Shown in pieces: positions 1 to 29,221 of a stretch of DNA of 29,221 nt. The notes beneath the pieces were generated by a model. The model did no database searches. It was not told the DNA's origin and saw only the letters and a list, made by a program, of their open reading frames with translations. The stretch lies in the IMG/VR virus record IMGVR_UViG_3300034119_000450, positions 1-29,221 of that record; one strand, given 5' to 3'. Position 1 is the first letter of the stretch. Each line of letters starts with the position of its first letter. The translations under genes were made by a program, and so were the position numbers. The stretch comes from a virus.

Positions 1-282
1 ATTCTTTAATGTTATTACTTTTACTACTGCCATTTGAGCATTTAGGATTTCCCCTACTGCATGATCAAACAACAAACTTTTTAACGGGGCTCTTTCAGCT
101 TCATAGTTTTTCTTTAATATCTCCGCCATTTCTGCAGCTAGCTCTTTTACTCTAGTTACTTCTGGGTTCCCGGATGGATTAAAATCTAATCCTACTAACT
201 GATGTCCAAATGGAACTACCTTAGTTTCATTAATAGCTATACCATTCTCTGGTACATTGTACACTTGTTTTTCTTCACTCAT
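1..282 (-). CDS. Acb2/Tad1-like hairpin protein, partial (runs off left edge)
   Basis: Ninety-four codons are open from an ATG at 282 to the window edge, so the C-terminus is missing. The protein has a short N-terminal tail, then FGHQLVGLDFNPSGNPEV, a helix beginning with VKELAAEM, and a second helix with AVGEILNAQMAVVKVIT. The order (FNPSG turn, first helix, then an A..E...AQM..VK..T helix) recalls the two-helix Acb2/Tad1 hairpin family, phage proteins that sequester the cyclic nucleotides used by CBASS and Thoeris defences. It is the last visible gene of the unit 851, 556, 282. The family call is from remembered motif layout, not a search. It could be another small helical-hairpin protein. 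Confidence 0.55.
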   Translation of the reverse strand, partial: MSEEKQVYNVPENGIAINETKVVPFGHQLVGLDFNPSGNPEVTRVKELAAEMAEILKKNYEAERAPLKSLLFDHAVGEILNAQMAVVKVITLKN

Positions 283-292
283 ATTATATAAT

Positions 293-556
293 TTAATTTG
301 TTACTTCATCATATGTTAACCAGAATATGTCCGGTTTACACGGGTAGAACTCACCCTTAATTCCCTTGATAATAAAATCTCCCACTGAAGCTTTCATAGG
401 TCCTTCTAGAGTAGGTATGATTAATTCTTTGTGCTCAGTTCCCGGGATTGGTTTAGCAAAACACTTATCACAGAATGCAAATACTTCTGGAAGATTATCA
501 CCTGTCCACACAAGAGCTTCAATCTCAACAGGCTTCTTAGTATATTTACGCGTCAT
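293..556 (-). CDS. Conserved small phage protein ending in a GEFYPCKPDIF motif
   Basis: This 87-residue protein starts TRKYTKKPVEIEALVWTGDN and carries LEGPMKASVGDFIIKGIKG followed by EFYPCKPDIFWLTY. That pattern (RKKPV.IEA..W at the N-terminus, VGDFIIKG.KGEFYPCKPDIF at the C-terminus) recurs in many unrelated tailed phages, usually as a hypothetical protein, and looks like a small beta-rich fold. Its function is not known to me. Its start overlaps the end of the upstream gene by 11 bases, and it is followed 10 bases later by the Acb2/Tad1-like gene, so the three are probably co-transcribed from the promoter near 894-923. Confidence 0.8.
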   Translation of the reverse strand: MTRKYTKKPVEIEALVWTGDNLPEVFAFCDKCFAKPIPGTEHKELIIPTLEGPMKASVGDFIIKGIKGEFYPCKPDIFWLTYDEVTN

Positions 557-851
557 ACTTTTGATATTTACTTGTTGATACTGTCACGGATTCTTCTTCA
601 GCCTCACCTTCTAGTATGGTTAACTTAAGTTTTTCTAATAAACCTACTACAGCAAGATTACCATAGACACCTTCATTAAGTTTAACTTCTAGACCTCCGT
701 CCTTTTCTGTAATTGATAATAACACTGTATCTGACATATTCAATAATTTACACACTTCATCATAGAGCTCCCGTGCATGTAGATTATCCATGCCGGAATC
801 TCTAACCTCCTCAGTTAGCTTTTTCCACAACAGTTGTTGCTGCTGAGTCAT
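546..851 (-). CDS. Hypothetical protein, first gene of a three-gene minus-strand unit
   Basis: A 101-residue acidic protein of unknown function. It starts MTQQQQLLWKKL, has predicted helices in the first half (ELYDEVCKLLNM), a central strand-rich part (TVLLSITEKDGGLEVKLNEG) and an acidic EGEAEEESVTV tail. I place the start at the ATG at 851. An in-frame TTG lies two codons upstream but is not needed. The start is about 40 bases downstream of a good Bacteroidota-type promoter (894-923). The stop overlaps the next gene by 11 bases, indicating translational coupling. I recognise no family. Confidence 0.7.
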   Translation of the reverse strand: MTQQQQLLWKKLTEEVRDSGMDNLHARELYDEVCKLLNMSDTVLLSITEKDGGLEVKLNEGVYGNLAVVGLLEKLKLTILEGEAEEESVTVSTSKYQKYDA

Positions 852-893
852 TATCAATAAAGATTAGGATCATACTAAGGTTTGTTGGTAGCA

Positions 894-923
894 CAAATAT
901 AATAACTTTTTTATATAATCAAA
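894..923 (-). promoter_or_regulatory. Bacteroidota-type promoter (minus strand)
   Basis: Read on the minus strand, TTTG (923-920) is followed after 18 bases by TATATTTG (901-894). This fits the Bacteroidota primary-sigma consensus of TTTG near -33 and TAnnTTTG near -7. The -33 box lies in the T-run of the terminator at 920-948, so one unit ends where the next begins. Confidence 0.7.
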
Positions 924-948
924 AAGTCCCAGTAAAATTTACCAGGAC
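920..948 (-). terminator. Intrinsic terminator (minus strand)
   Basis: On the minus strand an 11-bp stem (GTCCTGGTAAA pairing with TTTACTGGGAC, two G-U pairs) is followed by five T. It closes the unit 1859-998. Confidence 0.7.
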
Positions 949-985
949 CTTCTGAGCTATTAACCTTTACATTATGAAAGTACTA

Positions 986-1018
986 CAAATATATAACTTA
1001 TTTTATATTCCTACCAAA
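986..1018 (-). promoter_or_regulatory. Possible promoter at the 3' end of the 65-aa gene (minus strand)
   Basis: On the minus strand TTTG (1018-1015) precedes TATATTTG (993-986) by 21 bases. It lies across the end of the gene at 998-1195 and only about 40 bases before the terminator at 920-948. If used, it would make a very short RNA or feed the next unit by read-through. Confidence 0.4.
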
Positions 1019-1195
1019 TGTCAAATTATTTTTTGCTCTAATATCTTTATGGGTAAACTGCCAGAATTCTCCGGTGCTATCAATAATCACAGTATAGATA
1101 GTATCAGTCTCATGCCCGTAGTCAGTAACCAAGAATATGACCCCCCGGCCTTTAGGTGTATCAACTTCAATTCTATTGTGCGGCTCATACATCAT
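998..1195 (-). CDS. Conserved small phage protein (KGRGVI.LVTDYG motif)
   Basis: A 65-residue protein with an N-terminal YEPHNRIEVDTPKGRGVIFL segment, then VTDYGHETDTIYTVIID and GEFWQFTHKDIRAKNN. The likely beta-barrel pattern and the G.GVI.LVTDYG...DTIYTV phrase are familiar from hypothetical proteins of Bacteroidota and other phages, but no function is known to me. Two ATG codons (1195 and 1192) are possible. The first overlaps the end of the transferase-like gene by 11 bases, indicating co-translation with it. A terminator follows at 920-948. Confidence 0.75.
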   Translation of the reverse strand: MMYEPHNRIEVDTPKGRGVIFLVTDYGHETDTIYTVIIDSTGEFWQFTHKDIRAKNNLTFGRNIK

Positions 1196-1859
1196 ATCCT
1201 GTAATGTTTATGTTTTCATCTCTTGCAACAAGAGTCTTGTACAACTCTACATCAGTAGACCATTCTTTACCTGTCCAAAATTCAAACCCGGAATAGTTAG
1301 CCTTATACTCACAACACTTCTCATACCCACCTAAGAGATACACATACTCACAGTTCAAAAGTTTTGCAGTTTCACACTCCATCATCTGAGCTATGGTACC
1401 TAGAGAAAGTTTCGGATCATTGTAATCCCATATAAACTGATATGCTACAAACTGTGTCTCAAACTGTCTATACAAACTAATACCAACTAGATTATCTGTC
1501 CAATACTCTATAACCTGACAATCCTTAAAAGACTCTAATTTTATATCTCTCTTAAAGTTGTGATAGTTACAGTACTTATTATAGAGCTCAGTATAAGCTT
1601 CTAGATTAGCTTCAAGATTACCATTTTCAACTATGATTTTTTTAGATAACTTCTTAGTAGTCTTACTGGGTTTATACTTAGCTAAATTTATCCGGGTACT
1701 CCGTTCATTATACCACTTACCTTCCCATGGTATCCATCCATCCTTTAATGCATCTACACAAGATTCATTAGGTTCAAGAATACCATATGCACAGTTAATT
1801 ATTATCTCTAAGTCACTTACTTTACCAAAGCCTTGGAGATGATCAAAGTATACTTTCAT
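1185..1859 (-). CDS. Arginyl/leucyl-tRNA-protein transferase-like protein (Ate1/Bpt family)
   Basis: At 224 residues it is close to the 230-250 of bacterial Bpt enzymes, which add leucine (arginine in eukaryotic ATE1) from tRNA to N-terminal Asp or Glu, creating an N-degron. The N-terminal third has a Cys-Tyr motif (INCAYG), a GW and the run WYNERSTRINLAKYKPSKTT with KKLSKK, matching the GWRR...RI....F.PS.SQRR pattern. The C-terminal half has the GNAT-like core: FVAYQFIWDYNDPKLSLGT, CEYVYLLGGYE and EYKANYSGFEFW, matching YDP..RSLGT, YLYLGYWI and YKA.F.P.E. It is first in a two-gene minus-strand unit. A ClpS homologue, the reader of such degrons, is encoded at 15034. Aminoacyl specificity cannot be read from sequence. 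Confidence 0.75.
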   Translation of the reverse strand: MKVYFDHLQGFGKVSDLEIIINCAYGILEPNESCVDALKDGWIPWEGKWYNERSTRINLAKYKPSKTTKKLSKKIIVENGNLEANLEAYTELYNKYCNYHNFKRDIKLESFKDCQVIEYWTDNLVGISLYRQFETQFVAYQFIWDYNDPKLSLGTIAQMMECETAKLLNCEYVYLLGGYEKCCEYKANYSGFEFWTGKEWSTDVELYKTLVARDENINITGYDV

Positions 1860-1863
1860 AAAT

Positions 1864-1871
1864 CAAAGATA
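1864..1871 (-). promoter_or_regulatory. Possible -7 element directly before the transferase-like gene
   Basis: On the minus strand TATCTTTG (1871-1864) fits TAnnTTTG and ends only four bases before the ATG at 1859, so a transcript from it would be essentially leaderless. No clear TTTG lies 19-21 bases upstream, where the terminator stem sits instead. Confidence 0.35.
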
Positions 1872-1872
1872 T

Positions 1873-1917
1873 AAAAAAACCCGGGTAGTAATTCTTGATC
1901 AGAGAAACTTTCCCGGG
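1873..1917 (-). terminator. Intrinsic terminator ending the minus-strand structured RNA
   Basis: On the minus strand CCCGGG (1917-1912) pairs with CCCGGG (1885-1880) around a 26-base loop containing further short pairings, followed by seven T (1879-1873). Confidence 0.65.
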
Positions 1918-2095
1918 GGTGTTACTAGTTATACATGTTGGTACCATGCTTTCCCAGTAACCAAAAAGTCCAGTGTAGTGAGCAGATCTTACGGTATGCT
2001 GTCTGGAACTTGACCTATGTCTATCTCAACACAGGGGAGAGTCACTAGCAACAGTATCACTAATGGGTCCTATTATAACTAATAGTGGGGTGATA
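1873..2095 (-). ncRNA. Candidate structured non-coding RNA, about 220 nt
   Basis: No convincing gene lies here. On the minus strand the stretch runs from a TATATTTG box (2103-2096) to a strong terminator (1917-1873). Perfect helices are visible: 2090-2096 with 2054-2060 (7 bp), enclosing 2080-2085 with 2070-2075 (6 bp, 4-base loop). A 10-bp long-range helix joins the region near 2053-2044 to 1929-1920 and needs one G-U pair that would be an A-C mismatch on the other strand, so the minus strand is the transcribed one. I see no tRNA, riboswitch or known RNA family in it. The -33 box is poor, so transcription may start at the better promoter at 2175-2205. Confidence 0.5.
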
Positions 2096-2103
2096 CAAAT
2101 ATA
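2096..2103 (-). promoter_or_regulatory. -7-like box upstream of the structured RNA
   Basis: TATATTTG on the minus strand, directly after the T-run of the terminator at 2106-2132. There is no TTTG at the proper distance, so its strength is doubtful. Confidence 0.4.
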
Positions 2104-2105
2104 AT

Positions 2106-2132
2106 CAAAAAACCCCGGACATGTATCCAGGG
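2106..2132 (-). terminator. Intrinsic terminator or attenuator (minus strand)
   Basis: On the minus strand CCCTGGA (2132-2126) pairs with TCCGGGG (2119-2113, one G-U), followed by TTTTTTG. It lies about 45 bases downstream of the promoter at 2175-2205 and may attenuate it. Confidence 0.6.
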
Positions 2133-2174
2133 CTTTCTGACAAATCTAAATTTTAAAATGAAATCAAAACAGTA

Positions 2175-2205
2175 CAAATATATAAACTTTTTTTGTAATG
2201 GCAAA
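2175..2205 (-). promoter_or_regulatory. Strong Bacteroidota-type promoter (minus strand)
   Basis: On the minus strand TTTG (2205-2202), exactly 19 bases, then TATATTTG (2182-2175): the best consensus match in the window. It points left toward the structured RNA and the transferase-like gene. Confidence 0.7.
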
Positions 2206-2258
2206 TATTCTATGTGTTAGCATGTAGTGAGAAATATTCTATGTATGAGAATGTAGTG
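2203..2258. repeat. Two tandem 29-base direct repeats
   Basis: AAATATTCTATGT at 2203-2215 recurs at 2232-2244, and ATGTAGTG at 2222-2229 recurs at 2251-2258, both with a 29-base period. The repeat abuts the -33 box of the minus-strand promoter, so a regulator-binding role is possible. Confidence 0.7.
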
Positions 2259-2517
2259 GCTCCTTATACAAAATACCCCGGGGCTCTGAGAAAAAGTGGT
2301 GTACCCCCATGAAATTCTGGAGCAGAAACTCATCTCTAGAAAACATTCACAAAAAGTATTTTCTAGAAGAAAGTTTCTAGATGCTACAAGAAGAATGTAA
2401 TGTATTGTTAGTATGATATGTTATCTACTAAATATTATTGAAGAGAAGAGAGGGGGAGGTGCTCTGGCTCACACGCAGGCTGACACAGAGCAAGACAAAG
2501 AAGCAAGCCATAATAGA
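2259..2517. other. Gene-free control region upstream of the early array
   Basis: No convincing gene on either strand. It holds TCTAGAAAA at about 2335-2343 with its inverted copy TTTTCTAGA about 20 bases on, plus a third TTTCTAGA near 2385, an arrangement like operator half-sites. Farther right TGCTCTG (2459-2465) can pair with CAGAGCA (2486-2492). An antisense reading frame across 2469-2684 only mirrors the 54-residue gene at 2548. Confidence 0.5.
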
Positions 2518-2547
2518 CAACTTCTATTGTTATAGAAACTATACAAT
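2518..2547 (+). promoter_or_regulatory. Early-array promoter-like element 1
   Basis: CAACTTCTATTGTT, then AAACTATACAAT directly abutting the ATG. The first box starts 30 bases before the start codon, the commonest spacing in the array. Confidence 0.65.
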
Positions 2548-2712
2548 ATGAATGAAATAGGAAAAGCAATGCATGCATTGGAAGCTAGTTGCTCAGAAGA
2601 ACAATTAGCATTAGTAAAGAATCTTCTATTGGCTATGATGCCTAATGATGAAACTACAAGAGAAATGATTGTAGTAGGATTCATGGAAGTAATAGAAGGA
2701 TTAGGGAGTTAA
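2548..2712 (+). CDS. Small hypothetical early protein, 54 aa
   Basis: ATG at 2548 to TAA at 2712. The protein starts MNEIGKAMHALEASCSEEQL, is mostly helical and acidic, and contains LALVKNLLLAMMPNDETTRE. I recognise no family. It is supported by the phased upstream element, ending exactly at the ATG, and by a terminator whose palindrome includes the stop codon. It is the first gene of the early array. Early position and small size are typical of host-takeover or anti-defence proteins, but that is inference. Confidence 0.7.
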   Translation: MNEIGKAMHALEASCSEEQLALVKNLLLAMMPNDETTREMIVVGFMEVIEGLGS

Positions 2713-2727
2713 CTCCCTTTTCTTTTT
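2704..2727 (+). terminator. Terminator overlapping the stop codon
   Basis: GGGAGTTAACTCCC, a perfect palindrome containing the TAA stop, followed by a T-rich run. Confidence 0.75.
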
Positions 2728-2732
2728 CATAG

Positions 2733-2762
2733 CAACTTCTATTGTATGAGAAACTATACATT
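2733..2762 (+). promoter_or_regulatory. Early-array promoter-like element 2
   Basis: CAACTTCTATTGTA, then AAACTATACATT abutting the ATG at 2763. Spacing from first box to ATG is 30 bases. Confidence 0.65.
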
Positions 2763-2936
2763 ATGCACAGAGTAGATATTTTTAGTTTCTTGGCATCAGA
2801 TGCTAAGGAACTAGTTAAGATGCAAACTAGGTTGAATCAGTGGATGACTAAAGGCTCCCTGAAAAAGTATGAAATACACACAGCAGGTGAGTATATCATA
2901 TTCAATGTTTGTAGAGTAAAAGAGCAGGGAGAATAA
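2763..2936 (+). CDS. Small hypothetical early protein, 57 aa
   Basis: The start is set by the phased upstream element: ATG at 2763. An in-frame TTG at 2742 lies inside the element and is unlikely. The protein begins MHRVDIFSFLASDAKELVKM and continues TRLNQWMTKGSLKKYEIH to a KEQGE end, basic in the middle. Short helices followed by a strand pair (EIHTAGEYIIFNVC) suggest a small alpha-beta fold. Function unknown. It has its own terminator, so it is a monocistronic unit. Confidence 0.7.
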   Translation: MHRVDIFSFLASDAKELVKMQTRLNQWMTKGSLKKYEIHTAGEYIIFNVCRVKEQGE

Positions 2937-2953
2937 TCCTTGCTCTTTTATTT
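2922..2953 (+). terminator. Terminator of the 57-aa gene
   Basis: GAGCAGGGA pairs with TCCTTGCTC (one G-U), loop holding the TAA stop, then TTTTATTT. Confidence 0.7.
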
Positions 2954-2956
2954 AAA

Positions 2957-2985
2957 CAGCTTTTATTGTATGCTAAACTTATATT
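2957..2985 (+). promoter_or_regulatory. Early-array promoter-like element 3
   Basis: CAGCTTTTATTGTA, then AAACTTATATT abutting the ATG at 2986; spacing 29. Confidence 0.65.
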
Positions 2986-3126
2986 ATGGAAAATACAACT
3001 TGTGCCTGTTTACTAGGTGATGAAAACCATTGTAATTCTTGTGCTGAATTACAAGCAGAGTATGATGCATATTGCTTAACAGCATATGAATCATATCTAC
3101 AGTATAAAGAAGAAGAAGGCTTATAA
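2986..3126 (+). CDS. Small cysteine-rich early protein, 46 aa
   Basis: ATG at 2986 to TAA at 3126. The N-terminus carries four cysteines, CAC then CNSC eight residues later (C6, C8, C16, C19), compatible with a single zinc site. The rest is a Tyr/Glu-rich helix (AELQAEYDAYCLTAYESY) ending KEEEGL. No family is recognised. Metal binding is inferred from spacing alone. It is a monocistronic unit bounded by the array element and a terminator that overlaps its last codons. Confidence 0.65.
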   Translation: MENTTCACLLGDENHCNSCAELQAEYDAYCLTAYESYLQYKEEEGL

Positions 3127-3141
3127 ACCTTCTTCTTTTAA
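3110..3141 (+). terminator. Terminator of the cysteine-rich gene
   Basis: AGAAGAAGG (last codons of the gene) pairs with CCTTCTTCT, loop holding the stop, then T-rich. Confidence 0.65.
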
Positions 3142-3142
3142 A

Positions 3143-3172
3143 CAACTTTTATTTAATAATAAATTATACATT
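3143..3172 (+). promoter_or_regulatory. Early-array promoter-like element 4
   Basis: CAACTTTTATTTAA, then AAATTATACATT abutting the ATG at 3173; spacing 30. Confidence 0.65.
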
Positions 3173-3430
3173 ATGACAAAGGCATTAAAATTCCCTGAAG
3201 ATTTTATCAGGGAGGCACACCGTGTAATACCGGGTGCAACTCATTGGACATTTCAATATCCTAATGAAGATGAAATGATTAGTGTTGTTGGAGGTGGATT
3301 TGGATTAAAAGGAGATGGTGTAACTACATTTGAAATGTGGGACACTAGATGTATGGAAGATCCAATAGGTTATGTAACTGAAGAGTTCATTAACCAATGG
3401 TTGAAAGGCATTATAATTAAGGAGCAATAG
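3173..3430 (+). CDS. Hypothetical early protein, 85 aa
   Basis: The upstream reading frame is open farther left, but the phased element places the start at the ATG at 3173 (MTKALKFPEDFIREAHRVIP). The protein has an N-terminal helix, a strand-rich glycine segment (DEMISVVGGGFGLKGDGVTT) and a C-terminal helix (TEEFINQWLKGIIIKEQ). Function unknown, no family recognised. Its terminator begins at the last codon. Confidence 0.7.
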   Translation: MTKALKFPEDFIREAHRVIPGATHWTFQYPNEDEMISVVGGGFGLKGDGVTTFEMWDTRCMEDPIGYVTEEFINQWLKGIIIKEQ

Positions 3431-3443
3431 CTCCTTTTTTATT
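3421..3443 (+). terminator. Terminator of the 85-aa gene
   Basis: GGAGC pairs with GCTCC around the TAG stop, followed by TTTTTTATTT. Confidence 0.7.
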
Positions 3444-3447
3444 TAGG

Positions 3448-3478
3448 CAACTTTTATTGTATTAGAAATATATATATT
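3448..3478 (+). promoter_or_regulatory. Early-array promoter-like element 5
   Basis: CAACTTTTATTGTA, then GAAATATATATATT abutting the ATG at 3479; spacing 31. Confidence 0.65.
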
Positions 3479-3667
3479 ATGGCAAAAGTTATTTTTATTT
3501 GGTTGATGCTTACAGGACAAGTTAAGTATCAACAAACACACAATGACCGTAAACAGTATGCACTGTTCTTTGAAGACGGCAAAGTAGTTGACTATGCTTA
3601 TAAGGCTGAGATCTTAGAGTATATAGAAACTGGTTCATTTGAGTATGATGAAGATTTAGGGAAGTGA
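3479..3667 (+). CDS. Hypothetical early protein, 62 aa
   Basis: ATG at 3479 directly after the array element. The protein has a hydrophobic N-terminus (MAKVIFIWLMLTGQV), then a polar region with QYALFFEDGKVVDYAYK and an acidic end (GSFEYDEDLGK). The hydrophobic stretch is too short and too early for a clear signal peptide and is more likely a buried strand. Function unknown. Terminated by a hairpin containing the stop codon. Confidence 0.7.
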   Translation: MAKVIFIWLMLTGQVKYQQTHNDRKQYALFFEDGKVVDYAYKAEILEYIETGSFEYDEDLGK

Positions 3668-3687
3668 TTCCCTAAATTCTTTTTATT
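3655..3687 (+). terminator. Terminator of the 62-aa gene
   Basis: TTTAGGGAA pairs perfectly with TTCCCTAAA (loop holds the TGA stop), then TTCTTTTTATT. Confidence 0.75.
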
Positions 3688-3690
3688 AAG

Positions 3691-3720
3691 CAACTTTTAT
3701 TGTAAGAAAAATTATATACT
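3691..3720 (+). promoter_or_regulatory. Early-array promoter-like element 6
   Basis: CAACTTTTATTGTA, then AAATTATATACT abutting the ATG at 3721; spacing 30. Confidence 0.65.
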
Positions 3721-3903
3721 ATGACAACAAAATGGATTATTGATGAGATTGATGGGATATTAATCTTGTTAGGCAGAAAAGCTGACAAAGCTACATTAAA
3801 AGCATTTAAACAATTAGAAGATAAAGACCTAATTGATTACAGAGATTCACTAGCTCAAGAGTTTGAGATACTGAATCCGGGGAAAACTTTGTTAGTTGTA
3901 TAG
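3721..3903 (+). CDS. Hypothetical early protein, 60 aa
   Basis: ATG at 3721. The protein starts MTTKWIIDEIDGILILLGRK, then a charged helical middle (ATLKAFKQLEDKDLIDYRDS) and the end EFEILNPGKTLLVV. Predicted mostly helical. I recognise no family and no catalytic motif. It is a monocistronic unit with its own element and terminator. Confidence 0.7.
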   Translation: MTTKWIIDEIDGILILLGRKADKATLKAFKQLEDKDLIDYRDSLAQEFEILNPGKTLLVV

Positions 3904-3909
3904 TTTATA

Positions 3910-3935
3910 GGGGAAGCAATTCCCCTTTTTTATTT
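3910..3935 (+). terminator. Terminator of the 60-aa gene
   Basis: GGGGAA pairs with TTCCCC (loop GCAA), then TTTTTTATTT. Confidence 0.8.
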
Positions 3936-3943
3936 ATACATAG

Positions 3944-3979
3944 CAACTTTTATTTTATTAAAATTTAAAACTATATATT
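3944..3979 (+). promoter_or_regulatory. Early-array promoter-like element 7 (long spacing)
   Basis: CAACTTTTATTTTA, then AAACTATATATT abutting the ATG at 3980; spacing 36, so the space between the boxes is six bases longer than usual. Confidence 0.6.
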
Positions 3980-4198
3980 ATGGAATTAATTAAACTAACT
4001 GCTGATAACTGCACTGTAAAAGCAATCAGCCACAGAAACAATTTATTAGTAACAGTTAATGAAGGACCTTACAATGGTTGTGTAGCTGTTATGCACAAAA
4101 AGTATTTCAATCAGATTAGTGCATTTGGATTTGTAGATGGTAGACTAAGACACACTGAAGATGGATTACTAATCTTTGAAGGGTTTAGCTTTAAGTAA
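3980..4198 (+). CDS. Hypothetical early protein, 72 aa
   Basis: ATG at 3980. The protein is strand-rich: MELIKLTADNCTVKAISHRN, LLVTVNEGPYNGCVAVMHKK, then FGFVDGRLRHTEDGLLIFEG. This suggests a small beta sandwich or barrel. Function unknown. It is a monocistronic unit, with the second AT-rich box of its element abutting the ATG. Confidence 0.7.
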   Translation: MELIKLTADNCTVKAISHRNNLLVTVNEGPYNGCVAVMHKKYFNQISAFGFVDGRLRHTEDGLLIFEGFSFK

Positions 4199-4203
4199 TA
4201 TAA

Positions 4204-4228
4204 GGGGACTAGTTCCCCTTTTTATTTA
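4204..4228 (+). terminator. Terminator of the 72-aa gene
   Basis: GGGGA pairs with TCCCC (short loop), then TTTTTATTT. Confidence 0.75.
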
Positions 4229-4229
4229 A

Positions 4230-4259
4230 CAGCTTTTATTTAATCTTAAATTATATATC
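4230..4259 (+). promoter_or_regulatory. Early-array promoter-like element 8
   Basis: CAGCTTTTATTTAA, then AAATTATATATC abutting the ATG at 4260; spacing 30. Confidence 0.65.
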
Positions 4260-4406
4260 ATGGACAAAGTAACTATTGAACTCAGTTGGAAAGAGTATGA
4301 ACTACTGTTAGGCCTTATGCAAGTATGTAAGGATAATATTGATAAACAGGAAGTTAAGGACCTTTATGTAAAGGTTTACATGGAAAGAAAGGTAGAGAGA
4401 GTGTAA
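4260..4406 (+). CDS. Small hypothetical early protein, 48 aa
   Basis: ATG at 4260 to TAA at 4406. The protein begins MDKVTIELSWKEYELLLGLM and ends in a basic helix (VKVYMERKVERV). The start VTIELSWKEYELLL (strand then helix) is reminiscent of ribbon-helix-helix monomers, but this is only an impression. It is supported by the phased element and a terminator that begins in its last codons. Confidence 0.65.
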   Translation: MDKVTIELSWKEYELLLGLMQVCKDNIDKQEVKDLYVKVYMERKVERV

Positions 4407-4423
4407 TACTCTCTTTATTTTTT
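4394..4423 (+). terminator. Terminator of the 48-aa gene
   Basis: AGAGAGT pairs with ACTCTCT around the stop codon, followed by TTATTTTTT. Confidence 0.7.
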
Positions 4424-4427
4424 AAAG

Positions 4428-4464
4428 CAACTTTTATTGAAATAAAATATTAAAATTATACACT
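4428..4464 (+). promoter_or_regulatory. Early-array promoter-like element 9 (long spacing)
   Basis: CAACTTTTATTGAA, then AAATTATACACT abutting the ATG at 4465; spacing 37. Confidence 0.6.
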
Positions 4465-4851
4465 ATGAAAAAGTTAGATGCTTACAAACAAGCAAAAGCA
4501 GATTTTGAATTTGCTCATGAAATGTGTTCTCAATTAATGGAATCAATAAATTCTATTTCTGAGATTTATGTTAACAACAGCATTTCTATTGATAGGGGTA
4601 GTTCTGATAAACAATATGTCTTTGCAATAGGTGTGTTGAATAGTCAGATTAATGCTAGTAAAGAACTTGGTATGGATTCCAAAGATTATGAAGAATCCAA
4701 AGCTAATGTTCTGAAGCTTAAACTTGTGTGTGCTGATTATGGTGCTTGGGACAGATATCGTACTGAATTATACAGATATCAGGCAGACATATACAAACTG
4801 TTAGACAAAGATGATTTGTTTGAGTTGTTAGAAGCACCTGTTAAGCCATAG
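4465..4851 (+). CDS. Hypothetical early protein, 128 aa, helical
   Basis: ATG at 4465. The protein is almost entirely helical: MKKLDAYKQAKADFEFAHEM and a middle with VFAIGVLNSQINASKELGMD, then WDRYRTELYRYQADIYKLLD and an acidic helix before APVKP. No catalytic or metal motif is visible. It is the longest of the early unknowns before the OB-fold-like gene. Function unknown. Confidence 0.75.
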   Translation: MKKLDAYKQAKADFEFAHEMCSQLMESINSISEIYVNNSISIDRGSSDKQYVFAIGVLNSQINASKELGMDSKDYEESKANVLKLKLVCADYGAWDRYRTELYRYQADIYKLLDKDDLFELLEAPVKP

Positions 4852-4856
4852 ATATA

Positions 4857-4882
4857 GGGGGACATTGTTCCCCTTTCTATTT
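4857..4882 (+). terminator. Terminator of the 128-aa gene
   Basis: GGGGGAC pairs with GTTCCCC (one G-U), loop ATT, then TTTCTATTTT. Confidence 0.75.
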
Positions 4883-4916
4883 TAGCTATGAGAGAGTAAG
4901 TAAAGGATTGTGTTAG

Positions 4917-4937
4917 AAGCCTTCGGCTTAGCCTTTA
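4917..4937 (+). terminator. Second hairpin before element 10
   Basis: AAGCC, loop TTC, GGCTT, then AGCCTTTA leading into the next element. The T-run is weak, so this may be a processing or insulating hairpin. A similar hairpin followed by AGCCTTTA precedes element 11. Confidence 0.45.
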
Positions 4938-4938
4938 G

Positions 4939-4983
4939 CAACTTTTATTGTAACAAAATATTATTAACCTAAAACAAAAAGTT
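4939..4983 (+). promoter_or_regulatory. Early-array promoter-like element 10 with leader
   Basis: CAACTTTTATTGTAA and an AT-rich stretch, but the ATG comes 45 bases after the first box and is preceded by AACAAAAAGTT. Unlike elements 1-9, this unit appears to have a real 5' leader. Confidence 0.6.
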
Positions 4984-5388
4984 ATGATTGAAAAGAAAAA
5001 GATTGCGTTGTTGTTCAAAGAAGAAACAACACCTAGTGGTAATGTGCAAAAAGTTGCCAACATTAAGGCTACTCTTGTAAGGTTGAGTGATAAAGAGTTC
5101 AGTTACAATAACAGTAACGGAGAAACTCTGACCTACAAGTTGGCTACAATCACATTCACTGATGAGAATGGAAACAGCCACACCAAGTCTGACATAGTAG
5201 TGTATAACACAAGCTATGAGCAAGGTATGGAGATAGGCCAAACCTACTTAGGTAAAGTTTCAAGAAGCAGAAATGCTGACGGAAGCCCACGCAAACCGTG
5301 GTATACTTTATCAAGCCTTATTGTTGCATCTGAGAATTCTGATGATGACTTTGAGGAGGTTGAGGTATCTGAGGAAATTGGGATATAA
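4984..5388 (+). CDS. Putative OB-fold protein with acidic tail, 134 aa
   Basis: ATG at 4984. The body is strand-rich (ALLFKEETTPSGNVQKVANI, TYKLATITFTDENGN, SDIVVYNTSYEQGMEIGQTY, PRKPWYTLSSLIV) and ends in an acidic tail (SDDDFEEVEVSEEIGI). A five-strand barrel plus an acidic C-terminal tail is the layout of single-stranded-DNA-binding proteins, but no diagnostic motif is visible, so the role is inferred. It is last of the ten early single-gene units. Its tip, E-I-G-I, resembles E-F-G-I at the end of the protein encoded at 9250. Confidence 0.7.
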   Translation: MIEKKKIALLFKEETTPSGNVQKVANIKATLVRLSDKEFSYNNSNGETLTYKLATITFTDENGNSHTKSDIVVYNTSYEQGMEIGQTYLGKVSRSRNADGSPRKPWYTLSSLIVASENSDDDFEEVEVSEEIGI

Positions 5389-5402
5389 TCTCAGAGATAA
5401 TA

Positions 5403-5433
5403 GGGGTGTAGAAATACACCCTTATTATTTTTT
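5403..5433 (+). terminator. Terminator of the early array
   Basis: GGGTGTA pairs perfectly with TACACCC (loop GAAA), followed by TTATTATTTTTT. Confidence 0.8.
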
Positions 5434-5463
5434 AATGAAGATGTAGTAAATACTATATGTTAA

Positions 5464-5487
5464 ATTGTCTTTCAGACAATAGCCTTT
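5464..5487 (+). terminator. Hairpin before element 11
   Basis: ATTGTCT, loop TTC, AGACAAT, then AGCCTTTA: the same arrangement as at 4917-4937. A weak T-run makes terminator function uncertain. Confidence 0.4.
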
Positions 5488-5489
5488 AA

Positions 5490-5510
5490 CAACTTTAATT
5501 GTAAGAAAAA
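5490..5510 (+). promoter_or_regulatory. Early-array promoter-like element 11, without a following gene
   Basis: CAACTTTAATTGTAAG matches the first box of the array. No start codon with an open frame follows at the usual 30 bases. The first helix of the structured region begins at 5513 instead, so this copy probably drives the non-coding RNA. Confidence 0.6.
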
Positions 5511-6470
5511 GAGTGAGGCTGATTGTGCGGTCAACTAACGGTCAACAGCCGGTCAATGACTGGTACAAGTATATATGCACAGTTGTTGCATACTCACCCG
5601 GGGAATGATCAGACTCATAGTATAGATTATGTGTTACAATTAATAATTAATTGTGCATGAGAGAGTGATGATTAGGGGTTGAGTATTAAACCCTCCAATC
5701 ATTCTTTGGCAATAACAACAGCTCAAGATGCTAGATTTAGCTTACATTACACGTTATATGGCTAACTAACATGAGTACATTAAACACTAACAGTATCACA
5801 CTATACACTAGCTCTATTACTACTATATATATTAGTTAGGGCTTTAGTAATACAGTAAAAGCTTCCGGGAAAGCAGTAATTTCCGGTCACAAGTCCTATT
5901 GTTCAGCATAGTTAACACAGCAGATAGGCATTACCTTTGTTACAGTTTATTAGTTTACTGTGGTGTTGTAGCACCAGGAATAACTAATGGTGGGTTATAC
6001 CTAATAACAATGCTCTTGAACTTCCCGGTTCATAGAGAATCAGCATGTAAGAACCGGGTTTCTGTTGAGCAATAAGATTCAGCTCACAGAGTGATAGTTT
6101 ATTATCACTACAAGGGTAGATAAATGTTACTTTGTAACTGCCATAGTCCGGAGACCTGTCTGGGTAGCAATACCAGATCGGACCGGTCAATGAAAGGCTA
6201 TGGAATGTCATAATAATATTGTTATTATTATTATTACTGTTATAGTACCTAATGAATCTGATTTAACCACAAGGTTTCAGGCATAATCCCTCATTCTGTA
6301 AAGCAGGGGTTGACTTGTGGTTTTATACTCTCATCCAATTGCAGGATATTCTTATGTCAAGTAGGTATAATGGTGTTATACTAAAGCCATCAGCGAAATA
6401 ACAGAATGGACATCAGATAAAGAATATTAAATAGTAAAATCATGCTACAAGGGTTGCAACCTTGTGAGAG
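5511..6470 (+). ncRNA. Candidate large structured non-coding RNA, about 0.8-0.95 kb
   Basis: There is no convincing gene for over 1 kb, but nested helices are dense: 5513-5517/5593-5597, 5522-5528/5577-5583, 5636-5643/5647-5654, 5667-5673/5697-5703 enclosing 5676-5680/5689-5693, 5762-5769/5832-5839, 6011-6015/6067-6071 enclosing 6024-6031/6051-6058, 6091-6096/6103-6108, 6141-6146/6198-6203 enclosing 6147-6150/6179-6182 and 6160-6163/6173-6176, 6265-6273/6314-6322 enclosing 6285-6291/6305-6311, 6365-6370/6376-6381 and 6447-6452/6460-6465. Several (5522, 5549, 5667, 6285) need G-U pairs that would be A-C mismatches on the other strand, so the plus strand is transcribed. It starts just after array element 11. 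The 3' end is uncertain, either near 6326 after a stem followed by TTTTAT, or read-through into the gene at 6506. Size and style recall GOLLD and ROOL RNAs, but I cannot match it to a family. Confidence 0.65.
5529..5557 (+). repeat. Three CGGTCAA repeats
   Basis: CGGTCAAC, CGGTCAAC and CGGTCAAT follow each other at about 11-12-base spacing inside the structured RNA. CCGGTCAATGA recurs at 6183-6193, near its other end. Confidence 0.6.
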
Positions 6471-6505
6471 TACTAATTAAATTATTAACCCTTAAACTTA
6501 TACTT

Positions 6506-6760
6506 ATGGAAACTATTTACTGGACTATGAAGAATGGTCAGAAGATTAATGTTGATGATATGGACATTAATCATCTCCGGAATACTCTCAAAATGCTTAT
6601 TAGAGCTAAGAGAGCTGCATCTACACCTAAGCCTAAGTTTCAGGTGCACGGTGAGATTGCTAGTGAGTTTGCTGATATGGCAAGACTTTATGCAATTAAC
6701 CCTGAGTTGACTTGTACTTGTGATGAAGTACATATATGTCAGCAATGTTCTGATTATTAA
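6506..6760 (+). CDS. Conserved small phage protein with C-terminal cysteines, 84 aa
   Basis: The start is taken as the ATG at 6506 after AACTTATACTT. A GTG at 6464 in the same frame would lie in the hairpin at 6447-6465. The protein begins METIYWTMKNGQKINVDDMD, then HLRNTLKMLIRAKR and a GEIASEFADMARLYA helix, ending in CTCDEVHICQQC, a possible zinc site. The N-terminal pattern W..K.G..I...DM...HL.N...M..R is common among phage hypothetical proteins. It is the first gene after the large RNA region and may be expressed from its read-through. Confidence 0.75.
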   Translation: METIYWTMKNGQKINVDDMDINHLRNTLKMLIRAKRAASTPKPKFQVHGEIASEFADMARLYAINPELTCTCDEVHICQQCSDY

Positions 6761-6780
6761 CTGATTAATTGTATTTGATT

Positions 6781-6855
6781 ATGAAAGAAATTATAGTTAC
6801 GTTACTAATGATGGCATTAGTATATTCACAGTATTATTTAAACACTAAAAAGTAA
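6781..6855 (+). CDS. Single-helix membrane microprotein, 24 aa
   Basis: ATG at 6781 to TAA at 6855, ending five bases before the next ATG and 20 bases after the previous stop. The peptide MKEIIVTLLMMALVYSQYYL plus a basic tail (NTKK) is one short hydrophobic segment with positive ends. Its exact fit between two genes and the presence of several similar micro-membrane genes in this genome support it. Its size makes it uncertain. Confidence 0.5.
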   Translation: MKEIIVTLLMMALVYSQYYLNTKK

Positions 6856-6860
6856 GAGTT

Positions 6861-7115
6861 ATGATTAAAGAGCTACAGGAAAAGCTAGATTATTGGAATC
6901 AGTACAGAGAAGAGATTGAACATACTGATGCTCCGGCAGATTTAAGAGAGCAATTACTATCAGATATTAACTATCAGATAGTATGTGTGGAAGAGGCACT
7001 GGATCTCTACATGCAGAATATGACTATTAATGCTATGACAGCTACATTAATAGTTTTTTGTGGATTAGCCACCGGAATGTTAGGGTGGGCTATAACACTT
7101 AAGTATTTAATTTAA
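6861..7115 (+). CDS. Tail-anchored helical protein, 84 aa
   Basis: ATG at 6861 after AGAGTT. Residues 1-50 form a charged, coiled-coil-like helix (MIKELQEKLDYWNQYREEIE, then EQLLSDINYQIVCVEEALDL). About residues 56-82 form one transmembrane helix (ATLIVFCGLATGMLGWAITL). No signal peptide; topology probably N-in with a C-terminal anchor. Function unknown. Confidence 0.7.
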   Translation: MIKELQEKLDYWNQYREEIEHTDAPADLREQLLSDINYQIVCVEEALDLYMQNMTINAMTATLIVFCGLATGMLGWAITLKYLI

Positions 7116-7124
7116 ATCAAAATT

Positions 7125-7655
7125 ATGGCAAGAATAGAAAAAACAAAAAAAGAGAGTTGTGTAGGTAAAAAGATGAAAGGCTTTAAGTTCAATAGTTGTA
7201 AGTCAGCCAATTGGGCTGATTCATTAAAAGATTTTATTGGACAAGCAGGAGAAATCATTGCTTACAATGAAGCTTGGAATTATTTTACAGTAAAGTTTAC
7301 TGGAGATAAAGGACACTGGGCTTATCCAGCAACTAAGGCTCTGAAACATATTGTAGAAGAAACAAAAGTATCTGATGAAGACTTAATAGATGTCAAACAA
7401 ATAGTAGATGATGCTTATGTAGCTATGCTTAAAGAAGAAATAGAAGATCTATCAGCTAAATTAGACCAAGCTTATAAAGAACAGGAACAAATGCTTGAAG
7501 AGTTAAGAATGTGGCTTGGTGCATTTCCTGGTGCTTTTGCTAAACTTATAAAACATGTAGGAGAAATAACTCCAGAAGATGTTAATTATCACACTGGTGT
7601 AGTTCTTAGAGTTATGGAGCATAAGTTTGGTTATAAACCTAAAACAGAAGAATAA
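7125..7655 (+). CDS. Hypothetical protein with SH3-like segment and coiled coil, 176 aa
   Basis: ATG at 7125. About residues 30-75 (WADSLKDFIGQAGEIIAYNE, then FTVKFTGDKGHWAYPATKAL) look like a small SH3-like barrel with the phrase G..GEI......YF.VKF....W.YP. The middle is a coiled coil (LKEEIEDLSAKLDQAYKEQE) and the end is a mixed helix (VNYHTGVVLRVMEHKFGYKP). The barrel pattern resembles small ligand- or peptide-binding domains, but I cannot assign a function. A terminator follows, ending the unit that began at 6506. Confidence 0.75.
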   Translation: MARIEKTKKESCVGKKMKGFKFNSCKSANWADSLKDFIGQAGEIIAYNEAWNYFTVKFTGDKGHWAYPATKALKHIVEETKVSDEDLIDVKQIVDDAYVAMLKEEIEDLSAKLDQAYKEQEQMLEELRMWLGAFPGAFAKLIKHVGEITPEDVNYHTGVVLRVMEHKFGYKPKTEE

Positions 7656-7684
7656 AGGTTGTTGCGTGCACCCTAGACCGTAGT

Positions 7685-7721
7685 AGACAGATAAAAGGTG
7701 TAATAGTCTGTCTTTTTTATT
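7685..7721 (+). terminator. Terminator after the 176-aa gene
   Basis: AGACAGA pairs perfectly with TCTGTCT, followed by TTTTTTATT. Confidence 0.75.
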
Positions 7722-7732
7722 CACTTAAATTT

Positions 7733-8053
7733 ATGATTATGAACTGGTTAGGAAAAATGTTCAAGAAAAAGAAAAAGAGTTATCCACAAGATAATAAGTT
7801 TAAACTATGCATTATAGAGGAGAATTCTGAATTCCTGCATGAAACACTAGGTATAATAGAATCTAGATGTCAGGAGTTATCAGTAATTGTTCTTAATGCA
7901 TATGACAGAAATGAAAGCATGCATGATTCTATTCAAGAGATACTGGATCAGTGCAAGCACATTAATGAAGTTGTGTTAGCATTATCTGTATTTCATAAGT
8001 ACAGTGAACTGCATAACAAGAAACGTATGTTAGATAAAATGTTAGGACTATGA
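7733..8053 (+). CDS. Hypothetical helical protein with lysine-rich start, 106 aa
   Basis: Starts MIMNWLGKMFKKKKKSYPQD at 7733, with an alternative ATG at 7739. The same TTTATGATTATG context is seen at 12989. The amphipathic, strongly basic N-terminus suggests membrane or nucleic-acid contact. The remainder is helical (ESRCQELSVIVLNAYDRNES, then HKYSELHNKKRMLDKMLGL). The stop overlaps the next start by four bases (ATGA). Function unknown. Confidence 0.7.
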   Translation: MIMNWLGKMFKKKKKSYPQDNKFKLCIIEENSEFLHETLGIIESRCQELSVIVLNAYDRNESMHDSIQEILDQCKHINEVVLALSVFHKYSELHNKKRMLDKMLGL

Positions 8054-8274
8054 ATAATATGACAGTTATTACATCTGTGTTAGGATTGGATCTTAAGACA
8101 GAGCTTAGAGATGCAGAAGGAAATATAGTTAGATCTGGAATCCGGTCTACTTACATTCCTAAAGACATGTGTGAAGCTAGAATAGGTACAAAACTAGCTA
8201 CAAAGAAATGGTTTACTCACTATAATCAAGCTCTCTTAGATAAAATAAGAGACATGAGAAGAAATATAGACTAA
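8050..8274 (+). CDS. Hypothetical protein, 74 aa
   Basis: ATGA overlap with the previous gene. The protein starts MNNMTVITSVLGLDLKTELR, then DAEGNIVRSGIRSTYIPKDM, and ends in a basic helix (ALLDKIRDMRRNID). Possibly a small two-strand plus helix fold. No family is recognised. It lies between two unknown genes in one short operon ending at the terminator near 8747. Confidence 0.7.
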   Translation: MNNMTVITSVLGLDLKTELRDAEGNIVRSGIRSTYIPKDMCEARIGTKLATKKWFTHYNQALLDKIRDMRRNID

Positions 8275-8275
8275 T

Positions 8276-8704
8276 ATGAGCAATAAAATACATTTAGAAC
8301 TTGAAGAGACTGATTTATATAATGCTCTCAAAACAATAATTAACCATCAAAATAGTGAAGAGATAGCAAAACTGTTAACTCCTTTTATTGGTGGTAGTCC
8401 AGATTGTGCAAAATGGTTTTTTAAGTTATTATATGGTCAAAGATTACCGGATAAGATACCTGTAGGTACTATATGTTTGACACATGTCAATAATCTTACT
8501 TATGAAGTTGATAAACAAGCAACTAGTGCATCAGATCTTTGTGATAATGAAGGCATGATAGCTTGTACAATTATTGAGTTTAGAGGTTATCATGACTGGA
8601 GACACTTTGAAGTTACATCACAAGGTATTGATGCATCTGGTAATCAAAAGTTATTTAAGAGTTACCTTATGGGAGACCAATTAGAGATAATGGAAGAGTT
8701 TTAA
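8276..8704 (+). CDS. Hypothetical protein, 142 aa
   Basis: ATG one base after the previous stop. An N-terminal helical part (LEETDLYNALKTIINHQNSE, then PFIGGSPDCAKWFFKLLYGQ) is followed by a strand-rich part with VGTICLTHVNNLTYEV, CTIIEFRGYHDWRHFEVTSQ and an acidic end (GDQLEIMEEF). No catalytic motif stands out. Last gene of a three-gene unit. Function unknown. Confidence 0.75.
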   Translation: MSNKIHLELEETDLYNALKTIINHQNSEEIAKLLTPFIGGSPDCAKWFFKLLYGQRLPDKIPVGTICLTHVNNLTYEVDKQATSASDLCDNEGMIACTIIEFRGYHDWRHFEVTSQGIDASGNQKLFKSYLMGDQLEIMEEF

Positions 8705-8746
8705 AATAGTATATCTGTGGATATGCTTTTCCTGACCAGAATAATA

Positions 8747-8776
8747 CAGAGGGTTGAAATATACCCTCTTTATTAT
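8747..8776 (+). terminator. Terminator after the 142-aa gene
   Basis: GAGGGT pairs with ACCCTC, followed by TTTATTATG. A smaller hairpin (ATATC, loop TGTG, GATAT, then GCTTTT) lies just upstream at 8711-8730. Confidence 0.65.
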
Positions 8777-8862
8777 GTTAGCTATATAGTGCAATAATTT
8801 ATGAAGTTGTGATTAGGGTGTTCTTAAGAATAGTCTATATTTACTAAACTTTATAAAACACT

Positions 8863-9132
8863 ATGGTCTACCAGTTGCCTAACGGCAAGGTTATATATCT
8901 CACAATAGATCAGTTCTTAGATCTTACAGATGATGACATTCAATATTTGACATCAATAAATGCTGGTGAACATGGTGGAAATCCTTTTACACATTCAGCT
9001 GTTGTAGACAGTGAAACAGAAAAATGCTATGATTTTGATTTTCTAGTTGATGATGAAAATCAAGATGATGATATGTCAGATGATCAACCATTTGATGATA
9101 TAGTGGACATAATGGGCCCTTTGGATAACTAA
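8863..9132 (+). CDS. Acidic conserved phage protein, 89 aa
   Basis: ATG at 8863. The N-terminus MVYQLPNGKVIYLTIDQFLD and LTDDDIQYLTSINAGEHGGN form a pattern (LP.GKVI.L.I...L.LTDDDIQYL) that I have seen in hypothetical proteins of Bacteroidota phages. The second half is extremely acidic (DDENQDDDMSDDQPFDDIVD), suggesting an interaction tail or DNA mimicry, which is inference. Single-gene unit: it lies between two terminator-like regions. Confidence 0.75.
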   Translation: MVYQLPNGKVIYLTIDQFLDLTDDDIQYLTSINAGEHGGNPFTHSAVVDSETEKCYDFDFLVDDENQDDDMSDDQPFDDIVDIMGPLDN

Positions 9133-9190
9133 TACCTGACTTGCAATAAAGGTATTATAACTTACTACTAGCATGAGTGGCTAGTTTTAT
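9131..9190 (+). terminator. Two hairpins, the second terminator-like
   Basis: AATACCT (9131-9137) pairs with AGGTATT (9150-9156). ACTAGC (9167-9172) pairs with GCTAGT (9180-9185) and is followed by TTTTAT. A short ATTT microsatellite lies just downstream, before the next gene. Confidence 0.5.
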
Positions 9191-9249
9191 AGTATTCAAC
9201 TCACACATCAATTTATTTATTTATTTATTAATTCTTAAAACTTAAAGTT

Positions 9250-9714
9250 ATGAGTTCAAAAGCAGTTATTGTAGCAGATGCTACTACAGGATCAGTTATT
9301 AACATGTCTAGCAATCCAGAATTTGGTTATGTACGTGTTGAACAATCAGTAAATCAGTATGATGATAATGGTTTCTTGAGAAGAAAGAAATTATCAGCAA
9401 TCATCTCTGCTCCAATTGGAGATTTGCAAGATGCAGGTTATTATGCAGGTCAGTTGTTGGATGGTAAAATCATTATTCAAGAGTCTACAACTCCATGGAA
9501 TGAGAAAAATCCAGAGCGTGATCTTAAAGTAGCTGGTTCTACTGGTATTGTTTGCCGTTTAAATGGTGCTCCAATTTACAGACGCACATTATACACTGAG
9601 AAAGAGAATCTTAAAGATAGTCTTCTTGCTCATGATAATGTAGATGAATTAAGAGTAGCTTATGAGTCAAGCAAAGCAAGTGCTGTTAAACCAAACACAG
9701 AATTTGGTATCTAA
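9250..9714 (+). CDS. Probable abundant OB-fold (SSB-like) protein, 154 aa
   Basis: ATG at 9250 after AAAACTTAAAGTT. The protein is strand-rich: FGYVRVEQSVNQYDDNGFLR, RKKLSAIISAPIGDLQDAGY, QLLDGKIIIQESTTPWNEKN and GSTGIVCRLNGAPIYRRTLY, with a short tail ending KPNTEFGI. The pattern suits an OB-fold binding single-stranded DNA, and its isolated unit with a strong terminator suits a highly expressed protein. Codon use supports this: several CGT/CGC arginine codons in a genome that uses AGA nearly everywhere. The SSB role is inference; a structural protein is the main alternative. Confidence 0.75.
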   Translation: MSSKAVIVADATTGSVINMSSNPEFGYVRVEQSVNQYDDNGFLRRKKLSAIISAPIGDLQDAGYYAGQLLDGKIIIQESTTPWNEKNPERDLKVAGSTGIVCRLNGAPIYRRTLYTEKENLKDSLLAHDNVDELRVAYESSKASAVKPNTEFGI

Positions 9715-9735
9715 TTAACAGTTAGTATATTATAG

Positions 9736-9765
9736 AGAGGGGCAGAAATGTCCCTCTTTTTATTT
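9736..9765 (+). terminator. Terminator of the abundant OB-fold-like gene
   Basis: AGAGGGGCA pairs with TGTCCCTCT (one G-U), loop GAAA, then TTTTTATTT. An ATG inside the hairpin (9748) is not a start. Confidence 0.8.
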
Positions 9766-9777
9766 ATGATTTTAAAA

Positions 9778-10266
9778 ATGTATAAGATGGAAAAGCTAAA
9801 ACAAGATGTTAGAAATTATCAGTTATCTGCCGGTAAAACTTACATGCAGTATGAAACTGATGGGTATTCACAATACCAAAATTACTTGTATAAGAGAGCA
9901 CTATATGGTCTAGATGCTCTTACACAACAAGAATTGGCTACTATGTGTAGCAAAAAGAAACAAAGAATTATTAATGTTTATAAGAGAGCTCAAGTTGTAC
10001 TTAATAAGTTTAAACAAGAAGTTACAATACAGTACAGCAACTTTATATTCAAGACTTTGTTTCCAAATAGTCCTATCACTGATGCTTTACTAGCTGATAA
10101 TGAGACAGATGAAAAGTTCAAGAACACTTTAACTTTTAAAGATTTAGGTATTCAGAAAGAACAAATTATCACCATCTTTATGGCTGAAGGCATCCTTCCT
10201 AAAAACTTTTTAAGTTTAGATAAGGACCCAAATCAACTACCAAGATTGAAAAATGCTGGGAAATAA
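9778..10266 (+). CDS. Hypothetical protein, about 162 aa
   Basis: Start chosen at 9778 after ATTTTAAAA. ATGs at 9766 and 9787 are also possible, while 9748 lies in the terminator. The protein contains SAGKTYMQYETDGYSQYQNY, a positively charged helix (MCSKKKQRIINVYKRAQVVL) and FKTLFPNSPITDALLADNE. SAGKT resembles a P-loop fragment but lacks the preceding hydrophobic strand and GxxxxGK spacing, so I do not call an ATPase. It is first in the long operon. The stop overlaps the next gene by 14 bases. Confidence 0.7.
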   Translation: MYKMEKLKQDVRNYQLSAGKTYMQYETDGYSQYQNYLYKRALYGLDALTQQELATMCSKKKQRIINVYKRAQVVLNKFKQEVTIQYSNFIFKTLFPNSPITDALLADNETDEKFKNTLTFKDLGIQKEQIITIFMAEGILPKNFLSLDKDPNQLPRLKNAGK

Positions 10267-10498
10267 AGCACTGTTTGAGTATCACTATGTATATGGAAAT
10301 CCAAAACTCCATTATGTGATTACAGACATATATTGTAAGTACACTATTACCCCTGTTACAAATAATAGGGGTGATACTGCTTATTATGAAGTTGAAGATC
10401 TTTATATATCATTTAGTAGAATCAAGTTCAGGTCTCAGAAAAAAGCTATGCAATATGTAGTAGCAGAATTGTTTAATGAATTTTTTGGCTATGAGTGA
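10253..10498 (+). CDS. Paralogue family member A (divergent), 81 aa
   Basis: ATG at 10253, overlapping the previous gene. The protein has strands YHYVYGNPKLHYVITDIYCK and YYEVEDLYISFSRIKF, then the C-terminal helix KKAMQYVVAELFNEFFGYE. That helix (A...V...A..EFF) and overall size match the next three proteins. The family is a strand-rich body with a C-terminal helix and an EFF end. Function unknown. Four copies in tandem, each overlapping the next, point to duplication in place. Confidence 0.7.
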   Translation: MLGNKALFEYHYVYGNPKLHYVITDIYCKYTITPVTNNRGDTAYYEVEDLYISFSRIKFRSQKKAMQYVVAELFNEFFGYE

Positions 10499-10754
10499 TG
10501 ATAAACAAATAAGAGGCTTTAGTTATGTCCCTTTTATAACAGAAGGTGGACTACACTATTGTATATGGCAATCAAATTTTTCTGATTACATAATTGATAA
10601 ATTTGGTTCTAATTATACTGTAAGATATACTGGTATGTATCATAGAGCTAATTCTTTATTACATAGTACTACATGGCATACAGAGACTCTTGAACAGGCA
10701 GCTAATACTATAAGATCATTTGCATTAACTGAATTTTTTGATGATGGCTGTTGA
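10491..10754 (+). CDS. Paralogue family member B, 87 aa
   Basis: Start at ATG 10491 (MSDDKQIRGFSYVPFITEGG) rather than the in-frame ATG at 10476, because members B, C and D then align: M-short-GF/Y, W.S.F in the middle, helix and EFF at the end. It contains CIWQSNFSDYIIDKFGSNYT and the C-terminal helix TLEQAANTIRSFALTEFFDD ending GC. The start overlaps the stop of member A by eight bases. No function known. Confidence 0.75.
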   Translation: MSDDKQIRGFSYVPFITEGGLHYCIWQSNFSDYIIDKFGSNYTVRYTGMYHRANSLLHSTTWHTETLEQAANTIRSFALTEFFDDGC

Positions 10755-10983
10755 TTTAAGAGGTTTTACATATTACACAGAAGATTGGGGTGATAATGAA
10801 AGATGGGAATCAAACTTTTCAGAATATCAAGTAAGTTATTTTAATGGCTTATACACTATTGGTAAAAAAGATGATGAATTTATATCTTTTGGAAGTGACA
10901 ATGTTATCCATATGGATTTATCTATTGCACTTAACATAGTTAGATTTAAGGCTATTAATGAATTCTTTAGTGATGAGTGTTAG
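10744..10983 (+). CDS. Paralogue family member C, 79 aa
   Basis: Start at ATG 10744 (MAVDLRGFTYYTEDWGDNER) by alignment with B. An ATG at 10741 is one codon upstream. It shares RWESNFSEYQVSYFNGLYTI with WQSNFSDYIIDKF of B and ends in SIALNIVRFKAINEFFSDEC. The conserved W.S.FS.Y, a G.YT strand and the A...IR..AI.EFF.D.C helix define the family. Overlap with B is 11 bases. Confidence 0.75.
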   Translation: MAVDLRGFTYYTEDWGDNERWESNFSEYQVSYFNGLYTIGKKDDEFISFGSDNVIHMDLSIALNIVRFKAINEFFSDEC

Positions 10984-11191
10984 AGATTATCCGGGATTTA
11001 AATGGAGAGCTATGCCAAATAGTTATGGTGGAATATATGATGTATGGGAATCAACTTTTTGTCATGATACTATTTTTTCTATAGAAGGTAAATTTTATAA
11101 AGTTTCAAGTATGAAGCAATTTGACACTATTCATGAAGCTATGGAGTATATTAGAAACAGAGAAATAATAAGATTTTTTGATGAAGACTAA
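10973..11191 (+). CDS. Paralogue family member D, 72 aa
   Basis: Start at ATG 10973 (MSVRDYPGFKWRAMPNSYGG) by alignment. An in-frame ATG at 10958 is less likely. It contains YDVWESTFCHDTIFSIEGKF and the C-terminal helix [20 protein letters not shown]. It is shorter than B and C in the loop between strands. Overlaps C by 11 bases and the HNH gene by 11 bases. Function unknown. Confidence 0.75.
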   Translation: MSVRDYPGFKWRAMPNSYGGIYDVWESTFCHDTIFSIEGKFYKVSSMKQFDTIHEAMEYIRNREIIRFFDED

Positions 11192-11588
11192 GCTAAAAAC
11201 TTGTGATGGGTGTAATCAAGAAAAGCCCATTTGGAAGAGTAGTGGAACCGGGGGATTAAAGCTATGTAAAAACTGCTGGAGTTGCCACAAAAGCGGAGAT
11301 GCTGAACAGAAACCAACAAACACAATCCCCCGTGTTTCTGCTAAAAGAGCTAAGAAAGATGCTGAGTATGTAAAACTAAGACAAAGATATCTTACTGATA
11401 ATCAGTTATGTGTAATTAAAGTTGCCGGTTGTACTAATGGTGCCACTGACATACACCACACATTTGCTGGAAGTAATAGAGATGCTTTTTACTTAGTTCA
11501 AAGTACTTGGAAAGCAGTTTGTAGAAACTGTCATGATTATATTCATGCTAATCCTGCAGAAGCTAGAACTATGGAATGGTTAAAATAA
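11181..11588 (+). CDS. NinG-like HNH nuclease with zinc finger, 135 aa
   Basis: ATG at 11181. The N-terminal CDGC and CKNCWSC motifs form a zinc site. A basic middle ([20 protein letters not shown]) leads to the HNH region: a C....C pair at CVIKVAGC, then [32 protein letters not shown]. The IHH, the CRNC.D.IH end and the Cys-rich start match small phage HNH proteins related to lambda NinG/Rap, which act in recombination or cut DNA. It lies directly before the transcription-factor-like gene and may cut recombination intermediates or host DNA. Confidence 0.7.
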
Positions 11589-11593
11589 AAACT

Positions 11594-12487
11594 ATGACAG
11601 AAGAATTAAAAATATTACATGAAAAAATACCTGAGTCAACTCCTAGAACTTTAAAACAAATATTTACTAATAAAAAGCTTTGTAAAGAAATACTTAAAAG
11701 AGATATTATTTCTGAAAAACAGCTTGTTACTGAGTATAATATTCCTTTAAGTTATCTTAAAGGATTGAAGTCTAGAAATGTTATCAGTTATTTTAGTACA
11801 AGAGGAGAACTTAATGTCTCTAAAAAAGGATCTAAGTATTATTATTTCTTAGATGAGGTACAAAATTTAATGGGTTATAATATAAAATATAATTCAAGTT
11901 TTGTGTTCCGGTATAACTTAATGAACAGAGTTATTTTAGAATTATCTAAAGAACTTAATCATGACAAGCACACGAGAGTACTTAAAATGTTTCTCAAAGA
12001 TAACAAATCACTAGAAGAGCTTGCTGATATGTTTGATATGAGCCGTGAAAGAGTTACTCAGATATTAACTAAAAGTGCCAATAGGGTTATTTATTTTACA
12101 GCAAGACAGTTTAGAACAGAGGAGCTTGATAGAGAGAGAATATCTCTTTTAAGTGAAAATGAATTACTAAAGAGTCAGAATACACAGTTATATAATAAGT
12201 TCTTAAGAGATAAAGAAAATCAGATAACCAAAGAATTTAATTCTAAACTGCATGTTCAACATTTTCTTAAGCATAGCTATGATATTAAAGATTTAAAGAT
12301 GAGTTACTTGGACTTTGCTTTATCTGTAAGAACATTAAACTGTCTTAAACTAGCTGATATACTCACTCTTGAAGATTTGTTAGTATACAAAAAATCTGAC
12401 TTAATGAAGTTCAGAAACTTTGGTAAGAAATCATTAGATGAACTCTGTTATTGGTTAGAAGATAAGTACAATTGGGTGCTTGAGTAA
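11594..12487 (+). CDS. Transcription regulator: sigma region-4-like HTH fused to RNAP alpha-CTD, 297 aa
   Basis: ATG at 11594 is preferred; an ATG at 11576 overlaps the HNH gene. Residues about 40-90 look like a first helix-turn-helix/wing ([20 protein letters not shown]). About 138-165 carry a sigma-70 region 4.2-like HTH ([20 protein letters not shown]), followed by a coiled-coil linker ([20 protein letters not shown]). About 236-297 match the RNA polymerase alpha C-terminal domain: [20 protein letters not shown], then [13 protein letters not shown]. The alpha-CTD contacts UP-element DNA, and region 4 contacts the -35 box and the beta flap. A single protein with both suggests a phage factor redirecting host polymerase to middle or late promoters. 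That role is inference. Confidence 0.75.
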
Positions 12488-12498
12488 AATGATTTATT

Positions 12499-12786
12499 AT
12501 GGGATCAAATGAAGTTATTTTAAGGACAATATTAGATTATTATTTAGATAGACAGAGAGAATTTAGAAGACTTAAAGAAGAACTAAAAACTTGCTGTTGC
12601 TTTCCAACCAGAAGAATGATAAAATTCAGGTTGGAGGAGCTGAATACTATTTTAAGTAGAGATTATACACTTCCTAAGTATGAGTTAATGCAAACACTTG
12701 GTATTAAGTATAAAGAACTTAAAAAGTATCCTGAATTGGTAGAAATAGCTAGGAAGAAAAGAGAACTCAAAAGAATGATAGCATGA
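12499..12786 (+). CDS. Basic helical protein, 95 aa
   Basis: ATG at 12499, following the regulator gene by 11 bases. The protein is helical and strongly basic: ILDYYLDRQREFRRLKEELK, then TCCCFPTRRMIKFRLEELNT and KYKELKKYPELVEIARKKRE. A small DNA- or RNA-binding protein is plausible from charge, but no known fold is evident. The stop overlaps the next gene (ATGA). Confidence 0.7.
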   Translation: MGSNEVILRTILDYYLDRQREFRRLKEELKTCCCFPTRRMIKFRLEELNTILSRDYTLPKYELMQTLGIKYKELKKYPELVEIARKKRELKRMIA

Positions 12787-12962
12787 GTAAGCCAAACACA
12801 AAACAAATTAAAAGCATTGCTGATAAGTCTGAGACTGTTGGTAATGAATTGTATGATGAGTTTCAAAAAAGTAAAAAACTTGAAACTGCAAAAGTAGCTA
12901 TAGCAGCATTTAGAAACACTCTTTATGCAAACAGTTTACTGATTAAGAATGAGAAGATTTAG
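12783..12962 (+). CDS. Small helical phage protein, 59 aa
   Basis: ATG at 12783 overlapping the previous stop by four bases, TAG at 12962. The protein reads MSKPNTKQIKSIADKSETVG, then NELYDEFQKSKKLETAKVAI and an AAFRNTLYAN helix. This ETVGNELYDEF...K..E.AK.AI.A.R.....A pattern resembles short phage proteins of unknown role, with two helices. Tight coupling to the neighbours supports expression. Confidence 0.65.
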   Translation: MSKPNTKQIKSIADKSETVGNELYDEFQKSKKLETAKVAIAAFRNTLYANSLLIKNEKI

Positions 12963-12988
12963 TATTATTTATTTATGATTTAAAATTT

Positions 12989-13750
12989 ATGATTATGAAA
13001 ACAGAATTAAAAGATGCCTTGGCATTACTTAGAAAAATTAAATTTAGCAAAGACTATAAAAAGTTTGCATTCTTAGAAATTAACAGAATTACTGATACTG
13101 AACATATCCAAAAGATGATTACAAGTGTTAGAACTATGGGTGTAGTAAGACCTGTAATTTGTGTTAAAGTAACTTTTATTGATGGTACATCTCAACTGTA
13201 TGTTATTGATGGGCAACATTTATTTAAAAGTCTTATGGCTGAGGATTTAGAAATACCTTATGTAGTAATTGATGTAGAAGATAAAATTGATATGGTTCAG
13301 AAAATGGCTATGTTAAATAATTCTTCTAAGTCTTGGACATTACTTAATTATGTTAATGCCTTTAAAATGCACCTTAGAGACTATTATGAATTAAATGAGT
13401 TAAGAGAAATGTATAATATTGAACCATTAATGTTGGCAACAATCTGTACTAATGGTGCTGCATCTTCAATCTCAGGCTCAAGATTAATAAAATCTGGTGA
13501 ATTTAAAATTACTAATCCAAATGCTCAAGAAATGGCTAAAGCTTTTAATGATTTCTTTTTAAAGATTGGTAGAGCAGACAGATGGGTAAAACATCATTTT
13601 TTACAAGTATTCTTAAAAGCATGGGGCACATATGATCATCAACAGTCTTTAGAAAATCTTAATAAGCATATTGCTACTATTAAGGCTATGAGTGATACAG
13701 GTGCTGCAGAATCTTTTATTAGTAAAAACATATTTAATTTGACAAAATGA
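12989..13750 (+). CDS. ParB/sulfiredoxin-fold protein, 253 aa
   Basis: Start at 12989 (MIMKTELKD), alternative ATG at 12995. Residues about 30-100 have the ParB-like nuclease layout: EINRITDTEHIQKMITSVRT, then MGVVRPVIC, and the signature YVIDGQHLFKSLMAEDLEIP followed by YVVIDV. The DGQH.....A strand-turn-helix is the ParB/Srx core. The C-terminal 150 residues are helical. Phage ParB-domain proteins act as DNA binders, nucleases or regulators; which one cannot be told here. Stop overlaps the next small gene by four bases. Confidence 0.7.
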   Translation: MIMKTELKDALALLRKIKFSKDYKKFAFLEINRITDTEHIQKMITSVRTMGVVRPVICVKVTFIDGTSQLYVIDGQHLFKSLMAEDLEIPYVVIDVEDKIDMVQKMAMLNNSSKSWTLLNYVNAFKMHLRDYYELNELREMYNIEPLMLATICTNGAASSISGSRLIKSGEFKITNPNAQEMAKAFNDFFLKIGRADRWVKHHFLQVFLKAWGTYDHQQSLENLNKHIATIKAMSDTGAAESFISKNIFNLTK

Positions 13751-13911
13751 AAAAAGTAATTGATTTTTTATTGAGTGACAAGGTATACATGATTATCTTA
13801 ATGTGTGCAATACCATATGCTATTGTAAGAGGTAGAATATTTTTTGCAATTGTAGAAATACTTATACTATTTGTTGTTGCTATGAAAGTATTTAAACAAA
13901 AACCTGATTAA
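13747..13911 (+). CDS. Two-helix membrane protein, 54 aa
   Basis: ATG at 13747 overlaps the ParB-like stop, TAA at 13911. There are two hydrophobic segments: KVYMIILMCAIPYAIV and IFFAIVEILILFVVAMKVF, joined by a basic RGR turn and ending KQKPD. No signal peptide. Small inner-membrane proteins between replication genes are common in this genome. Function unknown. Confidence 0.6.
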   Translation: MKKVIDFLLSDKVYMIILMCAIPYAIVRGRIFFAIVEILILFVVAMKVFKQKPD

Positions 13912-13912
13912 A

Positions 13913-15016
13913 ATGATAAAAGACCGACAAGATGTACAAATGGAAGCTCTAGCTGCTACTGATGGTAAGCAGAAATCTTCTGTGGTTTTAGGTACAGGGG
14001 TCGGGAAGACCCTTGTAGGCCTAACTCATATGGATAGAAACACTACACCTTTGATGAAATGTCTTGTTGTGGCACCTAAGAAAGCTATATTTCAATCCTG
14101 GAAAGATGATGCTGTTAAGTTTGACAAGCATCATCTTCTAGGTAGAATAGTATTTACTACATATCTCAGTTTAAATAAGCATAATCCTAAAGATTATGAT
14201 ATTGTATACTTAGATGAGATGCATAGTTTGCTAGATAGCCACCGGGGATTTCTTCAGTTGTATAAGGGTAAAATCTTAGGTTTAACTGGTACTCCTCCTA
14301 AAAGAGGTTATTCAGAGAAAGGTAAGTTAGTTAATGAGTTCTGTCCAGTAGTATATACATTCAAAGCAGATGATGCAGTAGAGAATGGAATACTAAATGA
14401 TTATCAGATTATAGTGCATGAGCTTAGATTGAGTCAAGAGAAGAATTATCAAGTTACTATGAAGACCAAAAGTTATATGACAGATGAAGAATCTAATTAT
14501 ATTTATTGGTCTAGAAGAATTGATGTTGGTGGAGGAGGTATGAACATGCACATGGTCCGGGTAATGAGGATGAAAGCTATGATGGAGTATCCAACAAAAG
14601 AAAAGTATGCTAAGTTGTTACTAGATGACATAGACAGTAAGTGTATTTTATTTGCTAATACACAAGCACAAGCTGATAAATTGTGTCTGGATAGTTATCA
14701 TAGCAACAATCCTAAATCTGAAGAGAACTTAATAAAGTTTAAGTCTGGAGAAATTACCAAACTTTCTACTGTAATGCAGTTGAATGAGGGTGTTAATATA
14801 CCTAATCTAAAACAAGGTATTATTATGCATGGATATGGTAATGAAAGAAAGGCTGCTCAGAGGATTGGTAGGTTGCTCCGGTTAAATCCAGATGACAAAG
14901 CTATAGTACATATTCTATGTTATATGGACACAGTGGATGAGAAATGGGTAAAAGAAGCATTAGATGGATTTGACCAGACTAAAATTGTATGGAAAAATTT
15001 TAATGTGAATTTATAA
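13913..15016 (+). CDS. Superfamily 2 DNA/RNA helicase, 367 aa
   Basis: ATG at 13913. Motifs in order: Q-like start (IKDRQDVQMEAL), motif I GTGVGKT (Walker A, near residue 28), motif Ia VVAPKKA, motif II DEMH (DExH, near residue 104), motif III TGTPP, motif V TVMQLNEGVNIPNL, motif VI AAQRIGRLLRL. The length is near the minimum for a two-RecA-domain SF2 enzyme without accessory domains. Such phage helicases (UvsW- or RecG-like in role) remodel forks and recombination intermediates. Lies directly upstream of clpS. Confidence 0.9.
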   Translation: MIKDRQDVQMEALAATDGKQKSSVVLGTGVGKTLVGLTHMDRNTTPLMKCLVVAPKKAIFQSWKDDAVKFDKHHLLGRIVFTTYLSLNKHNPKDYDIVYLDEMHSLLDSHRGFLQLYKGKILGLTGTPPKRGYSEKGKLVNEFCPVVYTFKADDAVENGILNDYQIIVHELRLSQEKNYQVTMKTKSYMTDEESNYIYWSRRIDVGGGGMNMHMVRVMRMKAMMEYPTKEKYAKLLLDDIDSKCILFANTQAQADKLCLDSYHSNNPKSEENLIKFKSGEITKLSTVMQLNEGVNIPNLKQGIIMHGYGNERKAAQRIGRLLRLNPDDKAIVHILCYMDTVDEKWVKEALDGFDQTKIVWKNFNVNL

Positions 15017-15033
15017 TTTAGTATCTTAATGGT

Positions 15034-15288
15034 ATGGAAGAGCATAAAACACATAAGATTGTAATTTACAATGATGATGTAAATTCATATGAGTATATCA
15101 TGGCTAGCTTGATTAGGTTCTGTAAACATGAGCCTATTCAAGCTGAGCAATGTGCTATCTTAGCACACAATAGAGGAAAGTGCACTGTAAAAACCGGTGA
15201 TTTTATGGATATGTTTGAATTAAAGAATACTTTTGATAACTTAGACATTAAATCAGAAATAGAAGAATATGCAAGTGATATGCATTAA
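15034..15288 (+). CDS. clpS: ClpS N-degron adaptor homologue with very short N-terminal extension
   Basis: ClpS binds proteins with N-terminal Leu, Phe, Tyr or Trp and hands them to ClpAP. The 84 residues align over the whole ClpS core: KIVIYNDDVNSYEYIMASLI, EPIQAEQCAILAHNRGKC, then TVKTGDF. The binding residues N13, D14 and H45 are present at the spacing of E. coli N34, D35 and H66. VNSYEYI resembles the Bacteroidota type (VNTF..VI). Only about nine residues precede the first strand, against about 29 in E. coli, and an in-frame stop four codons upstream rules out an extended start. E. coli ClpS needs that extension to deliver substrates, so this copy may bind without delivering, acting as an inhibitor or decoy. 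Confidence 0.9.
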   Translation: MEEHKTHKIVIYNDDVNSYEYIMASLIRFCKHEPIQAEQCAILAHNRGKCTVKTGDFMDMFELKNTFDNLDIKSEIEEYASDMH

Positions 15289-15550
15289 TGCCGGTAACAA
15301 ACCCAAAAGAATCTCACCATATGAATGGTTAGAAGAGGGTGTAATCTATACAGTAGTGGAAGTAGCCAGAATGAGTTTACAACAAAACAGATATGGCTAC
15401 AGACTAAAAGAAGTTCAGTTGTCTGAACAATCATTTCCTTATGAGTATTATGGTGCTGAAAGATTCATTGCACTAGAACATTTAGCTCAAGCAGCTAAAG
15501 AATCAGAAAAAGTATCTGAACCTCAAACAGCAGATTTAGATTTAGTTTAA
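15269..15550 (+). CDS. Conserved small phage protein, 93 aa
   Basis: ATG at 15269, overlapping clpS by 20 bases. The protein starts MQVICINAGNKPKRISPYEW, then LEEGVIYTVVEVARM, YGYRLKEVQLSEQSFPYEYY and GAERFIALEHLAQA. The order (VICIN.G, a short insert, EG.IYTV.EV, GY.LKEV.L, Y.A.RFI) is a recurrent phage small beta-barrel of unknown role. Its tail (KESEKVSEPQTADLDLV) is disordered and acidic. Coupling to clpS is positional only. Confidence 0.75.
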   Translation: MQVICINAGNKPKRISPYEWLEEGVIYTVVEVARMSLQQNRYGYRLKEVQLSEQSFPYEYYGAERFIALEHLAQAAKESEKVSEPQTADLDLV

Positions 15551-15567
15551 ACTTTAAAAATTTATTT

Positions 15568-15744
15568 ATGAAGACACAATTAGGTATTGTGGCTGTATTG
15601 ATATATACATATGTCATTGTAGGTCACGTGTTTATGTTGTATTTCTGGTATCAGTGGGCTCAGACTCATGGATTCTTTAGTACTTTACTTATAGGACCAA
15701 TTGTATCAGAGATTAAAGGATTATTATTTCCGTTTTTTATTTAG
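15568..15744 (+). CDS. Small membrane protein, 58 aa
   Basis: ATG at 15568 after AAAAATTTATTT, TAG at 15744. One long hydrophobic helix (GIVAVLIYTYVIVGHVFMLY), then an aromatic FWYQW, and a second hydrophobic end (STLLIGPIVSEIK, GLLFPFFI). The next gene begins two bases later. Function unknown. Holin-like size, but the location within replication genes argues against lysis. Confidence 0.6.
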   Translation: MKTQLGIVAVLIYTYVIVGHVFMLYFWYQWAQTHGFFSTLLIGPIVSEIKGLLFPFFI

Positions 15745-15746
15745 CT

Positions 15747-16196
15747 ATGGAATACACTTATGAAGATGTACTAGAGCAATGTGAAAAGGTTAAAGATCTT
15801 CTTAAGGAAGCAAAGAATAGAAGAAGCTTAGACAGAAGAAACTATCTCATTGCACTTTTGTATTATGAATTTGGTAAAACAGAAGAAGTTATTGGCAAAA
15901 TCTTAAATATGAAGAGAGAAACAGTTACTTCTGCCAAATTTCATCCATATCAGTTACTTGAAAACAATGACAGTCTTTTCATTAACAATGTTAAAGACTT
16001 CATAGAATTATTTCCATATGATTTTCCTAACCATCACTCAGCTAAAAGCTCTAAGAAACAGACTGTTATCAATCTGTATCTAGAAAAAGATGTGACAAAA
16101 AAGTTAAGGCATTATATGGCATTTAAGGACATTTCAAGAATTGATATGGCAGTTAAAGATTTAGTAATTAAAGGCTTAAGATTATGGGAAGAATGA
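15747..16196 (+). CDS. Putative DNA-binding protein (HTH plus ribbon-helix-helix-like end), 149 aa
   Basis: ATG at 15747. About residues 25-70 resemble a trihelical HTH: RRSLDRRNYLIALLYYEFGK, then TEEVIGKILNMKRETVTSAK with FHPYQLLE, similar in outline to the DnaA domain IV style repeat found in phage proteins. About residues 108-146 (VINLYLEKDVTKKLRHYMAF, DISRIDMAVKDLVIKGL) look like a ribbon-helix-helix unit. Two binding modules suggest a replication-origin or transcription regulator. The assignments are by eye. Confidence 0.65.
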   Translation: MEYTYEDVLEQCEKVKDLLKEAKNRRSLDRRNYLIALLYYEFGKTEEVIGKILNMKRETVTSAKFHPYQLLENNDSLFINNVKDFIELFPYDFPNHHSAKSSKKQTVINLYLEKDVTKKLRHYMAFKDISRIDMAVKDLVIKGLRLWEE

Positions 16197-16447
16197 AACA
16201 GTTATGCATTGACATTATGGAAGCAAATGGAGGGATACCTCCAGGCATGACAATAGAAGATCTTGTTAGAATGAATGAAATGGAAATTTACAGTTGGGAA
16301 GAATATGAAAGAGAACAGCAAAAAATTAGATTACAACACCTTGAATCAGAAAATCCAGGAGAGGCTGCAAAGGTGGCAGAAACTGAACAAATGTTCAGAG
16401 ACTTCTACAACCAAACCAGAAAAGAAAAAGAAGGGGGTGAACAATGA
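16193..16447 (+). CDS. Charged hypothetical protein, 84 aa
   Basis: Start at ATG 16193, giving the ATGA overlap typical of this operon; an ATG at 16184 is possible. The protein starts MKQLCIDIMEANGGIPPGMT, then IEDLVRMNEMEIYSWEEYER, and is a long charged helix to the end (KIRLQHLESENPGEAAKVAE...). Coiled-coil-like. No family is recognised. ATGA overlap with the next gene. Confidence 0.7.
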   Translation: MKQLCIDIMEANGGIPPGMTIEDLVRMNEMEIYSWEEYEREQQKIRLQHLESENPGEAAKVAETEQMFRDFYNQTRKEKEGGEQ

Positions 16448-16665
16448 AGAGGGGGACTAGAACTTGGATATTGTATTACATGGTTGTAATGCATGGTTTT
16501 GCTGTAATTGGTAGCACAGGGATTGTTATGTATTTATCATTATACTTTCCTGGATTTTGGAATTGGTTATTATTGATTGTTATGTCTTTTTTCAATCATA
16601 GTATATTTGAAAGTATGTTTAAAATAATAAACAGAATTATTAAAAGAAAAGAAAGAATGTATTAA
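16444..16665 (+). CDS. Two-helix membrane protein, 73 aa
   Basis: ATG at 16444. Two transmembrane segments: WILYYMVVMHGFAVIGSTGI running into VMYLSLYF, and WNWLLLIVMSFFNHSIFESM, followed by a very basic tail (KIINRIIKRKERMY), predicting an inside C-terminus. Followed two bases later by a gene with a signal peptide, so this small block may modify the envelope. Confidence 0.7.
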   Translation: MKRGTRTWILYYMVVMHGFAVIGSTGIVMYLSLYFPGFWNWLLLIVMSFFNHSIFESMFKIINRIIKRKERMY

Positions 16666-16667
16666 AT

Positions 16668-17081
16668 ATGAAAAAGTTAGTATTATTATTTATACTGTCA
16701 GTTAGTACAGTAAATGGTCAAATTACAGTAAATGATGGCCCTAAAGCAGAAGAATTATATGATCATCCAATGGGTTTTCATACTCTGTATAAAAATGTAT
16801 ATCCTGATTCTTCAATCATGTATTCTATAGTCTTTAAAGACTGTCAATACCAACAAATTACATCTTATAAAAGTGTAATATTCTTATCTAAAAAAGATAT
16901 AACAGATTTTTTTAAAATAATATTATCTGTCATAGAAACTAAAGAAGATAAGTCATTATCATTTGCTAACCAAGATGTACTTTTGTTATATTCTAATAAA
17001 ACTGTAAAGATGTATTTAGGTGAATCTTTCTGTTGGTGGAATACTAAATGGGTGGAAAAATGTCTAGAAAACATTCATTAG
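16668..17081 (+). CDS. Secreted/periplasmic protein with signal peptide, 137 aa
   Basis: ATG at 16668. The N-terminus MKKLVLLFILSVSTVNGQIT is a classic signal peptide with likely cleavage after VNG or NGQ. No lipobox cysteine is visible. The mature part is mixed alpha-beta (VYPDSSIMYSIVFKDCQYQQ, YKSVIFLSKKDITDFFKIIL, FANQDVLLLYSNKTVKMYLG) with three cysteines. Exported phage proteins often act in superinfection exclusion, but there is no direct evidence here. Membrane-protein genes flank it on both sides. Confidence 0.75.
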   Translation: MKKLVLLFILSVSTVNGQITVNDGPKAEELYDHPMGFHTLYKNVYPDSSIMYSIVFKDCQYQQITSYKSVIFLSKKDITDFFKIILSVIETKEDKSLSFANQDVLLLYSNKTVKMYLGESFCWWNTKWVEKCLENIH

Positions 17082-17272
17082 TACATTTTATAAAGTATCT
17101 TACAGTTTGGATTAGTCAGAACTTAGCTATTCCATTCTGGACAGTAGGTCATATTCATTTGATGACTACTGTATATGAAGATGTTGTAGAAATTATTGTA
17201 TCCTGTGGCATGAATATAATTGTTGCCACAGGATTTATTATTGATTATTTAGACCAAAGAAAAAACAAGTAA
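17060..17272 (+). CDS. Small membrane protein, 70 aa
   Basis: Start at 17060 (MSRKHSLVHFIKYLTVWISQ) or 17048, overlapping the exported-protein gene. Hydrophobic segments FIKYLTVWISQNLAIPFWTV and VVEIIVSCGMNIIVATGFII suggest two membrane helices, with a charged end (DYLDQRKNK). Third of three consecutive envelope-type genes. Function unknown. Confidence 0.65.
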   Translation: MSRKHSLVHFIKYLTVWISQNLAIPFWTVGHIHLMTTVYEDVVEIIVSCGMNIIVATGFIIDYLDQRKNK

Positions 17273-17273
17273 T

Positions 17274-17495
17274 ATGGAAGTAATTATTAAATTTTCGGAT
17301 GAAGATGCATCAGAAGATGCTAGAGTAGCATTAGATGGTTGGAAGTGGAAATACTGTGTAAGTCTTATTGACCAAGAGCTTAGAAATAATATTAAGTATG
17401 ATGAGAATCTTCCTGCTGATGTGTATAAAGCTTATGAATCATTAAGAGATAAAATCCGGGAGATTGTATCTGATAATAACCTAACAATGGAATAA
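17274..17495 (+). CDS. Conserved small phage protein, 73 aa
   Basis: ATG at 17274. The protein starts MEVIIKFSDEDASEDARVAL, then DGWKWKYCVSLIDQELRNNI, KYDENLPADVYKAYESLRDK and IREIVSDNNL. The pattern (strand, acidic helix with ALDGWKWK, DQ.LR..IKYD, YKAYE..RDK.RE) is one I recognise from many phage hypothetical proteins; function unknown. The acidic start could place it as a DNA-mimic or partner protein, but that is only charge-based. Confidence 0.75.
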   Translation: MEVIIKFSDEDASEDARVALDGWKWKYCVSLIDQELRNNIKYDENLPADVYKAYESLRDKIREIVSDNNLTME

Positions 17496-17496
17496 A

Positions 17497-18366
17497 ATGT
17501 CTTTAGTAGAAAAAGTTATTAGAAAGTCTATGATAATTAGACCTTCCGGACGGAGTACTGACTTTATTTCACCAAGTTTTGGACATGGTTGTCTTTATAA
17601 TTGTAGTTACTGCTACATGAAAAGACACAAACCGGAAGGACTTTCTGTAGCTACTAATACTATGGATATCCTAACAGAGATTAATTCACATGTGTGGTTT
17701 GCTGATGTTGAGAAGCCAAATCAGACTGGAGACTTTATTACTTATGATATCTCATGCAATGAAGACTTTGCTCTACATGCTAAGTATCATGAATGGGAAA
17801 GAATATTTGAGTTCTTTAGAGATCATCCACTTGCTATGGGTTCATTTGCTACTAAGTATGTAAATAAGGACTTTCTTAAATTTAATCCAGAAGGTAAGAT
17901 TAGAATAAGATTTAGTATAATGCCTCCAATATATAGGGAGAAATTAGAACCTCAGACAACTTTAATTAGCGAAAGAATATTAGCAGTACAAGAGTTTCTT
18001 GACGCAGGTTATGAAGTACATTTAAACTTTAGCCCTGTTATTGTACATGATAACTGGCTTGATATGTACAAGGCAATGTTTGAAGGTATTGCTTCATTGG
18101 CTCAAAGACAAGGATGGAATGATGATAGAGTCAAAGCTGAAGTAATCTTTTTAACTCATAATGAGGAAAAACATAAATATAATTTAGCACAGAGCCTCAC
18201 AGGTGAGCATCTGTTATGGGTACCTAAAATACAGGAAGGAAAAGTATCACAGTATGGTGGAAAAAACATTAGGTATGAGCATAATAGGAAAGCAGATTAT
18301 ATTAAACAGTTTGTTGAGTTGCATGATGAGATAATACCTTGGAACACAATCCGTTATATTTTTTAG
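17497..18366 (+). CDS. Radical SAM enzyme, spore-photoproduct-lyase-like, 289 aa
   Basis: ATG at 17497, one base after the previous stop. The radical SAM cluster motif C32-x3-C36-x2-C39 lies in SPSFGHGCLYNCSYCYMKRH, preceded by RPSGRSTDFISP as in SPL-like enzymes. The rest follows an SPL-like barrel: FITYDISCNEDFALH, MGSFATKYVNKDFLKF, IRIRFSIMPP, YEVHLNFSPVIVHDNWLDMY and AEVIFLTHN. SPL-family enzymes split UV-made thymine spore photoproduct using SAM and a [4Fe-4S] cluster. In a phage of an anaerobic host, a direct DNA-lesion-repair role is plausible, but another thymine- or DNA-linked reaction is possible. Confidence 0.8.
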   Translation: MSLVEKVIRKSMIIRPSGRSTDFISPSFGHGCLYNCSYCYMKRHKPEGLSVATNTMDILTEINSHVWFADVEKPNQTGDFITYDISCNEDFALHAKYHEWERIFEFFRDHPLAMGSFATKYVNKDFLKFNPEGKIRIRFSIMPPIYREKLEPQTTLISERILAVQEFLDAGYEVHLNFSPVIVHDNWLDMYKAMFEGIASLAQRQGWNDDRVKAEVIFLTHNEEKHKYNLAQSLTGEHLLWVPKIQEGKVSQYGGKNIRYEHNRKADYIKQFVELHDEIIPWNTIRYIF

Positions 18367-18368
18367 TT

Positions 18369-18650
18369 ATGACACTTAGAGATACAGAATTAATTGGTAA
18401 GAAGCTTATCAAAGCAGGATTTTTTAGGTCAAATCATAATCATCATATCTATAGAAGTGCTAACTTTAAGGGAGAGATAATACTTGAATTTAAACTGTTA
18501 TATACAAATAATTGGTATGCAGATATAGAAATGCATATAGATAGTCAAACAGTTATTTGTTATAAAGGACAAGAAGCATTATTTACTCCAGAATGGCTTA
18601 TAGGTGAAATGGGTAAAGTAAAGGCATTATTTCAATTTGCAAGATTATAA
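18369..18650 (+). CDS. Hypothetical protein, 93 aa
   Basis: ATG at 18369, two bases after the radical SAM stop. The protein starts MTLRDTELIGKKLIKAGFFR, then strands YRSANFKGEIILEFKLLYTN, NWYADIEMHIDSQTVICYKG and a closing helix (PEWLIGEMGKVKALFQFARL). A small alpha-beta fold of unknown function. No cysteine cluster or nuclease motif. Confidence 0.7.
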   Translation: MTLRDTELIGKKLIKAGFFRSNHNHHIYRSANFKGEIILEFKLLYTNNWYADIEMHIDSQTVICYKGQEALFTPEWLIGEMGKVKALFQFARL

Positions 18651-18667
18651 ATTTAATAAAGAAAAAT

Positions 18668-18769
18668 ATGAATACAATAGCAATTGTGGTCCTGATGATA
18701 TTTGCAACAGCAGGTCTAATAATTTTTACTCTTAATAGAGAAGATGACCATAACAATCTAGATGATTAA
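18668..18769 (+). CDS. Single-helix membrane microprotein, 33 aa
   Basis: ATG at 18668, TAA at 18769. One hydrophobic segment (TIAIVVLMIFATAGLIIFTL) and an acidic tail (NREDDHNNLDD). It fits exactly between neighbours (17 bases after one stop, three before the next start). Similar in design to the 24-aa peptide at 6781. Confidence 0.5.
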   Translation: MNTIAIVVLMIFATAGLIIFTLNREDDHNNLDD

Positions 18770-18772
18770 GCC

Positions 18773-18949
18773 ATGAGAAAAGTAACAATAACCTTCTTGA
18801 CAGATTGGGAAGATGAAGCTGATGTAAAAGCAGCTGTTCTTGATATTATTAATAGTTATAAGATAGCTGAATTGCTTCCGGAATGTGATGAACCAATGGA
18901 ATTTGTAAAACATAAGATTGCTCCGTTTAAACCAGGTGATGAAAGTTAA
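18773..18949 (+). CDS. Small hypothetical protein, 58 aa
   Basis: ATG at 18773, TAA at 18949. The protein starts MRKVTITFLTDWEDEADVKA, then AVLDIINSYKIAELLPECDE and an end with FVKHKIAPFKPGDES. The VTITFLTDWEDEADVK..V strand-helix start resembles the 73-aa protein at 17274 in outline. Function unknown. Confidence 0.6.
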   Translation: MRKVTITFLTDWEDEADVKAAVLDIINSYKIAELLPECDEPMEFVKHKIAPFKPGDES

Positions 18950-18952
18950 AGT

Positions 18953-19360
18953 ATGAAACAGACAAGAGAAGAAAAAGCATTGTCTAAACTCTGTATATCT
19001 ATCTGTAATGATCACTATGAATTAACTAAAAGTTATCCAGAAACTACAGTAAGCTACATGTTTCATCTCTACTCTACAGGTAACTATGCAGGTATGTATA
19101 AACCTTATATGTTTATAGTTGAACTTAAACTTTGTAAGTTTTTAGGTCTAATCTCTGATGAAGAATATAACAATATAGTAGCTATGATAGAGTCTCCGGA
19201 TAAAGAGAATCTGTACATGGTATCACAAATTGTTAAGTTTTACATGAAAGATAGACACAAGAAATTTGGAGCTATAATGTCATCTCAAGGATATGAAAAA
19301 GCAAGAAAGGAGTATTCAGATACTGTAATAGATTTTAAAGATTTTGTAAAATATAGATGA
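18953..19360 (+). CDS. Hypothetical helical protein, 135 aa
   Basis: ATG at 18953. The protein is helical throughout: KALSKLCISICNDHYELTKS, VSYMFHLYSTGNYAGMYKPY, VELKLCKFLGLISDEEYNNI, then a basic MKDRHKKFGAIM and EKARKEYSDTVIDFKDFVKY. No known motif. The stop overlaps the next start (ATGA). Confidence 0.7.
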   Translation: MKQTREEKALSKLCISICNDHYELTKSYPETTVSYMFHLYSTGNYAGMYKPYMFIVELKLCKFLGLISDEEYNNIVAMIESPDKENLYMVSQIVKFYMKDRHKKFGAIMSSQGYEKARKEYSDTVIDFKDFVKYR

Positions 19361-19620
19361 TGACAGAAGAAGAATTAGTTGAACTGGGTTTTGAGAAAAT
19401 ATCAGTTTTAGATGAAGAAAGCCAGAATGGTTATGATTATTACTATTACCAAAAAGAGCTTTGTGAGAATGTTGTTCTACATAGTGTAGACAGTGCTGAG
19501 GTAAAAGATGATGATTGGTATCTAAGATGCTGGGATATTCCTGCAATTAGAATACATAGTAAATTACACTATGCTGAGTTTCTTGAAGTATTAAATAATA
19601 TAATTTGTGGTCATGTTTAG
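19357..19620 (+). CDS. Conserved small acidic phage protein, 87 aa
   Basis: ATG at 19357 or 19360. The protein starts (M)MTEEELVELGFEKISVLDEE, then SQNGYDYYYYQKELCENVVL, VKDDDWYLRCWDIPAIR and a final helix (HYAEFLEVLNNIICGHV). The pattern LGFE...VLDEES.NGYDYYYYQKELC is familiar from phage hypothetical proteins, with no known function. Confidence 0.7.
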   Translation: MMTEEELVELGFEKISVLDEESQNGYDYYYYQKELCENVVLHSVDSAEVKDDDWYLRCWDIPAIRIHSKLHYAEFLEVLNNIICGHV

Positions 19621-19990
19621 TGGTAAGCTAGTTAAAAAAGATGGTAAGCTAACTTTTCAGGATGAGAAATCTAGGTTGGCTTACCAAATCTTTATGGATA
19701 AGATTCCGGAAGGACAAAAAGTAGAAATGTATATTGGTCTAGCAGATACAGACCATAGTGTAGCACAATTAGCAAAAGTGCATGCATGTATCCGGGAACT
19801 CGCAAAAGAATCTGGATACAGTTTTGATGAAATGAAAATGATTATTAAAGAACAGTCTGGCCTGTGTTATGATGCCGGAGATGCAGTAGTATGCAAATCA
19901 TTTGCTGACTGTAGTAAAGATGAAATTGCACTAGCTATTGAAGCTTGTGTACAAATAGGTAGAGATAATTATAATATCAATCTAGCTTAG
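19613..19990 (+). CDS. NinB-like recombination-associated protein (tentative), 125 aa
   Basis: Start at ATG 19613; a GTG two codons upstream is unlikely. After a strand-rich start (MFSGKLVKKDGKLTFQDEKS, VEMYIGLADTDHSVAQLA) come KVHACIRELAKESGYSFDEM, MIIKEQSGLC and KSFADCSKDEIALAIEACVQ. The order (KVHA.IRELA...G....EMK..IK...GLC, then KSF.DCSKDE...AI) resembles small NinB-type phage recombination proteins, but the match is by impression. The 3' end overlaps the convergent gene on the other strand by 14 bases. Confidence 0.55.
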   Translation: MFSGKLVKKDGKLTFQDEKSRLAYQIFMDKIPEGQKVEMYIGLADTDHSVAQLAKVHACIRELAKESGYSFDEMKMIIKEQSGLCYDAGDAVVCKSFADCSKDEIALAIEACVQIGRDNYNINLA

Positions 19991-20288
19991 GAGCTACATA
20001 ACCTTCATCACCAGGTTCAAGAATCTCTTTTTCCTGAAACAGTTCTTTTTCTTTAGCTACTTTTTCTATTTCAGCTAATAATAAAGATACAGTGTAAAAA
20101 GATCTTTGAGCTTCATCCATATCTTTGTATTCTTTACTAAGAATTTCTTTGATATATGCATCTTTGTCTTCAGCTGTTATGTTGTTTACTAAGTGAAGTA
20201 AAACAGATTTAGTCATAAGATAAAAGTTCTTATTAACCTTGATGTCAATTATGGCATCATCTTTTAGTTCTTTTACTTTTATTGGCAT
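19977..20288 (-). CDS. Antisense-oriented hypothetical protein inside the plus-strand operon, 103 aa
   Basis: ATG at 20288 (MPIKVKELKDDAIIDIKVNK). An ATG farther upstream would run into the UDG gene. The protein has a strand pair, then YLMTKSVLLHLVNNITAEDK, a charged helix (SKEYKDMDEAQRSFYTVSLL, then LAEIEKVAKEKELFQ) and the end EPGDEGYVAPKLD. It is the only minus-strand gene between 1.9 and 28.2 kb apart from the homing endonuclease. TATTTTTG about 18 bases before the start could be its own -7 box. The composition is normal for a protein. Transcription against the operon suggests different timing; function unknown. Confidence 0.7.
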   Translation of the reverse strand: MPIKVKELKDDAIIDIKVNKNFYLMTKSVLLHLVNNITAEDKDAYIKEILSKEYKDMDEAQRSFYTVSLLLAEIEKVAKEKELFQEKEILEPGDEGYVAPKLD

Positions 20289-20321
20289 TGTGTTAGTTTT
20301 TAACAAAAATATATATAAATC

Positions 20322-21035
20322 ATGAAACAAAAACTAGATCTAGAAGAGATTAAAGAAAAATTGTATGCTAGATTAGAGCCTTCAGGATGGGCAGTTAAAC
20401 TTAGAAGCTTTATCTATAGTAGTGACTTTGATAATATCATTACACAGCTAGCAAGATTATCCATGGACGGTAAGAGATTTACTCCTACACTAAAGCAAAT
20501 GTTTAGAGCTTTTGAAGAATGTCCTGTTAATGAACTTAAGGTAGTTATAGTAGGACAAGATCCATATCCTCAGATTGGAGTAGCAGATGGTGTTGCATTT
20601 AGTTGTGGTAATACAATGGAATTACAACCTAGTTTAAGCTATATGTTGGATGAGATAAATAGAACTGTTTATAAGGGTCATCCCGGAAGTTTAGATGTAG
20701 ATTTAACCAGATGGTCAAATCAAGGTATTCTTTTACTTAATACTGCTCTGACAACTACAGTTGGTAAGATTGGTCAGCATTATGCTTTATGGAAACCTTT
20801 TATGGCATATCTGTTTGATTACTTAACATGGAATGAGTCCGGGATTGTTTATGTTTATATGGGTAAACAAGCTAAGGAATGGTCAGAAGCTGTTAATGAT
20901 AACAATTATAAGTTCTTTGTTACTCATCCGGCCAGTGCAGCATATGCTAATCAAGCAAGATGGGATTCAGATAATGTATTTGTAAAAGTTAATGAAGTTG
21001 TAGAAAGACAGTTTAACACAAAAATTACTTGGTAA
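20322..21035 (+). CDS. ung: Uracil-DNA glycosylase, family 1
   Basis: This enzyme removes uracil from DNA, starting base-excision repair. ATG at 20322; 237 residues, normal for Ung. Motif A, GQDPYP (79-84, with the catalytic Asp at 80; Ung usually has GQDPYH), is followed by GVADGVAFSC (uracil pocket), LLLNTALTTT (motif with the binding Asn) and THPASAAYANQARW (motif B, His 202). All key parts are present. Ung genes are common in crAss-like phages. It lies immediately upstream of the DnaB-type helicase block. Confidence 0.9.
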   Translation: MKQKLDLEEIKEKLYARLEPSGWAVKLRSFIYSSDFDNIITQLARLSMDGKRFTPTLKQMFRAFEECPVNELKVVIVGQDPYPQIGVADGVAFSCGNTMELQPSLSYMLDEINRTVYKGHPGSLDVDLTRWSNQGILLLNTALTTTVGKIGQHYALWKPFMAYLFDYLTWNESGIVYVYMGKQAKEWSEAVNDNNYKFFVTHPASAAYANQARWDSDNVFVKVNEVVERQFNTKITW

Positions 21036-21625
21036 TGACAGAGATATTTATTAGACTGATTAAGGAGAACTTAACTCCTAATACATACTATGTTTTACAT
21101 TGTATAAAAGAAAAGATAGTACCCAATAACTTTGTCAATAAAGAATTAGAATGCAAAAGACTGCAAAAGGATCAGTGGCTTGATGAAAACTTGCATCTTA
21201 CTTCTAAAAGTATTATCTTTATGGAAGAAATTAACGGGTTCTTCAAAAGAACTAAGAAGAAAACTTCAACAGATTTAATGGGTGCAGAGTTCTTGCAAAA
21301 GATACAGGAGTATGTAGAGATATTTCCTAATAGGAAGCTTGGCTCCGGTAAATATGCAAGAGTAAATGCCAAAAATCTTGAGGCTGGATTCAGATGGTTC
21401 TTTGAGAATTATGATTACAACTGGGATATGATTATAAAAGCAACAGAAAAATATGTAGATGAGTACAGTGTTAGAAACTATGACTACATGAGAAACTCTC
21501 AGTATTTCATCAGAAGACAAAACATTGATAAGTCCTTTGAGTCTGACTTAGCTACATATTGTGAGTTAATTAACACAAATCCTGATGAGGGAGGAGATTC
21601 TTATTTTAAAGAAAGAGTAGTATGA
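21035..21625 (+). CDS. Putative replication protein / helicase-loader candidate, 196 aa
   Basis: The ATG at 21035 shares its A with the ung TAA stop. The N-terminal 70 residues look like a winged-helix region (IRLIKENLTPNTYYVLHCIK, QWLDENLHLTSKSIIFMEEI). The C-terminal part is helical and aromatic-rich: EYVEIFPNRKLGSGKYARVN, AKNLEAGFRWFFENYDYNWD, YDYMRNSQYFIRRQNIDKSF. An N-terminal DNA-binding part with a helical C-terminal part, just upstream of a DnaB-type helicase, is the layout of phage replisome organisers and helicase loaders. The role is inferred from layout and position. Confidence 0.65.
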   Translation: MTEIFIRLIKENLTPNTYYVLHCIKEKIVPNNFVNKELECKRLQKDQWLDENLHLTSKSIIFMEEINGFFKRTKKKTSTDLMGAEFLQKIQEYVEIFPNRKLGSGKYARVNAKNLEAGFRWFFENYDYNWDMIIKATEKYVDEYSVRNYDYMRNSQYFIRRQNIDKSFESDLATYCELINTNPDEGGDSYFKERVV

Positions 21626-21798
21626 GAAAAGGAATGTTATTTATAGTAGCAATAGTAGGAACAATCATTGGGTATTTTATAACTGATTTATTTATTATAG
21701 CAATGCCATTTTGGAAGTTCTTTCTTATTGAACTTACTATAACATTAATGCATGAGTTATATAACCAGGCAAAACAACAAGTAATCTTAAATCCTTAA
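21622..21798 (+). CDS. Small membrane protein, 58 aa
   Basis: ATG at 21622 overlapping the previous stop (ATGA), TAA at 21798, four bases before dnaB. Hydrophobic segments GMLFIVAIVGTIIGYFITDL and FIIAMPFWKFFLIELTITLM, then HELYNQAKQQVILNP. Two helices; function unknown. The placement just before dnaB matches the habit of this genome to insert micro-membrane genes between replication genes. Confidence 0.6.
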   Translation: MRKGMLFIVAIVGTIIGYFITDLFIIAMPFWKFFLIELTITLMHELYNQAKQQVILNP

Positions 21799-21802
21799 TA
21801 CA

Positions 21803-22804
21803 ATGGCTGAATTATTTAATGGTGCCAGGCCCTTATTGCCTGTAAGTGAAAGAGACGCTCTAAGAAAAGCAATTCTGAAGATAAAAGCAAGAAGACAAGG
21901 TGATCTGAAATCTCTAGTTAGTGCATGGCCCAAATTTAATGATGCTTTTTGTGATGGATTAGAGTGGAGAACTATCACCGTAGTTGGTGCTAGACCGGGG
22001 ACTGGTAAAACTTTATTTATGGAACAGTTGATTAGTGATATCATTGTACACAATACTGACCAAGAATTTAGAGTTTTAAAGTTCCAGATGGAAATGGTTG
22101 ATGAAACCAATGGAATAAGAAAGTTAAGTCTGAATACAGGTTCTGATTACAATACATTAATGAGCAAGGGTGGAAATCTTGTAGACAAAAGAGTCTATGA
22201 AAAGTGTGTGGAGTACTATGAAAAGTCTGGGGATAATGATTTTATTAATGTAGTTTATGATGCATGTACAGTTGATGAGATGTGTGCTACCATCCATTAT
22301 GAAATGGAAAGGTATAAGAAAGAGGATGGAACATTTACTAACATGCTAATTACTATAGATCACTCAGCATTATTTAGAGTTGGGAAAGGCCAAAAAGACA
22401 AATTTGAAATGCTAGGAAGCTTGGGTGAAGCTCTCACCATGATGAAAAAGAAATATCCTGTAGCATTTGTTGTGTTAAGTCAGCTCAACAGAAACATAGA
22501 TGCTCCTGAAAGACAAAGAGATGGTGAGTATGGAAATTACGTATTAGATTCTGATATATATGGCTCAGATGCTTTATTGCAACATGCTGATGTAGTTATG
22601 GGTATTAACAAACCTTCTATAAGAAAGATCAGACAGTATGGACCAGAGAGATTTATTATTAATGATGAAGACATATTAGTCTTTCACTTCTTAAAATCTA
22701 GAAATGGTACCACAAGGATAAGTTTCTTTAAACTTGATAGAACAACTATGAGGATTGTTGAAATAGACACACCTGGGCAAGCAACTAAGAAAATGTCAAT
22801 TTAA
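21803..22804 (+). CDS. dnaB: DnaB-type replicative helicase lacking the N-terminal domain
   Basis: ATG at 21803; 333 residues against about 450-470 for bacterial DnaB. After a linker-like start comes the RecA-like domain: Walker A GARPGTGKT (near 70), FQMEMVDE, Walker B NMLITIDH (near 190), the LSQLNRNID motif, SDIYGSDALLQHADVVMGI and LVFHFLKSRNG. This is the usual order H1, H1a, H2, H3, H4. The missing N-terminal primase-binding domain is normal for several phages. It works with the DnaG-type primase at 24905. Confidence 0.85.
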   Translation: MAELFNGARPLLPVSERDALRKAILKIKARRQGDLKSLVSAWPKFNDAFCDGLEWRTITVVGARPGTGKTLFMEQLISDIIVHNTDQEFRVLKFQMEMVDETNGIRKLSLNTGSDYNTLMSKGGNLVDKRVYEKCVEYYEKSGDNDFINVVYDACTVDEMCATIHYEMERYKKEDGTFTNMLITIDHSALFRVGKGQKDKFEMLGSLGEALTMMKKKYPVAFVVLSQLNRNIDAPERQRDGEYGNYVLDSDIYGSDALLQHADVVMGINKPSIRKIRQYGPERFIINDEDILVFHFLKSRNGTTRISFFKLDRTTMRIVEIDTPGQATKKMSI

Positions 22805-22815
22805 AAAACAAAGGA

Positions 22816-23418
22816 ATGAACATTAGAAAAGAAAAAGAAAAAGAATTTTTTGTTAAACACATGGATACTTTTAGAGTTCTAGGTAATGCAGATCCTTTCT
22901 TTATTATCAAGACTGCCTTTTTCCAAAAAGGTAAGTTTGGTAGACAGGTTCAATTATTTGAGTCTGAGATAGGAAAAGGTGAAGACATTTACATGGAGTT
23001 CTATGATAATGTCAATGATGAGAAAGGTAATATCACAGATATTGTTCCTTTCTTTGAAGATAGACAGCTATTTAAGTATAAGTATAATCCATTCTATGCA
23101 GAAGAATATGAAACAAAAGCTGGTACAAACTTTAAAGGAGAACCCTTTATTCTTTATACTGTTCCGGTTTCTGAACTAGCTGCAGTTCTAAAGGATGGTA
23201 CAGAGATTACTTATGCTTTGTATGAGAAAAGAAAAACAGAAGCTCCTGTAAAAGAGCTAATAGAAGAAGAATTACCAAGATTGCAAAAGTCTTTGTTTCC
23301 GGATTTTGAGGAAGAATATGCTGTTAAAGAAGAAGTGGTATCTTCAGAAGAATCAGCTTCTGATATTCTGTTAAGAATAGCTAATGATTTTGAAAAACTA
23401 GCACAAAAACTAAAGTAA
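22816..23418 (+). CDS. Replication-block protein of unknown function, 200 aa
   Basis: ATG at 22816 after CAAAGGA, one of the few purine-rich ribosome sites here. A strand-rich N-terminal 130 residues (FFIIKTAFFQKGKFGRQVQL, YMEFYDNVNDEKGNITDIVP, FKGEPFILYTVPVSELAAVL) are followed by an acidic linker and a C-terminal helix (ASDILLRIANDFEKLAQKLK). It sits between DnaB and Sak4-like genes, so it is probably part of the replisome or recombination complex. No family is recognised. Confidence 0.75.
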   Translation: MNIRKEKEKEFFVKHMDTFRVLGNADPFFIIKTAFFQKGKFGRQVQLFESEIGKGEDIYMEFYDNVNDEKGNITDIVPFFEDRQLFKYKYNPFYAEEYETKAGTNFKGEPFILYTVPVSELAAVLKDGTEITYALYEKRKTEAPVKELIEEELPRLQKSLFPDFEEEYAVKEEVVSSEESASDILLRIANDFEKLAQKLK

Positions 23419-23419
23419 T

Positions 23420-24139
23420 ATGAGTATAGTACTTCCAACAAGTAAAGTAAAAGCAGAGAGACAGAATCCCAAGAGAATTGTAATTTATTCTAAGCCAAAG
23501 ACTGGTAAAACTACTGCTTATGCAGGCTTAGATAATAATTTAATTCTTGATCTTGAGAATGGTGCAGAGTATGTTGATGCTTTAAAAGTAAAAGTTAGTA
23601 ACTTACAAGAATTGTTAGATACTGGTAAAGCAATTAAAGCTGCCGGCAATCCTTATAAGTTTGTTACTATTGATACTGTAACTGCATTAGAAGAAATGAT
23701 TATGCCATTGGCAATTAAGCTTTATAGAGCAACTCCAATGGGTAAAAACTTTGATGGAGACAATGTATCAACACTACCAAATGGTGCTGGATATTTATAT
23801 ATCCGTCAAGCATTCTTTCAAGTTTTAGATTTTATTGATACATTAGCACCCACAATTATTCTCTCAGGTCATATTAAAGACAAAGTGGTGGATGATAAAG
23901 GTGAAATGGTAATGTCAGCAAATATTGACTTAACAGGTAAAATCAAGTCTCTAATATGTGCTAATGCAGATGCAATTGGCTACATGTATAGGAAAGGTAA
24001 TAAGACTATTCTTAGCTTTAAAACAAATGAAGAGGTAACTTGCGGTGCAAGACCTGAGCATTTAAGAAATCAAGAGATAGTAATTACAGAAATGATAGAT
24101 GGGGAATTAAATACCTCATGGGATAAAGTATTTATATAA
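23420..24139 (+). CDS. Sak4-like RecA-fold ATPase (single-strand annealing), 239 aa
   Basis: ATG at 23420. Walker A is in IVIYSKPKTGKTTAYAGLDN, followed by NLILDLENGAEYVDALKVKV (the DLE.G strand typical of phage AAA_24 proteins), Walker B FVTIDTVTALEEMIMPLA, a histidine-ended HIKDKVVDDKGEM segment and a last conserved PEHLRNQEIV. Sak4 proteins are short RAD51-like ATPases that anneal single-stranded DNA in phage recombination, usually with an SSB encoded next door, as here. Confidence 0.85.
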   Translation: MSIVLPTSKVKAERQNPKRIVIYSKPKTGKTTAYAGLDNNLILDLENGAEYVDALKVKVSNLQELLDTGKAIKAAGNPYKFVTIDTVTALEEMIMPLAIKLYRATPMGKNFDGDNVSTLPNGAGYLYIRQAFFQVLDFIDTLAPTIILSGHIKDKVVDDKGEMVMSANIDLTGKIKSLICANADAIGYMYRKGNKTILSFKTNEEVTCGARPEHLRNQEIVITEMIDGELNTSWDKVFI

Positions 24140-24158
24140 ACAATTAAAAATAAACAAA

Positions 24159-24842
24159 ATGGCATTAAGCACAAAAGATTTGAACACAGCAGGTAGTGGA
24201 CTTCCTAAAACAATTTCTCCAGGAAATCATAAATTGAAAATTAACAGCCTTGAGTTGGAAAACTTTTCTTTTATTCCAGGAGCAATGCATTTATTATTGC
24301 ATGTAGAAACTGAACCTATTGAAGGTTTTGAAGGTTTTATGGTAGATAAAGATGATGAGAGCAAAGGTAAGTATGCTGGTCAAATTGGTAAAGTAAAAGC
24401 TAGCCAGTATGCATATGCAGATGGTGAAACTAAAAGCGGTATCAAGATTGAAAGAGACAAGTCCTTAATGATCTTCTTGAAAACTCTATGTACTAATTTA
24501 GGTTTATCTAAATGGTTTGATGAGCAAGATAACATGCATGAGACTATTGAAGATTTTGTAGCTGCATTTAACAAAACTGCTCCATTTAAGAATATCTATA
24601 TGGATTTCTGTATTGCCGGTAAAGAATATGTTGGTAAAACAGGTTATACAAACTATGATTTGTATTTACCAAAAGGTGATAGAGGAAGATATGCATTTGG
24701 AGATGCAGAAGCAGGTAAGATCATGGTATATGATGAAGCTACTCACTTAAAAAAGACAGAAGTAAAAGAGGTTAAAAACTTTGGAGATGATGATGATTTA
24801 TCAGTTCCATTTAAGACTTCAACTGATTTCAGCTTAGACTAA
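24159..24842 (+). CDS. Probable single-stranded DNA-binding partner of the Sak4-like protein, 227 aa
   Basis: ATG at 24159. The body is strand-rich (SPGNHKLKINSLELENFSFI, PGAMHLLLHVETEPIEGFEG, NIYMDFCIAGKEYVGKTGYT, NYDLYLPKGDRGRYAFGDAE) with an inserted helix pair in the middle and an acidic tail (KNFGDDDDLSVPFKTSTDFS, LD). OB-fold layout, acidic tail and position after Sak4 match the Sak4-SSB pair known in other phages. A strong terminator follows. Confidence is moderate for the SSB role, high for the gene. Confidence 0.8.
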   Translation: MALSTKDLNTAGSGLPKTISPGNHKLKINSLELENFSFIPGAMHLLLHVETEPIEGFEGFMVDKDDESKGKYAGQIGKVKASQYAYADGETKSGIKIERDKSLMIFLKTLCTNLGLSKWFDEQDNMHETIEDFVAAFNKTAPFKNIYMDFCIAGKEYVGKTGYTNYDLYLPKGDRGRYAFGDAEAGKIMVYDEATHLKKTEVKEVKNFGDDDDLSVPFKTSTDFSLD

Positions 24843-24853
24843 TTAAACTAGTC

Positions 24854-24893
24854 AAAGGGAGTCAGATATTACTTTTGGCTCCCTTTTTATTTT
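24854..24893 (+). terminator. Terminator after the Sak4 partner gene
   Basis: AAAGGGAG pairs with CTCCCTTT, then TTTATTTT. The only strong intrinsic terminator between 9.8 and 28 kb, so the replication block ends here and the primase begins a new unit or depends on read-through. Confidence 0.75.
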
Positions 24894-24904
24894 AATTAAG
24901 TGCT

Positions 24905-25888
24905 ATGATTTCAACTAAGAACATAATATCTGAATTAAAACAGGTACCAAAAGAATGGGTATTTGAGTATTATTTAAATCTGAAGGAAAAACTTACAGGT
25001 CAAGATATAAAAATGCTTTCTGCATTTAATCCTAAAGATAAAGTACCATCAATGTTTGTGTATTTTGACACTACATCAAACTGTTATAAGTTCAAGGACT
25101 TTTCATCTGGTAATCAAGGAGATACAATAGCTTTGGTAATGTACTTGTTTAACTTACAAGGAAGAGAACATGCTGCTGCTAAGATTATGAATGACTATAG
25201 TTCTTATCTTAAGAACAATGTTGTAGTACAAAAGACTGAGTTTAAGATCCATGATAAGTTCAAGGTAGTTGATTATGAAATGAGGCATTGGAATTCATTG
25301 GATCAAGAGTACTGGATGAAGTATAAGATTGGTTCCGGGCTCCTTAATAGATATAATGTGGTGCCTTTAGAGTTTTTTACAATGGAAAAAGAGGAATTAG
25401 ATGGTAGAGTAACTTCATTTAGTTTTAAAAGACCATATATGTATGGTTATTTTAGAAATGATGGTAGTCTGTATAAAATCTATATGCCTAAGAACACTGA
25501 TAAGAAGTTTATAAAGGTTGAAAATTATATTCAGGGCACAGACCAGTTAAAGCATGACAGCAAATATCTTCTGATTACATCTTCACTTAAGGACTTAATG
25601 GCTTTTCATAAACTTGGTATTAGTAATATTGAGGTTATTGCTCCGGACAGTGAGAATACTATGATTGGAGAAAAAGCTATGGGAGAACTTAGTAAACTGT
25701 ATAAATCTATAATTGTGCTGTTTGATAATGATGATCCGGGAATTAAGGCTGCTGAGAGATACAATATAAAGTATGGAATCAAGCATATTATTCTTCCTAT
25801 GGAGAAAGATCTATCAGACTCAGTTAAGATGCATGGTATAGATAAAGTTAGAGAAGTGTTATTTCCATTATTAAAACAAGTATTATGA
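24905..25888 (+). CDS. DnaG-type primase with altered zinc and TOPRIM motifs, 327 aa
   Basis: ATG at 24905. Residues about 42-75 follow the CHC2 zinc-domain layout (FNPKDKVPSMFVYFDTTSNC, YKFKDFSSGNQGDTIALVM, where family members have CP.H.E.TPSF and CF.CG..GD.I.F) but the zinc ligands are missing. The TOPRIM region has LLITSSLKDLMAFHKLGISN, where many DnaG enzymes have the EG..D acidic motif, and an intact IIVLFDNDDPGIKAAERYNI (DxD...G). ITxSLKD variants occur in other phage primases. It supplies primers for the DnaB-led fork. The missing ligands and Glu are visible, their effect is not known. Confidence 0.8.
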   Translation: MISTKNIISELKQVPKEWVFEYYLNLKEKLTGQDIKMLSAFNPKDKVPSMFVYFDTTSNCYKFKDFSSGNQGDTIALVMYLFNLQGREHAAAKIMNDYSSYLKNNVVVQKTEFKIHDKFKVVDYEMRHWNSLDQEYWMKYKIGSGLLNRYNVVPLEFFTMEKEELDGRVTSFSFKRPYMYGYFRNDGSLYKIYMPKNTDKKFIKVENYIQGTDQLKHDSKYLLITSSLKDLMAFHKLGISNIEVIAPDSENTMIGEKAMGELSKLYKSIIVLFDNDDPGIKAAERYNIKYGIKHIILPMEKDLSDSVKMHGIDKVREVLFPLLKQVL

Positions 25889-26172
25889 GTTTAGAAAGAA
25901 CAATAAATGACCTTGAAAAACATCTTGATTATGCAAATAGTTATTTATTTGATTTAAAAGGAGAAGTTGAAGAAGATCTAAAGACTTTTAATGAAATGAT
26001 AGATACTTATAAAGAAGAAATATCTACACTTGAAGAACAAAACATGCTTCTTGAAGAAAATGCAGAACTGTGGAAAAAAGAAAATGCTATTTTGAACATT
26101 GAGTTGATGGACTTACATTTACAAGTACAAACATTAAAGAATGAGTTGGATATACAAAAATCAAGAGTTTAA
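25885..26172 (+). CDS. Coiled-coil protein, 95 aa
   Basis: ATGA overlap with the primase stop. Nearly the whole protein is a coiled coil with heptad-like Leu/Ile (LERTINDLEKHLDYANSYLF, LEEQNMLLEENAELWKKENA, LNIELMDLHLQVQTLKNELD). It is very acidic. The position after the primase suggests a scaffold or a regulator of the replisome. Function unknown. The last 32 bases overlap the GIY-YIG gene. Confidence 0.75.
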   Translation: MSLERTINDLEKHLDYANSYLFDLKGEVEEDLKTFNEMIDTYKEEISTLEEQNMLLEENAELWKKENAILNIELMDLHLQVQTLKNELDIQKSRV

Positions 26173-26566
26173 TGTATCACACATTCCTGATGGACATGTA
26201 GGGTTCATTTACATTATGACTGCTATTATTGATGGTAAGTCTGTTGCATACATTGGTAAGAAGAACTTCTTTGCTAACGTAAAGAGACCATTAGGTAAAA
26301 AAGCTTTGGCTATGAGTACTGATAAAAGGCTCAAAAAATACAGCCGGGAACTAAGACCTGACTTTATGAACTACTATAGTAGTAACAAAGTTCTTAAAGA
26401 TGCTCACAAAGCTGGAGTAACTATCAAAAGAGAAATTCTTATGATATGTACTACACAGATGGAGCTAACTTATCAAGAAACAAAGCACCAGTTTTTATAT
26501 GAGGTGCTTGAGAAAAAAGAATTCCTAAACGGAAATATATTAGGTAGGTTTTATAAAATCAAATAG
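26141..26566 (+). CDS. GIY-YIG endonuclease, SegE-like, 141 aa
   Basis: ATG at 26141. The GIY part is VGFIYIMTAIIDGKS and the YIG part is AYIGKKNFF at a 12-residue spacing, followed by a basic region (VKRPLGKKALAMSTDKRLKK), YYSSNKVLKDAHKAGVTIKR and ELTYQETKHQFLYEVLEKKE with the expected catalytic Glu near the end of the domain. The IYI/YIGKK form is that of T4 SegE-type nucleases, often free-standing and mobile. It could also serve DNA repair. Located within the operon with overlap on the left and a two-base gap on the right. Confidence 0.75.
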   Translation: MSWIYKNQEFNVSHIPDGHVGFIYIMTAIIDGKSVAYIGKKNFFANVKRPLGKKALAMSTDKRLKKYSRELRPDFMNYYSSNKVLKDAHKAGVTIKREILMICTTQMELTYQETKHQFLYEVLEKKEFLNGNILGRFYKIK

Positions 26567-26568
26567 TT

Positions 26569-26973
26569 ATGACAGAAAATGAATTAACAGGTCTTCTTCT
26601 TAAGTTGGCTGATATAGGTATTACTGGTATTAAAGTAAAATATGATGGTGCTGGAGATTCCGGTGCCATAGAATGGATAGGTTATACAAAAGAACCTTGT
26701 GAAACTCCAGAAGATGTAATTGATAGAGTAAATGATTGGGACAATGAATATACTTTAACTAATCTAGATGTGGGACTTTATAGCTTAGTTGAAGATTTTG
26801 TTCAAAGCAAACTTCTTGATGATATAGAAGACTGGTGGAATAATGAAGGTGGTTGGGGTGATGTAGGTATATGTGTTCCTTCAGGAAAATATGTTATAAA
26901 TAATCACATAAGAATTACTGAGACTGAAGATTATTTTCATGATGGAGATTTATTAAGTAAAACAGAAGAATAA
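26569..26973 (+). CDS. Conserved phage protein with GDSG...NN.GGWG pattern, 134 aa
   Basis: ATG at 26569. The protein has LLLKLADIGITGIKVKYDGA then GDSGAIEWIGY, VQSKLLDDIEDWWNNEGGWG, DVGICVPSGKYVINNHIRIT and EDYFHDGDLL. The pattern (GSGD.G.IE, D..DW.NN.GG.G, I.V..GK..I.N..RIT) recalls a widespread phage/bacterial hypothetical domain, which I think is DUF6878-like. Function unknown. The next gene starts inside its stop codon (TAATG). Confidence 0.65.
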   Translation: MTENELTGLLLKLADIGITGIKVKYDGAGDSGAIEWIGYTKEPCETPEDVIDRVNDWDNEYTLTNLDVGLYSLVEDFVQSKLLDDIEDWWNNEGGWGDVGICVPSGKYVINNHIRITETEDYFHDGDLLSKTEE

Positions 26974-27140
26974 TGGAAGATTTTGAAAGATGGTTAATTG
27001 ATGAGGTTGAGACTCAGACATTGACAGATGAATTAAAAGATGAGATAATCCAAAGAGTAGCTGAACTATATGATGATGCTTATTTGGAAGGAAAAGAACA
27101 AATGAAGTTTGAAATTACTGATTATATAAATAACCTATAA
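26973..27140 (+). CDS. Small acidic helical protein, 55 aa
   Basis: ATG at 26973 shares a base with the previous stop (TAATG), TAA at 27140 shares a base with the next start. The protein reads MEDFERWLIDEVETQTLTDE, then LKDEIIQRVAELYDDAYLEG and an end KEQMKFEITDYINNL. Fully helical and acidic. Both junctions are of the same kind, which strongly supports expression despite its size. Confidence 0.65.
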   Translation: MEDFERWLIDEVETQTLTDELKDEIIQRVAELYDDAYLEGKEQMKFEITDYINNL

Positions 27141-27487
27141 TGGCGCATCCTTTAGAGCACAGCAAATCATCTGTAAGAAAATGGAAAGGTCAAGTGTCTG
27201 ATTATCAGGCTATTCATGAGTGGCTAGATGAAACTAAGGCTTGGATTGGACATAGTAAACACAGAATGTTCCGGCACCATAGTGAAGGTATATTTGAACT
27301 AGAAAAGATTTTTGGTAAATCTTTTGTCAACTCAGATGGAATTACTGTATATACAAGATATGTTGGAGAACAACATGTCAAAGAGGATTGCAATGGATAT
27401 ATTCCTACTGCAAAAGAATGGATTACGATGATAGCTTCAGGAAAACCTGAATCTTGGGCTATAAAAACTCTAAAAATAGAAGATTAA
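27140..27487 (+). CDS. Conserved phage protein with RHH/EQHV.ED motif, 115 aa
   Basis: ATG at 27140. The protein contains AHPLEHSKSSVRKWKG, DYQAIHEWLDETKAW, SKHRMFRHHSEGIFELEKIF, YTRYVGEQHVKEDCNGYIPT and AKEWITMI. The ordered motifs (H...SSV.KW.G, IH.WLD.TK, HRM.RHH..GIFE.E..FG, R..GEQHV.ED...IPT...W) are those of a widely distributed phage family that I recall as DUF6915; function unknown. The several conserved histidines and acids would suit metal binding or a nuclease. Linked to both neighbours through TAATG junctions. Confidence 0.75.
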   Translation: MAHPLEHSKSSVRKWKGQVSDYQAIHEWLDETKAWIGHSKHRMFRHHSEGIFELEKIFGKSFVNSDGITVYTRYVGEQHVKEDCNGYIPTAKEWITMIASGKPESWAIKTLKIED

Positions 27488-27816
27488 TGATAAAAAAAGA
27501 ACAATGTGTGCCAGGTACAATAGTTAAAGTAAACAAAAAACACACAAAATGGAATTCCAGTGTTCAATTAGGTGTTACTAATCCGGATGTTCTTTTTGCA
27601 TTTCCTCATAATAGTTATGAGTTAGGAGATACATCTTTAGGTATTTTACCAGGAAATAATTTAGAAATATTAAGCAAACCTAAAAGAAGTGAAGCTGGTA
27701 CAATAGTAACTTTTAAAATATTATCAACAGGAGCAATTGCATCTACTTGGTGGATATGCATCATGCATAAAGTTGATATTGTTAAATCTAATATGAATTT
27801 AAAAATTGAAGACTGA
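27487..27816 (+). CDS. Hypothetical beta-rich protein, 109 aa
   Basis: Start at ATG 27487, overlapping the previous stop (TAATG) and the usual junction here; the frame is open 11 codons farther left but only from a TTG. The protein begins MIKKEQCVPGTIVKVNKKHT, then VQLGVTNPDVLFAFPHNSYE, LGILPGNNLEILSKPKRSEA and VTFKILSTGAIASTWWICIM. Likely a beta-barrel. Function unknown. Confidence 0.7.
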   Translation: MIKKEQCVPGTIVKVNKKHTKWNSSVQLGVTNPDVLFAFPHNSYELGDTSLGILPGNNLEILSKPKRSEAGTIVTFKILSTGAIASTWWICIMHKVDIVKSNMNLKIED

Positions 27817-28214
27817 TGAGTAAAATTAAATTTGACAAAGAAGAAACAAAGAATTTATTAAACATGCTAAAGTCTGGTGATTCTGAGAATCACACTATAG
27901 CATTTCAAGCATTGGAGAATGCTGACCTTAAAAACTATAAAGGTGAGTTGCTTGTATTGTACAAGTATGCTAAACTTAGTGCTAGTACTTGGGAGAAAGA
28001 AGCTCCTAAAGCACATAAAATACTATCAAAGCTTACTGTAAGTTTTGATAATTTAACTAGTGGTAAATGTTTGTCTATAATGACATCAGATAATGCTAGT
28101 AAAGATTCTATAGAGTTATTTCTAGAGAATTTTGTTGTTGATATGGTTGGGTTCCTAGAACAACTAGGGTATCCGGCAGATAAGTTTAATATTAACATAG
28201 AACTAAAAGAGTAA
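27816..28214 (+). CDS. Hypothetical protein, 132 aa
   Basis: The ATG at 27816 overlaps the previous stop. A helical N-terminal half (KEETKNLLNMLKSGDSENHT, IAFQALENADLKNYKGELLV, LYKYAKLSASTWEKEAPKAH) is followed by a strand-rich part (LTVSFDNLTSGKCLSIMTSD) and ends with LEQLGYPADKFNINIELKE. The repeat-like helices could be a protein-interaction module. The stop shares its last base with the start of the broken metallopeptidase gene. Confidence 0.7.
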   Translation: MSKIKFDKEETKNLLNMLKSGDSENHTIAFQALENADLKNYKGELLVLYKYAKLSASTWEKEAPKAHKILSKLTVSFDNLTSGKCLSIMTSDNASKDSIELFLENFVVDMVGFLEQLGYPADKFNINIELKE

Positions 28215-28285
28215 TGGATAAAGTTCAAAGTTTAAGTAAAACTAGTAAAGACTTAATGTTGAAACTTATTGTATTTTCTATCTAA
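28214..28285 (+). pseudogene. 5' remnant of a metallopeptidase-like gene cut by the homing endonuclease gene
   Basis: The ATG at 28214 sits in a TAATG junction like the preceding genes. The frame reads MDKVQSLSKTSKDLMLK, then only six more residues (LIVFSI) from inserted DNA before a stop at 28285. SLSKTSKDLML matches SLARTSKTLML at the start of the gene at 29085, whose next residues AEPYYGFF are the true continuation of the family. So the original start was separated from its gene by the 0.8-kb insertion. The endonuclease stop codon falls inside the TTAATG of this remnant. Confidence 0.7.
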
Positions 28286-29062
28286 AAAAATAGTAGCATC
28301 TAAGTAAAGCAAACTAAAAATTTTGTTTATGTTTTGTTTGCCTTGATAAGTTAAAACATGTAATTGAGTAGTCTTGCAGTTTTTAGGATTATATAGTTTA
28401 GTTCTATTAACAGCAAGACTATTTATTAGTATATCTTGTACTTTAATTAAAAAGTCTTTTGGTCCTAACATGCTAAACAAATAATCTTTAGATGTATTAT
28501 TTGCATAAATACAACCATCACCATCAAAGTAACCTCTGATAAAGTGATGTTGTAAATGTTCTGGAACAGTGCATGGAAAACTTAAAGTTGTTCCTTTGTT
28601 TGGATAAAGACCATGTTTAAGTAAGTCTTTTACAAGTTTAGATGAAGTTATTGATAGTTTAGTTTGATTTTGTCTATTTCCTGGTTTATTAATAACTAAT
28701 AATGGACCAGTATAATTAAGATAATTTTTAAACTTTTCTAAAATATTTTTATCCTTTTCTTGTAATGATATGGATATAACTTTATTAGTTACATTACCAT
28801 CTGCATACAGTAGACCAAGATAATAAGCTTTTTCTTCAGTATTTATTTCATTAAAGAAATCTTTATCATGTGTGTATTTTGTAGCAGCTTCAGCTAATGT
28901 TCTAAGTGGTGTTCCAGATTTTTTAATGATTGAATAAATAGTTTGTGGTGTACAATTACATTGTTTTGCTAATGTATAGCATGAATCACCATGAGTATAT
29001 TTATCAATTATTTCTAATTTAGATAAGGGTAATTTATATCCTTTGTTTTGTTTTATAACCAT
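28253..29062 (-). mobile_element. Free-standing LAGLIDADG homing endonuclease gene, 269 aa
   Basis: ATG at 29062. N-terminal about 60 residues contain a resolvase-like HTH (SCYTLAKQCNCTPQTIYSII, then KKSGTPLRTLAEA). The two LAGLIDADG helices are AYYLGLLYADGNV (near residue 80) and HFIRGYFDGDGCI (near 180), about 100 residues apart as in monomeric two-motif enzymes, with a strand-rich saddle after each (VISISLQEKDKNIL, YLFSMLGPKDF). It is encoded against the surrounding operon, has its own Bacteroidota-type promoter and lies between the remnant at 28214 and the restored gene at 29085. It is probably active or recently active. Confidence 0.9.
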
Positions 29063-29066
29063 AGTA

Positions 29067-29097
29067 CAAATATAATACTATAATATGAATGTAACAA
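29067..29097 (-). promoter_or_regulatory. Bacteroidota-type promoter of the homing endonuclease gene
   Basis: On the minus strand TTG (29097-29095), 20 bases, TATATTTG (29074-29067). The ATG at 29062 comes five bases after the -7 box, so the transcript would be leaderless or nearly so. The promoter overlaps the start of the diverging gene at 29085. Confidence 0.65.
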
Positions 29098-29221
29098 CTA
29101 AAAATGAAAGTTTAGCAAGGACTTCAAAAACTTTAATGCTTGCTGAGCCCTATTATGGGTTCTTTCTCATTATGCTCAATAAGCTGTGGGACAAAAGAAG
29201 AGTTCCTACAGCTGGTGTAAG
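29085..29221 (+). CDS. Metallopeptidase-like protein (DUF2201-type N-terminus), partial, recoded start
   Basis: ATG at 29085, open to the window edge (45 codons). The protein starts MNVTTKNESLARTSKTLMLA, then EPYYGFFLIMLNKLWDKRRV and PTAGV. This is the start of the VWA-linked putative metallopeptidase family (L..TSK.LM..EPYYG.FL..LNK.W....PTAGV). Residues 9-19 repeat those of the remnant at 28214, with synonymous codon changes (Ser AGT to TCA, Leu TTG to CTT). It thus appears to be the functional gene, its start supplied by DNA that came with the endonuclease. Confidence 0.7.
   Translation, partial: MNVTTKNESLARTSKTLMLAEPYYGFFLIMLNKLWDKRRVPTAGV

Follow-up and report, generated by a model that had tools for sequence, protein, structure and literature searches.

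A Putative Plus-Strand Array of Separately Folding RNA Modules in crAss-like Phages

Introduction

Phage anti-defence islands and gene cassette loci combine a single genomic locus with variable cassette content, and the cassettes, which are protein genes, are exchanged between distant phages. Among the RNAs of phages and prophages, GOLLD and ROOL are large and elaborately folded and carry palindromic kissing loops (PMC12286853); GOLLD has a conserved 3′ part and a less conserved 5′ part and assembles through its kissing loops into a homo-oligomeric cage. The Racrs (RNA anti-CRISPRs, PMC10651486) and other phage decoy RNAs are phage-encoded small RNAs.

Here, we describe a locus whose cassettes, in contrast to the protein genes of anti-defence islands, would be folded RNAs. 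It lies in a 29.2-kb virus record, analysed at its full length and referred to as the window, in which a DnaB-like helicase and a primase have crAss-like phages as their best annotated relatives (approximately 28–32% amino acid identity). The locus is like GOLLD and ROOL in being large and elaborately folded, in its phage location, and in its palindromic loops (PMC12286853), but whereas each of those RNAs has one conserved fold, the locus described here is composed of modules that vary from phage to phage, can be reordered, and have swapped arms, and the window has no tRNA. An earlier, sequence-only reading of the window had proposed a large ornate RNA in the style of GOLLD and ROOL. The large, structured, non-coding, plus-strand character of the region has held, and the notion of a single RNA is not supported in the form proposed, since blocks are reordered, lost, and doubled in related phages. 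What is meant to be new is the architecture, in which RNA modules are shuffled and their arms exchanged while the frames stay constant, and the claim of novelty covers Rfam 15, 50,697 phage records, GTDB as scanned with exact patterns, and the open-access literature; large structured phage RNAs without an assigned function are already known company for these modules.

Results and Discussion

A gene-free interval with an excess of plus-strand helices

The region occupies a gene-free interval between a 134-aa gene that ends at position 5388 and an 84-aa gene that starts at position 6506. A perfect plus-strand copy of the early-gene element (AACAACTTTAATTGTAA) at 5488–5504 presumably serves the RNA locus as its promoter element, and the RNA region begins at 5505, directly after the element, as had been read from the sequence. 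Four further plus-strand copies, at 2955, 3689, 4426, and 4937, are found immediately upstream of small early ORFs; in total, five plus-strand copies with up to three mismatches were found versus 0.67 expected. The largest ORFs within 5505–6475 encode 58 aa on the plus strand and 75 aa on the minus strand. Neither shows third-codon-position enrichment of substitutions and both are broken by indels in the close relative L013, in agreement with the earlier statement that the stretch has no plausible gene. The next gene downstream (6506–6760, plus strand), which encodes the 84-aa YWTMKNGQKI protein, bounds the locus in close relatives and lies outside of the RNA; it has 95% nucleotide identity to its counterpart in L003 and homologues in 67 loci.

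Within 5505–6475, the plus strand can form 15 helices (at least nine pairs, at least three of them G-C, with a span of up to 250 nt), whereas 60 dinucleotide shuffles yield a mean of 6.3 and a maximum of 12; the minus strand yields six by the same criteria, which is the chance level. The dense helices of the sequence-only reading (more than 15 between 5513 and 6465) are thereby recovered as an excess over shuffled sequence. The fold of the whole region (5490–6480) has a minimum free energy of −260.4 and z = −3.5, with none of 20 shuffles as good, and module C by itself reaches z = −4.6 on the plus strand and −3.1 on the minus strand. The fold is uneven, with z near 0 in some 240-nt segments, and a few segments outside of the region are equally low. 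Because folding strength is not extreme everywhere, folding energy by itself is no proof, and it is covariation that supplies the proof.

Module matches fall almost entirely in one orientation (142 versus 0 antisense for e3 and 198 versus 0 for k), and in most variable paired columns G-U is more frequent than A-C. Together with the helix excess on the plus strand, these observations uphold the assignment of the RNA to that strand. Covariation, proposed as a check with the earlier reading, gave a concordant result, in that related phages keep the helices by way of compensatory and G-U changes, as scored against in-house shuffles that ignore the relatedness of the sequences.

The same observations bear on the notion that the inverted repeats work as DNA, either as a replication or packaging origin or as a recombination site like integron attC. 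Such an element could account for a single locus per genome, for the inverted repeats, and for interiors that are exchanged cassette-like between conserved ends; however, the bias of G-U over A-C, the helix excess on one strand only, the single orientation relative to genes, and nested insertions that keep RNA junctions intact make a DNA-level element very unlikely. For an integron attC array specifically, the counter-evidence consists of the one-strand helix excess and the G-U bias.

Modules of the window region

Judged by its relatives, the window region behaves as a mosaic of independently folding modules, comprising a 5′ domain followed by modules B, C, D, and E, all on the plus strand. 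The 5′ domain (5505–5890) contains CGGTCAA repeats, the anchors TGCATACT..CCCGGG, TATATGGCTAA, and CTATTACTACTATATA, and a 3′ closing element, GCTTCCGGGAAAGC..TTTCCGGTCA. The anchors are common, in varying number, to L003, L005, L013, L043, L051, L056, L072, and L126. Across about nine phages, the consensus fold of this domain is weak and no convincing one could be derived, with the exception of the 3′ TTCCGG hairpin. Module B (5891–5941) is a small imperfect hairpin (AAGTCCTATTG..CAGATAGGCATTACC), an exact 17-mer of which occurs in 18 IMG/VR contigs; its four distinct sequences show hardly any variation.

Module C (5942–6262), which has the strongest fold, comprises the helix CCATAGTC/GGCTATGG and the GTAGCAATAC hairpin and is common to L003 and L013 only. 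An alignment of modules C and D from three sequences contains 120 consensus pairs, few of which are broken and five of which are changed on both sides, for example from C-G to U-G to U-A. Module D (6263–6322) has a closing helix, ACCACAAG/CTTGTGGT, around ATAAYCCCTCAT..GCAGGGGTTG. All of its consensus pairs are kept across 14 distinct sequences, A-C is absent, and two inner pairs are compensatory (C-G/U-G/A-U and U-G/C-G/U-A).

Module E (6326–6472) starts with the 5′ strand of helix P1, TACTCTCAT (6326–6334), which pairs with GTGAGAGTA (6464–6472), and continues with a conserved 5′ segment, ATCCAATTGCAGG, a hypervariable arm, and a 3′ hairpin. In the window phage, the arm (6348–6447) is a AUAUUCUU..AAGAAUAU helix with branches, to which arms in L020 and L080 are related. 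The hairpin, CAAGG-GUUGCAA-CCUUG (6448–6464), displays the palindromic loop UUGCAA.

Conserved frames and hypervariable arms in modules E and HK

The general layout of E is P1 (TACTCTCA/TGAGAGTA), an arm, and the hairpin CAAGG-RUUGCAA-CCUUG. Over 100 IMG/VR loci contain module E, and fewer contain module D; the 17-base 3′ end of E is found in at least 120 IMG/VR loci, almost always with a matching 5′ end upstream. Exact patterns served to retrieve the E and HK loci. The pattern bases are fixed as a result, and conservation within them is partly by construction. For E, this was partly checked with 19 modules from loci that, the window copy excepted, had not been fetched by the hairpin pattern. 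The scan of these modules demanded AAGG..CCTT, leaving the loop and the closing pair free, and [C/T]AAGG[A/G]TTGCAACCTTG was present in all 19 listed, with T as the first base in L173 only, where it can still pair. The P1 extension of E covaries. Five loci contain an additional inserted hairpin ahead of the 3′ strand of P1; in these, P1 is displaced and extended (ACTCTCATCC.../...GGATGAGAGT or the U-G equivalent).

Module HK, which is absent from the window, was found through recurrent 14-mers in E loci and has at least 120 IMG/VR matches; wherever both modules are present, it lies within about 1 kb of E. It consists of TAATGCACCA, a hairpin with the loop TTCCCAAGG, CAGTTGTAA, a variable arm, and TTACAACTGAGTGCAGAGGG. 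The stems include CTCAC/GTGAG, CCTGA/TCAGG, TCTAC/GTAGA, CTATC/GATAG, TCAGC/GCTGA, and others, and the 11 distinct stems of the hairpin are 96% paired versus 72.5% (maximum 91%) in shuffles that ignore relatedness. At several positions, the outer and arm-closing helices in the right register score above every one of 1000 shuffles; shifted by one base, the outer helix no longer does so. Module G has columns that are fully compensatory; one of them, with seven A-U, six C-G, and three U-A, is paired in 16 of 16 cases versus 7.2 in shuffles. Besides E and HK, modules D, B, G, F, J, M, Q, and R recur in the arrays. In many cases, the two stem strands of the HK hairpin are separated by a nested insert (AAGATGTGAAACYACCTGATTA..TAATCAGCTCCCAAGG), so that one module lies inside another, as in L311 near 5830–6130. 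In L200 (12981–14043), an HK module sits inside a small tRNA cluster (Leu, Leu, Arg).

On sequence comparison, at least two of the modules, E and HK, keep their frames strictly conserved around hypervariable arms. The arms of 101 E modules form 40 families, and those of E and HK, up to 185 nt long with medians of about 68, fall jointly into 137 sequence clusters. Whereas Racrs mimic the host CRISPR repeat, arms of these lengths and this number of clusters are probably not CRISPR repeats. The base of the HK arm (GUUGUAAU../..AUUACAAC) presumably resembles CRISPR-repeat ends, which we take as a lead only.

Hypervariable arms in constant frames, and an early position beside small early genes, would also be expected of an array of antisense or base-pairing sRNAs that reprograms host or phage mRNAs with the arms as seed regions. 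The arms are folded themselves, however, and complementarity to the phage's own genes in the window never exceeds 13 nt, the longest antisense match of the RNA region to the rest of the window and the chance level, so that we regard an sRNA array as rather unlikely. Antisense pairing with the phage's own genes was rejected on the same grounds.

Gain, loss, reordering, and exchange among relatives

The carriers are crAss-like (Crassvirales-type) phages of a broad group for which metagenome contigs are the only source, as they are for all relatives considered here. The close relatives L003, L005, and L013 carry the same flanking genes around the region. Module C matches its counterpart in L003 at about 97% identity, above the surrounding DNA, and is missing from L005 and from L072, the latter having the order A-B-D-E. 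Additional modules stand between A and B in L126 and L056, B comes after E and G in L110, and two E modules are separated by about 800 bp in L013; in L003, E is lost and the sequence past D is replaced by other small ORFs. This loss, gain, reordering, and doubling of whole blocks argues that the modules act as independent folding units in a cassette-like array. Among 102 arrays, there are 49 module orders, and many module pairs occur in both orders. In some close relatives E is the end of the array; in most phages other modules come after it. Sequence comparison shows the window-type locus to be a plus-strand array of RNA modules that fold separately.

Besides the sRNA array, the main alternative is that each phage makes a single large, particle-forming RNA, with folding and oligomerisation as in GOLLD or ROOL, the modules as domains, a swappable periphery, and intermolecular kissing contacts through UUGCAA. 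The size of about 970 nt, the phage location, and the palindromic conserved loop resemble GOLLD, ROOL, and OLE (PMC12286853), and tRNA genes lie near HK in some carriers, such as L200. One fixed fold would, however, hardly tolerate a variable order and solitary or doubled modules; with no tRNA in the window and no match to the Rfam GOLLD and ROOL models, a single large RNA seems an unlikely explanation.

Arms are exchanged independently of their surroundings in many cases. Among the 138 pairs of E modules with a common arm (at least 85% identity), both flanks are unrelated in 106 and both are related in 22, and different arms occur despite common neighbouring sequence in 102 pairs upstream and 236 pairs downstream. 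The E arms of L005 and L088 are 96% identical; the primases of these contigs have 75% and 35% identity, respectively, to that of the window. Across the carriers, the primases have 27–81% amino acid identity to that of the window, and the E 3′ motif is identical nonetheless. On the evidence of these comparisons, there is gain, loss, reordering, and exchange among distantly related phages, both of whole modules and of the arms inside the frames.

With unremarkable z-scores in parts of the region, and with relatives that all come from metagenome contigs, one might suspect chance structure in AT-rich intergenic DNA or assembly mosaics at shared repeats. Covariation and the absence of antisense matches speak against this, as do common arms that are mostly 85–98% rather than 100% identical and come from different samples, and large contigs that show a consistent distance between the locus and DnaB; we consider such an artefact extremely improbable.

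One locus per genome and its comparison with known RNAs

Module E is single-copy in 34 of 35 carrier contigs, with two copies in G004, and where a clear DnaB relative was found, E is on the DnaB strand, 11–21 kb upstream. A mobile-element reading was rejected, as E is single-copy at one genomic position. Searches by blastn of the region, the E module, and the HK composite against 50,697 phage records and of module D against 72,556 plasmids gave nothing significant. In exact-pattern scans of GTDB (84,980 species genomes), a 24-mer of E had no match and a 20-mer of HK matched one contig with phage-like genes (L311, CALMTA010000091.1), which is binned as uncultured Neisseriaceae and is probably a misbinned phage contig. 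The open-access papers on non-coding RNA of crAss-like phages contained no description of such arrays.

At gathering thresholds, the window had no matches in Rfam 15, and E values up to 5 added none that was credible, consistent with the earlier remark that the region could not be matched to a known family. Modules E and HK likewise have no counterpart in Rfam. The GOLLD and ROOL covariance models had no match in the window (E up to 5) or in 11 related loci, and neither did the Rfam models of self-splicing introns and self-cleaving ribozymes. ARAGORN and Rfam found no tRNA, tmRNA, or permuted tmRNA in the window, and permuted tmRNA and RAGATH-20 (RF03048) were both absent from 32 contigs (the window and 31 others, nearly all carriers).

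The gut Crassvirales cr52_1, cr7_1, and cr10_1 each carry a tmRNA gene on the DnaB strand, 12–15 kb upstream of DnaB. In cr52_1 (L312, NC_055888), RAGATH-20 (15878–15980, 119.6 bits) lies in an unannotated stretch about 330 nt upstream of the permuted tmRNA (15172–15552). The position of these tmRNA/tRNA genes is comparable to that of the window-type locus in distance, strand, and nearby gene types, without implying RNA homology, and by analogy suggests that this stretch of Crassvirales genomes may be a place for RNA genes.

In L127 (3212–4597), L110 (7085–8470), and L038 (838–2301), the first large gene to follow the RNA array encodes a DUF2828/DUF7788 protein. The protein, which we take to be akin to Ro60/TROVE, is possibly an RNA-binding ring protein. 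A Ro60-like partner was rejected, given that DUF2828/DUF7788 occurs in only 4 of 52 contigs; the structure prediction is of low confidence (pLDDT 44).

A proposed role for the locus

We favour, as the probable explanation, that the region is the window phage's copy of a once-per-genome, plus-strand modular RNA locus of crAss-like phages that yields early, trans-acting RNAs with exchanged arms. The locus would be transcribed early from the element at 5488–5504, whose promoter-like character points to action early in infection. That frames and loops are conserved among phages whose proteins have diverged strongly argues for a conserved partner, which could be a protein of the phage, a conserved protein of the host, or a second RNA copy bound through the palindromic UUGCAA loop. 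The swapped arms would determine the target, their hypervariability suggesting that it changes, and the free reordering suggests that the modules work separately. The RNAs may be trans-acting decoys or guides directed at host factors, of which defences are the most plausible; such a role would account for the single copy, the early position, the strict frames, and the fast turnover of arms. For action in trans, and on defences, our evidence is the pattern of evolution, and a decoy role like that of other phage RNAs is supposed here.

The interchangeable folded pieces suggest RNA tools that may be exchanged in the contest between phages and bacteria. A more tentative extension, possible though not the likelier outcome, is that the locus is the RNA counterpart of a phage anti-defence island, in which conserved frames display exchangeable recognition arms and specificity is swapped by recombining RNA cassettes, not genes.

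The locus would add a set of structured RNA families, and a mode of RNA evolution in which the frame is constant, the arm is swapped, and the order is shuffled, in phages related to those viruses that are most abundant in the human gut. The modular layout at a single locus makes function testable by individual module, and if the modules act against host defences, they would constitute a large store of RNA-based counter-defence, overlooked by annotation that centres on proteins.

Other genes of the window

Three further genes of the window were noted. A 224-aa ORF on the minus strand (1185–1859) matches Pfam ATE_C, the C-terminal domain of arginyl-tRNA-protein transferase (E = 6e-8), which is unexpected in a phage. 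A LAGLIDADG-type endonuclease gene (28253–29062, minus strand) lies on the strand opposite to most other genes. The 303-aa protein encoded at 11576–12487 on the plus strand appears sigma factor-like by eye (SRERVTQIL motif); in gut Crassvirales, too, an annotated sigma factor is found downstream of the tmRNA.

Follow-up and report, generated by a model that had tools for sequence, protein, structure and literature searches.

What is known of the N-terminal extension (NTE) of the ClpS adaptor comes mainly from laboratory work on the E. coli protein, of which Hou et al. reportedly studied a truncation series in 2008. A more recent study describes an E. coli NTE that is gripped by the pore loops of ClpA, with delivery inhibited when entry of the NTE is blocked, and a ClpS that hinders N-degron degradation if a mutant ClpA cannot remodel it (PMC9663308). 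In a second study, ClpS was no longer degraded in vivo once its NTE had been removed (PMC12974527). Phages can carry the gene as well. Several jumbo phages encode ClpS, and one paper proposes delivery to host ClpAP (PMC7824862); in another, ClpS is listed in Atu_ph07 (PMC6102473). Among open-licence PMC papers, surveyed by title or opening lines, we found no description of a phage ClpS without this tail.

Here we describe such a protein. The window, by which we mean the whole stretch of 29,221 nucleotides that was analysed (positions 1 to 29,221 of IMG/VR record IMGVR_UViG_3300034119_000450), carries on its + strand, at positions 15034 to 15288, a core-only clpS of 84 codons that is conserved in 53 other loci. 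That this open reading frame is present and encodes a ClpS, as the original prediction stated, is borne out by its Pfam score (PF02617, 52.2 bits against a curated cut-off of 23) and by its AlphaFold2 model, which was built from a 42-row alignment, has a mean pLDDT of 90.8 and matches solved ClpS structures from M. smegmatis, E. coli, Caulobacter, Arabidopsis and Agrobacterium. M. smegmatis ClpS is the best PDB match (9b1p, TM 0.86), and the top matches are all ClpS, with TM values up to 0.87. When the model was compared with viral models by Foldseek, the named matches at E values up to 0.001 were phage ClpS or COG2127 proteins. Among the NCBIfam ClpS equivalog models, the best match to the window protein had an E-value of 2.6e-5 and 24.4 bits, below the cut-off of 143; as the other four proteins compared, a partial host ClpS included, also failed to reach it, this comparison says little about the window ClpS. 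The window ClpS had no match in PHROGs.

The alignment with E. coli ClpS places an NDD motif (15070 to 15078, + strand) opposite N34-D35-D36 and the window's T6 opposite M27, the first core residue, leaving MEEHK (15034 to 15048, + strand) as a five-codon remnant of the NTE. The NTE before the core is thus 5 residues long in the window. In most hosts from our genome-contig scan it has about 19 residues, and in E. coli it has 26. Counted to the N of NDD, the window ClpS has 12 residues and the E. coli protein 33. The original prediction had put the residues before the first strand at about nine and about 29; the difference it saw is right, and its absolute values were slightly off. The AlphaFold2 model places the beginning of the first strand at residue 7, and the protein lacks an NTE long enough to enter an unfoldase channel in the manner of a delivery adaptor.

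The position of the start codon is well constrained. An in-frame TAG at 15019 to 15021 (+ strand) caps the N-terminus five codons upstream of the ATG at 15034, which is the sole ATG, GTG or TTG 3′ of it, confirming the claim that a longer start is excluded; the TAG limits the maximum before NDD to 16 residues. The next in-frame stop 5′ of the TAG is a TAA at 15001 to 15003. Together these two stops rule out a start-site error in the window ClpS. Reading the TAG as sense, as in a recoded genome, would gain no start codon before the TAA at 15001. We also rejected a frameshift fusion to the upstream helicase, as the helicase stop (15014 to 15016) precedes the TAG at 15019 and the ClpS frame is closed between them. 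Shortly 5′ of the clpS ATG, a TATATTA- or TTATCTTAA-like string recurs in the window and in many relatives and is a possible promoter or translation signal.

Host ClpS proteins of the Bacteroidota are not equally short. The first host set came from the genome-contig scan, in which 80 of 560 relatives were kept, all labelled Bacteroidota, and 79 of the 80 loci were parsed (L115, with an NDN motif, was left out). The outermost ATG in this set lies at least 23 residues before NDD, with a median of 26; in one locus GTG is the only start codon, at 26. The second set was a phylum-wide sample of 99 Bacteroidota genomes, 97 of which have ClpS. All 99 ORFs of this set are open for at least 23 residues 5′ of NDD, with an outermost-ATG median of 34.5; five of the 99 have no in-frame ATG, and L201 and the first set's L087 are one gene. 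Short ClpS thus numbered 0 of 178 parsed host ORFs (0/79 and 0/99), the typical length being 26 residues before NDD, and the possibility that hosts are equally short, which had been named as a challenge to the original prediction, is ruled out. The NCBIfam model of cellular ClpS, NF000668, covers only 77 positions and starts about 10 before NDD, and short-tailed cellular ClpS may therefore exist outside the Bacteroidota.

Among viruses, the short form is widespread. Two viral-contig scans yielded 53 short relatives beyond the window and two long ones, L077 and L078. ClpS is short in all 54 loci of the window's group, each with a conserved ATG 11 to 13 residues before NDD. No other in-frame upstream start occurs in 28 of these loci, the window among them; the other 26 have an in-frame ATG, GTG or TTG further up, not shared across the group, from which a longer protein is possible. 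A viral scan with a long-tailed query confirmed 450 candidate ClpS stretches, indicating that ClpS is common in these viruses, and all 80 of its loci, which were ranked against the long query and so biased to long forms, have at least 23 residues before NDD. To offset this bias we ran a scan with a core-only query, which gave 39 short and 41 long forms among 80 loci. A first genome scan returned no relatives, and a scan with the Vibrio phage ClpS as query returned no viral relatives.

The surroundings of the gene are also conserved. Directly upstream in the window lies a helicase gene (ResIII/Helicase_C; 13913 to 15016, + strand; assigned by Pfam and PHROG), and the 3′ end of clpS is overlapped by a gene for a 93-residue protein without a Pfam match (15269 to 15550, + strand). 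The order helicase, clpS, 93-residue gene is fixed among the short-form relatives. The helicase is upstream of clpS in 55 of 55 loci (53 short and 2 long), at a distance of about 1.2 kb in L043 and L052, and the 93-residue gene follows clpS in 54 of the 55 (L054 ends there), overlapping its end in 50 of the 54. Long-tailed sisters such as L283 carry the same helicase immediately 5′ of clpS, whose start lies one base beyond the helicase stop codon. A seemingly conserved C-terminal signal in ClpS, roughly E-[SG]-x-[LM]-[HY], was dropped because in 50 of 54 loci these codons also hold the start of the 93-residue gene, the overlap being the simpler cause. L032 and L036 have about 750 extra bases between clpS and the 93-residue gene, resembling an insertion at the overlap. 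Elsewhere, the window encodes a protein combining sigma-70 region 4 with an RNA polymerase alpha C-terminal domain (11576 to 12487; PF04545, PF03118), a spore-photoproduct-lyase-like radical SAM protein that is near clpS in many relatives (17497 to 18366; PF20903), a uracil-DNA glycosylase superfamily protein matching the unknown-function phrog_12143 (20322 to 21035) and, on the strand opposite to the clpS region, a LAGLIDADG-type homing-endonuclease-like gene (28253 to 29062, − strand).

The phylogenies point to one event. A quick, unrooted tree of the helicase, which serves as an independent marker, contains long branches and was built after identical and short rows had been dropped, separates 71 short rows from 24 long rows by a single branch with SH-aLRT support of 100. 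An equally quick, unrooted ClpS tree, made after the same kind of row removal and covering only the first short set, shows the same split with support of 96. As all parsed hosts and the other Bacteroidota-type viral forms are long, loss is the natural direction even on unrooted trees, and we conclude that the NTE was probably lost once in this phage lineage. The short gene has since been maintained. Across the 31 non-identical phage sequences that are exactly 84 codons long, median dN/dS is 0.23 (366 of 465 pairs), and it is 0.13 between the window and its nearest relative; short clpS is under purifying selection. Conservation of the short form, its single origin on the trees and this selection argue that it is no sequencing or start-site accident.

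We compared the degron pocket with the contacts given for E. coli ClpS in PMC12493166, namely N34, D36 and H66 together with hydrophobic positions, M40, V43 and V65 among them. The window retains N13, D14, D15 and H45, equivalent to N34, D35, D36 and H66; His45 (15166 to 15168, + strand) is the counterpart of the residue for which the same paper gives the alpha-amino contact. The original prediction that the pocket is kept holds for these residues and fails for positions 40, 43 and 65, where the window differs from host ClpS (F40Y, V43I, V65A). Hosts mostly have F40, V43 and V or I at 65, with F at position 40 in 80 of 80 rows of the genome-contig scan and 95 of 99 rows of the phylum sample.

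Within the window's group, the N34 and D35 equivalents are invariant (54/54 loci), D36 is kept in 39 and replaced in 15, and H66 is kept in 44, with D in seven and N in three. Position 40 is Y in 37 loci, F in 13 and H in four, and both V43 to I and V65 to A are found in 52 of 54. At the position of the K84 salt bridge, most phages have F or L, and hosts are variable there too. These tallies come from a single alignment, which cannot be relied on in its C-terminal part (position 99). The changes at positions 40, 43 and 65, together with loss of H66 in 10 of 54 loci, suggest that substrate binding may be altered or gone in some members. We dropped a coupling of pocket change to tail loss because the core-only scan gave short forms that resemble hosts at positions 40 and 66: F40 and H66 are kept in all 80 of its viral loci, including the 39 short ones. 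The clade-specific pocket changes hold only for the first short set, the window's group. Tail loss is therefore wider than pocket change, the pocket having been reshaped in a subset that includes the window.

The machinery with which a short ClpS might engage is probably that of a Bacteroidota host. The window helicase matches 77 phage records, 29 of them from Flavobacterium phages and 29 from Bacteroides phages; the hosts of these viruses are probably Bacteroidota, an assignment that for the window rests on neighbouring genes. We found neither ClpP nor an AAA_2 unfoldase in 13 contigs of the short group (40 to 123 kb, possibly incomplete), so any action of ClpS is probably exerted through host machinery. 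ClpP and AAA_2 are both present in three 635-kb phages, whose ClpS is long-tailed. The contig of the long-tailed L077 yielded neither, and tail length is therefore not simply tied to owning the protease.

On the host side, Clp_N proteins occur in 20 of 20 Bacteroidota genomes. Four of them were compared with NCBIfam: none passed the ClpA equivalog cut-off, two passed that for ClpB and one of the remaining two has a UVR motif, which we take to be a mark of ClpC. The host partner is probably a ClpC-type unfoldase rather than ClpA, and the ClpA mechanism of E. coli may not carry over. We found no established role for the NTE with a ClpC-type unfoldase in the literature, and regulation by ClpS and ClpC1 in M. 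tuberculosis is unlike that of ClpA (PMC6274998).

With these results in hand, our preferred reading, held tentatively and at somewhat less than even odds, is that the core-only phage ClpS may act as a non-delivering decoy of the N-degron pathway. The phage core would dock on the host Clp unfoldase and bind N-degron proteins, at least in those members with a canonical pocket, and would offer no tail for the unfoldase to pull. By analogy with the E. coli protein, clients would be withheld, and full-length host ClpS would be out-competed, damping the host N-degron pathway during infection; as a second benefit, a tail-less adaptor should itself escape degradation. It is possible, and we advance this a little more cautiously still, that a large lineage of Bacteroidota phages captured a ClpS and, by removing the tail on which the unfoldase pulls, made an anti-adaptor of it. 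The decoy reading is weakened by the fact that the E. coli evidence concerns ClpA while the one host studied in detail is ClpC-type, and it fits less well those members with an altered pocket, as in the window's subgroup, or without the alpha-amino-binding His (10/54).

Ranked close behind the decoy is a tail-less adaptor that still works, docking and proximity being enough with host ClpC for chosen host or phage proteins to be sent to the host protease. We consider this somewhat unlikely, though it draws on several observations: the fold, NDD and the majority of pocket residues are conserved and under selection, the V43I, V65A and F40Y changes of the window's group would fit a changed client list, the host unfoldase looks ClpC-type, and a role as hijacking adaptor has been proposed for the ClpS of jumbo phages (PMC7824862). 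It has to contend with the need for tail entry in E. coli delivery (PMC9663308) and with the at least 23 residues before NDD in all parsed hosts and in 80 of 80 viral ClpS of the long-query scan, which suggest that the tail matters in these hosts.

If instead the core served for docking alone, it would occupy the N-domain of host ClpC or another partner and alter activity on other clients, with N-degrons left unused. In favour of this account, H66 has given way to D or N in 10 of the 54 loci and D36 has been replaced in 15 of the 54; the also short ClpS of Vibrio phage 2.275.O has D at H66, and Leptospira ClpS1, with D at H66 and Y at M40, still binds ClpA and inhibits its ATPase (PMC12493166). 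The presence of F40 and H66 in all 39 short loci of the core-only scan and of N34 and D35 in 54 of 54 suggests, however, that most members still use the pocket, and we judge a docking-only module improbable. That the NTE was trimmed neutrally from a decaying host-derived copy might be imagined for so small a gene, the NTE being poorly conserved in sequence generally (PMC9663308), but low dN/dS, intact frames and a gene order that is fixed in relatives down to about 50% identity make such decay highly improbable.

In these phages, evolution itself has made an NTE deletion and kept it across a lineage, and the tailed sister phages provide matched natural pairs. If the short protein is an inhibitor, phages gain from blocking N-degron proteolysis, and the part of that pathway in infection or defence becomes testable; should it deliver instead, the tail does not have its accepted role in ClpC-type hosts. 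Either outcome is informative.

Among known ClpS proteins, Bacteroidota host forms such as that of Flavobacterium (L114) share with the window protein the fold family, the NDD motif and the QAEQC helix, at 34 to 45% identity over the host rows of alignment A3. Before NDD they have 23 residues or more, typically 26, rather than 12, and in the pocket mostly F40, V43 and V/I65 where the window has Y, I and A. The long-tailed ClpS of related phages (L283 to L362, and the 635-kb LR756504, LR745206 and LR756502) are likewise of the Bacteroidota type, and in some of them the same helicase precedes clpS; they differ in having kept the tail in 80 of 80 cases and, in the 635-kb phages, in the accompanying ClpP and AAA_2. 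E. coli ClpS shares the fold, NDD and H66, and differs by its 26-residue NTE, M40 and its ClpA partner. Leptospira ClpS1 resembles the window in its Y at M40 and some of the window's relatives in its D at H66, but its NTE, unstructured and about 22 residues long, has been kept, and its partner is ClpA (PMC12493166).

The ClpS of proteobacterial jumbo phages (PA5oct, Phosso, Atu_ph07) are phage-encoded too, but have about 25 to 27 residues before the NDD equivalent from the annotated start; tails are of normal length in Phosso, PA5oct, MIJ3 and Atu_ph07. The ClpS-like proteins of Erwinia phage Kaldavass (L278) and Cronobacter phage GAP32 (L279) have their domains behind a long extra N-terminal region, and both have lost NDD, GAP32 seemingly lacking the His as well. 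The ClpS-like protein of Vibrio phage 2.275.O (AUS02627.1; L277, 592 to 948) is also short, with 12 residues before NDD and no other in-frame start. It differs from the window's in its E. coli-type core, in having D at H66 and in its C-terminal tail, which is long; it is apparently an independent, parallel case. Phage-encoded ClpS is thus already known, and it is the tail-less form that is new.
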